Part shown: positions 1 through 64,000 of the stretch, one piece after another | Position numbering within the stretch: the first letter of the stretch is position 1 | Layout of the letters: each line of letters starts with the position of its first letter | Assembly: GCF_012927125.1 (NCBI RefSeq) | Contig: NZ_JABBFZ010000001.1 | Coordinates: 124,001-188,000, forward strand | DNA length: 64,000 nucleotides | DNA from: Paraburkholderia antibiotica | GTDB taxonomy: Bacteria; Pseudomonadota; Gammaproteobacteria; Burkholderiales; Burkholderiaceae | Direction of reading: 5' to 3' | Made by a program: the position numbers and the translations under genes | The notes under the pieces: generated by a model | Told to the model about the DNA's origin: nothing | Seen by the model: only the letters and a program-made list of their open reading frames with translations | Databases searched by the model: none

Positions 1-2
1 CC

Positions 3-92
3 GAGCAAATGCAATTTGCCGGCGCGCACTACGAACCCGGTACAATCACCGTCCTTACAAACGGCATACGCGTGGAAATCGTCGAAAAATGA
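3..92 (+). CDS. C-terminal end of an unrecognised protein (5' truncated by window)
   Basis: An open frame enters from the left edge and ends at a TGA at 90-92, giving 29 residues that end in GIRVEIVEK. It has the codon bias of the neighbouring genes and lies just upstream of uppP on the same strand. Too little is present to name the protein; only the C-terminus is visible. Confidence 0.4.
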   Translation, partial: EQMQFAGAHYEPGTITVLTNGIRVEIVEK

Positions 93-179
93 CGCGCGCG
101 CGGCCGCCCAGGGCCGCGCATGCCTGCATGACCGTGCGAGCCCTGTCGTTACGACAACCTATCGCGATAAGGGGCACGG

Positions 180-1016
180 ATGGACTGGCTACTGGCTTGC
201 AAGGCGCTGATTCTCGGCGTCGTCGAAGGTTTGACGGAGTTTTTGCCGGTGTCGAGCACCGGGCATCTGATCGTCGTCGGCAGTCTGCTCGACTTCTCCG
301 ACGATCATGCGAAGACCTTCGACGTCGTAATCCAGCTCGGCGCGATTCTCGCCGTGTGCTGGGAGTTCCGCCGCCGCATCGGCAGTGTGATCGTGGGTTT
401 GCCGAGCCGGCCGGAGGCGCGTCGTTTCACGCTGAACGTCATCATCGCGACGATCCCGGCGATCGTGCTCGGCCTGCTGTTCGAGAAGTCGATCAAGGCG
501 GCGCTGTTTTCGCCGGTGCCGGTCGCGTTCGCGCTGGTGGTGGGCGGCGTCGTGATCCTGTGGGCGGAAGCGCGGCAGCGTGCGCGCGGCGACGCGGCGA
601 TACGGGTGCGCAGCGTCGACGATCTGACGCCGCTCGATGCGCTGAAGGTCGGCCTCGCGCAGTGCTTCGCGCTGATTCCGGGCACCTCGCGCTCGGGCTC
701 GACGATCATCGGCGGGATGCTGTTCGGCATCGAGCGCCGCGCCGCGACCGAATTCTCGTTCTTTCTGGCGATCCCGATCATCTTCGGCGCGACCTTCTAC
801 GAACTCTACAAGGACTGGCACCTGCTCAGCACCGACGCGCTCGGCAGCTTCGCGCTCGGTTTCGTGGCGGCGTTCGTCAGCGCGTTCATCTGTGTGCGCT
901 GGCTGCTGCGCTACGTCGCGTCGCACGATTTCACGGTGTTCGCGTGGTATCGGATCGGCTTTGGCTTGCTGATTCTGCTGATCGGGTATAGCGGTGGGTT
1001 GGGCTGGGGGGATTGA
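180..1016 (+). CDS. uppP: Undecaprenyl-diphosphatase UppP (BacA family)
   Basis: An integral membrane phosphatase that converts undecaprenyl diphosphate to the monophosphate, recycling the lipid carrier for peptidoglycan and other envelope polymers. The two signature regions are present: [14 protein letters not shown] near residue 15 and [13 protein letters not shown] near residue 165, which supply the acidic, Ser, His and Arg active-site residues of the family. The 278-residue length and multiple hydrophobic segments fit. ATG at 180 follows an AAGGGG ribosome site. A hairpin terminator follows at 1045-1073. Over-expression of this family is known to give bacitracin tolerance. Identity is secure. 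Confidence 0.97.
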
Positions 1017-1044
1017 GGCTCAGCCGGTTGGGTGAGCGCAATGC

Positions 1045-1073
1045 AAAAAGGTCCGCGTAGGCGGACCTTTTTC
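1045..1073 (+). terminator. Rho-independent terminator after uppP
   Basis: AAGGTCCGC and GCGGACCTT form a 9-bp stem around a GTAG loop, followed by a T-run. It lies 28 bases after the uppP stop. The A-run on the other side means it could also serve the convergent trmB gene. Confidence 0.85.
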
Positions 1074-1160
1074 GTTTGGCGGACTGGTTGGCGATGCGCT
1101 GGCGTGTACGCGCTTTCTTGCGCGTGTCGCGTTGGGCCGTTGCGTTAGGTCGTTACACCA

Positions 1161-1979
1161 CTACGCCGCTATGTCGCGCTTGCGGAACACGAGGTCCCAC
1201 ACGCCGTGGCCGAGCCGCAGACCACGTCGCTCGAACTTCGTCACCGGACGATAGTCGGGGCGCGGCGCGTAGCCGTCGGCGGTGTTCTGCAGCAGCGGAT
1301 CGGCGCCGAGCACTTCGAGCATCTGCTCCGCGTAGTTTTGCCAGTCGGTCGCGCAGTGCAGATACGCGCCCGGCTTCAGACGCGACACCAGCAGCGCGAC
1401 GAATTTCGGCTGGATCAGCCGGCGCTTGTGATGACGCGCCTTGTGCCATGGGTCCGGGAAGAAGATGTGCACGCCGTCGAGGCTGTCGGGCGCGATCATG
1501 TGTTCGAGCACTTCGACCGCGTCGTGCTGGATGATGCGGATGTTCGTCAGCGATTGCTCGCCCATCAGCTTCAACAGCGCGCCGACGCCGGGCTCGTGAA
1601 CTTCGACGCCGAGGAAGTCGTCGCCGTTGCGCTGCGCGGCGATTTCCGCGGTGGTCGCGCCCATACCGAAGCCGATCTCCAGCACGCGCGGCGCCTCGCG
1701 GCCGAACACGCTAAGCCAGTCGGGCTGCTGCGGCGTGTAGGGCACGACGAAACGGGGGCCGAGTTCATCGAGCGCGCGGCGCTGGCCGGTCGACACGCGA
1801 CCCGCGCGCGTGACGAAGCTGCGGATGCGGCGATGATGCAGCGTGTCCGCCGATGCATCGTCGCGCTCGACCGTGCTGTCGACGCTATCCGCGTCGGGGC
1901 CGGCGGCTTGACCCGCGGATGTGCTCGTGGGCGTCGGGAGGTCGTCCGGCAGGCCGGAGTCGTTGGGATCGTGGCTCAT
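1161..1979 (-). CDS. trmB: tRNA (guanine-N7)-methyltransferase TrmB
   Basis: An SAM-dependent methyltransferase that forms 7-methylguanosine at position 46 of tRNAs. Motif I reads [14 protein letters not shown], and the family hallmark [14 protein letters not shown] is present, as is the C-terminal TKFERRG segment. The start at 1979 (MSHDPNDSG) gives 272 residues with a polar, low-complexity N-terminal extension of about 60 residues before the conserved core. A longer reading from 2099 adds an Arg-rich stretch that looks non-coding. The gene is convergent with uppP. The ribosome site is weak, so the exact start is uncertain, but the function is secure. Confidence 0.94.
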
Positions 1980-2163
1980 TCGTCGATGTGCTGCAAGGTG
2001 AGGGCTGCGCGGCTTGCGTGGCGGGCCGTGGGCGGTTTGCCGATCGCGGTCGTGCCGGTCGTGCAATGTGCGCTGTCGCGCTCCGGAGAGGCGACGCACT
2101 GCATTGCGCGGTTGGCTGGCGTGGCGTGCTGCTGATCGTGCGGCGCCGGGCCGTGGCCACTAC

Positions 2164-2190
2164 AAAAAAGCCGCCTTCAGTGAGGCGGCT
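2164..2190 (-). terminator. Terminator downstream of tRNA-Gly
   Basis: Read on the minus strand, AGCCGCCT...AGGCGGCT forms an 8-bp stem followed by six T residues. It lies about 35 bases past the tRNA-Gly 3' end and ends that transcript before trmB. Confidence 0.85.
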
Positions 2191-2225
2191 CTTGCTGGAT
2201 TCCGCTGAACGCTCAGCGCGGAAAG

Positions 2226-2299
2226 TGGAGCGGGCGATGGGAATCGAACCCACGGCTCTAGCTTGGGAAGCTAGGGTATTACCATTATACGACGCCCGC
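2226..2299 (-). tRNA. tRNA-Gly (anticodon CCC)
   Basis: The reverse strand folds into a full cloverleaf: acceptor GCGGGCG pairing near the CCA end (encoded, 2226-2228), anticodon stem CTAGC/GCTAG with loop TTCCCAA, and T-loop GGTTCGATTCC. The anticodon at positions 34-36 is CCC. A terminator follows. Confidence 0.96.
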
Positions 2300-2450
2300 A
2301 GAGCGCGCTATTTTACAGGGTTTTGGATGGTTTGGGGCAATGGGCCGGTCTGAGAGGCGGTCGGACTGCGGACAGCCAAACCGGTCGCGCGCCTTGACGG
2401 GAAAACGCCCACTGTTTTATCCGCGCATTCTCCAGGGGCCTCCACCCGCA

Positions 2451-3491
2451 TCAATGACTCTCACTCTGCACCTCATGACGAACCCGCTTCAGCTTGCGAG
2501 GCGGCGCTTCGGCGCGATCATCCGACAGCGCTGGCGCTACCACGGGCGTCTTCAGGTCAGCGGCCAAAGCCGGTGTCGCCGGATTGCCCGAAAACTTCGT
2601 TTTCCAGCTGGTCGTAAAAGTATCGACCTGTGCTGGCGTGACTTGCGTCACCTGCACGAGGCCTAGAAATGCGATGACCGCGCCAAATATCGTGAGGCGT
2701 CGCTGCAGCCTCGTCTCGAAAGCAGATTCCGACGCGGTTCGCTCGATCCGGATGACCTCGGCGATTCTCCCCAGTTGATCGACGAGTTCGTCACGCAGCG
2801 ACTTGAGCCGCAACCGCTTGTGGACGGTGTCGTACAGCGGCGCGACTTCCGTCGTGGTGACGCGAGCGGGCGCGTCGAAGTAATAGCTTGCGATGAAGCG
2901 GGAAATTTCCGAATGCATCGTTTCAGTGCGCTTGACCTTCGCGTCGTCGCGGCAGCATTCGGCAAGCTCATTGATCGCTTCTTCGAGGACGTGGCGGTAG
3001 GCGAGTCCGAGCATATAGGCGGTGAGCGCCCGGTCGATCCGTTCCGGCTTGAGCGTGGCTGCAAGGATCGCCATCCCTCTTGCATCGACCGCTGCTTTGA
3101 CCTGCGCGACGATCGAATAGCTTGCTTCGGTCAGTGTGCCTGACTCTCGAATGAACCTTGAGATATCGCCGATCACGTTCGGCGAGCTACTGTCGGACCA
3201 CACAAAACAGGCTTTTTTCTCGGGGATGCTGCCTTTCTCCGCGAACTCGCATGCACGTGCCCAACCATATTTCAATGCGCCTTCTGTCAGGCTTTCCGTC
3301 GGGCAAAAGCAGAATACGACCGAGCGATCGGAACCGGAAAAAAAGCGGACGAAGAATGGATCCTTGGGATTGTTACGCTTGTTCGTCATGGTCGAACCAT
3401 GAACGGACCCGAGCAGATAATTTCCCTCCAGCGGGACGTCGATCTGGAGCGTCTCTAACGGCTTTTCGATGCGGTAGATGATTCCTTGCAC
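2451..3491 (-). CDS. Hypothetical protein with coiled region and C-terminal membrane segment
   Basis: Not recognised. The 346-residue product starts at GTG 3491, preceded by AGGAG at a good distance. Residues 1-120 look globular. Residues 150-265 are helical and charged, and a single hydrophobic segment follows at about 266-284 (LTIFGAVIAFLGLV). The last 50 residues are polar and Ala/Pro/Arg-rich. The topology suggests a large cytoplasmic domain tethered to the inner membrane. GC looks lower than in the flanking genes, and the gene sits beside a tRNA, so acquisition by transfer is possible. No enzymatic motif is evident. Confidence 0.75.
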   Translation of the reverse strand: MQGIIYRIEKPLETLQIDVPLEGNYLLGSVHGSTMTNKRNNPKDPFFVRFFSGSDRSVVFCFCPTESLTEGALKYGWARACEFAEKGSIPEKKACFVWSDSSSPNVIGDISRFIRESGTLTEASYSIVAQVKAAVDARGMAILAATLKPERIDRALTAYMLGLAYRHVLEEAINELAECCRDDAKVKRTETMHSEISRFIASYYFDAPARVTTTEVAPLYDTVHKRLRLKSLRDELVDQLGRIAEVIRIERTASESAFETRLQRRLTIFGAVIAFLGLVQVTQVTPAQVDTFTTSWKTKFSGNPATPALAADLKTPVVAPALSDDRAEAPPRKLKRVRHEVQSESH

Positions 3492-3713
3492 TTCAATCTC
3501 CTGAGCGGGGGCATGGTGGTGCTATTTGCCCTCGTTTACGGCATCCGCTTAAAAAACTGTAGTGCGAGCGTGCGCGCTTACGGACCGTGCCGTCAGCCTT
3601 CAGAACCCACCCCCACTTGCCGTTATCCCGGACGAGCGCCAGGCCGGTGAGCGTTCATCAGCAAAGCCAACCCCCGGCGCTCTCCCATCCCGTTCAAGAG
3701 ACCTATCCCAAAG

Positions 3714-5450
3714 ATGCAGTGGTTTTCCAATCTGAAGCTGAGCCACAAGCTTGTCGGCTCGTTGATGCTGTGCGCGTTCGTGACGGCCATCGTCGGCACC
3801 GTCGGGGTGCTCAAGGTGCGCGAAGTCGCGACGATGCAGACCGAAATGTACGACCGCGAATTCGTGCCGGTGCGCGATGACGGCACCGCCGCGTGGCAGG
3901 CGGCCTCGCACTTCCGGCGTCTCTATTCGTACATCCTGAATCCCGAAGCAGCTGGCCGCGCCGATACGGTGCGTCTCAATCACGGCGGCGAGGCGGCGAT
4001 CCTGTCGGCGTTCGACTACGAGCGTAAGCACGCGACCACCGACGCGCAGAAGCAGTTGCTGAGCGACTTCGACGCCGCATATCCGGCTTACATGAACTCG
4101 GTCGCGAAGGTGATGGCGCTCGCCGATCAGGGCGACCAGCCCGGCGCGCTCGCCGAGCTGAAGTCGACCACCGATCCGCTGCACGTGAAGCTGCGCACGC
4201 TGATGATCAAGCTGTCGGACGTGCGCGACGAACTGGCGCGGCGGCGCGTCGAAAACGGCGTCGAGGCGGTTCGTTCGGTGACGTGGTGGATCGCGAGCTG
4301 CGCGCTCGTCGGCATCGCGATCGCGATTGGCCTCGGACTGTGGCTGACGCGCGCGGTCGTGCGGCAGATCGGCGGCGAACCGGCCGAGGTCGCGAAGGTC
4401 GTCGAGCAGATTGCCGGCGGCGATCTGAGCCAGCGCCTGCCTACGGGCGGCACAGGTGGTGTGGGCGGCACGGCCGACGGCAGCATCCTCGGCGCGGTCG
4501 CGCACATGCAACGGCGTCTCGCGACGACGATCGGCTCGATCCGCGAGAGCGCCGAGTCGGTCAGCATCGCGTCACAGCAGATCGCGAGCGGCAACATCGA
4601 TCTGTCCGCGCGCACCGAAGGGCAGGCCGCCTCGCTCGAACAGACCGCGGCGAGCATGTCGGAACTTACGCAGACCGTCAGCCGCAACAGCGACAACGCA
4701 CGCAACGCGAGCGCGCTCGCGACACAGGCCGCGCAGGTCGCGAACGCCGGCGATACGGCGGTCGAGGGAATGGTGCGGACCATCGGCGAAATCAGCGGCA
4801 GCTCGACGAAAATCTCGGAGATTACCGGCGTGATCGAGGGCATCGCGTTTCAGACCAACATCCTCGCGCTGAACGCGGCGGTCGAGGCCGCGCGCGCGGG
4901 CGAGCAGGGACGCGGCTTCGCGGTGGTCGCGAGCGAGGTGCGCAATCTCGCGCAGCGCTCGGCGAGCGCGGCCAAGGAGATCAAGGAGATGATCACGACG
5001 TCGGTCGCGATCATCGAGGGCGGCACGCAGCAGGCCGCCGAAGTCAGCGCGACGATGGCCGACATCAAGGCCGCGATCCATCGCGTGTCGGATATCGTCG
5101 GCGAAATCGCGACGGCGTCCGAGGAGCAGACCCGCAGCATCCATCAGGTCGGCCAGGCCGTCACGCAGATGGACGAAACCACCCAGCAGAACGCGGCACT
5201 CGTCGAAGAAGCGGCGGCCGCCGCGCAATCGCTCGATGCGCAGGCGCGCAAGATGAAGCAGACGGTGTCGGTGTTCCGGGTGGGCGAGAGCCGTGGTTTT
5301 GCGGCGGCTACCGCGGCTGCCGCAGTGACTGCACGGGCAACGACAGCGGCGACGCGGGGGCGTGTCGGCAAGGTCGGGTTGCCGGAGCAGCCGGCGACCA
5401 TGTCCGACCGTGTGGCCGCGACGGCGGATGACGACTGGAATACGTTCTGA
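3714..5450 (+). CDS. Methyl-accepting chemotaxis protein (4-helix-bundle sensor, HAMP, MCP signal domain)
   Basis: A transmembrane chemoreceptor that controls CheA through CheW. The order is a TM helix at about residues 11-32, a periplasmic helical sensor domain of 4HB_MCP type to about 185, a second TM near 190-212, a HAMP segment with [19 protein letters not shown], then the long signalling hairpin. The hairpin tip carries the invariant [20 protein letters not shown] followed by [15 protein letters not shown]. The protein ends in DDDWNTF. A C-terminal W-x-x-F fits the pentapeptide that tethers CheR/CheB in E. coli Tar/Tsr-type receptors. The ligand cannot be told from sequence. Confidence 0.96.
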
Positions 5451-5591
5451 TTCGCGACGTCGGAGCGATTGGCGGGAAGCGGCGGCGCGCAGGTGAAGAG
5501 CGCCGTTACCCGGCGGAGGCCGGCAGCTGGTCAGCAGCTGGTCGGAGCCAAAACCGAAACCGAAGCTGAAGCGGTAATCGGCAGCAACGGC

Positions 5592-5635
5592 ACAAAAAGA
5601 AAAGCCGCCGCGTGCATGAGCAAATCGCGGCGGCT
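5592..5635 (-). terminator. Terminator downstream of the YggT gene
   Basis: AGCCGCCGCG and CGCGGCGGCT (5603-5612, 5626-5635) form a 10-bp stem. On the minus strand it is followed by a T-rich tract, placing it just after the YggT stop and also at the end of the convergent chemoreceptor gene. Confidence 0.8.
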
Positions 5636-5697
5636 CTAACCTCATCGATCGACGACACGTGGTTCCGCACCACGCATCGGCCGATCTCGACGCGTGA

Positions 5698-6261
5698 TCA
5701 GATCACGAAGTAAGTCAGCTGAACGGCCGCGCGTGTGACTACCATCTGCAGCACCTGCACGATCACGAACAGCAGGATCGGCGACAGGTCGATGCCGCCC
5801 AGTTGCGGCAACACGCGGCGCAGCGGATTCAGGAACGGCGCGGTCAGCTGATAGAGGATCGGCATCGCCGGCGAGCGCGGGTTGAGCCACGACAGCAGCG
5901 CCATCAGGATCGTCATCCAGATGATGAGGTTCAGCGCCCACTTGATCGTGGTCAGCACCGCGACGATCAGCAGGGTCGGCACCAGCGTCAGCGGATCGGC
6001 GCCGGTCAGCACGACCATCAGCACCACGTAGACGATCGCGGCGATCAGCGTCGCGACGATGCTCGCCCAGTCGATGTTGCGCGTGCTCGGCAGGATGCGC
6101 CGCAACGGCAGCACGATCCAGTTGGTCGCCTGCATCACGGCGTTCGACACCGGGTTGTACGGCGGCAGGCGCACGACCTGCAGCCAGGCGCGCAGCAGCA
6201 GCGCCGCGCCGAACAGCGTGAAAACGGTATTGAGCAGAAAACGGGCGATATCGCCAAACAT
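5698..6261 (-). CDS. YggT family integral membrane protein
   Basis: A 187-residue protein with four hydrophobic segments arranged as two repeats of the YGGT module; each repeat ends in a proline/arginine turn (YNPVSNAV..., SWLNPRSP...). Family members are small inner-membrane proteins, and homologues have been linked to osmotic tolerance or to membrane and division functions. The exact role here is unknown. ATG at 6261 is preceded by AAGGAC at good spacing. It is convergent with the chemoreceptor gene. Confidence 0.88.
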   Translation of the reverse strand: MFGDIARFLLNTVFTLFGAALLLRAWLQVVRLPPYNPVSNAVMQATNWIVLPLRRILPSTRNIDWASIVATLIAAIVYVVLMVVLTGADPLTLVPTLLIVAVLTTIKWALNLIIWMTILMALLSWLNPRSPAMPILYQLTAPFLNPLRRVLPQLGGIDLSPILLFVIVQVLQMVVTRAAVQLTYFVI

Positions 6262-6514
6262 CTCGTGTCCTTATGCTTCTGGGCGCGGCCGTCGCGTGGG
6301 CGGCGCGCTGCCGGCGTCGTCCGGGCGGACGTACCGGCGCTGGGTTGAATGGCAGACGCATTGCTCGCGCAAGCGCGTCTTCGTCGGGTTCGAGCAGCCG
6401 CGCGGAAGGCTTGCGGTGAGTCGCGCGGAATTGCGTGGGACAGAGGCAACCGGATTCGTCAGCCGACGGCTCGACGTCATTGCGCGCCGCGCCTGGCCGG
6501 CTGTCTGTCCGGCA

Positions 6515-6835
6515 TCACACGGAAACGCGGACCTCGCTGATCAGGATCGTGCCGTTGCCGCCGTCGGTGTAGTTCGGAATGTCCGCCAGCAGTTGTTCGG
6601 ACGCCGGCTTGAATACTTTATAGAAGTCATCCGCGCTATCGAACAGGAAGTGACCGGCGGCCACATACGGCGGCGGCGTGCCCGGCGGCCCCGCGTTGAT
6701 GCCCGCGTCGACCGACCAGCCTTTCAGCGCCGGCCCGAACAGCTTCGCCGCGAGCGGCATGTGGGTCGCGCAGTAATAGTCCATGTCGAAGCGGCCGTTG
6801 TCCCGATAGGGATAGAGGATGCTGACCTTGATCAT
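6515..6835 (-). CDS. EthD domain-containing protein
   Basis: A 106-residue ferredoxin-like-fold (dimeric alpha/beta barrel) protein. It begins MIKVSILYPYRDNGRFDMDYY and has the EthD-type CATHMPLAAKLFG helix with its conserved His. EthD was first described as needed for a cytochrome P450 system degrading ethyl tert-butyl ether. Most chromosomal members have no assigned substrate, and none can be given here. It stands alone on the minus strand upstream of yggT. Confidence 0.85.
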   Translation of the reverse strand: MIKVSILYPYRDNGRFDMDYYCATHMPLAAKLFGPALKGWSVDAGINAGPPGTPPPYVAAGHFLFDSADDFYKVFKPASEQLLADIPNYTDGGNGTILISEVRVSV

Positions 6836-6928
6836 TGTGCGTTCTCGTCTGTTGATCCCGAAGCGTGGCGCGGCTTGCGTGTGGTTTGCCGTTGCCTGCT
6901 TGCGCGCCGGACGTCACATTATCACGGC

Positions 6929-7858
6929 TTACTTGACGCTTGCACCTGCCGTCGCCCGATTCAGCGAGCGGCCCAGCGATTCTTCCACTGCCGCGGAGAT
7001 TGCTTCGATCGTTGCGGGCGGCGTCGCGCGGCGGCGCCCGAGGTCGACCGCGCGACGCGTCATGAGGCCGTACAGCGCGGCGTGATCGCCGCCGAGTTCT
7101 TCGAAGAGCGCCAGCTGCTTTTGCACGACGCCGGTGTCGCCGCGCGACACGGGGCCGGCGAGCGCGTTGGGCAAGCCTTTGTCGCGCGCGGTTTCGATCG
7201 TGCCGGCGAGCATCGGCAGCAGCGCGCGCAGCGCGTCGTCCTCGGCGAAGCCCAGCGTGCGCCATAGCGCGACGCATTCGGCGAGGCCGCACAGCGCGAA
7301 GCTCGCCGCGTAGTGCGCGGCGCCGTGGTAGAGCATGCGGCTGCCCGGCGGAATCGACAGCGGATGGCAGCGCAGCGCGACGGCGAGGGCGGTCAGCGTG
7401 TCTTTCAACGTGCCGTCGGCTTCGATCGTCACCGAGCAGCCGGCGATCCGCTCGAGATCGGTGAGCTCGCCGCCGAACAGATACAGCGGATGAAAGCCAC
7501 CGATCGACGCGCCCTGGTCGTGCGCCGGCGCGAGTAATTCGACGGGCGATGCGCCGCTGCAGTGCACGAGCGCCTTGCCGCTCGCGGTGTCCGGGGCGAA
7601 CCGGAGTGTGTGCGCTGTCGTACCGATGCTGTCGTCGGGAACGGCTAAAAAAACGATATCGGCGGCCTCGACGATCTGCTGCGGATCGTCGTAAGCCGTG
7701 CAGCGCTCGATCTGGGCGGCGAGCCGGCGCGCGGAATCGGCCGAGCGGCTCGCCACCGCGGTCACCGGATAGCCGGCGCGCGCAAAACCCAGCGCCAGAC
7801 AGCGCGCGAGCCGCCCCGCACCGATGAAGCCGACACGCGGCAAGGAAGACTGGGACAT
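6929..7858 (-). CDS. Rossmann-fold NADP-binding protein, DUF2520 family
   Basis: 309 residues. The N-terminus has a dinucleotide-binding glycine motif, GFIGAGRLARCLALGFARAG, close to residue 10. The F420-dependent NADP oxidoreductase / pyrroline-5-carboxylate reductase-like fold continues with VFLAVPDDSI and HCSGASPVELL. The all-helical C-terminal half (about residues 165-300) matches the DUF2520 domain found behind such Rossmann domains. It is probably an oxidoreductase; the substrate is unknown. Confidence 0.85.
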   Translation of the reverse strand: MSQSSLPRVGFIGAGRLARCLALGFARAGYPVTAVASRSADSARRLAAQIERCTAYDDPQQIVEAADIVFLAVPDDSIGTTAHTLRFAPDTASGKALVHCSGASPVELLAPAHDQGASIGGFHPLYLFGGELTDLERIAGCSVTIEADGTLKDTLTALAVALRCHPLSIPPGSRMLYHGAAHYAASFALCGLAECVALWRTLGFAEDDALRALLPMLAGTIETARDKGLPNALAGPVSRGDTGVVQKQLALFEELGGDHAALYGLMTRRAVDLGRRRATPPATIEAISAAVEESLGRSLNRATAGASVK

Positions 7859-8177
7859 GATCGGCGGCTCCGGACGGGTCGATTGAACGGGAAGGATGAA
7901 GTATCGCGCATCCGGCTCATCGTCGGCGCGATCGGGCCCTGTGTGTGCGGTGGGGCTTGCGGTGGACCTCGCGTTGGCGCGGCTTGGCGGCCGATTTTCG
8001 TCGGATCAATCCGCCGGCGATATGGCACCGCCTGCCGATCATCGGGCCGCGCGACGCTCGCGGGTCTGAAAACTGCTCACAATCGTGACTGCTCCAATCG
8101 ACGTTTTGCAGTTGCTGTTCCGTACTTTTTGCTGTTCCGGTACTTCGTTTCGCAGTCGGAAATTCGGGAGGGTAGCG
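7859..8177. other. Intergenic region, no gene seen
   Basis: About 320 bases between the divergent DUF2520 gene and the small gene at 8178. It presumably holds both promoters. No repeat, tRNA or convincing small reading frame was seen. Confidence 0.5.
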
Positions 8178-8339
8178 ATGAGTATTTTTTCTTACCGAAA
8201 ACACTTGCGGTTCCTGACGCACGCGCAGCGCCGTCGCTGGTGGGATCAGAAAAAGCGCCTGACGCCTCGTGTGCGGATCAGCGGCGCCTACGTGCCGCCG
8301 AACGTGTCCCGCGAATTTGTCTATGTGAAGGTCGGCTAG
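8178..8339 (+). CDS. Small basic hypothetical protein (53 aa)
   Basis: ATG at 8178 follows GGGAGGGTAGCG, an excellent ribosome site. The 53-residue product starts MSIFSYRKHLRFLTHAQRRR and is rich in Arg, Lys and Trp, with a second half reading VRISGAYVPPNVSREFVYV. A clean terminator follows at 8366, so it is a self-contained transcription unit. Its function is unknown; the strong signals support a real gene. An upstream in-frame ATG at 8085 has no ribosome site. Confidence 0.65.
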   Translation: MSIFSYRKHLRFLTHAQRRRWWDQKKRLTPRVRISGAYVPPNVSREFVYVKVG

Positions 8340-8365
8340 ACGCGATCTTCGCTTGGACAGGTGGG

Positions 8366-8403
8366 AAAATGCCCGGTGAAAGCAATTCGCCGGGCATTTT
8401 TTA
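8366..8403 (+). terminator. Rho-independent terminator
   Basis: AATGCCCGG and CCGGGCATT pair in a 9-bp stem with a T-run after it, 27 bases past the small gene ending at 8339. Confidence 0.85.
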
Positions 8404-8728
8404 TGGGAAATTCCTTTCCGCTGTCAGTTTTGAAGCGAATTTGTAATCAAACATTACGGAACCGCGAACTCCACGACGCCCGCGCGCTCTCATCTATGAC
8501 GCGCGGCGAGCTTGCCCCGCCCAACTCCTTGATTCCCGGCCCGTTTTGCCAGCGCCGTTGTGGCCCCGACGTTCGTGCCTGAAGCACGTCGCGGCGAGCC
8601 CAAAGTCGCGCATTGCAATTTGCAACAAATGCGAACAGATCGGCCGGGCCTTTTTCGTTAAATTGATTCAACAGCATGCGAGGCATGCGCAGTCGGCGAC
8701 CTTGGCAGGCCGCGCTAGGAGAATAGAA
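8404..8728. other. Intergenic region, no gene seen
   Basis: About 325 bases upstream of the exported-protein gene. Probably its promoter region; no structured element recognised. Confidence 0.4.
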
Positions 8729-9043
8729 GTGAAAAAGATCGTTCCGTTTGTCGTTGCAGCAGCACTCGGCCTCGGACTTGCCGGGGCCGCTCAGGCGCAC
8801 GTTTCTGTCGGTATCGGCATCGGGGTGCCGGTCGCGCCGGCCTATCCGGTGTACGCGGCGCCGCCGCCGGTTTATTACGCACCGCCCCCGCCGCCGGTCT
8901 ATGCTCCGGCCCCGGTCGTGGTGGCGCCGGCTCCGGTGGTGGTCGGTGGCTATTACGGCGGGTATGGGCGTCCTTATTATCCGCACGGCTACTATCGCGG
9001 GTACTACGGCCACGGTTATGGCCACGGATACTATCGCCGCTAA
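8729..9043 (+). CDS. Exported Pro/Val- and Tyr/Gly/His-rich low-complexity protein
   Basis: GTG at 8729 with AGGAG seven bases upstream gives 104 residues. Residues 1-23 form a clear Sec signal peptide with cleavage predicted after AQA. The mature part has a V/P-rich middle (APPPVYYAPPPPPVYAP) and a C-terminal tail of GYYGGYGRPYYPHGYY type, rich in Tyr, Gly and His. Such proteins are common in Burkholderiaceae and have no known function; a surface, wall-spanning or metal-binding role through the His/Tyr tail is only a guess. A terminator follows. Confidence 0.8.
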   Translation: MKKIVPFVVAAALGLGLAGAAQAHVSVGIGIGVPVAPAYPVYAAPPPVYYAPPPPPVYAPAPVVVAPAPVVVGGYYGGYGRPYYPHGYYRGYYGHGYGHGYYRR

Positions 9044-9075
9044 GCGCGGGCGCGGATGACGCGCGGGAATGTCGA

Positions 9076-9117
9076 CGGCGTAACGCCGGCTTGAATGCCG
9101 GGTTACGCCGTTTTCTT
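9076..9117 (+). terminator. Rho-independent terminator
   Basis: CGGCGTAACGCCGGC and GCCGGGTTACGCCG (9076-9090, 9097-9110) make a long, slightly imperfect stem followed by TTTTC. Confidence 0.85.
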
Positions 9118-9261
9118 TTGCGCGCTGTTTTGTCCGTCCGATGATTCGTCCGGCGCGAGCACTCCGAAAACTCGCGCGGACACCCCACGCAGACGACGTT
9201 CCAAAGCATCGGCGAAGCTGGGAGAATGGCTATTTCGCCATCGCTCAGGAGAGTTTCGCCG

Positions 9262-10227
9262 ATGCAAGCGCTTCCCGCTCCCACTTTCGATGACGTTCTC
9301 GACGCCGCCGCGCGTCTCGAGGGCGTCGCGCACCGCACCCCCGTGTTGACGTCGAGCACCTTCAACGAGCGCACCGGCGCGTCGGTGTTCTTCAAGTGCG
9401 AAAACTTCCAGCGCATGGGCGCGTTCAAGTTCCGCGGCGCGTATAACGCAATCTCGCATTTCGACGCAGAGCAGCGCAAGGCAGGCGTGCTGACCTATTC
9501 GTCGGGCAATCACGCGCAGGCGATCGCGCTGTCGGCACGCCTCGCCGGCATTCACGCGACGATCGTGATGCCGCACGACGCACCCGAAGCGAAGGTCGCC
9601 GCGACTAAAGGCTATGGCGGCGAAGTGATCACCTACGACCGCTACACGGAGAATCGCGAGGAAATCGGTCGCCGGCTCGCCGAGGAGCGCGGTATGACGC
9701 TGATCCCGCCGTACGATCATCCGCACGTGATCGCCGGGCAGGGCACCGCGGTGAAAGAGTTGATCGACGAAACCGGGCCGCTCGACATGCTGTTCGTGTG
9801 CCTCGGCGGTGGCGGGTTGATCGGCGGCAGCGCGTTGTCGGCGGCGGCGTTGAGCCCGGCTTGCACGGTGATCGGCATCGAACCCGAAGCGGGCAACGAC
9901 GGCCAGCAATCGCTCGCGCGTGGCGAGATCGTGCACATCGACACGCCGCGCACGATCGCCGATGGCGCCGCCTCCACGCATCTCGGCCACTACACGTTCG
10001 CGGTGATCCGCAAGCTGGTCGCGCGGATCGAAACCGTCAGCGATGTGCAACTGATCGATACGATGCGCTTTTTCGCCGAGCGCATGAAAATGGTCGTCGA
10101 GCCGACCGGCTGTCTCGCGGCGGCAGCGGTGCTGAACGGCGTCGTGCCGGTGAAGGGCAAGCGCGTCGGCGTGGTGGTGAGCGGCGGCAACGTCGATCTG
10201 GCCAGGCTCGCGCAGTATCTGGCGTAA
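9262..10227 (+). CDS. PLP-dependent threonine/serine dehydratase family protein
   Basis: A fold-type II PLP enzyme of 321 residues. The cofactor lysine lies in MGAFKFRGAYNA; SSGNHAQA binds the substrate carboxylate; the phosphate cup is LGGGGLIGG. There is no C-terminal ACT regulatory domain, so it resembles catabolic threonine dehydratases or serine racemase/dehydratase-type proteins rather than feedback-regulated IlvA. It probably deaminates Thr or Ser to the 2-oxoacid. The start at 9262 has AGGAG upstream; a longer in-frame start at 9226 would place that ribosome site inside the gene. Confidence 0.9.
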   Translation: MQALPAPTFDDVLDAAARLEGVAHRTPVLTSSTFNERTGASVFFKCENFQRMGAFKFRGAYNAISHFDAEQRKAGVLTYSSGNHAQAIALSARLAGIHATIVMPHDAPEAKVAATKGYGGEVITYDRYTENREEIGRRLAEERGMTLIPPYDHPHVIAGQGTAVKELIDETGPLDMLFVCLGGGGLIGGSALSAAALSPACTVIGIEPEAGNDGQQSLARGEIVHIDTPRTIADGAASTHLGHYTFAVIRKLVARIETVSDVQLIDTMRFFAERMKMVVEPTGCLAAAAVLNGVVPVKGKRVGVVVSGGNVDLARLAQYLA

Positions 10228-10260
10228 AGCGGGTCGGCTTCGGCCGCGCCTGGCTGAATG

Positions 10261-10291
10261 AAAAACGGCTCGCCAAGGCGAGCCGTTTTCT
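10261..10291. terminator. Bidirectional terminator between convergent genes
   Basis: AAAACGGCTCGCC and GGCGAGCCGTTTT form a 13-bp stem with A- and T-runs on either side, between the dehydratase and LysE genes, which run toward each other. Confidence 0.88.
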
Positions 10292-10324
10292 TATGGGCCG
10301 TGGTCAGCCATTAGCCATCAGCGA

Positions 10325-11005
10325 TCAACTGGAGACATGCGCGGCGCTCTGCACGATCAGATCGTGATACCCGTTGACGATCACGCTGTATGAGAAATAC
10401 GCGAACAGCAGCGCTGACAGCACATGACAGGCGCGTAGCAGACCAGCGCCGGCACGCTTGCGGCCGTGGCTGCCGAGCCCGCAGATAAACAGCGTCCAGC
10501 ACAGGCCGCCGAGAAAGAAGCCGCCGAGGAAGATCGCCGCCGTGGTCGGGCTCGTCGCGCCGGCTTTGGCGATCAGCGCGCCGCCGACCGCCGCGAACCA
10601 CAGAATCGCCGATGGCGACGACACCGCGAGCAGCACGCCGCGCAAAAAGCCGCGCCACGCGGACAGATGCGGCGCGCTGGCCGAGCCTTCGCCGGCCACC
10701 GCGGGCGCCGTGGCCGGGTACATCGCCTCGCGCGCCATCTTCCACGTGAGGAACAGCAGGATCGCCGCGCCGCCGATCCACACGACCCAGCGCACCGATT
10801 CGAACTGCAGCAGCGCGGCCATGCCGGCAAGCGCGAGCGCCGCGTAAATCAGGTCGCCGACGCACGAGCCGAGGCCGAGCCAGAAGCCCGGCCGGAAGCC
10901 ATGCGACAGCGTCAGCGAAATGATCGCGACGTTGACGAGACCGATATCGAGGCACAGCGACAAGGACAGAAAAAATCCGTCCGACATCATTGAAAAGGCG
11001 TGCAT
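10325..11005 (-). CDS. LysE family amino-acid exporter / translocator
   Basis: A 226-residue inner-membrane protein with about six hydrophobic segments. The N-terminal GLVNVAIISLTLSHGFRPGFWLGLGSCVGD block and SSPSAILWFAAVGGALI are typical of the LysE/RhtB superfamily, which exports amino acids or analogues. The substrate is unknown. Two closely spaced in-frame ATG codons (11005 and 10990) are possible starts. Confidence 0.88.
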   Translation of the reverse strand: MHAFSMMSDGFFLSLSLCLDIGLVNVAIISLTLSHGFRPGFWLGLGSCVGDLIYAALALAGMAALLQFESVRWVVWIGGAAILLFLTWKMAREAMYPATAPAVAGEGSASAPHLSAWRGFLRGVLLAVSSPSAILWFAAVGGALIAKAGATSPTTAAIFLGGFFLGGLCWTLFICGLGSHGRKRAGAGLLRACHVLSALLFAYFSYSVIVNGYHDLIVQSAAHVSS

Positions 11006-11068
11006 CCGGGCGACCGCTCCATCCGTTCTGTTATCTGTTTTGTTGTCTGTCGTTCTGCGATGCGCGGC

Positions 11069-12649
11069 TCAGGCCTTGCCGAGGCCCAACTCGTCCCATA
11101 GCGTGTCGACGCGCTGCTTGACCGCGTCGTCCATCACGATCGGGCGGCCCCATTCGCGGTCGGTTTCGCCCGGCCACTTGTTGGTTGCGTCGAGTCCCAT
11201 CTTCGAGCCGAGTCCGGCCACCGGCGACGCGAAATCGAGGTAGTCGATCGGCGTGCGGTCGACCAGTACCGTGTCGCGCGTCGGGTCGACCCGCGTCGTG
11301 ATCGCCCAGATCACCTCGTTCCAGTCGCGGATATTCACGTCCTCGTCGACGACGACGATGAACTTCGTATACATGAACTGCCGCAGGAAGCTCCACACGC
11401 CGAACATCACGCGCTTGGCGTGGCCCGGGTAGCTCTTCTTCATCTGCACGATCGCCATGCGGTAGCTGCAACCCTCCGGCGGCAGATAGAAGTCGGTGAT
11501 TTCGGTGAACTGCTTCTGCAGCAGCGGCACGAACACTTCGTTCAGCGCGACGCCGAGCACCGCGGGTTCGTCGGGCGGTTTGCCGGTGTAGGTGGAGTGA
11601 TAGATCGCGTCGCGACGCATCGTGATGCGCTCGACCGTGAAGACCGGGAACCACTCCTGTTCGTTGTAGTAGCCGGTGTGGTCGCCGTACGGGCCCTCGA
11701 GCGCGTGCTCGTAGCCCGCCGACGCGCCCTTCGACGGACGCGGCGGGGCGCCCGCCGGCGCGGGGGAGGGCGCGCCCTCCTGCGGATAGATGAAGCCTTC
11801 GAGCACGATCTCGGCGCGCGCCGGCACCTGCAAACCGTCGACGCCCGGCGTGATGCACTTCGCGAGCTCGGTACGGCCGCCGCGCAGCAAGCCGGCGAAC
11901 TGGTATTCGGACAGCGTGTCGGGCACCGGCGTGACCGCACCGAGGATCGTCGCCGGGTCCGCGCCGAGCACGACCGCTACCGGATAAGGCTTGCCGGGAT
12001 TTTTCAGCGCGAACTCGCGGAAATCGAGCGCGCCGCCGCGATGCGCGAGCCAGCGCATGATCAGCTTGTTACGGCCGATCAGTTGCTGTCGATAAATTCC
12101 TAGATTTTGTCGGCTCTTGTTTGGCCCTTTCGTGACGGTCAGACCCCAGGTAATCAGCGGCCCGGCGTCGCCCGGCCAGCAGGTCTGGATCGGCAGTCTG
12201 GCGAGATCGACGTCGTTGCCTTCCCAGACGATTTCCTGGCAGGGCGGCGCGCTGACCGCCTTCGGCGCCATGTCCCACACGGCCTTCGCGAGCGACAGCA
12301 GCTTGCCGGCGTCCTTCAGTCCTTTCGGCGGCTCCGGCTCTTTCAGCGCGGACAGTAGCCGACCGACGTCGCGCAGCGATTCGAGCGCCGCCTGGTCGCC
12401 ATCGGCGCCTGTTTCAGCGTCGATGCCCATGCCGAGCGCCACGCGGCGCGGCGTGCCGAACAGGTTGCCGAGCACGGGAAACGCGTGCTGCCCGGTATGC
12501 TCGAACAGCAGCGCCGGGCCGCCCGCGCGCAACACGCGGTCGCACAGCTCGGTCATTTCCAGCTTCGGCGACACCGGTTGCGAGATGCGGCGCAGTTCAC
12601 CCATCGATTCGAGGCGGCCGATGAAGTCGCGCAGGTCTTTATATTTCAT
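11069..12649 (-). CDS. ubiD: 4-hydroxy-3-polyprenylbenzoate decarboxylase UbiD
   Basis: The prenylated-FMN-dependent decarboxylase of ubiquinone synthesis. From the start [10 protein letters not shown] at 12649 it is 526 residues, close to proteobacterial UbiD. Conserved segments include [15 protein letters not shown], the [11 protein letters not shown] strand, the active-site [11 protein letters not shown], and the C-terminal [21 protein letters not shown] short Pro/Ala-rich insertion (near residue 310) precedes the active-site loop and looks like a lineage-specific linker. The long open frame to 12799 adds an unrelated N-terminus and is not adopted. Confidence 0.95.
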
Positions 12650-12920
12650 CTGTGACGGTTGGGGCCGCATGCGCGGCGCATAGGGACAAAGGGCGAACGG
12701 ACACGACAAAAACGTACAGCGGGCAGAACGGCGCAAGCGCGCTGCCGACGCCAAAGCGATTGTCGATTTTACCTGCGTTGGAAAGCGCACGTAGAGCAAC
12801 CAAATGGCCTAATTGAAGTAGCCAGGGTCAGATCGCTGAAAACACGCGTGGCAGGCGGTTTCCGGCCGACTGAACACTGTTCATAATTACAAATAGTTAT
12901 AGATTTTGCTTTCCATAGTG

Positions 12921-12949
12921 TTGACGATCTATAAAACCGTGCATAGAAT
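12921..12949 (+). promoter_or_regulatory. Sigma70-like promoter
   Basis: TTGACG (12921-12926) and TAGAAT (12944-12949) are separated by exactly 17 bases, close to the sigma70 consensus, in an AT-rich stretch of a GC-rich genome. Transcription would begin near 12956. Confidence 0.65.
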
Positions 12950-12955
12950 CCGTCC

Positions 12956-13090
12956 ACATTGGTTGTGGGGTGTTAACCTTTTTACCGCTACCCCCGGTTC
13001 TTGAGACGCAACGCGTCACCGTTTCCGCTCCCTGCAGGGCACGGACGGCTTATTGAAGTCCTCACCAGCGTCCCCTGACGCTGGTTTTTC
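12956..13090 (+). ncRNA. Candidate small RNA or structured leader upstream of the lytic transglycosylase
   Basis: About 135 bases run from the predicted start after the 12921-12949 promoter to a terminator (ACCAGCGT/ACGCTGGT plus TTTTT, 13064-13089). Between them are a hairpin from GGGGT/ACCCC near 12967 and 12991, a small GACGC-AAC-GCGTC hairpin, and a CCCTGCAGGG palindrome. No reading frame is convincing. The CDS starts 194 bases beyond the terminator, so this is either a stand-alone sRNA or an attenuating leader. No known RNA family was recognised. Confidence 0.45.
13064..13089 (+). terminator. Rho-independent terminator ending the candidate RNA
   Basis: An 8-bp stem ACCAGCGT/ACGCTGGT with a six-base loop and five T residues. 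It lies well upstream of the transglycosylase start. Confidence 0.75.
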
Positions 13091-13283
13091 GCGTGGGAGC
13101 AAGGTCCGGCATGCTTCGAGCGTGTCTGGGCTGTTTTCGAGATGGCTCCCCAGACGGTATTTGCCGTTTTCCCGACATCGCTGCTGCCCAACCAGAGAGC
13201 ACGCGATGTCTTGATTCCGCGAACGTGTGGTACCGCCTGATCATCCGGCGGCGTCCGCGGATCATGCAAGATGGGAGATCTGA

Positions 13284-14477
13284 ATGAACGCTTGGTTATC
13301 GTGGCGTCCCGATGAGCGTATTGCGCAGCTTGTGCGCGGTGCGTTGCGGCGCGGGACGCGAGTAAGTCATCACCTGTTCAGCATTGTCGGCGGGATCGCC
13401 GTGGTGCTGGCTCTTGTTCTTTGGCTGATGCCGGCCTGGCGCGGCGTGCTTGCCGCGCGACTGATGCCGGTCGTTTCCGCGGCCGTGCAGGCGGGTCCCG
13501 CCCGTCTGCTGCAAGGCAATCCGATGCCGGCCATCGGTCCGGCCGGCAATGCCGGCGGGTCGTCCGACGATACGCTGTCGGCCAATTCGGCCAGCACGTT
13601 GAACAATGCCGATGCCGCCAACGATGGCAGCACGGCCTTCACCGTCGGTAGCACCAACTTCGACAACGCGGTCGACAACTCTGGCTCGACCGGCATGGGC
13701 GTCGCGGCGCTGAATGGTCTCGCTCCGCGCGCGATGCAAAGCGTGGGTGCGCTGGCCCGCCTGATTCCGTCGCAGCGTGTCTCCGCCGATGCGCGGGACG
13801 ACCGTGTGCTGGTATCGAGCCACGAGCAGGACCTGGTGTCCTCGTACCTGGCGCGGCGCTACCGTGTGGCTCAGGAACCCGTCAGCGAGCTCGTGAGGGC
13901 GGCGTTCGATACCGGCCGCGAAGTCGGCCTCGATCCGCTGCTGCTGCTGTCGGTGATGGCGATCGAATCGGGCTTCAACCCGTACGCCGAAAGCGGCGTC
14001 GGCGCGCAGGGCCTGATGCAGGTGATGTCGAAGGTCCATTCGGACAAATTCCAGTACTTCGGCGGCCAGGGCGCGGCGCTCGAACCGCTGACGAACATCA
14101 AGGTCGGCGCGCTCGTGCTGAAGGATTGCATCGCGCGCGGCGGCTCGCTGCCGGGCGGCTTGCGTCTGTACGTTGGCTCGACCTCGCAGGACGACGGCGG
14201 CTACGGCGCCAAGGTGATGGCCGAGCGTGGCCGTCTGCGCGACGTCGCGCGCGGCCGCAAGGTGCCGATCAACGCACCGCAGGCGCCGGCGCTGACCGCC
14301 TCGGCCAATACGACCGCGGTGGCGAGCAATAACGGCGGGAACGGCAAGCGCGTGCAGATGACGATGCAGACGGGGCACGCGGTGAGTGCGGCGGTGCATA
14401 CGCAGCCGGCCGAACCGGACGACGATGCGAGCGCCACGCGGCATGTGGCGGCGTCGGCTTCGGAACTGGGCGCCTGA
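13284..14477 (+). CDS. Membrane-anchored lytic transglycosylase (SLT domain)
   Basis: A 397-residue protein with one TM anchor at about residues 30-50. A long Ala/Ser/Asn-rich periplasmic linker follows, then a soluble-lytic-transglycosylase domain from about residue 205. The domain shows LLLSVMAIESGFNPYAES, in which the Glu of IES is the catalytic acid, followed by GAQGLMQVM and LTNIKVGALVL, as in family 1 lytic transglycosylases. It should cleave the MurNAc-GlcNAc bond of peptidoglycan with 1,6-anhydro formation. The C-terminal 60 residues are low complexity. ATG at 13284 follows GGGAGATCTGA. A terminator lies at 14553. Confidence 0.92.
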   Translation: MNAWLSWRPDERIAQLVRGALRRGTRVSHHLFSIVGGIAVVLALVLWLMPAWRGVLAARLMPVVSAAVQAGPARLLQGNPMPAIGPAGNAGGSSDDTLSANSASTLNNADAANDGSTAFTVGSTNFDNAVDNSGSTGMGVAALNGLAPRAMQSVGALARLIPSQRVSADARDDRVLVSSHEQDLVSSYLARRYRVAQEPVSELVRAAFDTGREVGLDPLLLLSVMAIESGFNPYAESGVGAQGLMQVMSKVHSDKFQYFGGQGAALEPLTNIKVGALVLKDCIARGGSLPGGLRLYVGSTSQDDGGYGAKVMAERGRLRDVARGRKVPINAPQAPALTASANTTAVASNNGGNGKRVQMTMQTGHAVSAAVHTQPAEPDDDASATRHVAASASELGA

Positions 14478-14552
14478 GGGTAGCGGTTACGGATTTCGGG
14501 GCTGGCAGAGGTTCGTACCGGCTAGCACTAGAGACAAAGTCTGACGTGCATG

Positions 14553-14585
14553 AAAAAAGGACACCTGAGAAGGTGTCCTTTTTTG
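14553..14585. terminator. Bidirectional terminator
   Basis: AAAAAAGGACACCT and AGGTGTCCTTTTTT form a 14-bp stem around GAGA, between the transglycosylase gene and the convergent aminotransferase gene. Confidence 0.9.
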
Positions 14586-14778
14586 TTTCTGGCTGCAGGT
14601 CGAAGGCGGCGGGGCGTTTCGGCGTGACTGACGCCTGGCCGGTGGCGCGTTGTGCGGATGGGGGGCGGGGCCTGTGGCCTGGTGGTGCAAGGTCGGCGGC
14701 GTGTTCGTCGCGCGGCACCGTCAGCGTGACTGTGGCGTTACGCGTCAAGCCCAACCATGTCGCTCAACGCCCGCAGCC

Positions 14779-15975
14779 TCAATGCCGCCCGAACAGCTTC
14801 GCCAACCGCTCGACCGCTTCTTCGAGCTTCGGATAGGCGGTCGCGTACGACAGCCGGATGTACTCCCTCGGCGCGGCTGTGCCGAAGTCCATGCCCGGCA
14901 CCAGCACGACGCCGGCATCGTGCAGCATCGCCTTCGTGAGCGCCGCGCTGTCGCCGGCGGCCGGATGCGCGACGCCGCGACAGTCCGCGTACACGTAGAA
15001 CGCGCCGTCGGGCATCACCGGGACCGAGAAGCCGAGCGATTCGAGCGCCGGCGCAATGAAATCGCGACGGCGCTTGAATTCGAGGCGCCGCGCTTCGTAG
15101 ATGGCGATCGTCTCCGGCTCGAAGCACGCGAGCGCCGCGTGCTGGGCAAGCGCCGACGCGCAGATGAACAGGTTCTGCGCGAGCTTTTCGAACGCGCCGA
15201 CCATCGCGGGCGGCACGACCAGCCAGCCGAGCCGCCAGCCGGTCATGTTGAAGTACTTGGAGAAGCTGTTGACGGTGATCACGTCGTCGCCGAATGCCAG
15301 CGCCGACACCGGCTTCGCGTCGTAGCTGAGGCCCTGGTAGATCTCGTCGACGATCGTGAAGCCGCCGCGGGCGCGCACGGCCTTGACGATGCGTTCGAGT
15401 TCGGCCGGCTCGATCGAGGTGCCCGTCGGGTTCGACGGCGACGCCAGCAGCACGCCCCGGGTGCGCTCGCCCCACAGGCGCTCGACGTCGGCGGCGGTCA
15501 GTTGGAAACGCTCGGCCGGCCCGCTCGGCACCATCACCGGCTTGCCTTCGGCGGCGATCACGAAATGGCGGTTGCACGGATAGCACGGGTCGGGCATCAG
15601 CACTTCATCGTCGCGATCGACGAGTGCCGCGCACGCGAGCAGCAGCGCGGCCGACGCCCCCGCGGTCACGACGATCCGGGCCGGATCGACGTCGATGCCG
15701 TAAAAATCGGCGTAATACGCGGAGATCGCGTCGCGCAACGCGTGCAGGCCGAGCGCGTTCGTGTATTGCGTGACGCCGCGGCGCAGCGCGTTCGCCGCCG
15801 CCTCGATCACCGGTTCGGGCGCGGTGAAATCCGGCTCGCCGATACCCATGTGAATGATGTCGCGCCCCTCGCGTTCGAGTAGCGCGGCCTCCTTGGCCAG
15901 TTCCATCACGTAGAAGGGCTGGATGGCGTCGACGCGGGCGGCAAGCCGCGCCAGCGGTTCGGTCACGGAGTTCAT
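14779..15975 (-). CDS. Pyridoxal phosphate-dependent aminotransferase (class I/II)
   Basis: A fold-type I aspartate-aminotransferase-like enzyme of 398 residues. Visible motifs are HMGIGEPDF near the N-terminus, TAGASAALLLAC, SPSNPTGT, DEIYQGLSYD, the Schiff-base lysine in NSFSKYFNMTGWRLGW, and the C-terminal arginine segment YIRLSYATAY. It lies upstream of no obvious pathway partner; nusB is behind it on the same strand. The substrate (an alanine-, aspartate- or aromatic-type donor) cannot be set from sequence. Confidence 0.93.
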   Translation of the reverse strand: MNSVTEPLARLAARVDAIQPFYVMELAKEAALLEREGRDIIHMGIGEPDFTAPEPVIEAAANALRRGVTQYTNALGLHALRDAISAYYADFYGIDVDPARIVVTAGASAALLLACAALVDRDDEVLMPDPCYPCNRHFVIAAEGKPVMVPSGPAERFQLTAADVERLWGERTRGVLLASPSNPTGTSIEPAELERIVKAVRARGGFTIVDEIYQGLSYDAKPVSALAFGDDVITVNSFSKYFNMTGWRLGWLVVPPAMVGAFEKLAQNLFICASALAQHAALACFEPETIAIYEARRLEFKRRRDFIAPALESLGFSVPVMPDGAFYVYADCRGVAHPAAGDSAALTKAMLHDAGVVLVPGMDFGTAAPREYIRLSYATAYPKLEEAVERLAKLFGRH

Positions 15976-16180
15976 ACAGTCAGATCCAGTTCAGAAGCAG
16001 AAGCGCGACGACGGGGCCCGCGCGACGGATGAAGCGCTGATGCGCTGGGGCAGCCACAAGTCGTGCCCCGAGTCACATCCTGAGTCACATTCTGATAGGG
16101 GCGCCGGCGAGGTTTGCCGCGCGCCCGAGGCAAACGCGCATGGCGGCCATCTTCGATGGATGGCGCCACGCGCGTCGCGT

Positions 16181-16615
16181 TCAGCCCTTGCGGGCCGCTT
16201 GCGTTTCGGTGGCGCGCAGTTGCGCCGCGAGCTTGTCCAGCACGCCGTTCACGTACTTGTAGCCGTCCGAGCCGCCGAACGTCTTGGTGAGCTCGACCGC
16301 CTCGTTGATGACCACGCGATACGGAATGTCGACGTGATTCTTCAGTTCGAACGCGGCGACCAGCAACACCGCGCGCTCGACCGGCGACAGCTGTTCGATC
16401 GGACGATCGAGGCACGGCGCGATCGCGGCGGACAGCGCTTCCGAGTCGCGCATCACGCCATGCAGGATCGCGTCCAGATGCTCGTGATCGGCCTTGTCGT
16501 AACCTTGCGCGCCGCGCAATTGCGCGTCGATCTCGCCGGCGGGCGAGCCCGACAGCAGCCACTGGTAAAGCCCCTGCGTGGCCAGTTCGCGGGAGCGTCG
16601 GCGTGCGCTCTTCAT
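16181..16615 (-). CDS. nusB: Transcription antitermination factor NusB
   Basis: An RNA-binding helical protein that, with NusE (S10), builds the antitermination complex on rRNA operons. The 144-residue product has the family's start [39 protein letters not shown], and [27 protein letters not shown] (read as separate segments). Its ATG overlaps the ribH stop by four bases (ATGA), so the two are translationally coupled. Confidence 0.97.
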
Positions 16616-17121
16616 GCCTCTTCCTCGTCTTCGTCTTCTTCCTCGTCGTCATCGCCGCCGAGCTGTTCGAGCGCAACCGCGAGGTTGGCCATTTCGACGG
16701 CCACGCGCGCGGCGTCGCGACCCTTTTCGGTCATGCGCGCGACAGCCTGTTCGTCGTTCTCGGTGGTCAGCACCGCGTTGGCGACGGGGATGCCGAAGTC
16801 GAGACCGATGCGGGTGATGCCCGCGCCGCTTTCGTTCGACACCAGTTCGAAGTGATAGGTCTCGCCGCGGATCACCGCGCCGAGCGCGATCAGCGCGTCG
16901 AACTGGGCGCTTTCCGCGAGCTTTTGCAGCGCGAGCGGGATTTCCAGCGCGCCCGGCACCGTGACCAGCAGCACGTCTTCGCCGGTCACGCCGAGGCGTT
17001 CGAGTTCTTCGATGCAGGAGTCCGCGAGGCCGTTGCAGACCGGTTCGTTAAAGCGCGCCTGGACGATGCCGATGCGCAGTCCGTCGCCGTCGAGATTCGG
17101 TTGGTATTGTCCGATTTCCAT
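16612..17121 (-). CDS. ribH: 6,7-dimethyl-8-ribityllumazine synthase RibH
   Basis: Condenses 5-amino-6-ribitylaminouracil with 3,4-dihydroxy-2-butanone 4-phosphate, the penultimate step to riboflavin. The family segments [23 protein letters not shown] and [12 protein letters not shown] are all present. Unusually, the protein ends in a run of about fifteen Asp/Glu residues after the normal C-terminus, so it is 169 residues rather than the usual ~155. It lies between ribBA and nusB in one minus-strand operon. Confidence 0.97.
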
Positions 17122-17169
17122 GTGAATTCCGTAGTGTTTGAGTGGGCGCGAGGCGCGTGGGTAGCCGGA

Positions 17170-18303
17170 TCAGCCTTGCGGGGCTTGCTTGCTGCTGCCG
17201 GGCATCGGCACGAAGCCCGTGACTTCGAGACCGTAACCCGACATGCTGCCGAGCTTGCGCGGGTTCGACAGCACCTGCATCTTGCCGACGCCGAGTTCGC
17301 GCAGAATCTGCGCGCCGATGCCGTAGGTCTTGAAATCGACCGGCCGGCGTTTGAGCGCGTTGGCTTTTTCCTTCGAGTCGAACGCCTTGAAGACGTCGAT
17401 CAGATGGTCTTTCGAGTCGCCGCAATTCAGCAGCACGACCACGCCGAGATCGCGCGCGGCGATTTCCTTCATGGCCGCATCCAGCGTCCACGAATGGGTG
17501 GATTCGCCGACTTCGAGCAGATCCAGCACCGACAGCGGCTCGTGCACGCGCACCGGCGTGTCTTCGTCCGGGTTCGGCGTGCCGCGCACCAGCGCGAGAT
17601 GCGGCTGGCCGCTCGGCTGGTCCAGATACATGATCGCGCGGAACGGGCCGTGCGCGGTCTGCATCGTGCGTTCACAGACGCGCTCGACGATCGACTCGGT
17701 GCGGCTGCGATAGTGGATCAGATCGGCGATCGTGCCGATCTTCAGGCCGTGCTCCTGCGCGAACTCGATCAGGTCGGGCAGGCGTGCCATCGTGCCGTCG
17801 TCCTTGATCACTTCGCAGATCACGGAAGCCGGCGTGAGCCCGGCGAGCGCGGTGAAGTCGCAGCCGGCCTCGGTATGGCCGGCGCGCACCAGCACGCCGC
17901 CCGGCTGGGCCATGATCGGGAAGATGTGGCCCGGCTGCACGATGTGCTCGGCCTTCGCGTCCGGCGCGACCGCGGCGGCGACCGTGCGGGCGCGATCGGC
18001 CGCCGAGATGCCGGTCGTCACGCCTTCGGCCGCTTCGATGCTGACCGTGAACGCGGTGCCGTACTGGGTGCCGTTGCGGTAGGTCATCAGCGGCAGGTTC
18101 AACTGCTTGCAGCGTTCCTGGGTCAGCGTCAGGCAGATCAGGCCACGGCCGTAGCGGGCCATGAAATTGATCGCTTCCGGGGTGACGAACTCGGCGGCGA
18201 TCACGAGGTCGCCCTCGTTTTCGCGGTCTTCTTCGTCGACGAGGATCACCATCCGGCCGGCTTTCAGTTCGGCGATGATCTCTTGGGTGGAGGCGAGCGT
18301 CAT
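17170..18303 (-). CDS. ribBA: 3,4-dihydroxy-2-butanone 4-phosphate synthase with a degenerate GTP cyclohydrolase II domain
   Basis: 377 residues. The N-terminal RibB domain is complete: [17 protein letters not shown] carries the acidic metal/substrate residues, followed by GHTEAGCDF and the [10 protein letters not shown] segment. The C-terminal half has the overall RibA fold (VHEP..., [23 protein letters not shown]) but lacks the zinc-binding CxxxD...CDC cluster; the equivalent stretch reads [17 protein letters not shown] with no cysteines. It should therefore make the four-carbon precursor but not open GTP; a separate ribA elsewhere is expected. No FMN riboswitch is visible upstream. Confidence 0.93.
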
Positions 18304-18677
18304 GTTGGCGAGATTTTCGGGAAAGCGCGTATTTTACGCCACGCGCGGGCCCAAGTCGCCTCCGCCGGACGACATAGGCCATCCGGCCGACTGGTGATGA
18401 GCGGGGCTGCGCTGCTACGCTCGTCGAAACCGGTGGGGTAGGGCAACGGAGCGGGGCGGCGGGCGTGGCGCGGTGGACGGGCTCCGCTTACGGATTGCAG
18501 CCGTGAGGAACGGTACTGACGGGGCGTATCGGCGACTGGGCAACGGCTTTACTTGTGGCTTGCCGGGAGACCTGCATGGCTCGGACCATTCGCGATGCGG
18601 CCAATGGCCGCCGCTGACTTTGGCCGATTGCCATGACGCGTCTACAGTATTCGTATCGTTCGCCAATGGAGGTTCGA
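18304..18677. other. Intergenic region upstream of ribBA; no FMN riboswitch seen
   Basis: About 370 bases between divergent genes. I looked for the conserved RFN-element blocks on both strands and did not find them. No other structure stands out. Confidence 0.4.
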
Positions 18678-19067
18678 GTGAAGCGTACGTGGACGATCAT
18701 CGGCGTGAAGGACGTGGCGCGCAGTTTTCGCTGGTATCAGACGCTGTTCGGCCAGCCGCCGACGTCTCCGGCTCATGACGACTTCGGTCAGCTCGTCGAT
18801 ACGGACGGCACCGTGCTGCTCTGCCTGCATCGGTGGGGCGCGCACGAGCATCCATCGTTGCTGGATCCAGGAAATGGCCAGGCGGGCAACGGCCTGCTGC
18901 TGTTTTTCCGTGTCGACGATTTCGACGCCTGTCTCGCAAGGGTGCGCACGCTCGTGTCCCGGCTCGACGACGAGCCGCACCTGAATCCGCACACGGGAAC
19001 GCTGGAGTTTGCTCTGCGTGATCCGGACGGCTATTGCGTGATGGTCAGCGCACTCGCGGCGGCGTGA
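18678..19067 (+). CDS. VOC (glyoxalase/bleomycin resistance) family protein
   Basis: A 129-residue single-module vicinal-oxygen-chelate fold. It opens with TWTIIGVKDVARSFRWYQTLFG and ends with LEFALRDPDGYCVMV, the usual paired beta-alpha-beta blocks. GTG at 18678 lies five bases after GGAGG, better placed than the ATG at 18666 or the one at 18633. It is upstream of catB, but a role in catechol breakdown is not implied by sequence. Family members include lyases, dioxygenases and drug-binding proteins. Confidence 0.82.
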   Translation: MKRTWTIIGVKDVARSFRWYQTLFGQPPTSPAHDDFGQLVDTDGTVLLCLHRWGAHEHPSLLDPGNGQAGNGLLLFFRVDDFDACLARVRTLVSRLDDEPHLNPHTGTLEFALRDPDGYCVMVSALAAA

Positions 19068-19376
19068 GAGCGCTTCCGCATGACGGACGGCAGTTGCTCG
19101 AGCGGTCCAGATTGCGTGGCTAAAACCTGTATCGACATTTCCCGCTTTGCCCTCGATCATGTTTATCGCGCGCAATATGCTCCGCGTGCATGATGGTTTG
19201 ACGCAAGTCACTTTCCCAGCACGAAAACGCCCGTTTTTTCGATGCCCAAGATGTATGGTGCAGCGCAAGATCCGTCGAAAACACGGGGTTTCCGGCTGCA
19301 TCATACTTTGCAGGTATGAAAGAGGACAGGAAAAGTATTGGACGCCAAAAACGCGGGAAGGGTATAAAAACGTCCA
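19068..19376. other. Regulatory region upstream of catB
   Basis: 309 bases with no gene. It contains the ATAC-N7-GTAT box at 19303-19317 and a TATAAA hexamer at 19363-19368. No divergent catR gene is present. Confidence 0.6.
19303..19317 (+). promoter_or_regulatory. LysR-type operator, CatR/CatM/BenM class (ATAC-N7-GTAT)
   Basis: ATACTTTGCAGGTAT is a perfect ATAC-N7-GTAT dyad, the consensus described for CatM/BenM (Acinetobacter) and matching the general LysR T-N11-A rule. It lies 60-75 bases upstream of the catB start region, where muconate-responsive activators bind. The regulator gene is not adjacent. Confidence 0.7.
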
Positions 19377-20543
19377 ATGAACTCCCCTCTCGCAGCAGCA
19401 GCCGACATGACCCTAGCGACCATCGAACGTATCGAAACAAGCCTCGTCGATTTGCCGACGATCCGCCCTCACAAGCTGTCGGTCGCCACGATGTATGGGC
19501 AGACCCTGATGCTGGTGAAGGTGTACTGCAGCGACGGCGTCGTCGGCATTGGCGAAGGCACCACGATTGCCGGCATGGCCTACGGCCCCGAAAGCCCCGA
19601 GGCGATGAAACTCGCGATCGACGCCTACCTCGCGCCGGCCATGATCGGCAAGGACGCCACGCGCATTCAGGCGTTGATGGCGCACCTCGGCAAGCTGGTC
19701 AAGGTCAATCATTTCTCGAAGAGCGCGCTGGAAACCGCGTTGCTCGACGCCCAGGGCAAACGCCTTGGCGTGCCGGTGAGCGAACTGCTGGGCGGTCGTC
19801 GTCGTGAGCGTTTGCCGGTGGCATGGACGCTCGCCTCGGGCGACACCGCGAAGGACATCGCCGAAGCCGAGCACATGCTCGAAGTGCGCCGGCACAAGGT
19901 CTTCAAGCTGAAGATCGGTGCGAAGGAACTCAAGACCGACATTCGCCACGTCGCCGAAATCAAGAAGGCGGTTGGCGATCGCGGCGCGGTGCGCGTCGAC
20001 GTCAATATGGCCTGGAGCGAAACCCAGGCCGCCTGGGCGATCCCGGCACTGGCCGACGCGGGTTGCGATCTGGTCGAGCAGCCGGTCGCGTCCGCCGCGG
20101 CGCTCGGTCGTCTGATGCGCCGCTTCCCGGTCGCGCTGATGGCCGACGAAATTCTGCAAGGACCCGAAAGCGCGTTCGAGATCGCAAAGAACGGCGGCGC
20201 CGACGTATTCGCGATCAAGATCGAACAGAACGGTGGTCTGTTCGCCGCGCAGCGCGTCGCCGCCATCGCCGACGCCGCCGGTATCGAGCTGTACGGCGGC
20301 ACGATGCTCGAAGGCGCGTTCAGCACGGTGGCTTCGGCGCATCTGTTCGCGAGCTTCGCGAACCTGCAATGGGGCACCGAACTGTTCGGCCCGCTGCTGA
20401 TCACCGAAGAGATTCTGACCCAACCGCTCGACTACAGCGACTTCGAGCTGACCGTGCCGAACGGCCCGGGGCTGGGCATCGAACTGGACGAAGCGAAGGT
20501 CAAGCGCTTCACTCGCGACGGGCTGATGAAAGTCACCCGCTAA
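19377..20543 (+). CDS. catB: Muconate cycloisomerase CatB
   Basis: Converts cis,cis-muconate to muconolactone in the ortho-cleavage (beta-ketoadipate) branch. An enolase-superfamily protein: TIRPHKLSVATM near the N-terminus, the KLKIG catalytic lysine strand, metal-binding residues in VRVDVNMAW, DLVEQPVA and MADEIL, and the FAIKIEQNGG catalytic lysine. Two starts are possible. ATG 19377 gives 388 residues, but the TATAAA box at 19363 would make it nearly leaderless. ATG 19407 (MTLATIERIE) aligns with Pseudomonas CatB and gives 378 residues. catC follows 27 bases later. Confidence 0.95.
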   Translation: MNSPLAAAADMTLATIERIETSLVDLPTIRPHKLSVATMYGQTLMLVKVYCSDGVVGIGEGTTIAGMAYGPESPEAMKLAIDAYLAPAMIGKDATRIQALMAHLGKLVKVNHFSKSALETALLDAQGKRLGVPVSELLGGRRRERLPVAWTLASGDTAKDIAEAEHMLEVRRHKVFKLKIGAKELKTDIRHVAEIKKAVGDRGAVRVDVNMAWSETQAAWAIPALADAGCDLVEQPVASAAALGRLMRRFPVALMADEILQGPESAFEIAKNGGADVFAIKIEQNGGLFAAQRVAAIADAAGIELYGGTMLEGAFSTVASAHLFASFANLQWGTELFGPLLITEEILTQPLDYSDFELTVPNGPGLGIELDEAKVKRFTRDGLMKVTR

Positions 20544-20570
20544 ACGGATACCGATCAAGAGGACTTAAAG

Positions 20571-20861
20571 ATGCTTTTCCATGTACGGATGGACGTGAAC
20601 ATCCCGCTCGACATGCCGGCGGATGTGGCCAACGAGATCAAGGCGCGCGAGAAGGCTTACTCGCAGGACCTGCAGCGCAGCGGCAAGTGGCGTCATATCT
20701 GGCGCCTCGTTGGCGAGTACGCGAACTACAGCGTTTTCGATGTGGAGAGCAACGCCGAGCTGCACGAGATTCTGTCCGGCCTGCCGCTCTTTCCGTACAT
20801 GAAGATTTCGGTGACGCCTCTGTGTCGTCACCCGTCGTCGATTCGGGACGACGACATTTGA
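20571..20861 (+). CDS. catC: Muconolactone delta-isomerase CatC
   Basis: A 96-residue ferredoxin-like protein that forms a decamer and isomerises muconolactone to beta-ketoadipate enol-lactone. MLFHVRMDVNIPLDMP, the REKAYSQDLQRSGKWRHIWR segment and LPLFPYMKISVTPLCRHPSS are diagnostic. It is the second gene of catBCA, with an AGGACTTAAAG ribosome site. Confidence 0.97.
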   Translation: MLFHVRMDVNIPLDMPADVANEIKAREKAYSQDLQRSGKWRHIWRLVGEYANYSVFDVESNAELHEILSGLPLFPYMKISVTPLCRHPSSIRDDDI

Positions 20862-20940
20862 GCCCAGTGGCGAAGCGCTCTTTGAAGTCGGGCGTAAGCA
20901 ACATTATTTTTTCCCCCAATACCAACTGGAGACAGTCATC

Positions 20941-21876
20941 GTGAGCGTCAAAGTATTTGAAACCAAAGAAGTGCAGGACCTGCTGAAGGCAGCATCGAAC
21001 GTCGACGCCGGCAACGGCAACGCGCGTTTCCAGCAAGTCGTTTTCCGTCTGCTGGGCGATCTGTTCAAGGCGATCGATGACCTCGACATCACGCCCGACG
21101 AAGTCTGGGCCGGCATCAACTACCTGAACAAGCTCGGTCAGGACGGCGAAGCGGCACTGCTGGCGGCCGGCCTCGGTCTCGAGAAGTATCTCGACATCCG
21201 CATGGACGCGGAAGACAAGGCGGTCGGTCTGGCAGGCGGCACGCCGCGTACCATCGAAGGCCCGCTGTACGTTGCCGGCGCTCCGGTACGTGACGGTCTG
21301 TCGAAGATCGACATCAATGCCGATGCGGATGCAGGTCCGCTGGTGATTCGCGGCACGGTCAAGGGTATGGACGGCAAGCCGGTGGCTGGCGCGGTTGTCG
21401 AATGCTGGCACGCGAACTCGAAGGGCTTCTACTCGCACTTCGACCCGACGGGCGCACAGAGCGAATTCAACCTGCGCGGCGCGGTCAAGACCGGCGCGGA
21501 CGGCAAGTACGAATTCCGCACGCTGATGCCGGTGGGCTACGGCTGCCCGCCGCACGGCGCGACCCAGCAACTGCTGAACGGCCTCGGCCGCCACGGCAAC
21601 CGTCCGGCGCACGTGCACTTCTTCGTCACGAGCGACTCGCATCGCAAGCTGACCACGCAGTTCAACATCGAAGGCGATCCGCTGATTTGGGACGACTTCG
21701 CGTACGCAACGCGTGAAGAACTGATTCCGCCGGTCGTCGAGAAGACGGGTGGCGCGGCGCTGGGCCTGAAGGCCGACGCGTACAAGGACATCGAGTTCAA
21801 CTTCACGGTGACGCCGCTGCTCCAGGGTAAGGACAACCAGCTCGTCTACCGCCTGCGCGCTTCGGCCGAAGCGTAA
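20941..21876 (+). CDS. catA: Catechol 1,2-dioxygenase CatA
   Basis: An intradiol dioxygenase that opens catechol to cis,cis-muconate with non-haem Fe(III). At 311 residues it is the normal size. The ligands are in place: Tyr in IEGPLYVAGAP, Tyr in MPVGYGCPP, and two His in GNRPAHVHFF. The N-terminal helical dimerisation domain (residues 1-100) is complete. It starts with GTG at 20941 after CTGGAGACAG. As last gene of catBCA it makes the substrate used by CatB. Two hairpins follow at 21883-21914 and 21949-21982. Confidence 0.97.
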   Translation: MSVKVFETKEVQDLLKAASNVDAGNGNARFQQVVFRLLGDLFKAIDDLDITPDEVWAGINYLNKLGQDGEAALLAAGLGLEKYLDIRMDAEDKAVGLAGGTPRTIEGPLYVAGAPVRDGLSKIDINADADAGPLVIRGTVKGMDGKPVAGAVVECWHANSKGFYSHFDPTGAQSEFNLRGAVKTGADGKYEFRTLMPVGYGCPPHGATQQLLNGLGRHGNRPAHVHFFVTSDSHRKLTTQFNIEGDPLIWDDFAYATREELIPPVVEKTGGAALGLKADAYKDIEFNFTVTPLLQGKDNQLVYRLRASAEA

Positions 21877-21882
21877 TGGCGC

Positions 21883-21914
21883 CGGGCGACGGTGTGGCAA
21901 CACGACCGTCGCCC
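21883..21914 (+). terminator. Hairpin after catA (weak terminator)
   Basis: GGGCGACGGT and ACCGTCGCCC form a strong 10-bp stem seven bases beyond the catA stop, followed by CTTCGTT rather than a T-run. It could protect the 3' end or slow polymerase; termination is likelier at the second hairpin. Confidence 0.5.
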
Positions 21915-21948
21915 GCTTCGTTGCGGGAATCATCCGCTACCGATACAA

Positions 21949-21987
21949 GTCCTCGTGGATGGTCAACGCCGTCCACGAGGACTTTCT
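21949..21987 (+). terminator. Terminator-like hairpin between catA and the GTPase pair
   Basis: GTCCTCGTGGA and TCCACGAGGAC form a perfect 11-bp stem with a 12-base loop, followed by TTTCTCG. It should separate the cat operon from the GTPase genes. Confidence 0.65.
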
Positions 21988-22058
21988 CGTATCGGGTCCC
22001 TTCTTTTACGGTCAGCCACCCTGGCGGATCGAGTATCTAGCGCATTGAGGAGCTGACG

Positions 22059-23315
22059 GTGTCGAGCAAAATTCGCGAGCAGGCCGCACACGATGTCGCG
22101 TCCGTGCTGCCGGAGCGGGCCCACGATCTGGCGCGCTTGCAGATTCTGATCGACGACAGCGAGCCCGTCGTCACCGTCGTCGGCAAGTACAACCATGGCA
22201 AGAGCAGCCTGCTCAACGAATTGGTGGGCCGCGACGCGTTCGCCGTGTCCGACCGGCGCGAAACGGTGCGGCTGTCCGATAGCGTGCGCGAGGGTGTGCG
22301 CTGGCTCGACGCGCCGGGGCTCGACGCCGATGTCGGCAGTGCTGACGATCGCGAGGCGCTGCGCGCCGCATGGCTGAAGTCGGACATTCGCCTGTTCGTG
22401 CATGCCGCGAAAGAGGGCGAGCTCGACGCGAAAGAGCTGGCGCTGCTGAGCGAACTCGATCGGGACCGCGTGCGGACCGGACGGCAAACGCTGTTCGTGC
22501 TGTCGCAAGTCGACCAGCTCGCCGACGATGCCGAGCTGCAGAGCGTCGGCGCCGCGATCGATCGGCAGATGCCCGGCGTGGTGCTGAACGCGGTGTCGTC
22601 GATGCGGCATCGCAAGGGGCTCGAAGGCGGCAAGAAACTGCTGCTGGAGAAAAGCGGTATCCCCGCGCTGCACGTCACGCTGCAGACCGAACTCGCGCGC
22701 GTGCCGAAGGCGCGGGCGCAGGAAACCGAATTGCTGTTCCGCGAAATCGGCACGAAATTGCAGCAACTGCGCGCGGCGCAGCAGACGTCGCTGGATCTGC
22801 TGCGGCATACGCAGCAACAGCAAAGAATCGACTTCGATCGCGGCCTGTCGTCCGTGATCGAAAAAGTGGCCGGCGATATCGAAGCCATGTTGAACGCGCT
22901 CGGCACCGATCACGCGATCGTGCCGGATACCGCGAAGGACGCCTACGCGATTACCGCGGGCAAACTCGAACGCGCGCATATCCAGATCGCGTACTCGCGC
23001 GCCTGCATCGAAATCGACGCGCTGCTGGCCGGGCATGGCGTGATCGGTCTGCCGAAGGAACAGCATACCGCCGCGAAAAGCCTGAACTCAGTGATGATCG
23101 CGGTGATGGGCGTGTCGGTGAAATTCCGCAAGGATTTGCGCCGGATGTTCTGCGAAGCATCGGGACGGGAGCGCATGCAGCGCGAGTTCACCCACTACTA
23201 CGAACTGTCCGACGACCGCAAGGCGCTGGCTGCGCAGATCGTCGATATGGAAGCGGCGATTGCTGCGTCGGACCAGGCCGCGACCGCGCTGCAGACACTG
23301 GAGGCGCGCGCATGA
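22059..23315 (+). CDS. Dynamin-like GTPase, first of a pair
   Basis: 418 residues. A GTPase domain is clear: P-loop GKYNHGKSS at 42-50, G3 DAPG at 84-87, and a weak G4 SQVD at 149-152 where T/NKxD is usual. After about residue 215 the protein is helical and coiled (KLQQLRAAQQTSLDLLRHTQQQQ), as in the stalk of bacterial dynamin-like proteins. No membrane segment is obvious. GTG at 22059 follows GAGGAG. Its stop overlaps the next gene by four bases. The pair probably acts together on membranes or on a shared partner; the function is unknown. Confidence 0.82.
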   Translation: MSSKIREQAAHDVASVLPERAHDLARLQILIDDSEPVVTVVGKYNHGKSSLLNELVGRDAFAVSDRRETVRLSDSVREGVRWLDAPGLDADVGSADDREALRAAWLKSDIRLFVHAAKEGELDAKELALLSELDRDRVRTGRQTLFVLSQVDQLADDAELQSVGAAIDRQMPGVVLNAVSSMRHRKGLEGGKKLLLEKSGIPALHVTLQTELARVPKARAQETELLFREIGTKLQQLRAAQQTSLDLLRHTQQQQRIDFDRGLSSVIEKVAGDIEAMLNALGTDHAIVPDTAKDAYAITAGKLERAHIQIAYSRACIEIDALLAGHGVIGLPKEQHTAAKSLNSVMIAVMGVSVKFRKDLRRMFCEASGRERMQREFTHYYELSDDRKALAAQIVDMEAAIAASDQAATALQTLEARA

Positions 23316-24904
23316 AAGCCGACGTGAGCCTGGAGCAGCGCTTTATCGCCGAGGTCGACGGGTTCGATTTCGTCGCACAGGATATCGACGCGCTGCTGCA
23401 TGCGCTGAACGATTGGCTCGCGAAGCTGAATGCCGATCTGGAAGCTGGGCGCGTGCGGTCGGATGGCTTGCAGTCGCACAGTGTGCTGGCGCGCGAGGCC
23501 GACGCGATCAATACGTTGCTGGGCGATAGCACGCCGACGTGGACACGGCAGTGGACCGACCTGCAGGTCGCGCAAGCGTTGGCCGATCGTTTCGACGATC
23601 AGGCGCTGCTGCTGGTGTTCGGCAAGTTCAACGCCGGCAAGAGTTCGTTCTGCAATTTCCTCGCCGAGCGTTTCGCCGCGCACAACCGGCCCGTGCAGTA
23701 TTTCCACGTCGACGCGGGCCGTGTCGTCGAAACGTCCGAGCCCTTCAGGGAAGGCGCGACCGAAACGACGTCGCGTCTGCAAGGCGTGCGCCTCGGCGAG
23801 AAACTGGCGTTGCTCGATACGCCGGGCCTGCATTCCGTGACGCCGGAAAACGCCGCGTTGACGCAGCGCTTCACCGACAGCGCCGACGGCGTGCTGTGGC
23901 TGACCAGCTCGACGTCGCCGGGACAGGTGCAGGAGCTCGACGAACTCGGCCGCGAATTGCACAGGAACAAGCCGCTGCTGCCAGTCGTCACGCGTAGCGA
24001 CGAGTACGAGGAAGACGAAGTCGATGGTGAACTCGTCAAATGTCTGCGCAACAAGACCGCGCAGCGTCGCGCGTTGCAGGAGCAGGACATTCGCATTCGC
24101 GCGCAGGAAAAGCTCGTGGCGATGGGTGTCGATGCGGCGCTGCTGAAGTCGCCGGTGTCGATCTCCGCGTACGTCGCGCGGGTGGAAGGGCAGACGCCGG
24201 CGGCGCTGAACGAGGCCGGTTTCGAACGGCTTTATGCGGCGTTGCTCGACATCGCGGGGCCGGCGCTCGCTTATAAGCGGCGCAAGCGGGCCGAGATACT
24301 GCTGCATCATCTGGAAGAAAACGTGTTGGGCAGTCTGCAGCGCGACGCGGCGCCGATGCTCGTCGGGCTCACGCAGTCGACGCAGGCTGCGCTCACGATG
24401 CTGGAGCAACAGCAGGAGCAACTCGTCAATGCGGTGTGGCGCGGCATCGCGCCGACGTTGCCGGCGTTGCTGGATGCGCACGCGGCAACGCACGACGTGA
24501 AGGCGCTGTGCAACACGCTGTCGCAAGCGATATTCGAGCGGTTTGGTCGCGAGGCGGAGCGGGTGTTGGGCGATTATGCGATCGTGTTCGACGCGTCGCT
24601 TGCGCGTATTGCACTCGACGAGAAGGCGGATTTCGACGAGATCGTCGTCGAGCGTGGGGCGGGTGGTGCGGTTGGCATTGCGGTGGCGAGCGAAGTCGCG
24701 GGTGTCGATTATGGGCGGCTGCATGCCGCGCTCGGCCACGCGATTCGCGAGTGTCTGCTGAGCCTGGTCAGCCATGCCACGCAACAGTGCCGCGCGTCGA
24801 TTACCCGACTGACGGCGCTCGCGCGCGAACTCGAAGAGATTCTGGCGAGAAACGAAGAACGCCTGCTCGGACTGAAATCGAAAGTGCGGTCCGAGTCTGT
24901 CTGA
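23312..24904 (+). CDS. Dynamin-like GTPase, second of a pair
   Basis: 530 residues, starting at the ATG that overlaps the previous TGA (ATGA). After about 95 helical residues comes the GTPase domain: GKFNAGKSS at 104-112, a Thr-rich switch (EGATETTSRL) at about 148-157, G3 DTPG at 169-172, and G4 TRSD at 227-230. A long helical region follows to the C-terminus, with a short Gly-rich stretch near 450. It is more complete than its partner. Bacterial dynamins often occur as adjacent paralogues (for example LeoA/B-type pairs). A role in membrane repair, vesicles, cell division or phage response is inference only. Confidence 0.83.
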   Translation: MKADVSLEQRFIAEVDGFDFVAQDIDALLHALNDWLAKLNADLEAGRVRSDGLQSHSVLAREADAINTLLGDSTPTWTRQWTDLQVAQALADRFDDQALLLVFGKFNAGKSSFCNFLAERFAAHNRPVQYFHVDAGRVVETSEPFREGATETTSRLQGVRLGEKLALLDTPGLHSVTPENAALTQRFTDSADGVLWLTSSTSPGQVQELDELGRELHRNKPLLPVVTRSDEYEEDEVDGELVKCLRNKTAQRRALQEQDIRIRAQEKLVAMGVDAALLKSPVSISAYVARVEGQTPAALNEAGFERLYAALLDIAGPALAYKRRKRAEILLHHLEENVLGSLQRDAAPMLVGLTQSTQAALTMLEQQQEQLVNAVWRGIAPTLPALLDAHAATHDVKALCNTLSQAIFERFGREAERVLGDYAIVFDASLARIALDEKADFDEIVVERGAGGAVGIAVASEVAGVDYGRLHAALGHAIRECLLSLVSHATQQCRASITRLTALARELEEILARNEERLLGLKSKVRSESV

Positions 24905-24974
24905 GGCGGGGTCCTTCCAGCGCGCGTTCCCTCTACGCGCGTTGCTATTCGCCGCCGCATCAACGCAGCTTCAT

Positions 24975-24998
24975 ACGCGGGGCATGAACGCCCCGCGT
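24975..24998. terminator. Hairpin between convergent genes
   Basis: ACGCGGGGC and GCCCCGCGT pair in a 9-bp stem with an ATGAAC loop, midway between the second GTPase gene and the TonB-like gene. There is no T-run; possible terminator only. Confidence 0.35.
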
Positions 24999-25025
24999 CA
25001 TCCCCTCGCAGTCATCTGCATCCGC

Positions 25026-26642
25026 TCAAACACCCGGCCTCAGCGTGATCGTGAACGAGCGCGGCGTTTCGCCGTTTTCATCGCGCGGCATCGGGTCGGA
25101 GCGCTTGATCGCTTCGACGGCCGCCTTGTCCCAACTCCGGTCGCCGCTCGAGCGAACGATCTTCACCGACTCCAGATTGCCCGTGGACGTGCAATGCACT
25201 TCGACCACGGTTTCCCGATGATCCACCTTGCCATTCCAGACGATGTTCGGCTGCACGCGTTGCCGGACCAGCTGCGCGTAATCGAACACCTTCGGCGCGG
25301 AGGCCGTTTGCGCCGCTGCTGCCTGGTATCGGGACGCGGCGACGGAGAGATTCTTCAGCGCCGTGATCAGTAACGACGTCGAGCGTCGGCTGTTATCGAG
25401 TTCTCCTAGCGTGATCCATTCGCGCGCGGTCTGCGGCATGGTGTCGAACGCGTGGCGATAGACGCGCATCGCCTTGCACCAGGCTTCGGGCGACAACTCC
25501 GCCTGCCTGCCGCTCGTCAGCAACCCAAGATCGTCCGCAGCCGAAGGATCGCGATTCAACGTATCCGCGATCGACGCCGACAGCGCCAACTGTCCGCGCA
25601 ACCGCTCGCCTGGCGTGACCGTGGGCGGCGGCGTGGTTTGCGTCGACTGCTTGATCAGGTTGAACATCGCCTGCAATTGCGCTCGCAGTTCCGCGTCGCT
25701 CTCGGTTTCCATCGACAGATAGCGCGACGTGATCTGTTGCAGATTCCTGAGGCCGCCGCAATCGGGCGGCGCGTTGTTCAGCGCGCGCGTCGTCAGGCTC
25801 AGCACCTGGTCGCGGTCCTGCTGCGAGATGCGCGCCATGCCGTTCACCATGTTCAGCGCACGTTCGAGCGCGACGGGGCCGACCGTCGTCGGGTTGTTGT
25901 CGGATGAAAGATAGGCGCGCCGGATGTCTGGATCGGCGGTCAGTTTCTGCGCCCACTCTGTCAGCAGTTTCGCTTTCGACGAGTCGGGCGGCAGGCCGAA
26001 GCGCTGCGCGAGTTCCGTGGCGTCGAGCGGTTTGCTGCCGGGTAGAAACGGCAGCGCGGTCGATAGCAGCGAGGGGCTCGCCGGGCCGGCGGGAAAGGAT
26101 GGGAGACGGGCGAGGTCTGCGTAGGCCGGATTGTTCGCGGCCGGCGTGAAACCGACACCCGCACTCGCATTCGCACCAGCTCCGGAAGGCGCCGCATTGG
26201 CCTCGGTGCGCGGCAGATCGAAATTGAAGTTCGTCTCGACTGCGACAGGGCGGTTGTCCACGCCGGTAAAGGGCCGGCACTGCGCGCGCCGTGCCGCTTG
26301 CAACGCGAGGTTGTCGAATGCCGGATTGCCTGACGACACTTCGACGACCGCGTCGGCGATCTGCCCGCGTTCGTCGACCGATGCACGCACGATGGCGTTC
26401 GGGCGCGGCGCGTGCGTGATGGCCGGGCCGGCGGACTTCAGATCGTCGGCGGACAGACCGTAGCTGCAAGGGATGTTCTGCGCGGGCACATAGTGCGGCG
26501 TCGATGCGATCGTCGCATGAGCGGCGCTTGTGCCGACGAGGCAGGCGATGCTGGCGAAAAGCAGCGAGGCTTCGAGGGCTCGCGATCGGGTTAAGCGGAG
26601 ATACGACGAAGGCCAGCGATAACGCGTATTTAGTTTTGTCAT
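25026..26642 (-). CDS. Exported protein with two TonB C-terminal-like domains
   Basis: 538 residues from MTKLNTRYRW at 26642. Residues about 18-42 form a signal peptide or anchor (ALEASLLFASIACLVGTSAAHA). One TonB-C-like domain is near residues 50-145 (VRASVDERGQIADAVVEVSSG, NLALQAARRAQCRPF). A second is at the C-terminus (VVEVHCTSTGNLESVKIVRSSG, AAVEAIKRSDPMP). Between them are about 300 helical residues and a Pro/Ala linker. There is no classical Pro-Glu/Lys-rich rod and no ExbB/ExbD nearby, so it need not be an energy transducer; a periplasmic scaffold is as likely. Confidence 0.78.
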   Translation of the reverse strand: MTKLNTRYRWPSSYLRLTRSRALEASLLFASIACLVGTSAAHATIASTPHYVPAQNIPCSYGLSADDLKSAGPAITHAPRPNAIVRASVDERGQIADAVVEVSSGNPAFDNLALQAARRAQCRPFTGVDNRPVAVETNFNFDLPRTEANAAPSGAGANASAGVGFTPAANNPAYADLARLPSFPAGPASPSLLSTALPFLPGSKPLDATELAQRFGLPPDSSKAKLLTEWAQKLTADPDIRRAYLSSDNNPTTVGPVALERALNMVNGMARISQQDRDQVLSLTTRALNNAPPDCGGLRNLQQITSRYLSMETESDAELRAQLQAMFNLIKQSTQTTPPPTVTPGERLRGQLALSASIADTLNRDPSAADDLGLLTSGRQAELSPEAWCKAMRVYRHAFDTMPQTAREWITLGELDNSRRSTSLLITALKNLSVAASRYQAAAAQTASAPKVFDYAQLVRQRVQPNIVWNGKVDHRETVVEVHCTSTGNLESVKIVRSSGDRSWDKAAVEAIKRSDPMPRDENGETPRSFTITLRPGV

Positions 26643-26799
26643 TGTCGTGACGGTGTTCAGATCCTGCCGAGAGTCCGACGGCCGTCGTGGCCCGCTTCGC
26701 GCGTGGCTACGGTCCCCAGCACCGTCGTCCATCGAAGTTTGCACCGGGCACGACGCGACGACAATAGCGAGTCGATCTTCCCGGCAAGCCGTCGCTACG

Positions 26800-27435
26800 T
26801 TACTTCGCGGATTGATCGCCATCCTTCGGCGCGTTGAGCATCCGCTCCACATAGCGCGCGATCAGATCGATCTCCAGATTCACCCGCGCCCCGTCGCGCA
26901 GATGCTTGAGCGACGTCACCTGCACGGTATGCGGGATCAGATTGATCGAGAACTCGCAGCCGTCGTCGCGATCGGTCACCGAGTTCACGGTCAGGCTCAC
27001 GCCGTTCACCGTGATCGACCCTTTGTAGGCGAGATAGCGGCCGATCTCGCGCGGCGCGAGAATGCGCAACTCGTGCGACTCGCCGACCGGCGCAAAACGC
27101 GTGACCGTGCCGAGTCCATCGACGTGGCCCGACACGATATGTCCACCCAGCCGATCGTGCGCGCGCAGCGCTTTCTCCAGATTGACCTCGCCGGGTTCGC
27201 CGAGGCCGACCGTGCGGTTCAGGCTTTCGCGCGACACGTCCACCTCGAACGAGTGATCGGTCTTCGCGACCACCGTCATGCAGGCGCCCTGGATCGTGAT
27301 GCTGTCGCCGAGTTGCACGTCGGCGAGTTCGAGCCCGCCGGCCTCGACGTTCAGACGCACGCCAGCGTCGTCGCCCGTGCCGAGCGGCCTGATCGATTCG
27401 ATGCGGCCCACTGCCGCGACGATTCCTGTAAACAT
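26800..27435 (-). CDS. ribE: Riboflavin synthase, alpha chain
   Basis: Dismutates two 6,7-dimethyl-8-ribityllumazine molecules to riboflavin and the pyrimidine precursor. The 211-residue protein has the two internal lumazine-binding repeats: MFTGIVAAVGRIESI with GDSITIQGACMTV in the first, and the GHIVSGHVDGLGTV and GSITVNGVSLTVNSV segments in the second. It is downstream of ribD on the same strand, 15 bases away, so the two form an operon. It uses the product of ribH at 16.6 kb. Confidence 0.97.
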   Translation of the reverse strand: MFTGIVAAVGRIESIRPLGTGDDAGVRLNVEAGGLELADVQLGDSITIQGACMTVVAKTDHSFEVDVSRESLNRTVGLGEPGEVNLEKALRAHDRLGGHIVSGHVDGLGTVTRFAPVGESHELRILAPREIGRYLAYKGSITVNGVSLTVNSVTDRDDGCEFSINLIPHTVQVTSLKHLRDGARVNLEIDLIARYVERMLNAPKDGDQSAK

Positions 27436-27450
27436 CGTGCTAGTCCTTGA

Positions 27451-28602
27451 TCATTTCGAAACGGTGGGGGACACGGGGTCGGTCCCGGGTATGGCCGACG
27501 GCGCGAAGCGCGCGAGAATCCGCAGATCGTCGCCGATTCGCTCGACCGTGTGGAAGTTCAGTTTCACGCGATCCGCGAGCAACTCCGGCGCGGCCAGATT
27601 GAACATGCTCATCGACTCGATACCGAGCAGGCTCGGCGCGAGATAGACGAGCAGTTCATCAACGCAACCTTCGCGCAGCAGCGAGCCGTTCAGTTTGTAA
27701 CCGGCTTCGACGTGCAACTCGTTCACGTTGCGCTTGCCGAGTTCGTTCAGGAGGCGCGGCAGATCGACCTTGCCGGCCGGGTTCGGCAGCGGCACGATTT
27801 CGGCGCCGCGCTCGCGCAGCGCGCTCGCGCGCTCTTCGAGACGCGCATCCAGATTGCCGCAGAAAATCAGCGTCGGCGCGCCAACGAGAATCTGCGCGTC
27901 GAGCGGCACGTCCAGCCGACTATCGATCAGCACGCGTTGCGGCTGGCGCGGCGTGTCGATCGCGCGCACCGTCATGCGCGGATCGTCTTCGCGCACGGTG
28001 CCGATGCCGGTCAGGATCGCCGACGCGCGCGCGCGCCACGCATGGCCATCGGCGCGCGCGGCGGCGCTGGTGATCCACTGGCTTTCGCCCGATGGCAAAC
28101 CGGTGCGGCCATCGAGCGAGGCCGCCACTTTCATTCGTACCCACGGCCGGCCGCGCGTCATGCGCGACACGAAGCCGATGTTCAGCTCCTGCGCTTCGTT
28201 GGCGAGCAGCCCGCAGCGCACTTCGATGCCGGCATCGCGCAGCATCGCGAGACCGCGCCCGGACACCTGCGGATTGGGGTCTTCCATCGCCGCGATCACG
28301 CGGCCGATCTGCGCTTCGATCAGCGCGTTCGCGCACGGCGGCGTGCGGCCGAAGTGGCTGCACGGTTCGAGCGTCACATAGGCGGTCGCGCCGCGCAGAT
28401 CGTGGCCGCGCGAGCGCGCGTCCTTCAGCGCGCGCACCTCGGCGTGATCCTGGCCGGCCGGCTGCGTGTAGCCTTCGCCGATCACCTCGCCGTTCCTGAC
28501 GAGCACGCAACCGACGCGCGGGTTCGGATCGGTCGTGTACATGCCGCGCTTCGCAAGCGCGAGCGCGCGTTCCATATGGACGAAATCGGTTTGCGAGAAC
28601 AT
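27451..28602 (-). CDS. ribD: Bifunctional diaminohydroxyphosphoribosylaminopyrimidine deaminase / 5-amino-6-(5-phosphoribosylamino)uracil reductase
   Basis: Carries out the deamination and side-chain reduction steps of riboflavin synthesis. Residues 1-145 form the zinc deaminase with DHAEVRAL and PCSHFGRTPPC (His, Glu, two Cys). Residues 150-370 form the NADPH-dependent reductase with MKVAASLDGRTGLPSGES and LHVEAGYKLNGSLL. The 383-residue length is standard. It starts at ATG 28602 and is followed by ribE. Confidence 0.97.
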   Translation of the reverse strand: MFSQTDFVHMERALALAKRGMYTTDPNPRVGCVLVRNGEVIGEGYTQPAGQDHAEVRALKDARSRGHDLRGATAYVTLEPCSHFGRTPPCANALIEAQIGRVIAAMEDPNPQVSGRGLAMLRDAGIEVRCGLLANEAQELNIGFVSRMTRGRPWVRMKVAASLDGRTGLPSGESQWITSAAARADGHAWRARASAILTGIGTVREDDPRMTVRAIDTPRQPQRVLIDSRLDVPLDAQILVGAPTLIFCGNLDARLEERASALRERGAEIVPLPNPAGKVDLPRLLNELGKRNVNELHVEAGYKLNGSLLREGCVDELLVYLAPSLLGIESMSMFNLAAPELLADRVKLNFHTVERIGDDLRILARFAPSAIPGTDPVSPTVSK

Positions 28603-28725
28603 CGGTGTCCGTTGACTGCGGTAACTGGGTCGTGCGGGTTGCGGGTGAGACGTGTGGGCCTGAGCGAGGTCCCCGCTCGAAGCTTCGTGCGAAGCCTGCG
28701 GCGGGGCTTTGCTTCAGGTCCGGAT

Positions 28726-30009
28726 TCAGCCCTTCAGCGAGGCGAACACGCCGCGCGCGGCGTCGATCGTCGCGTCGATTATCGCGTCGTCGTGCGCGCT
28801 CGACACGAAGCCTGCCTCATACGCGGACGGCGCGAAATAGACGCCGGCGTCGAGCATCTTGTGGAAGAACGCGTTAAAGCGCGGCACATCGCTTTGCGTG
28901 ACCTCGGCGAAGCTCGTCGGGATCGATTCGCGGAAGTAAATGCCGAACATGCCGCCGAGCGAATCGGCCGCGAACGGCACGCCGGCTTCGCGCGCTGCCT
29001 GCGCGAGACCTTGCGCGAGACGCGCGGTGCGTGCGGCGAGCGTGTCGTAGAAGCCGGGCGCCTGGATCAGCTGGAGTGTTTTCAGGCCGGCCGCGACCGC
29101 GATCGGATTACCCGACAGCGTGCCCGCCTGATAGACGCCGCCGAGCGGCGCGAGATGGGCCATGATGTCGCGCCGGCCGCCGAACGCTGCCGCCGGCATG
29201 CCGCCGCCGATCACCTTGCCGAGGCAGGTGAGGTCGGGCGTGATGCCGTACAGTTGCTGCGCGCCGCCGAGCGCGACGCGGAAGCCGCACATCACTTCGT
29301 CGAAGATCAGCACCGCGCCGTACTCGCTGCACAGACGGCGCAGCGCCTGCAGGAATTCCGGCGTCGCGCGCACGAGGTTCATGTTGCCCGCGACCGGCTC
29401 GACGATCACCGACGCGATCTCGTTGCCGAACGCCTTGAACGCTTCTTCGAGCGCGGCGACGTTGTTGTATTCGAGCACCGTGGTGTGCTTCGCGATATCG
29501 ATCGGCACGCCCGCCGAGGTCGGATTGCCGAACGTCAGCAGACCCGAGCCGGCCTTGACCAGCAGGCTGTCCGCGTGGCCGTGATAGCAGCCCTCGAACT
29601 TGACGATGCGGCTGCGGTTCGTGAAGCCGCGCGCGAGACGCAGCGCGCTCATCGTCGCCTCGGTGCCGCTCGACACCATGCGCACCTGTTCGATCGACGG
29701 CACCAGCTTGCAGATTTCCTCGGCGATCTCGACTTCCGATTCGGTCGGCGCGCCGAACGAGAAGCCGTTCGCGAGCACACGCTGCACCGCTTCGAGCACT
29801 TCCGGATGAACGTGGCCGAGGATCATCGGGCCCCACGAGCCGATGTAGTCGGTATAGCGCTGGCCGTCGGCGTCCCAGAAGTACGGGCCTTGCGCGCGCT
29901 CGATGAAGCGCGGCGTGCCGCCGACGGAGCGGAAGGCGCGCACTGGCGAGTTCACGCCGCCGGGAATGGTGCGTTGCGCGCGTTCGAAAAGGGTTTCGTT
30001 TCTGGACAT
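28726..30009 (-). CDS. hemL: Glutamate-1-semialdehyde 2,1-aminomutase HemL
   Basis: A PLP enzyme making 5-aminolevulinate from glutamate-1-semialdehyde in the C5 haem route. From [11 protein letters not shown] at 30009 it is 427 residues, as expected. Key segments are [25 protein letters not shown], the serine/threonine phosphate-binding [25 protein letters not shown] and the Schiff-base lysine in [17 protein letters not shown]. The longer open frame to 30327 is not used. Confidence 0.97.
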
Positions 30010-30193
30010 GGCGATGGCTGAAATAGGGGTTGCGTCGCGGCGCAAACGGCCTGGGGCGATTCCCACGGGCGATCCGCGCGACGCTGGGATAGATCGAGAA
30101 ATTGTACCGGAGTCGGCGTCGGCGGGCGGCGCGGGCGGGCTTTTGCCGCGCCGTGCCGGTGAACGCGCTGCGGCCGTGGTGCGGGTGTTTTGC

Positions 30194-30868
30194 CTAACTT
30201 TCCGGTGTGGCTTTCGGTGGCGTTTTACGGGTTGCGTTCCGGCTTCGCGATGGCCTGACGGGCGCCGCCGCGTTGGTCGCGACAGGCTTTGCGGCGATGG
30301 CGGTGGCAGTTGTGGCGGCGGTGCCAACAGCGGCGAGATTCGCCGCGGCCTTCTGCGCCGCCGCGATGTGCGCGGTGACCTTGGTCGAGCGCGCGGGACC
30401 GTTCGGCGGCGCGTCGAGCCTCGGCGGCTTGCGCTTGCCGGTCAGCTCGGCCCAGCGCTTTTCCAGCGCGCCCTCGGCGATCGGCTTGATGATGGTGCCC
30501 GAGCTTTGCGCATCCCACGTCTGCACCGAGAACGGATGCACGCGCAACTGTTCGCGCGCAATCACCGGCGCCTGATGCGCATCGACGAGCCAGTCGTACA
30601 CGAAGTCGATGCACAGGCGATAGCCGCGTTTGGTCGACGCGTCGGGGACTTCGTACGGCGCGCGCGTTACGTAGCCGGAGCCGAAGATGCCTTTCGGTTC
30701 CTGAGCCACGCGATGCAGGAACACCCGGTCGCCGGGCAGGATCCCACGCGCGAAGCCGCAGCCCCACACGTCCGCCACGGCCTCGCCGACGGCAACGCGT
30801 TTTGCGATGTCGGGCAGTTCGGGCCATGGCCACTTCTTCGGGCTCCAGATCAGCAGAAAGGCGGTCAT
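30194..30868 (-). CDS. EVE (PUA-like) domain protein with Ala/Pro-rich tail
   Basis: 224 residues. Residues 1-145 resemble the EVE fold: [20 protein letters not shown] at the start (the typical FLLxWNPxxWxW opening), a middle [19 protein letters not shown], and [15 protein letters not shown]-like domains bind modified bases in nucleic acids and often sit in McrBC-type or other defence proteins. The last 75 residues are low-complexity Ala/Lys/Pro, with no nuclease motif. It stands alone, so a defence role is only a possibility. Confidence 0.75.
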
Positions 30869-31254
30869 CGCAGGCTCGTGACGAGGTCAGGGGGAGGGTG
30901 TTGCACGGTGTTTGGTGCGGTGGCGCATGCCGACGCATGCCCCGGCTATGCAGGCGGCAGCTTAACCGATCGGCAGCGCGCATGCCGCACGGTAGGGGCA
31001 CCGTAGAGGCGCGGCATGCGATGGGGCGACATCGCGCGAACGTGGCGGCGATGGCTGCCATGCTCGATTACCGCGTGATTCCCGCGCGATGACCGCCGCG
31101 CCCACGGCTTGGGCTGTCGTGGATCGCCCACGTTGCCGCGTGCCGGCGCGGTCTGCCGGAGAACCGTCGCGTACAATCGAGCCCTCAAGTCGTTGCTGCC
31201 CCGCTTTTACCGTTCCGCTGCCGATGCCGGCGCGGCGTTTCATCCGGATTCCCC
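30869..31254. other. Intergenic region between divergent genes
   Basis: About 385 bases. A TACAAT hexamer at 31172-31177 could be a -10 for the efflux gene, but no good -35 is seen. Nothing else recognised. Confidence 0.4.
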
Positions 31255-32472
31255 ATGTCTCACGTCGCTAAACGCCGACCCGATGGCCGGCTGATTCTGT
31301 TGCTCGGTGCGCTGGCCGCCTGCGGACCGATTTCCATCGATATGTACCTGCCGAGCCTGCCGACCATCGCGCAGGCCTTTGCGGTCGGTACCGGCGCCGC
31401 GCAGTCGACGCTCACCAGCTTCATGTTCGGCTTTTCGATCGGCATGCTGCTCTACGGTCCGCTGTCGGATACCTATGGACGCCGGCCGATTCTGCTCGGC
31501 GGCATCGTGATGTATGCGCTGGCGAGCATCGCATGCGCGATGTCGTTCTCGATCGGCTCGCTGGTCGGATTTCGCTTTATCCAGGCGCTGGGCGCGGGCG
31601 CGGCATCGGTGCTCGCCCGAGCGATTGCGCGCGACGCGCACGAGCCGGGCGATGCCGCCCGCGTGCTGTCGATGATCGCGATCGTCACGTCGATCGGCCC
31701 GCTGCTCGCGCCGCTGATCGGCGGCCAGTTGCTGCTGGTGGGCGGCTGGCGCACCGTGTTCGTCGCGCTGACGCTGTTCGGTTCCGTGTGCGCGGTGATG
31801 GCGTTTCTGAAGGTGCCGGAGACGTGGCCGCGCGAGAAGCGCGCACAGTCGGCGCTGCTGAAGTCGTTCGGCGCGTACGGTACGTTGTTGCGCGATCCGG
31901 TCGCGTGGGGTCACATGCTGTGCGGCGGCATGGCGTTCGCGTCGATGTTCGCGTACATCACCGCGACGCCGTTCGTGTACATCGAGTACTTCCACGTGTC
32001 GGCGCAGCATTACGGCTTTCTGTTCGCGCTGAACATCGTCGGCATCATGGGCGGCAATTATCTGAACACGCGGCTGGTCGGCCGGCTCGGACCGGTGCCG
32101 ATCATCTCGTTCGCGGCGACCGTCAGTTTTGTCGCGTCGCTGTTCGTCTGTCTCGTGTCGCTGACCGGCTGGGGCGGGTTGTGGTCGATCGTGTTCGGCC
32201 TGTTCTTCGTGGTCAGCGTGGTGGGCGTGCTGGGCGCCAATTGCACGACCGATCTGATGCATCGCTATCCGGTCAACGCGGGCGCCGCGGCGGCCGTGTT
32301 CGGCGCGGTGCAGCTCGCGTTCGGCGCGTTGTCGAGCCTGGCGGTCGGGCTGTGGCAGGACGGTTCGCCGAAGGGCATGGGGATCGTGGTGGGGGTGGCG
32401 GGCAGTTTGTGCTTTGTCGGGCGGATGCTGGTGATGCGCTGGCACGGCTCGAAAGCGCCGGCCGCCGCGTGA
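31255..32472 (+). CDS. Bcr/CflA family multidrug efflux MFS transporter
   Basis: A 405-residue inner-membrane H+ antiporter with about 12 hydrophobic segments. The N-terminal ISIDMYLPSLPTIAQAF is the DHA1/Bcr signature, followed by the MFS motif A GPLSDTYGRRPIL between TM2 and TM3 and by RFIQALGAGAASVLARAI. Members export bicyclomycin, chloramphenicol, sulfonamides or dipeptides; the substrate here is unknown. ATG at 31255. Confidence 0.92.
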   Translation: MSHVAKRRPDGRLILLLGALAACGPISIDMYLPSLPTIAQAFAVGTGAAQSTLTSFMFGFSIGMLLYGPLSDTYGRRPILLGGIVMYALASIACAMSFSIGSLVGFRFIQALGAGAASVLARAIARDAHEPGDAARVLSMIAIVTSIGPLLAPLIGGQLLLVGGWRTVFVALTLFGSVCAVMAFLKVPETWPREKRAQSALLKSFGAYGTLLRDPVAWGHMLCGGMAFASMFAYITATPFVYIEYFHVSAQHYGFLFALNIVGIMGGNYLNTRLVGRLGPVPIISFAATVSFVASLFVCLVSLTGWGGLWSIVFGLFFVVSVVGVLGANCTTDLMHRYPVNAGAAAAVFGAVQLAFGALSSLAVGLWQDGSPKGMGIVVGVAGSLCFVGRMLVMRWHGSKAPAAA

Positions 32473-32730
32473 GTGACGCGCGGGCGTTGTCTCGGTAGCG
32501 GTCGATGGCTTCTCTTCGTGGATGCCGTGCGAACACGGCGCAAGGGTACGTGCGAGCGACGTGGAAATGACGTGAGAGCCGATGTGAGACTCGTATGGCG
32601 TTGCCGCGCACCGGCCCGCGCGTGACCTCCCGGCGCGCCTCTACGGAAAACACCTGGTGTTGCGTGCGCGCCACCGTGCGTCACGGATTGCATTGCTATG
32701 ATGAAGTCACTGTTCCTCGGAGCGGCAATC

Positions 32731-32961
32731 ATGGCGATCAAAGACCTGATGAACGGCGAACGGCAACATGCCGCATTCGCCGAAGCGCAACGGCTGGCCG
32801 ACAGCGGCGCTTATTACGATTACACCGACATCGAACACGTCTTGCGCTTTGATCAGGGGCTGACCGATGCCTCGGCTTTGCTCGACAGCCAGTTGATGCA
32901 TCGCGATCTGAATCGTCGTTGTGCGGATGCGCGCGAAAAGCTCGAGATGGTCGACGCGTGA
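32731..32961 (+). CDS. Small conserved-looking hypothetical protein (76 aa)
   Basis: From ATG 32731, after CGGAGCGGCAATC, the product reads MAIKDLMNGERQHAAFAEAQ and continues as a helical, charged protein of 76 residues with no membrane segment. A longer start at 32698 would add a weakly hydrophobic 11-residue lead without a ribosome site. Not recognised. Codon use fits the genome, which supports a real gene. Confidence 0.6.
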   Translation: MAIKDLMNGERQHAAFAEAQRLADSGAYYDYTDIEHVLRFDQGLTDASALLDSQLMHRDLNRRCADAREKLEMVDA

Positions 32962-33085
32962 TGCGCATCGCGTGACGGTACATTGAGGGTGGGAGGAGGG
33001 TGCGCGCGACGTTCGGTGCATGAGTGTTGCGCGCAGGCTCGCACGGCCATAAGCTGCCCGGAGGTGTTCACTTCTGGAGTGGTCG

Positions 33086-33235
33086 ATGACCGATAGCCCG
33101 CACGATCCGCATTTGTCACGTACCTTGCCGCACACTCACAATCCGGCTGCGCTCGCGAAACCCGGTGGTCATTACAGCCACGTCGTGGTGGTGAATGAAG
33201 CGTGGGCGGCGCATGTCTGTAACGCTTCGGATTAA
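33086..33235 (+). pseudogene. Truncated RidA/YjgF-like gene (N-terminal fragment)
   Basis: ATG at 33086 after a GGAG site opens 49 residues: MTDSPHDPHLSRTLPHTHN, then AALAKPGGHYSHVVVVNE. The PGGHYSHxVVVN segment is the start of the Rid fold (usually followed by G-F-V-F-VSGQ). Here the homology stops and ten unrelated residues lead to TAA. About two thirds of a Rid protein (~115-130 aa) is missing. The break lies directly at the edge of the Tle1 module, so insertion or recombination at about 33200 probably cut the gene. Confidence 0.55.
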
Positions 33236-33251
33236 CCTTTGGACGTGCGGC

Positions 33252-35093
33252 TCAAACAGTCGCTTCCTCATCCGTTCCGGCCAGTGCGCTTCGTGCGGCA
33301 TCCTTGACCGATGCGGCGTCGTCGCTTGGTGACACCGTCGCCACCGTCTGTTCGCGGGTGTTCTGATAGATGTTGCGATAGCGCAGATAGCCGCCCGTAA
33401 GTCCCTGTGGCTCCATCCTGTTTCGAACGCGAAATCCCGCACGCGAATCGTGCAGATAGTCATCGAAGAACTGTTGCACTGAGGTGGGTACGCTGTCATT
33501 CGTGGTCGCGGCAGCAACTAGTTCGCGGGTTTCACCGCTCACCGGGCGATGGTCCCACGCATACCATGCAACCATGGCAGGTGAGAGTATCTCAAGCATC
33601 GTCGCGGTTCCGGCGGTCTTCAGCGTGGATTGCAGACGTGGGCCAATATCGTGTACTTGCTCGGCCAGGTCGTTTTGCGCCTCGGACAATTGGTCGTGGT
33701 CATCAACCGCCCGCTTCCAGAAAGAGCGGTTTTCCAGATCAAGCCTTGACGGCAACGCCTTACGCCATTGCAGATATTGGTGCGTGTGCTGGCGGATCAT
33801 GTTCAATGTACCGTCCTTGCCCGAGCCGTCCGCGCCAATACCGTTGTCGTGCCAGTACGCCTTGTACTTCGCCAGCAGGTCGGGCGGTATGTCGAACTGC
33901 TTTTTAAGCGCTTCGAATCCCTTGCTGTTGATTTCATCGCGTGATCTCAACGGCACCCCCGCCTTGAACGCTTCGTAATACATGTCGTTTAGTGGAATCT
34001 GGGACAACTGCCCGAGCTTTCCCTGCTCAGTGGGAAGGTAACCACCGCCCACGTCCGAGTGCATGCCGGGATAAGCTACCTGTCGCACGTTGGACGCCAT
34101 CTCCAGCGGAAAGCAGGCGCGCTGCTCGTGCAGCGCAATGAAATGGACGCACTGCTCCACGATTCCCGGGATGGCCTGGGTACCGTCCGCCCACGCCATA
34201 TGTCCATTCACCCCCGGAATCATGTTCGGAACGCCCACCGACGCAACCGTATCGAACAGGCCAAGAAAATACAGGCGCAATGGTACGCCCGCCAGCGTGT
34301 AATAGCCGCCATCATCGCGCTTGAGCAAATCGTTCAGCCAATTCGTAAATGCCCTAGCCTCTGCCGCACCGCGCGAAAAACCCAGCACCGCGACGTTGAT
34401 CGAGGTCACCTGGCGCTGGGCGTTTTTCAGCACCACAGCGAGCTTGTCTTCCCATTTGCGCAGGGCTGCAACACGGCGCTGCTTTTCTAGCATCATGTTC
34501 GCCAGCATTTGTCCTGCCATTGCGCCCGGCATGGCATCGTCGGGCGAGAGGAACGTTTTTCCAGGCGTTGCGCCCGATGGCAGCGCAGGCGCATTGGAGC
34601 TGATGGAGTTGACGAGGGCCTTTGCGTCAGCGTCGGTTAACAACAGCGTCTTGGTAACGTATTCATGCGCGGCATTGAAAACCTGCGTGATACCCCAGTT
34701 GATACGGTCTGCGCCCATATAACCTGCGCCCATGCCGAGTGTATCGCCGCTCTGGTTGTTGTCGCCGACCTTGTCGAAGGGCGTGCCGACGCCTGTGATG
34801 TAGTAGGGGAACAATCCCTCATCGACTTCACGGGGGGCAGCATTGAAAAGGCGGGCAACATTGCTGTGCTTGTTGTGGGCCTGCTGGGTGCCGGATGTCT
34901 TCGGCTCAGTCCAGTCCTGGTTGTTACCCGTGCCGTCAAAGAACAGAGTGGCATATACCTGTCCCTGGCATTGCCCGGCCTCCTTCCGGTGAATGCACTG
35001 CATCGCAGCGGCCCTTCTGGCCAACTCCTGGGGAGTGAGCTTGCGGTAGCCATCTGCGGGAAGGGGGGCGGGGATCGTGACCGAGTAAGGCAT
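33252..35093 (-). CDS. Type VI-type lipase effector, Tle1 family (DUF2235)
   Basis: 613 residues. An alpha/beta-hydrolase of the Tle1/DUF2235 type: FFDGTGNNQDW at about 51-61, the nucleophile elbow GFSRGAAEAR with Ser240, the acid in LFDTVASVGVPN (Asp281) and the base in MHSDVGGGY (His345). Known Tle1 proteins are phospholipases delivered by type VI secretion into rival cells. No signal peptide. AAGGACAATCCAG precedes the ATG. The lipoprotein gene just upstream on the same strand is the probable immunity partner. No VgrG, PAAR or Hcp gene is nearby, so it is an orphan cargo module. Confidence 0.88.
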   Translation of the reverse strand: MPYSVTIPAPLPADGYRKLTPQELARRAAAMQCIHRKEAGQCQGQVYATLFFDGTGNNQDWTEPKTSGTQQAHNKHSNVARLFNAAPREVDEGLFPYYITGVGTPFDKVGDNNQSGDTLGMGAGYMGADRINWGITQVFNAAHEYVTKTLLLTDADAKALVNSISSNAPALPSGATPGKTFLSPDDAMPGAMAGQMLANMMLEKQRRVAALRKWEDKLAVVLKNAQRQVTSINVAVLGFSRGAAEARAFTNWLNDLLKRDDGGYYTLAGVPLRLYFLGLFDTVASVGVPNMIPGVNGHMAWADGTQAIPGIVEQCVHFIALHEQRACFPLEMASNVRQVAYPGMHSDVGGGYLPTEQGKLGQLSQIPLNDMYYEAFKAGVPLRSRDEINSKGFEALKKQFDIPPDLLAKYKAYWHDNGIGADGSGKDGTLNMIRQHTHQYLQWRKALPSRLDLENRSFWKRAVDDHDQLSEAQNDLAEQVHDIGPRLQSTLKTAGTATMLEILSPAMVAWYAWDHRPVSGETRELVAAATTNDSVPTSVQQFFDDYLHDSRAGFRVRNRMEPQGLTGGYLRYRNIYQNTREQTVATVSPSDDAASVKDAARSALAGTDEEATV

Positions 35094-35116
35094 CTGGATT
35101 GTCCTTTTTGTTGACT

Positions 35117-35581
35117 TTACATCTTTGCTTCGTCGCCCTTCAGCGGGTAATTGGTGTGCCCGAGGTCATACATCGTGACGAACACCTTGATTAGCCCGTC
35201 GCGCAGAAAATGCACAGCAAACATGCCGCTCTCATCGGGTGTGTACGGGGGGACGGCAACAACGCGGCTTTGCGGGTGCTCGTTGTACGTATCCGTCCAG
35301 GTCACGGTCACGGTTAGGCCGGGCGTGTATTTAGCCGGTAGGGATACGCAGCAGGCAGAGCCCCCTTCTTCGTGCCTGGCGAGAAACGAGCCACCCTGGC
35401 CATTGACGGAAAAGCTGCCGATGGAGTTATCGGTATGGTTGTAGCCCACAACGTCCAGTCCCATTGTCTCGGTGCTGGATACGGGGTGGCTGTCATCGTT
35501 ATTGGCCCCGGCATGGCAACCGGAAAGCAAGGCGCTCAGCACGAGCGCCAGTCCGAAGGCAAGTTTTCTTGGTGTTGTCAT
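35117..35581 (-). CDS. DUF3304 lipoprotein, probable Tle1 immunity protein
   Basis: 154 residues with a lipoprotein signal: a basic start, a hydrophobic core and lipobox LLSGC with Cys22. The mature part (LDVVGYNHTDNSIGSFSVNG, GGSACCVSLP, YDLGHTNYPL) matches the DUF3304 pattern, including the paired Cys. DUF3304 lipoproteins commonly accompany Tle-type lipases, and periplasmic lipoproteins are the known immunity form for these effectors. It ends 23 bases before the effector start, the usual immunity-effector coupling. Confidence 0.78.
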   Translation of the reverse strand: MTTPRKLAFGLALVLSALLSGCHAGANNDDSHPVSSTETMGLDVVGYNHTDNSIGSFSVNGQGGSFLARHEEGGSACCVSLPAKYTPGLTVTVTWTDTYNEHPQSRVVAVPPYTPDESGMFAVHFLRDGLIKVFVTMYDLGHTNYPLKGDEAKM

Positions 35582-35888
35582 TGGTGCTTAACTGCCGTTC
35601 TGTATGAAGTGCGCCGCTCCGCTGTGGCTAATCGGAGAGCGGACGCATCAAAAGCAATCGAGTAAAGCAAATCATCTGAACAATGTCCATGATTCGGAAC
35701 ATTGGTTGACGATGTTTAACAGGCAGACCCAAAGCCAGCCTTGGGGAGGGAGACCAGTCTGCTTTCGACGGGGGATGACTGATTTGCTGGCAGGGTAACG
35801 TCGGGTGCGCGTCGTGGTGCCGACGCGCACCGCCAATGACGGGATGCCATCTGCCGTGCGCCGCGCTTTTTATGGGCGGAAGAATTGC
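35582..35888. other. Non-coding stretch inside the accessory patch
   Basis: About 300 bases upstream of the lipoprotein gene. Probably its promoter region and decayed mobile DNA. No gene or repeat seen. Confidence 0.4.
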
Positions 35889-36176
35889 TTAGGTCGTTCC
35901 GATTTCGTCTGCTTCGTTGCGGCCGTTCGTGAGCGGGTTGGCGAACAGAATGTCGTCGTCATTGCAGGTTTCAGTGCAAACCGACGGGCGACCATAGGCG
36001 CGGTCCAGAATCGTGCAAGCGGCGCTCAGCCGCGTTCCTTCGTTGGCGCATTGCATGAGTTCGACCAACACGCGGATGGCGGCGGGGCCGTGCTCTCTCG
36101 CGGGTTCCCTAACCCTCGCGGTCGCGTTGTTCGGCGTTCATTTCTGGCGTCCGCCTGTCTTGTGTCCGATTGCCAT
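35889..36176 (-). pseudogene. Phage-type small gene broken by an in-frame TGA
   Basis: From ATG 36176 (after AGAGGAAGCGGGCT) the frame reads MAIGHKTGGRQK, then TGA at 36138-36140, then TPNNATARVREPAREHG and on to ILDRAYGRP and a normal stop at 35889. The GGRQK-G-TPNKATA start is characteristic of a small mobile-element protein family; the stop replaces the conserved Gly (a GGA to TGA change would do it). Everything else stays in frame for about 95 codons. A decayed gene is the simplest view. Confidence 0.6.
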
Positions 36177-36199
36177 AGCCCGCTTCCTCTATCCGCTTC

Positions 36200-36742
36200 T
36201 TAATGGCGTCCTTCGCTCTTGCCGCTGGCCTGTGTGACCGCCAGCCAGGCATTGACGGCGGCGAGCCTTCGCGCATAGCGCGGATGTTCGGCATTCAGGT
36301 AGTCAGGAGTATCACTCGCACCGGGATAGAAGAATCCCGTTGTTACGCCCAGCGACGCGAGCCACGTTTTCAGGGTTTCAACATCGACGGTCGTCCGCTG
36401 AGCGTCGATTTCGCCTACGGGGTCCCAATAACCTTCGGATTCATCGTTGACGTATCGAATATGAGTGTACTTACCCACGTAGACCTTATTGGCGGTCAGC
36501 GTTCCCCGTTCCGCTGCGTGCGTCAACGCCTGTAGAACGGCCTTGAACTTTTCCGGGGTCTCGTCCAGGACCTCTTCGCCAGTCTCGAACTCTATGAAGC
36601 TCGCTTGGCGCGGAATGTGGCAAGTTTTTTCGCCGTATTCCTCAGGCCCCTAGACTCGGTTGGGCCGGATGCCGCAAATCAACGCCGCCGCGCCCGCAAG
36701 CGAAAACGTATCGGCGGTCCTGCATAGATCGGACTCGTCCAT
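36200..36742 (-). pseudogene. Phage-type hypothetical gene broken by an in-frame TAG
   Basis: ATG 36742 follows GGGGGACTCATT and opens MDESDLCRTADTFSLAGAAA...; a TAG at 36650-36652 stops it at codon 31. The same frame then continues without further stops to 36200: GPEEYGEKTCHIPRQ, FETGEEVLDETPEKFKAVLQ, VDVETLKTWLASLG and LNAEHPRYARRLAAVNAWLA. This layout (a short 'xSLxxAAxLIxGxxP' start, then a DNA-modulator-like C-terminus with HPRYxxxLAAxxxAW) is common among hypothetical proteins of Burkholderia phage elements. It lies 24 bases upstream of the TGA-broken gene. Confidence 0.55.
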
Positions 36743-36873
36743 AATGAGTCCCCCGACGGGAAACGTGAATGAGCGGATTCTAGTGGACCGTCGCGGCAAC
36801 GATGCAGGACGCGCCGATGTCTGAAAACGCGTACGAAGGCGGCGAGTTTGTGCGCGATGATGGGCGAAAAAAC

Positions 36874-36909
36874 AAAAAACCCGCAAATATCTAAACTTGC
36901 GGGGTTTTT
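36874..36909 (-). terminator. Terminator downstream of tRNA-Ser
   Basis: CCCGCAA and TTGCGGG form a stem with flanking A- and T-runs. On the minus strand it closes with a T-run a few bases beyond the tRNA-Ser 3' end. Confidence 0.8.
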
Positions 36910-36917
36910 GGGGAGTC

Positions 36918-37007
36918 TGGCGGAGGCGGTGAGATTCGAACTCACGGAAGGATCACTCCTTCGCCGGTTTTCAAGACCGGTGCCTTAAACCACTCGGCCA
37001 CACCTCC
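36918..37007 (-). tRNA. tRNA-Ser (anticodon TGA)
   Basis: The 90-base minus-strand cloverleaf has the long variable arm of class II tRNAs. Acceptor GGAGGTG, anticodon stem CCGGT/ACCGG with loop CTTGAAA (anticodon TGA), T-loop GTTCGAATC, and an encoded CCA end at 36918-36920. Confidence 0.96.
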
Positions 37008-37063
37008 AAACCGCGAATTGTAACCTGAAAAAACGTCGCTGCCGAGGGCCGTCGAACGACCGT

Positions 37064-38293
37064 CTACTGTGGATCTTTCAGAAACAGCGCCTGCAGATCG
37101 TTGAGGAACGCCTGACCGAGCGGGGTCGGGGCGATCCGTTCGTGGTCGCGCGTAATCAGCTTGCGTCGCTCGGCTTCCTGCAATGCGGGCTCGATCGCGG
37201 TGATCGACAGACCCGTGCGCTCGATGAACCGGTGCACCGGAAATCCCTCCACCAGCCGCAGCGCGTTCAGCATGAACTCGAACGGCAGATCGCGCGGCCC
37301 GACCTCGTGTTCTTCCTGCACGCTCGCGCCGGCCTTCGCCTGCTCGATGAAGGTGGCCGGATGCTTGTAGCGCGCCTGGCGCACGATGCGGTTCGGAAAC
37401 GACAGCTTCGTATGCGCGCCCGCGCCGATGCCGAGATAGTCGCCGAAGCGCCAGTAGTTCAGATTGTGTTTGCTCTGCCGATGCGGCTGCGCATACGCGG
37501 ACACCTCATAGCGCTCGTAGCCGGCCTCGGCCGTGCGCTGGTGCAGCCAGTCCTGCATGTCGGCGGACTCGTCGTCGTCGGGTAGCGCGGGCGGAAACTT
37601 CGCGAACAGCGTGTTCGGTTCGAGCGTCAGGTGATACAGCGACAGATGCGGCGGCGCGAACGACAGCGCTGTCTCGATGTCAGCCTCGCATTCGGCGAGC
37701 GTTTGCCCGGGCAGCGCGAACATCAGGTCGAGGTTGAAGTTGTCGAACGTGGTGGCGGCGACTTCCACCGCGTGGCGTGCCTGCGCCGAATCGTGAATCC
37801 GGCCGAGCGCTTTCAGATGCGCTTCGTTGAAACTCTGGATGCCGACCGACAGCCGGTTCACGCCGCTCGCGCGAAACTGCGCGAACTTGTCGGCTTCGAA
37901 CGTGCCGGGGTTCGCTTCGAGCGTGATTTCGGCGTCGGCATCGAGCGGCAGCAGCGCGCGAATATCCGACAGCATGCGGTCGAGCCCCGCCGCGGACAGC
38001 AGGCTCGGCGTGCCCCCGCCGATGAACACCGTATGCACCTGGCGCCCCCAGATCAGCGGCAGCGCCATTTCCAGATCGGCGCGCAGCGCGTCGAGGTAAT
38101 CGTTCTCCGGGAACGCGTCGCCTTTCCACTCGTGCGAATTGAAATCGCAATACGGGCACTTGCGCACGCACCACGGGAAATGCACGTACAGCGCGAGCGG
38201 AGGCAGCGAGGTCAGACGGATGCTGCCCGGCGACGTGAACGCCTTGACGACACCGTTACCGATGTCCGCGGGCGTCGGGTGAATCGGAATCAC
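37064..38293 (-). CDS. hemW: HemW-type radical SAM protein (haem chaperone; coproporphyrinogen III oxidase-like)
   Basis: 409 residues from GTG 38293, which follows GGAGGAAGC. The radical-SAM cluster motif is WCVRKCPYCDFNSHEWKG (CxxxCxxC), followed by VFIGGGTPSLL and ITLEANPGTF. The CxxxCxxC spacing, lack of the extra N-terminal residues of true HemN, and position behind rdgB identify HemW, a haem-binding insertase-type chaperone rather than the oxygen-independent oxidase. It overlaps the rdgB stop by four bases (GTGA), so the genes are translationally coupled. Confidence 0.93.
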   Translation of the reverse strand: MIPIHPTPADIGNGVVKAFTSPGSIRLTSLPPLALYVHFPWCVRKCPYCDFNSHEWKGDAFPENDYLDALRADLEMALPLIWGRQVHTVFIGGGTPSLLSAAGLDRMLSDIRALLPLDADAEITLEANPGTFEADKFAQFRASGVNRLSVGIQSFNEAHLKALGRIHDSAQARHAVEVAATTFDNFNLDLMFALPGQTLAECEADIETALSFAPPHLSLYHLTLEPNTLFAKFPPALPDDDESADMQDWLHQRTAEAGYERYEVSAYAQPHRQSKHNLNYWRFGDYLGIGAGAHTKLSFPNRIVRQARYKHPATFIEQAKAGASVQEEHEVGPRDLPFEFMLNALRLVEGFPVHRFIERTGLSITAIEPALQEAERRKLITRDHERIAPTPLGQAFLNDLQALFLKDPQ

Positions 38294-38895
38294 GCTTCCT
38301 CCGACAGACGCGCGAGCAGTTGCCGCAGCGCGATCGCGCGATGGCTGCTCGCGTTCTTCACCGCCGGCTCGAGCTCGGCGGCGCTTGCGTTTAGCGACGG
38401 CAGATAGAAGTACGGGTCGTAGCCGAAGCCGTGTTCGCCGCGCGGCGCGTCGAGAATCTCGCCATGCCAGCGGCCCTCGGCGATCAGCGGCTCGGGGTCG
38501 TCCGCGTGACGCACGAGCGCGAGTACGCAGAAGTAGTAACCGCGCCGGTCGCTCGCGCCGTGCAACTCGGCGATCAGGCGCGCGTTGTTCGCCGCGTCGC
38601 TCTTCTCGCCGCCGGCGAGTTGCGCGTAGCGTGCCGAATAGACGCCCGGCGCGCCGCGCAGCACGCGCACGCACAGGCCGGAGTCGTCGGCGAGCGCGGG
38701 CAGGCCGGTGAGCTTCGCCGCATGACGCGCCTTGGTCAGCGCGTTTTCGACGAAGGTGGGATGCGGCTCTTCCGCTTCCGGCACGTTGAGCGCGCCTTGC
38801 GGAATCAGTTCGATGCCGGCCGCGCCGAACAGCGCCGCGAACTCGCGCAGCTTGCCCGCGTTGTTTGACGCCAGCACCACTTTCTTCAACGGCAT
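38290..38895 (-). CDS. rdgB: dITP/XTP pyrophosphatase RdgB (HAM1)
   Basis: Removes non-canonical purine nucleoside triphosphates (dITP, XTP) from the pool. From MPLKKVVLASNNAGKLREF at 38895 it is 201 residues. The substrate loop LASNNAGK, the TFVENALTKARHAA helix, ADDSGLCV and GFGYDPYFYLP are all present. It follows rph and precedes hemW on one minus-strand operon. Confidence 0.96.
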   Translation of the reverse strand: MPLKKVVLASNNAGKLREFAALFGAAGIELIPQGALNVPEAEEPHPTFVENALTKARHAAKLTGLPALADDSGLCVRVLRGAPGVYSARYAQLAGGEKSDAANNARLIAELHGASDRRGYYFCVLALVRHADDPEPLIAEGRWHGEILDAPRGEHGFGYDPYFYLPSLNASAAELEPAVKNASSHRAIALRQLLARLSEEA

Positions 38896-38915
38896 GCCGT
38901 CCTCGCGAACTTCGT

Positions 38916-39653
38916 TCACCGCTGTACTCCCAGCGCTTCTTTCTGCTTCGCGATCAGCGTGTTGATGCCGTCGCTCGCGAGATCGAGCAGCGCGTTCATT
39001 TCGTCGCGCGAGAACGGCACGCCCTCGGCGGTGCCCTGAACTTCGACGAAGCCGCCCGCGCCCGTCATCACGACGTTCATGTCGGTGTCGCACTGCGAGT
39101 CTTCGTCGTAGTCGAGATCGAGCACCGGCACGCCGTTGTACACGCCGACCGAAATCGCCGCGACGTAGTCGTTGATCGGCGAGCTTTCGATGCGGCCCGT
39201 CGCGAGCAGTTTCGCGACCGCGTCGTGCGCGGCGACGAACGCGCCGGTGATGCTCGCGGTGCGGGTGCCGCCGTCGGCCTGAATCACGTCGCAATCGAGA
39301 TTGATGGTGCGCGCGCCGAGCTTCTCGAGATCGAACACCGAGCGCAGCGCGCGGCCGATCAGGCGCTGGATTTCCTGCGTGCGGCCGGTCTGCTTGCCGC
39401 GCGCGGCTTCGCGGTCGCTGCGCGTGTGCGTGGCGCGCGGCAGCATGCCGTATTCGGCGGTGAGCCAGCCCTGGCCGCCGTCGCGCAGAAACGGCGGCAC
39501 GCTCTCGGCGACGCTCGCGGTGCAGATCACCTTGGTGTCGCCGAATTCGACCAGCACCGAGCCCTCCGCGTGTTTCGTGTAGTGACGCGTGATGCGCACG
39601 TCGCGCAACTGGTTGGGCTGGCGGCGGCTCGGGCGTTGGGTGTCGTTGCTCAT
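38916..39653 (-). CDS. rph: Ribonuclease PH
   Basis: A phosphorolytic 3'-5' exoribonuclease that trims tRNA 3' ends. Starting at [11 protein letters not shown] (39653) it is 245 residues, matching the family. Segments [32 protein letters not shown], the [16 protein letters not shown] phosphate-binding helix, and [18 protein letters not shown] are all intact. It is the first gene of rph-rdgB-hemW and is divergent from yicC. Confidence 0.97.
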
Positions 39654-39915
39654 GTCGGAAGGGCTCGGAGTAGTTCGAAAGAGGGCGGAGGAAAAGCGCA
39701 ATTTTACCGCCGATCGGATAGCGCGGTCGCGCGCGTGGTTCGCGACAGATGACGCCAGACGGGCTCGCGTGCCAACCCGCATCCATGCTGGCTCGCGGCG
39801 GATGTCGCCGCCAAAAATGGGATAATGCCGGTTCCCCGCCCCGCGTCTCGTACACGCCGGGCGATCCGCTTCTCAGGCCGGCGTTCGACGCCCGGCCGCA
39901 ATCGCGAGAAATACG

Positions 39916-40839
39916 ATGATCTACAGCATGACTGGCTATGCGAGCGCCACCCGCGAACTCGTGGCGGCCTCGGGCACTGGCGGCGTGAGCGTGTCGGTCG
40001 AATTGCGCACGGTGAATTCGCGCTTTCTCGATCTGAACTTCCGTATGCCGGAAGACGTGCGCGTGGTCGAACCGACGCTGCGCGAAATGCTGATGAACAA
40101 GCTGTCGCGCGGCAAGGTCGACATTCGTGTGAATCTGCAGCGCAGCGAGCAGTCGGCGAACGTGGGCGCGATCAGTCGCGATGCGCTCGAGCAGCTCGCG
40201 CTGCTGCAGCGCACAGTGCTCGAAACGTTTCCCGATGCCGGTCATCTGCGCACCGGCGAAATCCTGCGCTGGCCGGGCGTGCTCGCCGAAAGCGGCATCG
40301 CGCCCGAAACGCTGCGCGACGCGGTGCTCGCGTGCGGCAAGCAGGCTATCGCCGACCTGATCGACGTGCGCGCGCGCGAAGGCGCGCAGCTCGCGAACAT
40401 GCTGCTCGCGAACGTCACCGAAATGGAGGCGATCGTCACGAAGATCACGCCGCTCGTGCCGGATCTGATCGCGAAGCATCAGCAGAAGATCGTCGAGCGT
40501 CTGCAGGAAGCGCTCGGCATCGCCGCGCCGGATGCGGCCGCGACGATCGTCTCGCGCGAAGAGATCAACGAGCGGATTCGCCAGGAAGTGACGATGTACG
40601 GCATTCGCATTGACATCGCCGAAGAGCTGTCGCGCCTCACCGCTCACCTGAACGAAACGCGTCATGTGATCGAGAAGGGCGGCAAGGTCGGCAAGCGGCT
40701 CGACTTCATGATGCAGGAGCTGAACCGCGAAGCGAATACGCTTGGCTCGAAGGCGGCGGCGAAGGAACTCGCGGATTCGTCGATGACGCTGAAACTGCTG
40801 ATCGAACAGATGCGCGAGCAGGTACAGAATCTCGAATAA
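39916..40839 (+). CDS. yicC: YicC family endoribonuclease
   Basis: 307 residues with both conserved ends of the family: [15 protein letters not shown] at the start and, in the C-terminal DUF1732 block, [42 protein letters not shown]. YicC proteins are now known as RNA-cleaving enzymes that help degrade small RNAs. The gene is followed 19 bases later by gmk, as in most proteobacteria. Confidence 0.94.
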
Positions 40840-40858
40840 GGCTGGAGCACTACACATC

Positions 40859-41542
40859 ATGACCGACCACCACCCACGCGAAAGCGGCGCGCCGCGCCAT
40901 CCGTACGCCGGCGCTTATCCTGGCAACCTGTTCATGGTCGTCGCGCCGTCGGGCGCCGGCAAGTCGACGCTCGTGAACGCGCTGCTTGCCGGCGACGACG
41001 CGATCCGTCTGTCGATCTCGTACACGACGCGCCCGCCGCGTCCGAAGGAGCAGGACGGCGAGCACTATCACTTCACGACCGTCGAAGACTTCATGCGCCG
41101 CCATGACGAGGGCGAGTTTCTCGAAAGCGCGGAAGTGCACGGCAACTACTATGGCACCTCGCGCGTGTGGATCGAGGAGCAGATGAAAAGCGGCCATGAC
41201 GTGCTGCTCGAAATCGACTGGCAGGGCGCGCAGCAGGTGAAGAAGCAGTTTCACAACGCGGTGGAAATTTTCATTCTGCCGCCGTCGCTCGAAGCGCTCG
41301 AAGAGCGTTTGAAAAAGCGCGGCCAGGACGAGCCGAACGTGATCACGCGACGCCTGCTCGCGGCGGGCGGCGAGATGGCGCACGCGGCCGAAGCGGAGTA
41401 CGTGGTGATCAACGAGAACTTCGATCGCGCGCTCGCCGAACTGCGTTGCCTCGTCGGCGCGACGCGTTCGCGCTTCGCGTCACAGTACGCGCGTCACACG
41501 CAGCTTTTCATGCAGCTCGGCATCCACTTGCCGCACGCGTGA
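40859..41542 (+). CDS. gmk: Guanylate kinase
   Basis: Phosphorylates GMP to GDP. The 227-residue protein has P-loop [17 protein letters not shown], the GMP-binding [16 protein letters not shown] and DGEHYHF segments, and the GNYYGTS and [11 protein letters not shown] blocks. An extra ~20 polar residues precede the core. It sits between yicC and rpoZ, so the window supplies both GDP/GTP formation and the alarmone enzyme SpoT. Confidence 0.97.
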
Positions 41543-41602
41543 GCGCGGCGTTGTGCCCAGCACATAAGGTAGAATAAGCAACATACTGAGAAGGAACCCA
41601 AC

Positions 41603-41806
41603 ATGGCCCGCATTACCGTCGAAGACTGCCTCAAACAGATCCCGAACCGTTTCGAACTCGCGCTTGCCGCAACCTATCGCGCGCGTCAGCTCGCCCAAGG
41701 TCACACGCCGAAGATCGAAAGCCGCGACAAGCCCACCGTCGTCGCGCTGCGTGAAATCGCGTCGGGCCAGGTCGGCGTCGAAATGCTGAAGAAGGTGCCG
41801 GTTTAA
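41603..41806 (+). CDS. rpoZ: RNA polymerase omega subunit
   Basis: 67 residues beginning [19 protein letters not shown], with the YRARQL segment and [13 protein letters not shown] that define the omega subunit, which aids beta' folding and forms a ppGpp site on the polymerase. It is 100 bases upstream of spoT, the normal arrangement. The A-rich AAGGAACCCAAC ribosome site supports the start. Confidence 0.97.
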
Positions 41807-41906
41807 GGCGCACTGTTTTTCGTTTTCGATTTCCCGGTATTTGCCACACCGGATTGATCAACGTGCAGACCTGCGTCCAACCCTGACCGCTACCGGAGAG
41901 GCGACC

Positions 41907-44267
41907 ATGAGTGCTACCCCGCCCACCGCCACGGAAGTGGATCACGACGTCGATTCGCCCTCGTCTGCACGCAAGTACATCGACGCGGTCCTCGAGCAGT
42001 CGTTTCGTCATCTGTTCGGGCCGACCGCCACGCCGGAGCAGCCGCGCCGGCATGACGTCGTTTCGATCGCCAATCTGACGTCCGCGCTGTCCGGCTATCT
42101 GCAGCCGGAAGAGATCAAGGACATCAAGGCGGCGTTCCATTTCAGCGACGAAGCCCACCTCGGTCAGTATCGCCAGAGCGGCGAGCCCTACATCACGCAT
42201 CCGGTCGCCGTCGCGGAAATCTGCGCGGGCTGGAATCTCGACGCCCAGTCGATCATGGCGGCGCTGCTGCATGACGTGATGGAAGACCAGGGCGTGACCA
42301 AGGCGGAGCTCGCCGAGCGCTTCGGCGCGAAGGTCGCGGAACTGGTCGACGGTCTGTCCAAGCTGGACAAGATGGAGTTTCGCAACCGCGAGGAAGCGCA
42401 GGCGGAAAACTTCCGCAAGATGCTGCTCGCAATGGCGCGCGACGTGCGCGTGATTCTCGTGAAGCTCGCCGACCGGCTGCACAACATGCGCACGCTCGGC
42501 GCGGTGCCGCCCGAGAAGCGTCGTCGCGTCGCGCGCGAAACGCTCGACATTTACGCGCCGATCGCTCACCGGCTCGGCCTGAACAATACCTATCGCGAGC
42601 TGCAGGACCTGAGCTTCGCGAACTTCAACCCGCACCGTTACGCGACGCTCGAAAAAGCCGTCAAGGCTGCGCGCGGCAACCGGCGCGAAGTGGTCGGCAA
42701 GATTCTCGAATCGGTGCAGCGCGCGATCGCGGACGCGAAGCTCGACGCCGAAGTCACCGGTCGCGAGAAAACCATCTTCAGCATCTACAAGAAGATGCGC
42801 GACAAGCAGTTGTCGTTCTCGCAGGTGCTCGACGTGTACGGCTTCCGTGTCGTGGTCGAGAGCGCGCTCGAGTGCTACACCTGCATCGGCGCGCTGCACG
42901 CGCTGTACAAACCGGTGCCAGGCAAGTTCAAGGACTACATCGCGATCCCGAAGGTGAACGGCTATCAGTCGCTGCACACCACGCTGGTCGGCCCGTTCGG
43001 CGCGCCGATCGAGTTCCAGGTGCGCACGCGCAAGATGCATGAAATCGCCGAAGCGGGCGTCGCCGCGCACTGGCTGTACAAGAACGGCAGCGCGGATCTG
43101 AACGACGTGCAAAAGCGCGCGCATCAGTGGCTCAAGTCGCTGCTCGATATCCAGAGCGAGGCGGGCGACTCGAGCGAATTCCTCGAGCACGTGAAGATCG
43201 ACCTGTTCCCGGACGCGGTCTACGTGTTCACGCCGAAGTCGAAGATCATGGCGCTGCCGCGCGGCGCCACCGCGCTCGACTTCGCGTATTCGATCCACAG
43301 CGACCTCGGCAACCAGTGCGTCGCCGTGAAGATCAACAACGAATTGCTGCCGCTGCGTACCGAGCTGAAGAGCGGCGATATCGTCGAGGTCATCACGGCG
43401 CCGTATTCGAAGCCGAATCCGGCATGGCTCGGTTTTGTGCGCAGCGGCAAGGCGCGTTCGGCGATCCGTCATTATCTGAAGACGATGCGTCTGAACGAGT
43501 CCGTGCAACTGGGCGAGCGTCTGGTCGATCAGGCGTTGAAGGGCTACGGGTTCGCGCTGTCGGACGTCACGCCGGAAGTGTGGGAAAAGCTCGTGCAGTG
43601 GACGGGTAACAAGAACCGTCAGGAAATTTTCGCGGACATCGGCCTTGGCCGGCGCGTCGCGGCGGTGATGGCCAAGCGCATCGAAGTGCTGATGAGCGGG
43701 CGCGACGCCGACGACGACGGCTCGCGTTCCGAGTCCGGTTCGACGCCGCATGCGCCGCCTGTGGTCATCACGGGTACCGAGGGCATGTCGGTGCAGTTGT
43801 CGGCCTGCTGCCGTCCGATTCCGGGCGACGACATCATGGGCTATATCGGCATTGGCCTCGGCATGGCGATTCACACGACGGATTGCCGCGTTGCGCAGCG
43901 GATTCACCGGCGCGATCCGGGCCGCTGGATCGACGTCGCGTGGGCGCCGCAGCCGGGTCGTCTGTTCGACGTCGCGGTCAAGGTGCTGGTCAAGAACACC
44001 AAGGGCGTGTTTGCGCGTGTGGCGGCCGACATCACGTCGGCGGATGCGAACATCGTCCATATCGCGATGGATGAAGACCTGTCGCAGGAATCCACGGTGC
44101 TGCGCTTCGTGATCCAGGTGAGCGATCGGGTTCATCTGGCCAATGTGATGCGGCGGGTGCGGACGAACCCGGACGTGATGCGCATCGCGCGTGAACGGCC
44201 GAGCGAAGAAGGGCACCACCGGCATGATGGCGGGATGCGGATCGATCGCGAGCGCGCGGACTACTGA
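41907..44267 (+). CDS. spoT: Bifunctional (p)ppGpp synthetase/hydrolase SpoT (RelA/SpoT family)
   Basis: 786 residues from ATG 41907, preceded by GGAGAGG. Domains in order: HD hydrolase with MAALLHDVMEDQG and KLADRLHNMRTL, complete for alarmone breakdown; synthetase with GREKTIFSIYKKMRD, VLDVYGFRVVV, IPKVNGYQSLHTTL and EFQVRT; TGS with VFTPKSKIMALPRGATALDF; a conserved-Cys region (LSACCRPIPGDDIMGY); and a C-terminal ACT domain. It follows rpoZ, as in other proteobacteria. A second, mobile alarmone synthetase lies at 54.6 kb. Confidence 0.95.
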   Translation: MSATPPTATEVDHDVDSPSSARKYIDAVLEQSFRHLFGPTATPEQPRRHDVVSIANLTSALSGYLQPEEIKDIKAAFHFSDEAHLGQYRQSGEPYITHPVAVAEICAGWNLDAQSIMAALLHDVMEDQGVTKAELAERFGAKVAELVDGLSKLDKMEFRNREEAQAENFRKMLLAMARDVRVILVKLADRLHNMRTLGAVPPEKRRRVARETLDIYAPIAHRLGLNNTYRELQDLSFANFNPHRYATLEKAVKAARGNRREVVGKILESVQRAIADAKLDAEVTGREKTIFSIYKKMRDKQLSFSQVLDVYGFRVVVESALECYTCIGALHALYKPVPGKFKDYIAIPKVNGYQSLHTTLVGPFGAPIEFQVRTRKMHEIAEAGVAAHWLYKNGSADLNDVQKRAHQWLKSLLDIQSEAGDSSEFLEHVKIDLFPDAVYVFTPKSKIMALPRGATALDFAYSIHSDLGNQCVAVKINNELLPLRTELKSGDIVEVITAPYSKPNPAWLGFVRSGKARSAIRHYLKTMRLNESVQLGERLVDQALKGYGFALSDVTPEVWEKLVQWTGNKNRQEIFADIGLGRRVAAVMAKRIEVLMSGRDADDDGSRSESGSTPHAPPVVITGTEGMSVQLSACCRPIPGDDIMGYIGIGLGMAIHTTDCRVAQRIHRRDPGRWIDVAWAPQPGRLFDVAVKVLVKNTKGVFARVAADITSADANIVHIAMDEDLSQESTVLRFVIQVSDRVHLANVMRRVRTNPDVMRIARERPSEEGHHRHDGGMRIDRERADY

Positions 44268-44468
44268 GTCGTGCGGATTGCCGTCGGGCTTCGGCGTTGA
44301 CAGGAGCTTGATGGATCGCGGTCTGGTCTGGTCATGCCTTGATCCGTCCTGATGGTGTGCGGCTGTCATTTCCGTGCGCCATCGGCTTCAAGTCGGGCAC
44401 CCTTCGTGCGGCACTTATCGGCACGTAGCTGAAAAGCAGGTCTCACCTGAACTCCGGAGAGAACGCCG

Positions 44469-44957
44469 ATGAACGTATCCAGGCTCCATGGCGTGGCGCT
44501 CGACTACTGGGTGGCGCGCAGCCTGCACGACTTCGTGCGCGAAATTTACTTTACCGATAGTGGCGAGACCGTCGCGATCCGCGGCAATGACCGCGGTCGT
44601 CCGTGGGATGGCCGTTTTACGCCGTCGGTGTCGTGGGAGACGGCTGCGGTCGTGCTCGAGCGTGCGCGGCGGCTCGACGTGCGGGAGCAGGGCGGCAGGA
44701 ATGCGGTATGCGTCGCGGAGTTCGAGGGCGCCCGACAAGCCGTCGAGGGGCGGGGCGAGTCGCTACGAATCGCCGTGCTGCGTGCGTTCGTGGCGAGCCA
44801 TTTCGGCGATACCGTCGACGACGACATGCTGTGGGAGCGGCAGGCGCTGAACGGCATACGTACCGAAACGATCAGCGAGCAAACGGTGGGTGGGGTGATG
44901 GAGGATTTGCCGCGTCCGGACGGGCAGATTGGAGATATCCAGTCGCCGCCGCGTTGA
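44469..44957 (+). CDS. DUF2591 (phage NinX-like) family protein
   Basis: 162 residues. The first part, MNVSRLHGVALDYWVARSLH, followed by RFTPSVSWETAAVVLER and later RIAVLRAFVASHFGDTVD, fits DUF2591, described mainly in lambdoid phages (NinX-like) and common as free genes in Burkholderia. GGAGAGAACGCCG precedes the ATG. No phage genes surround it, so it is a chromosomal singleton of unknown function. Confidence 0.7.
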   Translation: MNVSRLHGVALDYWVARSLHDFVREIYFTDSGETVAIRGNDRGRPWDGRFTPSVSWETAAVVLERARRLDVREQGGRNAVCVAEFEGARQAVEGRGESLRIAVLRAFVASHFGDTVDDDMLWERQALNGIRTETISEQTVGGVMEDLPRPDGQIGDIQSPPR

Positions 44958-45043
44958 GGGGCTTAGGGCTTGCGCCTTGGCTGATGCTCATCGGGCCGGA
45001 CACGCATAGGTGGTTTGACGTGCGTGTTCGATGTGATGCCCGG

Positions 45044-45076
45044 AAAAACAAAGGGCCTTCCGATTGGAAGGCCCTT
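45044..45076 (-). terminator. Terminator downstream of the tRNA-Arg pair
   Basis: GGGCCTTCC and GGAAGGCCC form a perfect 9-bp stem; on the minus strand it is followed by TTTGTTTTT, directly after the first tRNA-Arg 3' end. Confidence 0.85.
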
Positions 45077-45083
45077 CATAAAG

Positions 45084-45160
45084 TGGCGCGGCTGGCAGGA
45101 TTCGAACCCACGACCCCTTGGTTCGTAGCCAAGTACTCTATCCAACTGAGCTACAGCCGC
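45084..45160 (-). tRNA. tRNA-Arg (anticodon ACG), copy 1
   Basis: 77-base minus-strand cloverleaf with encoded CCA. Acceptor GCGGCTG, anticodon stem CTTGG/CCAAG with loop CTACGAA (anticodon ACG, read as ICG), T-loop GGTTCGAATCC. Confidence 0.96.
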
Positions 45161-45227
45161 ACGCGAAACGGTGATGCTTGCTGCAATGAAACTTGCAAAC
45201 TTCCGTAGGGAAATCTGCTTGAAAAGG

Positions 45228-45304
45228 TGGCGCGGCTGGCAGGATTCGAACCCACGACCCCTTGGTTCGTAGCCAAGTACTCTATCCAACTGAGCTACAG
45301 CCGC
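45228..45304 (-). tRNA. tRNA-Arg (anticodon ACG), copy 2
   Basis: Identical over its whole length to the copy at 45084-45160. It is transcribed first; a 67-base spacer separates the two. A recent tandem duplication, useful for high CGN codon demand. Confidence 0.96.
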
Positions 45305-45438
45305 ACACAGAAACGAGATTATAGCCAACAGATTTGAAAAATGGAAGCCCATCGCGGCGATTTGTGTCGCGAGCCCGATCGTCGTGTAACCTTTTCCTTT
45401 TAGGCAATTGTGGTTAGCTGCTGTTTTACTGGATCACT

Positions 45439-46008
45439 ATGAACAAGGCCTTTGTCAAAGAGTCGAGCGAAGACAACGACGACGATCTCGACGTCGCTCA
45501 ACCCGATGTGCCCGCAGGCACCAAAAACTACATGACGCCTGCCGGCCATCGCCGCATGCGCGATGAGCTGCTGAATCTGATCGATGTCGAGCGGCCCGAG
45601 GTGGTCAAGCTGGTGTCGTGGGCGGCATCGAACGGCGACCGCTCGGAGAACGGCGATTACATCTACGGCAAACGCCGGCTGCGGGAAATCGACCGACGTA
45701 TCCGCTTCCTGACCAAGCGTCTCGATCTGGCCGAGGTGGTGGATAGCAGCCGGCAGGAAAACGTCGATCAGGTGTTCTTCGGCGCGACGGTCGAATATGC
45801 GACCGAGGATGGCGAGGAAAACACGGTGACGATCGTCGGTATTGACGAGGTCGATCTCGACATCGGGCATGTCAGCTGGATTTCGCCGATTGCGCGTGCG
45901 TTGTTGAAGGCGAAGGTCGGCGATACCGTCACGTTGTTCACGCCGGCGGGGCCTCAGCCAATCGATATTCTCGACGTCAAATATCCGCCGCCCGATAGCG
46001 GTGCTTAG
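45439..46008 (+). CDS. greB: Transcription elongation factor GreB
   Basis: Rescues backtracked RNA polymerase by stimulating its RNA cleavage. After ~30 acidic N-terminal residues comes the coiled-coil domain (MTPAGHRRMRDELLNLID, ERPEVVKLVSWAASNGDRSE, with the Asp/Glu tip in NGDRSENGDYIYGKRRLRE), then the globular FKBP-like domain (FGATVEYATEDGEENTVTIVG). The basic-tip sequence YGKRRLREIDRRI is of GreB rather than GreA type. 189 residues. Confidence 0.94.
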   Translation: MNKAFVKESSEDNDDDLDVAQPDVPAGTKNYMTPAGHRRMRDELLNLIDVERPEVVKLVSWAASNGDRSENGDYIYGKRRLREIDRRIRFLTKRLDLAEVVDSSRQENVDQVFFGATVEYATEDGEENTVTIVGIDEVDLDIGHVSWISPIARALLKAKVGDTVTLFTPAGPQPIDILDVKYPPPDSGA

Positions 46009-46131
46009 GCGGTTGTCGGCGCTGCGCAGGGAGGTACGTAAGCTACCTGAACTTGACTTGTGCAAACGCCTGTCTTTGGCCACCGTAGGCATCGGGTCGT
46101 CGCGAACGGGCACAAAGGGCATAAGGGCATA

Positions 46132-46162
46132 AAAAAAGGCGCCGCGAACGGCGCCTTTTCTA
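46132..46162. terminator. Bidirectional terminator between greB and the porin gene
   Basis: AAAAGGCGCCG and CGGCGCCTTTT make an 11-bp stem with A- and T-runs on both sides, between convergent genes. Confidence 0.9.
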
Positions 46163-46186
46163 CTGCAGTAACGACTTCCGCAGTGC

Positions 46187-47335
46187 TTAGAAGCGGTGAC
46201 GCAGACCCGCCGTCACAGCAACCTGCTTGTTGCTGCTCGAAGCTGCGCCAAGGCCGTTGATGTTGGCGTCGACGATCGAATCTTCGTTAGCCGCCTGATA
46301 GACGCCCTGCAGGTACACGTCGGTACGCTTGGACAACGCGTAGGCGGCTTGCAAGTTCGCCTGGTTCCAGTGGACGTGTGTGCTGGACAGGTTCGCGCGG
46401 GTGTAGGTGTAGGCGGCCGCGAGGCTCAGTGCCGGCGTCAGAGCGTAACGGGCATTGGCTTCGAAGTTCTGGAACTGCGCGCTGTTGGTCGGGAAGCCCA
46501 CGCCGCCCGCGATACCCGATGCAGCCTGGCTGATGCCGGCCAGACCATGCAGGTTCGTCTGCGAGTACACGAGGCCGACCGTTGCCGGGCCGAACGCGTA
46601 GTTGGCACCTGCGCCCCACGTTTGCTGGCGTGCCGCGAAGAACGTGTTGTCGCCCGACACCGCACCCCCCGAGTTGAATGCCGCGGCCGCGCTGCTGGCA
46701 CCGTTGCTGTTCAGTTGCAGGTAAGCCGCTGCGACGTTCAGGCCGCCCCAGTTGTACGACGCGCCCGCGCTGTACGCACGGTTGTTCGCGAAGCCGTCAG
46801 CCTGGTTCGAGAAGCCGTACAACGCACCGAACTTGAAGCCGCCGTAGTTCACGCTTTGATACTTGATCGAATTGTTGATTCGGAACGAGTTGTTCAGATT
46901 GTCGTTGTCGAACGGGTGTGCGAACTGCGTGCCGCCGTATTGCGTGCCGGTCAGCGCAAGGGGACCGACGTAGTCGACCATGCTGTCATATTGGCGGCCG
47001 AGGGTGACGGCGCCGAAATCATTGCTCGACAGACCGACGAACGCCTGGCGGCCGAACAGACGGCTGTTCTGCTTGAGCGTGCCGTCATTGATGCCGAAGC
47101 CGTTTTCCAACGTGAAGATTGCCTTCAGACCACCGCCCAGATCTTCCGCGCCGCGCAGGCCGAAACGGCTGCCGTTGACCGAGCCGCTCGTCATTTGCCA
47201 GTTGGCATGGCCGTGCTGATTGTTCGAATAGGTGATGCCGGCGTCGATCAGGCCGTACAGCGTGACGCTGCTTTGCGCATGCGCTGCCGTTGCAAAAACG
47301 CCCGTGAGGGCCGCGACCATGAGTGTCTTCTTCAT
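46187..47335 (-). CDS. Gram-negative general porin
   Basis: A 382-residue outer-membrane trimeric beta-barrel of the Burkholderia/Neisseria porin type. Signal peptide MKKTLMVAALTGVFATAAHA, cleaved before QSSVTLYGLIDAGI. Barrel landmarks are RFGLRGAEDLGGGLKAIFTLE, RLFGRQAFVGLSS and the C-terminal AVTAGLRHRF with terminal Phe needed for BAM assembly. GGAG precedes the ATG by about nine bases. A general diffusion channel; any substrate preference is unknown. Confidence 0.95.
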   Translation of the reverse strand: MKKTLMVAALTGVFATAAHAQSSVTLYGLIDAGITYSNNQHGHANWQMTSGSVNGSRFGLRGAEDLGGGLKAIFTLENGFGINDGTLKQNSRLFGRQAFVGLSSNDFGAVTLGRQYDSMVDYVGPLALTGTQYGGTQFAHPFDNDNLNNSFRINNSIKYQSVNYGGFKFGALYGFSNQADGFANNRAYSAGASYNWGGLNVAAAYLQLNSNGASSAAAAFNSGGAVSGDNTFFAARQQTWGAGANYAFGPATVGLVYSQTNLHGLAGISQAASGIAGGVGFPTNSAQFQNFEANARYALTPALSLAAAYTYTRANLSSTHVHWNQANLQAAYALSKRTDVYLQGVYQAANEDSIVDANINGLGAASSSNKQVAVTAGLRHRF

Positions 47336-47760
47336 TTATATGACTCCAGGAGCGAGAGAGGTATAAAACCTTGGCTTGGGGTACCTTCACACGGCGCCGC
47401 GGATAGCGGAATTCGCGTGATAAGCGCGTGACCAGATTCGCGCCGGTTTCCGTTTAGGCAGAGTGTAGAGAGACACTTCTGAAAGTGGACGTTCCGATTT
47501 CAGCAATAAAGTATTACGGGATAAGAAATTATGGAGAAGGGGCGCTTAAGCCTTGCGGATAAAGGCTTCGAGCGTTATCGACGGGATTGAAAGACAGGTG
47601 CGCTTTGATTGGCGTTGCTCATTTGCGACACCAAATGATGCGAAAAAACAACGAGATGGAAATGCAAAAAATGATTGTTGTTGATTGTTGTTATTAGGGC
47701 AATAGATGATTGTTAATAGTGTGAATAATAGAAGTTGCAGACGGCCGCTATACTGTAATT
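47336..47760. other. AT-rich regulatory region between the porin gene and a candidate sRNA
   Basis: About 425 bases with much lower GC than its surroundings and with repeated TGTTGTTGATTG-like stretches near 47680. No gene is credible. It should hold the porin promoter (minus strand) and, at 47749-47754, the TATACT hexamer of the candidate RNA. Confidence 0.5.
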
Positions 47761-47844
47761 TCTGCTTTCCGAAGCAGACTTTTTCGTTGACGAAAAAGAT
47801 CTCCAAACCTTTGTCGGCGCGGCTCCCCAGTCGCGCTTTTTTTT
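47761..47844 (+). ncRNA. Candidate small RNA with three hairpins and a terminator
   Basis: A TATACT hexamer at 47749-47754 places a start at about 47761. Three adjacent perfect hairpins follow, each with a four-base loop: TCTGCTT/AAGCAGA (47761-47778), CTTTTTCG/CGAAAAAG (47779-47798), and GCGCGGCT/AGTCGCGC (47817-47836) with CCCC loop and eight T residues. The unpaired stretch GATCTCCAAACCTTTGTCG between hairpins 2 and 3 could pair with targets; it contains CTCC, complementary to ribosome sites. No -35 is clear. The size of ~84 nt and layout fit an Hfq-type sRNA. Confidence 0.6.
47817..47844 (+). terminator. Terminator of the candidate sRNA
   Basis: An 8-bp stem (one G-T pair) with loop CCCC and a run of eight T residues. 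Confidence 0.85.
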
Positions 47845-47873
47845 GTCTGCGAATAACGTATTCGTGGCCTTGC

Positions 47874-48122
47874 CTAGTGCGCGGGGGCGGTCCCGTCCGC
47901 TTCGTCCCAGTCCGTCGCGACTGACGCACTCCAGTCTTCCATCACATATCGACGCGCGTCCATCGGCGACGACAGCAGGTTCTGCCAGTGATCCCCATGC
48001 CACATCGGATCGAAATCAAAGACCGTCGACGTGTCGGCCGTCTGGGCAGGTTGATCTGCCGCTACCTCGGTATGTGAATGGGTGAGCCAGGCAAGGAGTC
48101 GGCGAATTTCATTGAACGGCAT
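47874..48122 (-). CDS. Small hypothetical protein (82 aa)
   Basis: ATG 48122 follows AGGAGGTTGCC, an excellent ribosome site, and opens MPFNEIRRLLAWLTHSH. The 82-residue product is acidic and Trp-rich in its second half (FDFDPMWHGDHWQNLL, RRYVMEDWSASVATDWDE). No signal peptide or domain is recognised. It ends 30 bases beyond the T-run of the candidate sRNA and runs toward it. Confidence 0.6.
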   Translation of the reverse strand: MPFNEIRRLLAWLTHSHTEVAADQPAQTADTSTVFDFDPMWHGDHWQNLLSSPMDARRYVMEDWSASVATDWDEADGTAPAH

Positions 48123-48521
48123 GGCAACCTCCTGAAGCACATCGCTACTACCGATTTGCATCATGCGATGTCGCATGCATCGCAACCAGTCGGACAAACA
48201 CTTACGGAAACCAGGATTTAGTTACATTTATGCATCATAGGTGCAAATTTTGCTGTTCCTTGATGTAGATTAAATCCTATTTTCGGTAATTCTGATCCGA
48301 AATCTGGGATTCAATGCCGGGTGAGGGTGCTTTTTAATGCGGCAAGCACAAATGTAAAGTTTACTTGACGCCCATTCTCTGTTCCCCGTATAACAACGAA
48401 GCCGTATTTCATTGGCTGGTTCTGATTTTTATACCTGTCGGATATTAGCTAATAATGAATACGGGGTTGGTTCGCTTCTGGGCAATGCCTGATCTGGATA
48501 AACAACGAGGGAAAACAGGAA
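48123..48521. other. AT-rich divergent region and probable cold-shock leader
   Basis: About 400 bases between the small minus-strand gene and the cold-shock gene. It is AT-rich, as expected for the long structured 5' leaders of csp genes. No specific cold box could be defined by eye. Confidence 0.45.
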
Positions 48522-48725
48522 ATGGAAACCGGTATCGTCAAATGGTTCAACGATGCTAAGGGCTTTGGCTTTATCACGTCGGATGCGGGCGGCGAAGATC
48601 TGTTCGCCCACTTCTCGGAGATCCGCGCGGAAGGCTTCAAGTCACTGAAGGAAAATCAGCGTGTGTCTTTCGACATCAAGACCAGCCCGAAGGGCAAGCA
48701 GGCGGCAAACATCCAGCCACTGTGA
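48522..48725 (+). CDS. Cold-shock protein, CspA family
   Basis: A 67-residue OB-fold RNA chaperone. METGIVKWFNDAKGFGFIT carries the RNP1-like KGFGFI, and DLFAHFSEI is the RNP2-like motif; VSFDIKTSPKGKQAANIQ completes the barrel. It melts RNA structure, classically at low temperature, but several paralogues are usually constitutive. GGAAA-type ribosome site and a terminator at 48766. Confidence 0.95.
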   Translation: METGIVKWFNDAKGFGFITSDAGGEDLFAHFSEIRAEGFKSLKENQRVSFDIKTSPKGKQAANIQPL

Positions 48726-48765
48726 AGCTGCGGTATTGAGTGCAAACGCTCAGCAGTTTTCAGGG

Positions 48766-48798
48766 AAAACCCTCGCCGAAGTGCGAGGGTTTTTATTT
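48766..48798 (+). terminator. Rho-independent terminator after the cold-shock gene
   Basis: AAAACCCTCGC and GCGAGGGTTTT form an 11-bp stem around CGAAGT, followed by more T residues. Confidence 0.9.
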
Positions 48799-49037
48799 TG
48801 AAGTGATGTAATTGGCTGCGTCCGTGGCATTGCCTTCTGTCAGTTCAATAATGCCAGGCAATGCTTGCCGGTAATTTTGACGAAAATCATTTTGCTTTAA
48901 TCATAGCTACAATTTGCCGGCTAAATCGGTCTCCCAAGCTCGCGTCCAGTTTTGCCGCCGAACCCGGCTACATGGATGCCCGGCGCTTACCTGGTGCATA
49001 CTTGCCGCACAGCCACGCGTCTCAAACTTTTTCCCTC

Positions 49038-50186
49038 ATGTCTGAACAGTTTTCGCCGGAAGCGGCTCTCGATGTGCCGATCGTCTTTGTCGACCTTGAA
49101 ACGACCGGGGGCTCCACGAGTGAACATCGTATTACCGAGGTCGGTGTCGTCGAGATCGGGCCGGCCGGCGTGTCGCGCTGGAGCAGTCTGATCGACCCGC
49201 AGCAGCCGATTCCATCGTTTATTCAGCAACTCACCGGCATCACGAACGAGATGGTGCGCGGCGCGCCCACGTTCGAGTCGGTCGCGCCGGCGCTGCTCGA
49301 GCGTTTGAACGGCAAGCTGTTTGTGGCGCACAACGCGAGTTTCGATCGCGGATTTCTGCGCAGCGAATTTCGTCGCGCCGGACTGGCGTTCGATCCGGAC
49401 GTGCTGTGCACGGTGCGGTTGTCGCGCGCATTATTTCCGGCCGAAAAACGCCACGGCCTCGACGCGCTCGTCGAACGTCACGCGCTCGTGCCGTCGGACC
49501 GTCACCGCGCGCTCGCCGACGCCGATCTGATCTGGCAGTTCTGGCAGCGTCTGCCCACGCTCGTGCCGCTCGATACGTTGCGCGCGCAGATCGAACGCAC
49601 CACACGGCGTTACCGGCTCGCCGGAGATATCACCGAGGATCTGCTCGACACCGCGCCGGCCGGCTGCGGCGTGTATGCGTTCTATGGCGAAGATGACGCG
49701 CCGCTCTACGTCGGGCGCAGCGTGCGAGTGCGCCAGCGATTGCGCTCGCATCTGACGGGCGAACGGCGCTCATCGAAAGATATCCGGCTGGCGCAGCAGG
49801 TGCGGCGCGTCGAGTGGCGCTCGACCGGGGGCGAACTCGGGGCGATGCTGGCCGAAGCCCAGTGGATTACGACGTTGCGGCCGGGCCAGAACCGTTTGCC
49901 GCGCGTCACGAAGAGCGACCCTGCGGATGCGCCGTGGCCGTTCGACGGCCCCATCGTGTTCGAGGAGCGGGACGACACGCAGCGCGTCTTTCATGTGGTC
50001 GACCGATGGCGCTACCTGGGCCATGCGCCGTCGCTCGCACAGGCTGCGCAACTGCATGTGTCGGCGATCGCCGGCGCGTTCGAGCTGTCGACCTATCGCA
50101 TCTTGCAGAGCCATCTCGCGCGCGGTCTGCGCGTGATGCCGCTGAGCGTGTCGAGCGACACGCCCGAGTCAAGCTTTGCCGCTTGA
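49038..50186 (+). CDS. DnaQ-like 3'-5' exonuclease fused to a UvrC-type GIY-YIG nuclease domain
   Basis: 382 residues from MSEQFSPEAAL at 49038. Residues 10-185 are a DEDDh exonuclease: VFVDLETTG (DxE), VAHNASFDRGFL, and DRHRALADADLIW (HxAxxD). Residues 215-295 are GIY-YIG: GCGVYAFYGEDDAPLYVGRSVRVRQRLRSHL read in parts, the UvrC N-terminal type with Tyr, Arg and a later Glu (MLAEAQW). A C-terminal ~85-residue tail is uncharacterised. Such Cho-like fusions are thought to act in excision repair. The longer frame from 48861 has no supporting signals. Confidence 0.9.
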   Translation: MSEQFSPEAALDVPIVFVDLETTGGSTSEHRITEVGVVEIGPAGVSRWSSLIDPQQPIPSFIQQLTGITNEMVRGAPTFESVAPALLERLNGKLFVAHNASFDRGFLRSEFRRAGLAFDPDVLCTVRLSRALFPAEKRHGLDALVERHALVPSDRHRALADADLIWQFWQRLPTLVPLDTLRAQIERTTRRYRLAGDITEDLLDTAPAGCGVYAFYGEDDAPLYVGRSVRVRQRLRSHLTGERRSSKDIRLAQQVRRVEWRSTGGELGAMLAEAQWITTLRPGQNRLPRVTKSDPADAPWPFDGPIVFEERDDTQRVFHVVDRWRYLGHAPSLAQAAQLHVSAIAGAFELSTYRILQSHLARGLRVMPLSVSSDTPESSFAA

Positions 50187-50249
50187 GGCGCGCGGCCCGC
50201 ATGCGGGCCGTTGCGTGGAGAGGAGCGGCGGGCGGGGCGGCGGACGAAA

Positions 50250-50846
50250 TCAGCCGGTCGCGCCGACTCCACCCGTTTCGCATACGTGTCCGAGCGCGCG
50301 CGTCAGCGCGCCCGAATGGACGGCGTCATAACGCGTTAGCGATTTCCAGTTGGCCAGCGATTGCGCGACGCGCGACGGGCAATCGTCCGCGGTGCGCATC
50401 GGTTGGACGCGTGCGAGACCGGCCACCAGCGATTGCGTCAGCTTGTCCAGTTGCGGTCGCGTGCTCGCGGCGAGATCGGGCGCGGGGCCTTGCGGCGGTT
50501 GCGTGCTGCGCCATGTGGCGAAGAGCGCATTCTGAACGTCTTTGCTCGCGTCGATCTGATCCTGGAAGAACGCGTGGGCGAATGCCGGATCGACGTTCGC
50601 CGCGGCGGCGCGTTTTTCGACATCGGCGAGCAGCGCTTTTTCTCGCGGCGTATCGGTGATCGACTGGTGATTCGCCCATTTCCAGCGTGCAACGGGTTCG
50701 GCGAGCGCGAGGCGCTGCGAAACCAGCGCAATCAGGTTGGTGAGTGCGGTGTCGTCGCCATCGGCGAAAGCTGGGGCGGGTGTGACGATGAGCGTGGCAG
50801 CCAGCGCGAGCGCGCAGGACATGCCGAGGCGAAGCGAACGATTCAT
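50250..50846 (-). CDS. Periplasmic chorismate mutase (secreted AroQ type)
   Basis: 198 residues from MNRSLRLGMSCALALAATL (50846), a Sec signal peptide cleaved near AFA. The mature part begins with the AroQ helix LIALVSQRLALAEPVARWKW, then ADVEKRAAAANVDPAFAHAF and FQDQIDASKDVQNALFATWR, the order of catalytic Arg, Lys and Glu/Gln in secreted *AroQ enzymes. It turns chorismate into prephenate outside the cytoplasm; the purpose is unclear, though secreted forms occur in pathogens and plant-associated bacteria. Confidence 0.85.
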   Translation of the reverse strand: MNRSLRLGMSCALALAATLIVTPAPAFADGDDTALTNLIALVSQRLALAEPVARWKWANHQSITDTPREKALLADVEKRAAAANVDPAFAHAFFQDQIDASKDVQNALFATWRSTQPPQGPAPDLAASTRPQLDKLTQSLVAGLARVQPMRTADDCPSRVAQSLANWKSLTRYDAVHSGALTRALGHVCETGGVGATG

Positions 50847-51135
50847 GAGGTGACCTGGCCGGGCGGCCGATGACGGAAAAAACAGAAGGATAAATGATGC
50901 CCGGCCCACAACGGGTACGTGCCGCTCAAAACCCGATGTGATGGAAGTTCAGACATGCGCGCCGGAGGAGTGGGCGCACGGAATCGAGCGCGTAAGCCGG
51001 TCGGCCCAGCGCTACGGAATGTTCAGACGAGCCGATCCTGCGTCATGACGCGGAAAACGGTCGAATAATGAGGGCGCGAGTATTCGCCACGCGCTGATTG
51101 CACGCGCACCGATGCTGCATCGCGCCACTGCCCCG

Positions 51136-51285
51136 TTACTTCGGATCGCACGACTTACGTTGTTCGTCGAAAAATGCGCGAACGTGCTCCGGCAGTTCGG
51201 CACCCAGAAACTCGACGGCCACGGGTTCCGGATCCGGGTAAAAGACTTTATCCGGGGTCGGAATCTTCGGTGGTTTGGCATCCAT
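51136..51285 (-). CDS. Small hypothetical protein (49 aa)
   Basis: ATG 51285 is preceded by AAAGGAGAAAGATC, an almost ideal ribosome site. The 49-residue product starts MDAKPPKIPTPDKVFYPDPE and ends RAFFDEQRKSCDPK; it is Pro-rich then helical, with no signal peptide or membrane segment. Codon use is normal for this genome. Easily missed because of its size. Function unknown. Confidence 0.65.
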   Translation of the reverse strand: MDAKPPKIPTPDKVFYPDPEPVAVEFLGAELPEHVRAFFDEQRKSCDPK

Positions 51286-52321
51286 GATCTTTCTCCTTTA
51301 CTAACCGATTATCTGCCTCGGTCCCCGCATCGCACCAGTGCGCGATGCAAGTCACTTACTCTCTGTTGCTTTAACGGCACAAGCCAACACTTGAACGGAG
51401 GGTTTGAATAAAATTTATCGCTGGCTGTCGCATATGATTGCTCTCGCATCTTCTCGCCAGATCCAGAATCAATCCTTCGCACTCCCCACCGTTTCCCTTC
51501 TCCGCCTCTGTGCCGAAGGCGTTTCTGCACACTCGACCGACGCCGTTCCCGCTTTCCATTAACGTTCTCATGTGAATAAATCATGACAACGTTGTGCGCT
51601 GCCGCATCGGCAGGATTTTCTACTTCGTCGAGTGAACGTTCGTTATTTGCCGATTGAAACGACTCAGACCTCATTCTTTGTAAACGGCAAATTCCCGCTG
51701 ACGTTGACGGTGTGAACAATATTTAATGATTTTCTGTACTAATCGACTGTCTGACAGTTGGCTAGCAAACTCATTCACATACTTTTGCGCCAAAACCTCC
51801 TCATCGGATGACAGACCTTTAATGACGTTCCGCGCGCCGACAATTGGAGCGGTCATTCGTTTGCGCGCAATTCAATCTCTCTCTACCGCGAGGCTGGACC
51901 ACTGTCCGCCGGTGCAAGCCGGGTGTCAGCCGCAAACGGTCGTTTAGAACTTGTCCCTGGCCCGCACGGGGCGTCCGCTGCACGCAGCCATTACCAACGC
52001 CGAACAACCCGACCGGTAAGCCATTGGGCGTTGCATGCGGCTTGGTGCGTTAGCGCATACAGCCGGCGGCGGCGAACTTATAGGATGCGATTGCCGAGTC
52101 GTAAGCGCCGCTGACCGCTCAGCGTGATCCGCCGAACACAAGGCACGTCAGTCAACAGGCAGCCGATACCGCAAAACAGCGGTAGCAGGGCATAAAAGTC
52201 TGTCTCGCAAGGTCGTTGCACCAACCTCTTTCTCGCATCAGTGAGCCGCGCCATCGTGCGGTCGGATCCGTTTTGCGCGGCACCGTTTCGTGCCCGTATG
52301 CGTTATCGCCTGGGGGGATTC
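51286..52321. other. Long stretch without a confident gene
   Basis: About 1 kb with mixed GC, part of it AT-rich (around 51720). Reading frames here are short and mostly have poor codon use; the best is 51671-51856. It could be decayed accessory DNA plus the promoter of the acyltransferase gene. Confidence 0.4.
51671..51856 (-). CDS. Possible small protein or remnant (61 aa)
   Basis: ATG 51856 opens MTAPIVGARNVIKGLSSDEE and continues as a helical, soluble-looking 61-residue product with atypically low GC. No ribosome site at the right distance. It may be a piece of a decayed foreign gene; not recognised. Confidence 0.25.
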   Translation of the reverse strand: MTAPIVGARNVIKGLSSDEEVLAQKYVNEFASQLSDSRLVQKIIKYCSHRQRQREFAVYKE

Positions 52322-53434
52322 ATGCAAAAGATCGACAACCTGACCGGCTTGCGAGCGTTCGCCGCGCTGCTCGTGGTGGTGCATCACTTTGCCGACAACG
52401 AGGGCGTGCTGCCGCTCGGGATCGTGCACCTGGTCGACAACTGGGTATGGGGCGTCGACATCTTTTTCGTGTTGAGCGGCTTCATCCTCGCCTACACCTA
52501 TCTGCCGTCACGCGGCATCGCGTTCGGGTGGGGCGACTATCGGTCGTTTATCGTCAAGCGATTCGCGCGCGTTTATCCGCTGCATCTGGTGACGTTCCTG
52601 CTGTTCGTCGGAATGTGGTTCGCCGCGAAGCGCGTCGGACATGAGTTTGCGCACAGCGACGTGGACTACACCGCGCGCACCGCGGTCGAGAACGTGCTTC
52701 TCGTGCATGCGTGGGGACTCGACAAGAAGCTCAGCTGGAACTTCGTGTCCTGGTCGATCAGCGCCGAATGGTTCGCCTATCTGTTTCTGTTTCCGCTGTG
52801 CGCGAAGGTGTTGAGCCGGGTGTCGCGCGTCACCTGTGGCGTCATCGTGCTCGTCTGCTGGGTGCTGCTGTGCGTCTACTGCTTTCTCTACAACGATGGC
52901 GACCTCGGGCTCACCACGTTCGGCGTGCTGCGGATCGTCCCGCAGTTCATCGCCGGCTACTGGCTGTTTCGTTTGCTGAAGACGTGGGAACCCGGCGATG
53001 TCCTCATGTGCTGCGGTCTCGTCGCGTTGATGGTGCTGATGTGCCTGTCGACCACGTTGCCGTTCCTGCTCCTGCCATTGATCCTGCTCGTGATCGCGGG
53101 CCTCGCCAAAGGCGGGGTGGTCGGCAACGCGTTGTTCGGCAATCGGATCGCCGTGTTTCTCGGCGAAATCTCGTTCTCGATCTATCTGATTCATCCGATC
53201 CTGCAAATCGCCTGCAACCAGGTCGTCAGAAGGCTTCATGTGCCGCAGAGCCCGCTCGTTGCGTTGCTGATCCTGCTCGTCGAATTGGGCGTGGTCGTGG
53301 CGGGTGGGGCGCTTGGCTATTTCCTCATCGAGGTGCCGGCGCGTCGCGCGATCGTCGCGAGGACGCAGGCGTGGCGCAACAAGGGCGCGGAAACTCAGGA
53401 GGAGCCGGCGAGCCCCACAGCGTCCGCGTCCTGA
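52322..53434 (+). CDS. Acyltransferase family 3 membrane protein
   Basis: 370 residues from MQKIDNLTGLRAFAALLVV (52322), after GGGGGATTC. About ten hydrophobic segments. The family-3 signatures are present: LTGLRAFAALLVVVHHF (with catalytic His), VDIFFVLSGFIL, and YLIHPILQ near the C-terminus. Members O-acylate lipopolysaccharide, exopolysaccharide, Nod factors or antibiotics. It is alone, so the acceptor is unknown. The next 100 bases hold a terminator and then the mobile-element boundary. Confidence 0.9.
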   Translation: MQKIDNLTGLRAFAALLVVVHHFADNEGVLPLGIVHLVDNWVWGVDIFFVLSGFILAYTYLPSRGIAFGWGDYRSFIVKRFARVYPLHLVTFLLFVGMWFAAKRVGHEFAHSDVDYTARTAVENVLLVHAWGLDKKLSWNFVSWSISAEWFAYLFLFPLCAKVLSRVSRVTCGVIVLVCWVLLCVYCFLYNDGDLGLTTFGVLRIVPQFIAGYWLFRLLKTWEPGDVLMCCGLVALMVLMCLSTTLPFLLLPLILLVIAGLAKGGVVGNALFGNRIAVFLGEISFSIYLIHPILQIACNQVVRRLHVPQSPLVALLILLVELGVVVAGGALGYFLIEVPARRAIVARTQAWRNKGAETQEEPASPTASAS

Positions 53435-53496
53435 ACGTTGCGCCTTGAAGGCCGGGGGCGCTGAGCGAAGTGCTCCCCAATGCGGAGCCGGAAAAC

Positions 53497-53528
53497 AAAA
53501 AGCCCAGTCACGAGGACTGGGCTTTTTG
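53497..53528. terminator. Bidirectional terminator before the element boundary
   Basis: AAAAAGCCCAGTC and GACTGGGCTTTTT form a 13-bp stem, just outside the 46-bp repeat. Confidence 0.9.
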
Positions 53529-53540
53529 CTTGAAACTTGA

Positions 53541-53586
53541 TGGTGCCGGAAAGAGGAATCGAACCCCCGACCTTCGCATTACGAAT
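53541..53586. repeat. Left attachment repeat (46 bp copy of tRNA-Thr 3' end)
   Basis: Identical to 62606-62651, beginning at the CCA-end complement and running through the T-arm and anticodon loop; the match stops at 53587. This is the displaced 3' end of the target tRNA gene, marking the outer edge of the element. Confidence 0.93.
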
Positions 53587-53839
53587 ACTTTTCCATGCAC
53601 AGGTGAACCGTAAGTATAACAGGAGTGTCTGAGTAGCCATTTACCAGCGAACCGCCAGAATCGAGAAGCCGCGAATGCGTCTGCTATGGATTTCAGACGA
53701 AAAGTGGGCCTCTAACGGTCCCGGTCCTTTCGGACGCATTGGTACTTCCCGACCCCGCGAAGCCCGCCACGGCCCGATTTCGGGCCTCGCTGCGCCTTTG
53801 GCACCTTGGCCGCTCTTGCCAGCGCGACGACTGGTCCTT

Positions 53840-53990
53840 GCTGATGCCGAGGTCGATGAGTGTTTCAGTTTCGCTAGAAAACCGGTCGTCTCGGTGGACC
53901 GGTTTTTTTAGGCCGACCGCCTTGATCCTTTTCCATCGCGCGCAGCAAATCGCCCGTGCGCAATTCGGCGTGCACACGGCTATTCGCCCG
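53840..53990 (-). pseudogene. Frameshifted remnant of a phage-type protein
   Basis: On the minus strand one frame reads RTGDLLRAMEKDQGGRPKKT and ends at TAG; the next frame continues ETLIDLGISKDQSSRWQ. Together they reproduce the order 'GELLxAMEK...GxP...TLxDLGISKxQSSRWQ' of a protein common in phages and plasmids (often fused to ParB-like or methylase genes). A one-base shift near 53885 breaks it, and both ends are missing. Confidence 0.5.
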
Positions 53991-54104
53991 GCAAGGGTGG
54001 CGACAGCAGCCGCTCGCGGAAGGCGCGGTAGCTTTCGCACTCCAGCGCCCGCGAGACCTGTTTAACCGGTGGTCTCGATCTGCCGCTAGTGGAGACAGAC
54101 TCGA

Positions 54105-54558
54105 TCACGTAAGAGAATTCGTCTGCCCCGGTTCGCCAGAGGTGTCCGCGCAGGCCTTCGGGATGCGGCCATCGGCGCGCCTGCGTGGAAATGGTCGTGG
54201 GTCAGCGAAGTACCCCGATGCGCGAAATTGAGCCTCGGTGCCGGTCCACGTGATGAACGTGCGGGGCACGCCTTCGGCGGGCGCAGCACCATGAATCCTC
54301 GCGATCCACACCTCCCGACCAAAGCCCGCTAGGCAGTCGACGACCCCGCGCTCGATGGCGACGTCCAGACCGGCCCGGCTCGCCAGAATCGACGCATAGC
54401 GCGATGTCGAGAATCGTTGAGCCACCGAGCACGCGCTCGCCGTGGCGGTCGAGCGTGTCGACCATGCCAATGCACATCGGCATGGTCATCACAAAAAAAT
54501 ATGGTAAATTTTGCGACTTATTTGCCGTAGCCACTTGGTCCTCGACAGCGGGTGGCAC
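54105..54558 (-). pseudogene. Possible frameshifted remnant gene
   Basis: Two overlapping minus-strand frames look coding in turn: the upstream one has MPMCIGMVDTLDRHGERVLG and the downstream one has SILASRAGLDVAIERGVVD, AGFGREVWIARIHGAA, TFITWTGTEAQFRASGYF. A shift near 54420 would join them into one protein of about 125-150 residues. Not recognised; coding character is the only evidence. Confidence 0.3.
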
Positions 54559-54592
54559 CGCATCTTCCGCCAGCTTTTAGGAGCAGTGTGCA

Positions 54593-55636
54593 GTGGCATT
54601 CGTAAAACCAAATTACTCGAAAGGCCAGGTCAATCGCGCGGGACAGATACTGGCGGCGCCGGAAAAGTACGCAGCGGACGATCAAGCATGGGCGGACGCA
54701 GTATTGACCAACTGGCGAGCTTGCCACGGATATCCAATCAACACCTTTCAAGCGACGCTTCGGAACAAGCTTCGGGGAATAGACGCGAAGGCACTCGTCG
54801 CGCAACGGATGAAGCGCACCCCTTCGATCGTTTTTAAGCTTCGCCGATTCGAGGATATGAAACTGGCTCGCATGCAGGACATCGGTGGGCTTCGCGCGGT
54901 CCTGGATTCTGTGGGCAAGGTTCGGAAACTTGAAGCCGCATATCGAAACGCCAATTTCCAGCATCAGCTGGTGTCTTCCAAGGACTACATCAACGAGCCA
55001 AAGCCGGATGGCTATCGTGGCATACATCTGATTTACCGCTACGCAAACGTCCGTGCGCCTGAATACGATGGCCTGGGTGTAGAACTGCAAATGCGCACCC
55101 GATTGCAACATGCCTGGGCGACGGCGGTTGAGACGATGGGGACGTTTCTCGGTCAGGCTCTTAAATCCGGTCAAGGCGATCAGGAATGGCGGGAGTTTTT
55201 CAGCAAGGCGGGCGCGGCGCTCGCCATTGTGGAAAAGTGCCCCCCTGTGCCTGGATTTGAAGGGAAGGCGAGCGCGGAGGTGTACGCAGAGCTTGCCGAG
55301 GCCGAACACCGCCTTCGTGTGCTTGAAAAACTGAACGGCTTCGCCATTGCCGCTGACAAGATCACCAGTGAGCGTGGACAAGGCGCGTACCACCTGATCA
55401 TCCTCGATTCCGCGAAGCGCGCCGTCTTTCTCCGTCCATACCCGATCTCACGGTTGGAGCAGGCGAACTTGGACTACGCGGAAATCGAGAAGCGCACAAA
55501 TGCAGGAGAGCCTATCGAAGCCGTCCTAGTGTCCGCCGGGCCGATTGACGCACTTCGCAAGGCGTATCCGAACTACTTTCTTGATACCCAAGCATTCGTT
55601 GCGCAAATCTCCAAGGTGATTGCGCAGGTTGGATAG
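54593..55636 (+). CDS. Single-domain RelA/SpoT alarmone synthetase (possible toxSAS-type defence protein)
   Basis: 347 residues from GTG 54593, after AGGAG. Residues about 60-180 form a RelA/SpoT synthetase domain: SIVFKLRRFEDMKLARMQDIGG with Asp96, SKDYINEPKPDGYRGIHLIYR with the base-stacking Tyr141, and VELQMRTRLQHAWA with Glu164. All key pyrophosphotransfer residues are present. There is no HD hydrolase, TGS or ACT domain. Residues 190-347 are an uncharacterised C-terminal region. It is the only plus-strand gene in the element, at its far edge. Such synthetases act in phage elements as toxins or capsid-triggered abortive-infection proteins; that role is inferred here. Confidence 0.85.
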   Translation: MAFVKPNYSKGQVNRAGQILAAPEKYAADDQAWADAVLTNWRACHGYPINTFQATLRNKLRGIDAKALVAQRMKRTPSIVFKLRRFEDMKLARMQDIGGLRAVLDSVGKVRKLEAAYRNANFQHQLVSSKDYINEPKPDGYRGIHLIYRYANVRAPEYDGLGVELQMRTRLQHAWATAVETMGTFLGQALKSGQGDQEWREFFSKAGAALAIVEKCPPVPGFEGKASAEVYAELAEAEHRLRVLEKLNGFAIAADKITSERGQGAYHLIILDSAKRAVFLRPYPISRLEQANLDYAEIEKRTNAGEPIEAVLVSAGPIDALRKAYPNYFLDTQAFVAQISKVIAQVG

Positions 55637-55691
55637 GAGCGATTGCCTATAAGGAAAGCCCCGCCGAAGCGGGGCCTGTAGACTTGCGTGC

Positions 55692-56819
55692 CTACTTGCT
55701 CTTGCCCGCGTGCGTCGCCGTGCCCACAGTGGTTGCCGCCGAGAATCCGCCCCGCAACACGAGCGTCGGATTCGCCACTACCACCGCGAGCCGCGTCTCG
55801 GTAAGGATCGTGACGAGGTTGCGCCGGAAGTTGTCGGCGTCCTCGCGGCTGATCTCGAGCACCACGCCCTGCCGCAGCGCGATGTATGCGCCCTGCGGCG
55901 TCGCGGCGGCGACATAGCTGCCTTGCGGGATCGCTGCGACCGGCACGAACGTCGCCCCGAGCACACCGGCCAATGGCACCAGCGGGTTCATCAGGTATGC
56001 GCCGCTCGCGTCCTTCATGGTTGCCATACCGATCACGTCGAGCGGGTTCAGGCCGACCACGACACGCGTCGCGCCCTGCGCCACCAGCGTGGCGACCGCG
56101 ATCAGGATCGTGTCGAGCTTGTTGTCACCGCCTGCGCCGTCAAGCGCGGTGCCGGCCGTGATCAGCCCGGTCAGGTGACCCGGTGCGCCGTTGCCGTCGA
56201 GCACCTCGGCATCAACCTTCGTCTGCAGCCCCTCGCGCATCTGCACGTCAATGAAGGACTGCAGCGCGGGTTCGTCATCGAGCACCTGCTTCGAGGCGAT
56301 GATCCAGTGCGCGATCGTGCAGACCGGGAACAGCGTGTCGGTCAGCCCGAGCGTGCTCTGCGCCTTGAGCGTGCCCTCGGGGTACTGGTAGTCGGCATTG
56401 TTGGCGAGTTCGCCGCCGATCGCCTGCACCGCGCTCGCGGTGGTCGGCAGCGACACGAGGCTCGACCAGAAGCGCGGCAGCACCAGCGGCGGCACGAGAA
56501 TCTGCTGCGCCTGACCGGGGAAGGTCTGGTTCGTGACCGGCGCAAGGTCGGCCTTCAGGTCGTAGTCGTCGAAGGCTGCGCGTACGGTGCGTGGCCCGTT
56601 GCCACCGGCCCACTGGGTGAGCAGGTTCGACTTCGCGGCCAGCGCGCCGAGCGAGGTGCCGCGTGCGCCGCTGCCAATGCGCCGGCCCTCGTCGATGCCG
56701 CCGTACTTCTGCCCGAGGTCGAGCAGGTTCGTTTCGATTCCCTGCATCCGTTCGGTCATGGCCTTGTCGCGATCCGCGAACGCCTGCATGACCATCTGCT
56801 TCATTTCACTCATGTCCAT
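55692..56819 (-). CDS. HK97-family phage major capsid protein
   Basis: 375 residues from ATG 56819, after GGAGTCCGAA. An N-terminal coiled scaffold-like segment (residues 1-40) is followed by the HK97-fold core: FWSSLVSLPTTASAVQAIGG, YPEGTLKAQSTLGLTDTLFP with the E-loop region, IASKQVLDDEPALQSFIDV, and in the A-domain VVVGLNPLDVIGMATMKD and TRLAVVVANPTLVLRGGF. No separate protease or portal gene is nearby. It is downstream of the small terminase subunit on the same strand. Confidence 0.88.
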   Translation of the reverse strand: MDMSEMKQMVMQAFADRDKAMTERMQGIETNLLDLGQKYGGIDEGRRIGSGARGTSLGALAAKSNLLTQWAGGNGPRTVRAAFDDYDLKADLAPVTNQTFPGQAQQILVPPLVLPRFWSSLVSLPTTASAVQAIGGELANNADYQYPEGTLKAQSTLGLTDTLFPVCTIAHWIIASKQVLDDEPALQSFIDVQMREGLQTKVDAEVLDGNGAPGHLTGLITAGTALDGAGGDNKLDTILIAVATLVAQGATRVVVGLNPLDVIGMATMKDASGAYLMNPLVPLAGVLGATFVPVAAIPQGSYVAAATPQGAYIALRQGVVLEISREDADNFRRNLVTILTETRLAVVVANPTLVLRGGFSAATTVGTATHAGKSK

Positions 56820-56983
56820 TTCGGACTCCGTTTCGATTCTCCTGCGTCGGCGGTTTCGGTCGGCGTGGACGGGTTCAGCATCGCGCAGAGCCACGGCGCG
56901 CAGCCAGCGCGTCACTGCAAAACGGATCGCACAGCATCACGCAGGCATCCGCACGGCCAGTTTTCGCCGTTAGTCGTTGCTGC

Positions 56984-57466
56984 TCAGAAGTACCGGCCGG
57001 CCGGTGTTTCGTCATCGGTCGGTCCCGGGGCCATCTCGATACCCGCTCGCGCCGCTGGTGTCATGCCGAACTCGCGGCACATGCGCACGTACATCAGCAT
57101 CGCGCGGTTCGCAATGCCCACCAGCGGATTCTGGATCGCGTTACCCAGCGCCGTCCTGATGATCAGGCCGTGCGTGGTCGCGTCGCGCTCGCCCATCTTC
57201 GCCAGCGCGTTCTCCGCGCGCACCCAGCGCCCGTACAGCACGCACACCGCCGCGAGCGGCCCGCGATCGAGCGCGGTGATCATGCCGAGCCCCGCGAACT
57301 CCCTGGCGATGCGCCGCCACTCGGTGAAGGCGATCAGGTCTCGCCGCACGTGCGCCGGCGCGTCCGGCATCTTCGCGCCCGGCGTCAGCGTTTTGCGCGG
57401 CTGCCGGTCGGCGCGAAACGTGCCGTCGACAACGTGCAGCGCGGTTGGTTTCCGTGGGCGTGCCAT
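56984..57466 (-). CDS. Phage terminase small subunit, P27 family
   Basis: 160 residues from MARPRKPTALHVVDGTFRAD (57466), after AGGGGGTCGAAC. The opening RPRKPTALHVVDGTFRxDR and the helical core EWRRIAREFAGLGMITALDRG, LAAVCVLYGRW, and REFGMTPAARAGI are typical of P27-type small terminase subunits, which recognise the packaging site. No large terminase subunit follows; the capsid gene does, so packaging would have to rely on another phage. Confidence 0.85.
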   Translation of the reverse strand: MARPRKPTALHVVDGTFRADRQPRKTLTPGAKMPDAPAHVRRDLIAFTEWRRIAREFAGLGMITALDRGPLAAVCVLYGRWVRAENALAKMGERDATTHGLIIRTALGNAIQNPLVGIANRAMLMYVRMCREFGMTPAARAGIEMAPGPTDDETPAGRYF

Positions 57467-57634
57467 GTTCGACCCCCTGTAATCCGTTTTGCCGTTTTGC
57501 AAACAAATGTTGGAGGGGGGTGCTGGGCGAATCGACTTTCGACATTTGACCCGCCCCACCGCCTCGCCTTCGCCTCGAGCCGCGACTGCTTCGCTATCCG
57601 AACGTTATCGCTCGCGAGGATGCGAGGCAAGCGC

Positions 57635-58051
57635 TCAGTTCAGCGTGCGCGGGCCGCTGGCGGGCTGGACGTCCTCGCAGTCGGCGAGCAGGCCGATCAC
57701 GTTCGCGGTGATCTCACCAAGCGCATACATGCCGGCCGCACGCAGCTGCGCATCGTCGCGGCAGAATTTCAGCACTTCCGGCACGCTCACATAGCCCGGC
57801 ACGTTCGCTGGTCCGCTCAGTGAGAGGGCGGTGGTGCGCTGCCGTCCGAACGCGAGCAGCAGCGAATCGTTTGCCCGTACTACTTCGATCGAGTGCATGA
57901 CGGTCATGCAGTAGCTGCGCATCTCGTCGGCGCTCCCGACACGCAGACGGCCACCGGTCCCCGCGAGTTCGCGCATCCCCTGGTGCAGACGCGTGAGCAC
58001 GTCGAGCGCATAACGTTCGGTGTCGCTGTATTTGCTGAGGTGTGTGCTCAT
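57635..58051 (-). CDS. Hypothetical protein of the element (138 aa)
   Basis: From MSTHLSKYSDTERYALDVL (58051), preceded by GGAGACAGAC. A helical, soluble 138-residue protein with no recognised domain. It ends about 170 bases before the small terminase gene and starts 33 bases before the end of the TOPRIM gene's frame, in the same operon. Confidence 0.7.
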   Translation of the reverse strand: MSTHLSKYSDTERYALDVLTRLHQGMRELAGTGGRLRVGSADEMRSYCMTVMHSIEVVRANDSLLLAFGRQRTTALSLSGPANVPGYVSVPEVLKFCRDDAQLRAAGMYALGEITANVIGLLADCEDVQPASGPRTLN

Positions 58052-58083
58052 GTCTGTCTCCGTTTCTATTTGCGGGCAAGCCA

Positions 58084-58995
58084 TCAAATAGGACTGTCGC
58101 CGTCGAACTTCGCCCTCACTGCGCCCATGAAATCGTTCATGGACTGCCGCTGGACAGTCTCAATTCTCATGCAGTGCTCCCACGCATCACGCTCGATCAG
58201 CGCCTCGATCTCTTCACGCACACGCTCACGAAGGTCGCGCGGGTCCATCGCATCGAGTTCCCAGCACTGGTCGCCGTACATGCGCTTGTACCACTGGTGA
58301 CGCGGATCGTTCGCCTTCGAGTCGGTCGCGAATCCAGGCAACGCCGGGTGCTTCACGTCGTCCGAGGTAAGCGCTATTCGCTTCAGGATGTAATTGCGGT
58401 CTTCGAACGGAATCGGCCACATACGGCCATTCGCGCCGTAGCGGTCGAGCCGGTCAGGCAGATCGACTTCCGACATGTGCATGCCGCTCGGATCGAAGTC
58501 GCCGATGTATAGCAGGTGGGTCGGCTTCATCGCGCTCCGGATCTCGTCAGCGATATCGTGCACAGTTGTGGCAGACCCGTATCCGTGCAGCACGCGAAAG
58601 GTCACGCCCAGTTCATCGAGCACGGGCGCAATCGTGCCGCGTACGGTGCCCTTCTCGCTGATCACCTCGACGTGAAACGGCTGGTCATTCCAGTAATCGA
58701 GCCGGTACCCGAGCACTGCGGCGTTCATGATCTGCATGGGGTTATCCCATTGCTGTGCGCGTTCCGGGCGACGGGTCTCGTCAACGATCCATTCCCATTC
58801 GACATGCCCGCTTTCGCGCGCCCGCGTGAGCAGCGACGACACCTTGTTGGTGCTCGTCTTGGCCATGTTCGGGATCAGTCCTATCGTGAACAGCTTGTAG
58901 CAGACTGCCCGAACGGTCGCAGGATGGATTGTTTCGAGTATGTTGATCGCGGCATCACGGATAACCTTCGACGCTTCGTGCAGTCCGCGGCCCAT
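58084..58995 (-). CDS. TOPRIM / topoisomerase VI subunit A-like protein (Mini-A type)
   Basis: 303 residues from MGRGLHEASK (58995). Residues 15-85 form a winged-helix segment with HPATVRAVCYKLFTIGLIPN; Tyr33 sits where topoisomerase VI-A/Spo11 proteins carry the catalytic Tyr (T-x-R-x-x-x-Y). Residues 105-185 form a TOPRIM domain: VEVISEKGTVRG with Glu114, and LLYIGDFDPSGMHMSE with Asp166 and Asp168. No B subunit or GHKL ATPase is nearby. Stand-alone A-like 'Mini-A' proteins are described from mobile elements; they may cut or nick DNA during replication. The activity is untested here. Confidence 0.75.
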   Translation of the reverse strand: MGRGLHEASKVIRDAAINILETIHPATVRAVCYKLFTIGLIPNMAKTSTNKVSSLLTRARESGHVEWEWIVDETRRPERAQQWDNPMQIMNAAVLGYRLDYWNDQPFHVEVISEKGTVRGTIAPVLDELGVTFRVLHGYGSATTVHDIADEIRSAMKPTHLLYIGDFDPSGMHMSEVDLPDRLDRYGANGRMWPIPFEDRNYILKRIALTSDDVKHPALPGFATDSKANDPRHQWYKRMYGDQCWELDAMDPRDLRERVREEIEALIERDAWEHCMRIETVQRQSMNDFMGAVRAKFDGDSPI

Positions 58996-59162
58996 GATAT
59001 TCGCCTCCTTGCGAAACGTGGTTGTCTAGATAAACAAGGTTAAGTGTTAGCAAGTTATACAGTTTCGTAAGCATTGCTAACCTGATAAACCAAAGTAACG
59101 TACTTAAACAAATAGACACTACTAACTCTACTAACTACTACCTACTACTACTTCTGTTTTTC
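58996..59162. other. AT-rich origin- or operator-like region beside repA
   Basis: The most AT-rich stretch of the window. It carries the inverted repeat GTTAGCAA (59046-59053) / TTGCTAAC (59074-59081) with 20 bases between, then a run of CTACTA/CTACTAACT direct repeats at about 59108-59150. It separates the RepA and TOPRIM genes. An element replication origin, or an operator for the downstream operon, would look like this. Confidence 0.5.
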
Positions 59163-60242
59163 CTATTGCTGCTCGGCTTCGATGATCTGCCGACCGATCT
59201 CGCTGAGCGACAGCACGCCCATCGGTCGGCGCACGAGCCCAGCTTCGAGCAGGCGCGAGACCATCTTCGAGACGGCGGCACTGCTTACCTTGAGCGCCTT
59301 CGCGATCTGGCTCTGGAAGCCTGCACCCTGCGCGATCACGCGCAGGTAGGCCAGCTGCTCGTTGCTCACCATCGCGTCGGCATCACACATGAAGCGGAAT
59401 TGCAGGTCGTCACCGAGGCGCAGCAGAAGGCGGCTGTCGGCCACATCGCGTCCGGTCATGTGCAGCACGCGCCGGTCGTCGGCCTCCTTGCGCAGCACGA
59501 AGAGGGCGTCCGCGCCGCCCGCCACGGCCGTCGATCCGCCGATCTGCGCATAGACGTCACCAAGGTCGCTTTTCGTTGTGTGCCCCACGGCGATGATTGC
59601 CATCGCCCGTTCGTTGGCCTCCCGTGCGAGGAATGCGAGTTCGCTGCCTTCCTGTTCGTATTGATCCTGCCTGCGGTCGAGCGGCGCACGAAACTTCGCC
59701 CACACGTCGACGACAAGCATCCTGACCGGCATCCTGTCGAGCGCCTCGGTAAGCGCATTCTGATTGCCGCGCTTCCAGTCGAAGGACCACGCGAGGTTCG
59801 GTATATGCGAGGTGTCGATCCCGGCGCGCGTGAGGCGGTCATGCACGCGCCAGCGGGCGTTCTCGATATCGATGTACCAGCAGCGGCCCGCATCCACCTC
59901 GCGGCCCCACAGCGGCTTGCCGCTCGCCACCGCAACGGCCATCTGCAGGGCCAGCAGACTCTTACCGCCTTTCGGTCGGCCGGCGACGTAGATGAGCCCG
60001 CATGGCAGCAGGCCGTCGATCACGAACTTCGGACGCACGGGTGGTGTGGCGATCAGGGTTTCGGTCATCACGATCTCCGGGGTCCAGATTTCGGGCGCTT
60101 TGGTCTTGCCGTTCGGCTTTGCCTCCCCGTGACCATTGGGCTTCGCGCGGCGCGCTTCAGCGCGCTCGCGGCCGGCCTTGCTGAAGTCGTCGCGTGCTGC
60201 GGCCTGCTCATATTCGTCGGGGTCGATGAACGACGCGGTCAT
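59163..60242 (-). CDS. RepA-type AAA ATPase (putative replicative helicase) with C-terminal winged helix
   Basis: 359 residues from ATG 60242. Residues 70-280 form an AAA_25/RecA-like hexameric ATPase: Walker A GRPKGGKSLLALQM (88-95), Walker B MLVVDVWA, IIAVGHTTKSD, and IGGSTAVAGGADALFVL. This is the core of RSF1010 RepA-type plasmid helicases. Residues 290-355 look like a MarR-type winged helix (IAKALKVSSAAVSKMVSRL). The Lys/Pro-rich N-terminus is a linker. It overlaps the upstream gene by four bases and faces the AT-rich origin-like region downstream. Confidence 0.85.
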   Translation of the reverse strand: MTASFIDPDEYEQAAARDDFSKAGRERAEARRAKPNGHGEAKPNGKTKAPEIWTPEIVMTETLIATPPVRPKFVIDGLLPCGLIYVAGRPKGGKSLLALQMAVAVASGKPLWGREVDAGRCWYIDIENARWRVHDRLTRAGIDTSHIPNLAWSFDWKRGNQNALTEALDRMPVRMLVVDVWAKFRAPLDRRQDQYEQEGSELAFLAREANERAMAIIAVGHTTKSDLGDVYAQIGGSTAVAGGADALFVLRKEADDRRVLHMTGRDVADSRLLLRLGDDLQFRFMCDADAMVSNEQLAYLRVIAQGAGFQSQIAKALKVSSAAVSKMVSRLLEAGLVRRPMGVLSLSEIGRQIIEAEQQ

Positions 60243-60505
60243 AGCTCACCCCGCGCAGCCTGCTCACGCAGCCACAGGCGCGCGGCCTCGACCACGTTCG
60301 CCGTGACCCACTCGCGATGTTCGATCCACCGCGCGGGCGTCAGCGTACGCTCGCAGCGGGCCAGTTCGCGTTCGATCATGGCTTCGACGCGCACGCGCAG
60401 CAGTTGCGCGCGGGAATGTTTCGCACTACGATCGGCGCATGCCGTCAGCGGCATGTCCAATGATCTTCCGCCCGCCTCGCGCGGGCTTTTTTCTGCCTGC
60501 ATCAT
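60239..60505 (-). CDS. Small hypothetical protein of the element (88 aa)
   Basis: Starts at ATG 60505 after GGAGGCCGTC and ends with an ATGA overlap into repA, so the two are translationally coupled. Helical, Arg/Glu-rich (RAQLLRVRVEAMIERELARC). It could be a repA partner or regulator; not recognised. A second in-frame ATG 17 codons in is an alternative start. Confidence 0.6.
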   Translation of the reverse strand: MMQAEKSPREAGGRSLDMPLTACADRSAKHSRAQLLRVRVEAMIERELARCERTLTPARWIEHREWVTANVVEAARLWLREQAARGEL

Positions 60506-60517
60506 GACGGCCTCCGG

Positions 60518-60859
60518 TCACGCGGTTTCATCGTCCCGCAACGTAGTCACACGTGTGGACCTCGGCTTGACGGGTTCGACCGGTGCATAAGGCGCTTCGG
60601 TTGTCGCTCTGGCGAGAACGCGCGAATCCTCCCGCTTCATTTCGACGATGGCGTTGAAGAGGGCCACCGGCTGGTCGGTCACGATGCGCTTGCCGACGAC
60701 GAACAACAGGCCGAGGTCCATGAGTTCGCGTTTGCGGTGACCGGAGACATAGGTGCGCCCCGACTGCTCGGACTGGAACAGCGGTTCGCCATAGGTCGCG
60801 CACCACGATTGTTCCCCGCCATACATATCGAGCAGGAGCTTGCGGGTTACTTCTTCCAT
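60518..60859 (-). CDS. Small hypothetical protein of the element (113 aa)
   Basis: ATG 60859 (MEEVTRKLLLDMYGGEQSW) follows GGAGGATGTG. The middle part, SGRTYVSGHRKRELMDLGLL followed by hydrophobic beta-like residues, suggests a small winged-helix fold with a helix-turn motif. It may be a regulator; not recognised. It lies between the integrase-linked gene and repA. Confidence 0.6.
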   Translation of the reverse strand: MEEVTRKLLLDMYGGEQSWCATYGEPLFQSEQSGRTYVSGHRKRELMDLGLLFVVGKRIVTDQPVALFNAIVEMKREDSRVLARATTEAPYAPVEPVKPRSTRVTTLRDDETA

Positions 60860-60937
60860 CACATCCTCCAATGGTCACTGGTGGTTCGTTGCCAATACTG
60901 GCGGGCGTCCAGACCTGCCAATGGATGTGATGGTGGT

Positions 60938-60969
60938 CAAAAAAAAAGACCGGAACTTAGGTCCGGTCT
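60938..60969 (-). terminator. Terminator between the integrase unit and the rep operon
   Basis: AGACCGGA and TCCGGTCT form an 8-bp stem; on the minus strand a run of nine T residues follows. It separates the int operon from the replication/packaging operon. Confidence 0.85.
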
Positions 60970-60993
60970 CGTTTACTTCATGGGATGGGGTGG

Positions 60994-61530
60994 CTACGCG
61001 ACCCTTTCACTCTCGGGTGGCGCTTCGTCGTCGGCATGTGGTGGTGGCCACGGGATGTCCCTCACAACCTCGCGGGCCTTCGTCTCGCTCATGCCAAGTG
61101 TCTTGCTGATGTGCGTGAACAGTTCGTTCTTCGTAACCTTGTGATGCGGGAGCGCCGCGCGGCGGTGATACTCGCTCACCCATAGCGCGCGCACCTTTTC
61201 AGTTTTGGCTTCGCTATACCGGTTGCCGTCGCGCTGCAATTGTTTCGTGTCGATCTTCTGGAAGCCGTCCCGAAGCGGTTCCTCAAAGGCCGTGAGCACC
61301 TTATGGATAACTTCATGGTTCCGTACACGCATGGCCAGGCGCAACGGAGCGGGCGGTTCGTTGCCAAGTACCGCCTTGAAGTTATCAACCAATACCTGCT
61401 CAAGTTCGGCCACTGCGACGAATATGGCCGCGTCGATAATGGTCATCCCGATTTTTTCGCGCGTGCCGATGCTGGCATCGGTCAACCAGACTTCGGGGAG
61501 CGGATACGGCGCCGTTTTTTCCTTCTTCAT
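60994..61530 (-). CDS. Hypothetical protein coupled to the integrase (178 aa)
   Basis: Starts at ATG 61530, overlapping the integrase stop by four bases. Mostly helical, with FVAVAELEQVLVDNFKAVLG and a C-terminal HTH-like stretch KNELFTHISKTLGMSETKARE. The latter could bind DNA, so a role as recombination directionality factor or repressor is possible but unproven. A terminator follows. Confidence 0.65.
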   Translation of the reverse strand: MKKEKTAPYPLPEVWLTDASIGTREKIGMTIIDAAIFVAVAELEQVLVDNFKAVLGNEPPAPLRLAMRVRNHEVIHKVLTAFEEPLRDGFQKIDTKQLQRDGNRYSEAKTEKVRALWVSEYHRRAALPHHKVTKNELFTHISKTLGMSETKAREVVRDIPWPPPHADDEAPPESERVA

Positions 61531-62534
61531 GCGATGTCTCCCATGACGCGCTCCACGATGGCCCGCTTACTGTCGATGGTCAGATGGCTATACCTTCGCG
61601 TCACATCTAATTGCTTATGTCCGAGCGTCGCAGCCACGTCGAGCAGCGACGCGCCGTTCTGGGCGAGGTAGCTTGCGCAGGTATGCCGCAGGTCGTGGAA
61701 CTTGAAGTCAGTCAGGTGCGCGTCACGCACGGCGGTCGACCATGAGCGGTTGATGGTGAACGCACGGTCAGGGTCGCCCACGCGCGCGAAGAGCAGGGCC
61801 TCGCGAACCTTCGGCTTGCCGAAGCGGCGGATTTCCTCGATGACGGCGGGCGTGAGCGGCAGCATGCGCGGCTCGTCGTTCTTCGACAGGCGCACGTAAG
61901 CTGTCGCGCGGTCGAGGTCGAGGTCGAGGTCCGAATAGCGCAGGCGCAGCAGTTCCGACTTGCGCGCGCCCGTCGTGATGCCCATCAGTACAAGCAAATA
62001 AAGCCGGTTCCATGTCGACAAGCGGCAAACGGCCAGCAGGCGTTTGCGCTCGGCGTCGTCCAGAAAGCGCACGCGCTCGTTGTTCATCGTCAGCCCGGGT
62101 ACCTCGCGGCACGGGTTCGTCCAGCCCTTGGGCATCAGGCGGCGGGTTTTTGCAAAACCGAGGACGGCGGAAAGCACGGCCTTTGCCTTGTTGATCGAGC
62201 CGGGTTTCGGTAGGCCGAGTTCGCGATAGAGCATCGCGCCGTTGTCATCCTTGCCGATGAAGCGTCGCACAGGCGTGGCGGCCCAATCGTCAAGCGCATC
62301 GGCTACGGCGTCGCCGTCCACATCGCACGCAATCCAGCCATCAAGGTATTGGGTCCAGCGGCGGACAATCTGAGCGCGTGACGGATCGCGGCCTTGATAG
62401 GCGGCTTCGTAAGCGGAGGCAAGTTCGGAGAAGGAGATTCGCCGCCTGTCCGGCGCACCGATGGCGCGAACAGGGGCGATTTCGTAGGCGGTTGCAGATG
62501 AAGCGCGAACGATTTTACGGCTTGACGTGGACAT
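61527..62534 (-). CDS. Tyrosine-type site-specific integrase
   Basis: 335 residues from ATG 62534. An N-terminal SAM-like core-binding domain (residues 40-150) precedes the catalytic domain: Arg I in GITTGARKSELLRLRY, the HxxR box in FHDLRHTCASYL, the second His in LGHKQLDVTRR, and the nucleophile in RRYSHL. It lies 72 bases from tRNA-Thr and should recombine the 46-bp repeat. It is the likely agent of integration and excision. Confidence 0.93.
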   Translation of the reverse strand: MSTSSRKIVRASSATAYEIAPVRAIGAPDRRRISFSELASAYEAAYQGRDPSRAQIVRRWTQYLDGWIACDVDGDAVADALDDWAATPVRRFIGKDDNGAMLYRELGLPKPGSINKAKAVLSAVLGFAKTRRLMPKGWTNPCREVPGLTMNNERVRFLDDAERKRLLAVCRLSTWNRLYLLVLMGITTGARKSELLRLRYSDLDLDLDRATAYVRLSKNDEPRMLPLTPAVIEEIRRFGKPKVREALLFARVGDPDRAFTINRSWSTAVRDAHLTDFKFHDLRHTCASYLAQNGASLLDVAATLGHKQLDVTRRYSHLTIDSKRAIVERVMGDIA

Positions 62535-62605
62535 AACAGACCCCATGAGAGCAACGCATTCGTTTGCTGTACATGGGGGCGTGGAAGCCTCGCCAGTATT
62601 GGTTT

Positions 62606-62651
62606 TGGTGCCGGAAAGAGGAATCGAACCCCCGACCTTCGCATTACGAAT
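62606..62651. repeat. Right attachment repeat (46 bp, within tRNA-Thr)
   Basis: The 3' part of the intact tRNA-Thr gene, supplied by the element on integration. It equals 53541-53586 base for base. Confidence 0.93.
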
Positions 62652-62681
62652 GCGCTGCTCTACCGTCTGAGCTATTCCGGC
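62606..62681 (-). tRNA. tRNA-Thr (anticodon CGT)
   Basis: 76-base minus-strand cloverleaf with encoded CCA. Acceptor GCCGGAA/TTCCGGC, anticodon stem GCGCA/TGCGA with loop TTCGTAA (anticodon CGT), T-loop GGTTCGATTCC. It is the integration target of the element and stays functional. Confidence 0.96.
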
Positions 62682-62755
62682 ATCAGGAGAAACGAGATTA
62701 TAGGGACTTCCGTATCGATCTGACAAGCCCCTATAAGCATTTTTTTATTTCGAGA

Positions 62756-63772
<1,017 letters not shown>

Positions 63773-63935
63773 TGCTGTACTCCGGAGAGGCAAAAAGAAT
63801 ATTGGGATTTTAACCGGTCGACGTGTCGGCTCCGTGCTTTGGGCCGCGTAGCGCGTCGGATGCCGGCATCGGGTGACGACGAGGGCGGCGCGCCGCGCTG
63901 TGCAAGCGGGTGTGGCGCGCCGCCTGCGGTTACGC

Positions 63936-63969
63936 AAAAAAAGCCGGCCACGCGTGCCGGCTTCTTTTC
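63936..63969 (-). terminator. Terminator upstream of fbp
   Basis: AAGCCGGC and GCCGGCTT pair, with A- and T-runs on both sides. On the minus strand the T-run ends a gene lying to the right of the window; in beta-proteobacteria that neighbour is often pepN. Confidence 0.8.
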
Positions 63970-64000
63970 AGAACGGATCGGACGGTTGGGGGCCGCGTGG

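Follow-up and report, generated by a model that had tools for sequence, protein, structure and literature searches.

A CapRel-type fused toxin-antitoxin gene as probable defence cargo of a satellite-like integrated element in Paraburkholderia antibiotica

The window, the whole stretch of 64,000 nucleotides from Paraburkholderia antibiotica that was analysed here (contig NZ_JABBFZ010000001.1, positions 124,001 to 188,000), contains an element of 9,065 bp that is flanked by a perfect 46-bp direct repeat and that holds, 1.0 kb inside its left end, a gene resembling capRel (Table 1). The capRel-like gene lies between the remnant of an end gene and the gene for a major capsid protein, with which it converges at a distance of 55 bp; in another genome of the genus (G038, locus L067), an intact-frame relative of the end gene follows the capsid gene at a distance of about 0.7 kb, on its downstream side. 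All element genes with a family match are on the minus strand, and the capRel-like gene, on the plus strand, is inverted with respect to them. An earlier note on this DNA had placed the gene in reverse orientation at the attL end of a mobile element that also encodes a capsid protein, and each part of this description is borne out by the features listed below.

Table 1 Coordinates, in window positions, of the element's features and of the parts of the capRel-like gene
Feature	Position	Strand	Evidence or remark
attL, 46-bp copy of the 3' part of tRNA-Thr	53541..53586	.	100% identical to 62606-62651
Satellite end gene remnant, over two reading frames	53983..54404	-	tblastn with the G038 (L067) gene: 61% and 89% identity
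AGGAG, ribosome-binding-site-like, ahead of capRel	54579..54583	+	sequence reading
capRel-like gene (fused toxin-antitoxin), 347 aa	54593..55636	+	ORF list
toxSYNTH core, residues 61-185	54773..55147	+	R72/R101/Y141 = SJ46 R79/R116/Y155; D96 and E164 invariant
Anchor-type helix, residues 227-241	55271..55315	+	most variable segment compared in close relatives, 0.46 identity
Pseudo-zinc-finger antitoxin/sensor region, residues 260-323	55370..55561	+	mapped from SJ46 281-350
YPNY = YXXY neutralisation motif, residues 325-328	55565..55576	+	aligned with SJ46 Y352/Y355
HK97-type major capsid protein, 375 aa from likely ATG	55692..56819	-	PF05065, 4.4e-27
Terminase small subunit (P27 / Terminase_4)	56984..57559	-	PF05119, 1.6e-21
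Satellite gene, role unassigned	57635..58087	-	39% identity in L066, where the relative lies upstream of the capsid gene
Topoisomerase-type protein	58084..58995	-	phrog_6247 'DNA topoisomerase', 9.6e-52
AAA_25 ATPase, likely replication	59163..60242	-	PF13481, 3.1e-20
Tyrosine integrase frame, true start uncertain	61527..62726	-	PF00589, 8.5e-26
tRNA-Thr(CGT), attachment site; attR core 62606-62651	62606..62681	-	

Two related genomes (G048 and G030) have an empty site, in which the left flank joins the tRNA directly (79-81% identity over 1.4-1.6 kb), so that the element is an insertion. The same two genomes, having the site without the element, rule out a housekeeping synthetase at this locus. 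The only virion-type matches among the element ORFs that were scanned are the terminase small subunit and the capsid protein; none of them could be recognised as a portal, large terminase, protease or tail gene, several small ORFs gave no match, and no Pfam family matched the topoisomerase-type gene. With its integrase, att repeats, empty site and partial set of packaging genes, the element resembles a PICI-type satellite. In the open-licence literature searched, we found no Paraburkholderia phage satellite with a major capsid protein and, judging by title, no Burkholderia satellite with a capsid. A near-identity DNA search of plasmids gave 25 records, and the 20 matches listed cover only about 70-76 bases at the tRNA.

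The tRNA-Thr/fbp site has matching DNA in all 58 of the genus genomes searched, and at least five of these 58 (P. antibiotica itself, G045, G047, G054 and G057) have insertions bounded at both ends by the first 30 core bases, with G004 as a probable sixth; the site is used repeatedly for integration. Defence-type genes occur in two of the insertions, DRT3 in G047 and a REase_II match in G057, while PADLOC matched neither of two further genes, one each from the G045 and G004 insertions. The DRT3 system of G047, a two-gene reverse-transcriptase system (L101, 1400-4664), occupies the attL end of a 13.6-kb element and thus, like the capRel-like gene in the window element, the end opposite the integrase. 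A sister element at tRNA-Thr in G054 (L102) has a 60% identical integrase and a portal gene (PF04860, 7e-90) and gave no match to the window capsid; it seems that each of these satellites carries just one structural gene. In another element (L069, genome G081), which comprises an integrase, an AlpA-like ORF recognised by eye and a terminase small subunit, the topoisomerase-type protein is 56% and the AAA ATPase 70% identical to those of the window element, and the window capsid again has no match, so that the two elements have a common replication module and differing sets of packaging genes.

The frame of the capRel-like gene opens with a GTG start, 9 bases downstream of an AGGAG, and its start residue (MAF...) is common to the protein and the close homologues aligned with it; a simple scan found no sigma-70-like promoter for the gene. 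Its G+C content of 0.565 is below the 0.629 of positions 55692-62605 (window, 0.631). PF04607 (RelA_SpoT; 3.1e-15, residues 71-177) is the sole domain found in the 347-aa protein, in which a Pfam-type scan detected no hydrolase domain, and R72, D96, R101, Y141 and E164 are invariant in 60 of 60 sequences of an alignment made up of the window protein, 14 of its 119 listed relatives and 45 of 50 viral frames. The stand-alone synthetase with intact D96, Y141 and E164 that the earlier note had described is thereby upheld. The 7.44-Mb genome has three PF04607 places, the capRel-like gene among them, and the note's bifunctional SpoT-type enzyme on the chromosome is probably the long RSH at 41841-44267, in which an HD-type motif was recognised by eye.

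The claim that the C-terminal region is not a known antitoxin or sensor was wrong. In sequence, residues 7-341 of the protein are covered by the alignment to CapRel-SJ46 (PDB 7ztb), at 31-33% identity to this tested CapRel, and in the predicted fold residues 5-345 match CapRel 12-372, so that the structure comparison that had been called for gives a full-length match. The region aligns to the CapRel pseudo-zinc-finger with its YXXY motif, and alignment and fold together rule out the idea of an unknown sensor there. In CapRel-SJ46, according to two studies (PMC9712102, PMC11578894), R79 and R116 coordinate ATP, Y155 is a G-loop residue, Y352 and Y355 form the YXXY lock, and the autoinhibition interface includes A77, V338, L339, A341 and A351. 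The first five correspond to R72, R101, Y141, Y325 and Y328 of the protein studied here, and the interface residues to A70, V311, L312, S314 and A324; nine of these ten functional and interface positions are thus identical, the exception being SJ46 A341 (S314). The motif reads YPNYF or YPSYF in 39 of 50 non-redundant viral-contig relatives, has an F-for-Y variant in five and was not found by motif search in the other six. In the predicted model the YPNY stretch forms a short helix (residues 326-329), as reported for the closed state of CapRel-SJ46 (PMC9712102), at a pLDDT of only 71 for residues 321-330, and a closed state is not by itself evident from the model. The PADLOC candidate family PDC-S33 matches the protein over its full length (1.7e-124). 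All the family features open to testing here agree, and 54593..55636 is firmly a fused CapRel.

Our preferred interpretation is that the gene encodes a fused CapRel-type toxin-antitoxin that travels as cargo of a satellite-like integrated element and probably acts as an abortive-infection alarm. Family membership, the preserved residues, the match in fold to CapRel, the element itself and its context are seen directly, and the earlier note's suggestion of defence cargo gains support, as cargo of the CapRel type, from sequence, predicted fold and context alike. How the switch works, what the enzyme does to tRNA and how the infection would abort are transferred from the work on SJ46. At rest, the pseudo-zinc-finger would fold back so that YPNY plugs the ATP site of the protein's own N-terminal enzyme; an infection signal would pull it away and release the enzyme, which would then pyrophosphorylate the 3' ends of tRNAs, and translation would halt, so that the phage would yield few progeny. 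By analogy, pyrophosphorylated tRNA, and not ppGpp, is the expected product, which bears on the earlier note's idea that SpoT could reverse it.

Of 196 related genomes, 7 have a full-length relative, and of the 117 searched within the genus, 4 do (P. antibiotica included), those in the other related genomes being 27-44% identical to the window protein; the capRel-like gene is cargo and not part of the element's core. The relative in G113, whose frame is broken by an internal stop, has GajA and GajB at about 3 kb from it and was excluded from the alignments. Six records of a phage collection match the protein, three of them with at least 80% coverage, as do 100 records of a plasmid collection, all below 60% identity. 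A 67% identical relative on a 3.2-kb contig of a Burkholderiales MAG (L034, 2240-3067) begins 27 bases past a helicase-type ORF that, by eye, is preceded by a sigma-factor-type ORF. An Enterobacter relative (46%; L035, 9995-11053) belongs to a prophage-like region, where it directly precedes genes of terminase, portal, protease and capsid type; these were recognised by eye and from a capsid match. A search of the phylum with the toxin half alone gave 12 of 398 genomes at E <= 1e-20, and since only P. antibiotica itself exceeds 55% identity, it is unusable as an unbiased sample of sensors.

For CapRels of the SJ46 type, the C-terminal region is described as the least conserved, which is taken as the mark of an arms race against proteins of phages, SJ46 and CapRel-Ebc being 70% identical overall and 47% identical in that region (PMC9712102). 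We therefore compared the best 119 listed relatives each of the window protein and of CapRel-SJ46 at equal overall identity to the query, at the protein level, without a tree, and with few relatives from named hosts. Each list holds the 120 top-scoring proteins that passed a word prefilter. That of the window protein, whose relatives are many (5003 matches among 7998 scored), ends near 67% identity, so that only the band above about 70% (73 window and 11 SJ46 relatives) should be near-complete in both; 118 of the 119 SJ46 relatives fell within the identity bands, 18 of them at 66-80%. Across that last band, toxin-core minus sensor identity has a mean of -0.025 in window relatives (n=119, -0.12 to 0.10) and of +0.243 in SJ46 relatives (n=18, 0.18 to 0.31), and the ranges do not overlap, either as they stand, after thinning at 80%/75% or with gaps counted as mismatches. 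At 70-74% overall identity, the toxin core stands at 0.726 in window against 0.809 in SJ46 relatives, and the sensor at 0.764 against 0.579. Pairs whose toxin identity lies at 0.70-0.75 have a sensor identity of 0.726 within the window clade and of 0.331 within that of SJ46. Other segments behave differently: helix 227-241 is about equally variable in the two clades (0.46 and 0.52), as is strand 277-283 within the sensor (0.53 and 0.58), whereas at residues 22-43 the window clade varies more than the SJ46 clade (0.52 against 0.79).

More distant relatives from viral contigs were taken from the best 80 of 112 confirmed loci, in which 79 matching frames were found; restriction to 300-400 aa and below 90% identity left 50 frames, and the conservation comparison used 76 of the 79 (length limit). 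At a toxin identity of 0.58-0.62 to the window protein their sensor identity is only 0.30-0.44, and pairs among them at a toxin identity of 0.7-0.8 have a sensor identity of 0.616 (n=51), between the values of both clades. Because of this low sensor identity, the conserved-sensor pattern belongs to the close clade, whose source names include Verrucomicrobia, Fimbriimonadaceae and Pseudomonadota, all MAGs, and it may in part reflect score ranking or a young clade. Two smaller alignments comprised 13 chosen sequences and 26 of 33 capsid proteins. As far as sequence comparison goes, the close relatives differ from the capsid-sensing SJ46 group in how their sensor evolves.

This bears on the trigger. 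CapRel-SJ46 is triggered by a phage capsid (PMC9712102), and it is a possible, though rather unlikely, reading that the window protein works in the same way, with the newly made major capsid protein of an invading phage binding the pseudo-zinc-finger and switching the enzyme on. The fold and the autoinhibition residues, shared with a capsid-triggered protein, argue for it, as does the less conserved sensor of the more distant viral relatives; moreover, since the only PF05065 capsid in the P. antibiotica genome is the satellite's, an invading HK97-type capsid would be foreign. However, L280 and L307, which matter for the binding of capsid by SJ46, are replaced by S259 and A277, K278, S279, R314 and K316 by I257, T258, P284 and S286, and L270, D273, N275 and L276 fall in an alignment gap, so that 0 of the 10 contact positions looked up are kept. 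In addition, the pseudo-zinc-finger of the close relatives is as conserved as the toxin core, unlike that of SJ46 relatives, and CapRel-Ebc, 70% identical to SJ46, senses something else (PMC13423816). The capsid trigger that the earlier note had drawn from the CapRel precedent is weakened on both counts, the lost L280/L307 contacts and the missing SJ46-like variability. We lean instead towards a conserved signal, or binding at the variable anchor helix, over a fast-changing capsid, because the sensor is tightly kept across diverse hosts; this suggests that what the sensor recognises likely changes less than the coat protein of a phage does, the candidates being a phage product that is itself conserved or a complex of a phage protein with one of the host. 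We also put forward, tentatively and as a possibility short of even chances, that these proteins form a CapRel lineage outside the sensor arms race, spread over several phyla, with a sensor as tightly kept as the catalytic core, that would read a conserved infection signal such as a phage-altered host protein.

It is improbable that the gene is mainly an addiction module that stabilises the element, with defence as a by-product. A fused toxin-antitoxin on an integrated element is what such a reading asks for, but an antitoxin in the same chain could not be lost separately, which makes classical addiction hard to explain, and other elements at the tRNA-Thr site hold defence genes.

Decidedly improbable, too, is the reading in which the satellite's own capsid protein is trigger or regulator, so that the gene would act on the satellite or its helper and not on invaders in general. 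The two genes are convergent neighbours and capsid is a known type of trigger; against this, CapRel-SJ46 is phage-borne and must presumably coexist with its own capsid too, so that a capsid gene beside a CapRel is nothing special. The L067 element, with its related end gene, has no CapRel match, and among 80 viral contigs with relatives, capsid seeds matched 0 in the fetched flanks, and portal, protease or terminase seeds matched five (any seed, six of 80), all of these seeds being weak. The predicted model of the capsid protein has a mean pLDDT of 73.2, its relatives occur in 10 of 144 genus genomes, and the five from named organisms are four from Paraburkholderia and one from Psychrobacter; the single portal match in the P. 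antibiotica genome is under the cut-off. Among seven capsid regions from other genus genomes, four (L064, L065, L066 and L067) are small elements with an HK97-type capsid gene, two of which (L066 and L067) additionally have a protease-like ORF; inspection of the ORF maps by eye showed neither a portal nor a terminase large subunit in any of the four, whose gene content falls short of the complete capsid set that capsid-forming satellites have; L068, by contrast, resembles a full head gene set. PADLOC gave no match for the tested genes downstream of the capsid gene in L064 and L065, one of which matches Pfam MauJ, and these genes give no sign that defence functions generally collect behind the capsid gene.

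A stand-alone host alarmone synthetase making (p)ppGpp or (p)ppApp, and no toxin, is very improbable indeed: small alarmone synthetases do match the N-terminal half through the PF04607 domain, but three matching NCBIfam synthetase models score far below their cut-offs (NF053588, 49.6 against 320 bits), the full-length match is a CapRel with its C-terminal antitoxin, and the gene is rare in the genus and sits on a mobile element.

The CapRel-type alarm that we favour matters beyond this locus since CapRel is a leading example of a bacterial immune protein whose fast-changing sensor tracks phage proteins. A lineage with a non-varying sensor predicts one trigger, shared across hosts and recognised by many members, and such a trigger would show whether CapRels guard host proteins in general, as CapRel-Ebc suggests. 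If the lineage reading is true, a capsid-making satellite could carry the alarm without setting it off, and the satellite offers a clean test of how an element can hold a gene for capsid right next to one for a protein that may sense it.

The element resembles PICIs and capsid-forming PICIs in being small and integrated and in having an integrase, replication-type genes, a terminase small subunit and a capsid gene (PMC11389934); it differs in having no recognised portal, large terminase, protease or tail gene among the ORFs scanned. PDC-S33 is a candidate family only, of which no mention was found in the open-licence literature searched, and as CapRel-SJ46 matches it as well, the name seems to be a second one for the CapRel family. 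The toxSAS pairs, FaRel2:ATfaRel2 among them, likewise have a pseudo-zinc-finger antitoxin whose YXXY blocks the ATP donor site (PMC11782079), but they consist of two separate proteins, whereas the window gene encodes one chain. CapRel-SJ46 of Salmonella phage SJ46 (PDB 7ztb, 9erv) is alike in its full-length alignment, toxSYNTH residues, pseudo-zinc-finger, YXXY motif, predicted fold and mobile carriage; the differences lie in the modest identity, in the trigger-contact positions, in its carriage by a phage and not by a satellite-like element, and in the variable sensor of its relatives, where the window protein's close relatives conserve the sensor as they do the toxin core. CapRel-Ebc of Enterobacter chengduensis, which by the published identities (PMC9712102) belongs to the variable-sensor group, is also a fused CapRel, and with phage Gp0.4 together with host FtsZ as its trigger (PMC13423816) it provides a precedent for a trigger other than capsid.
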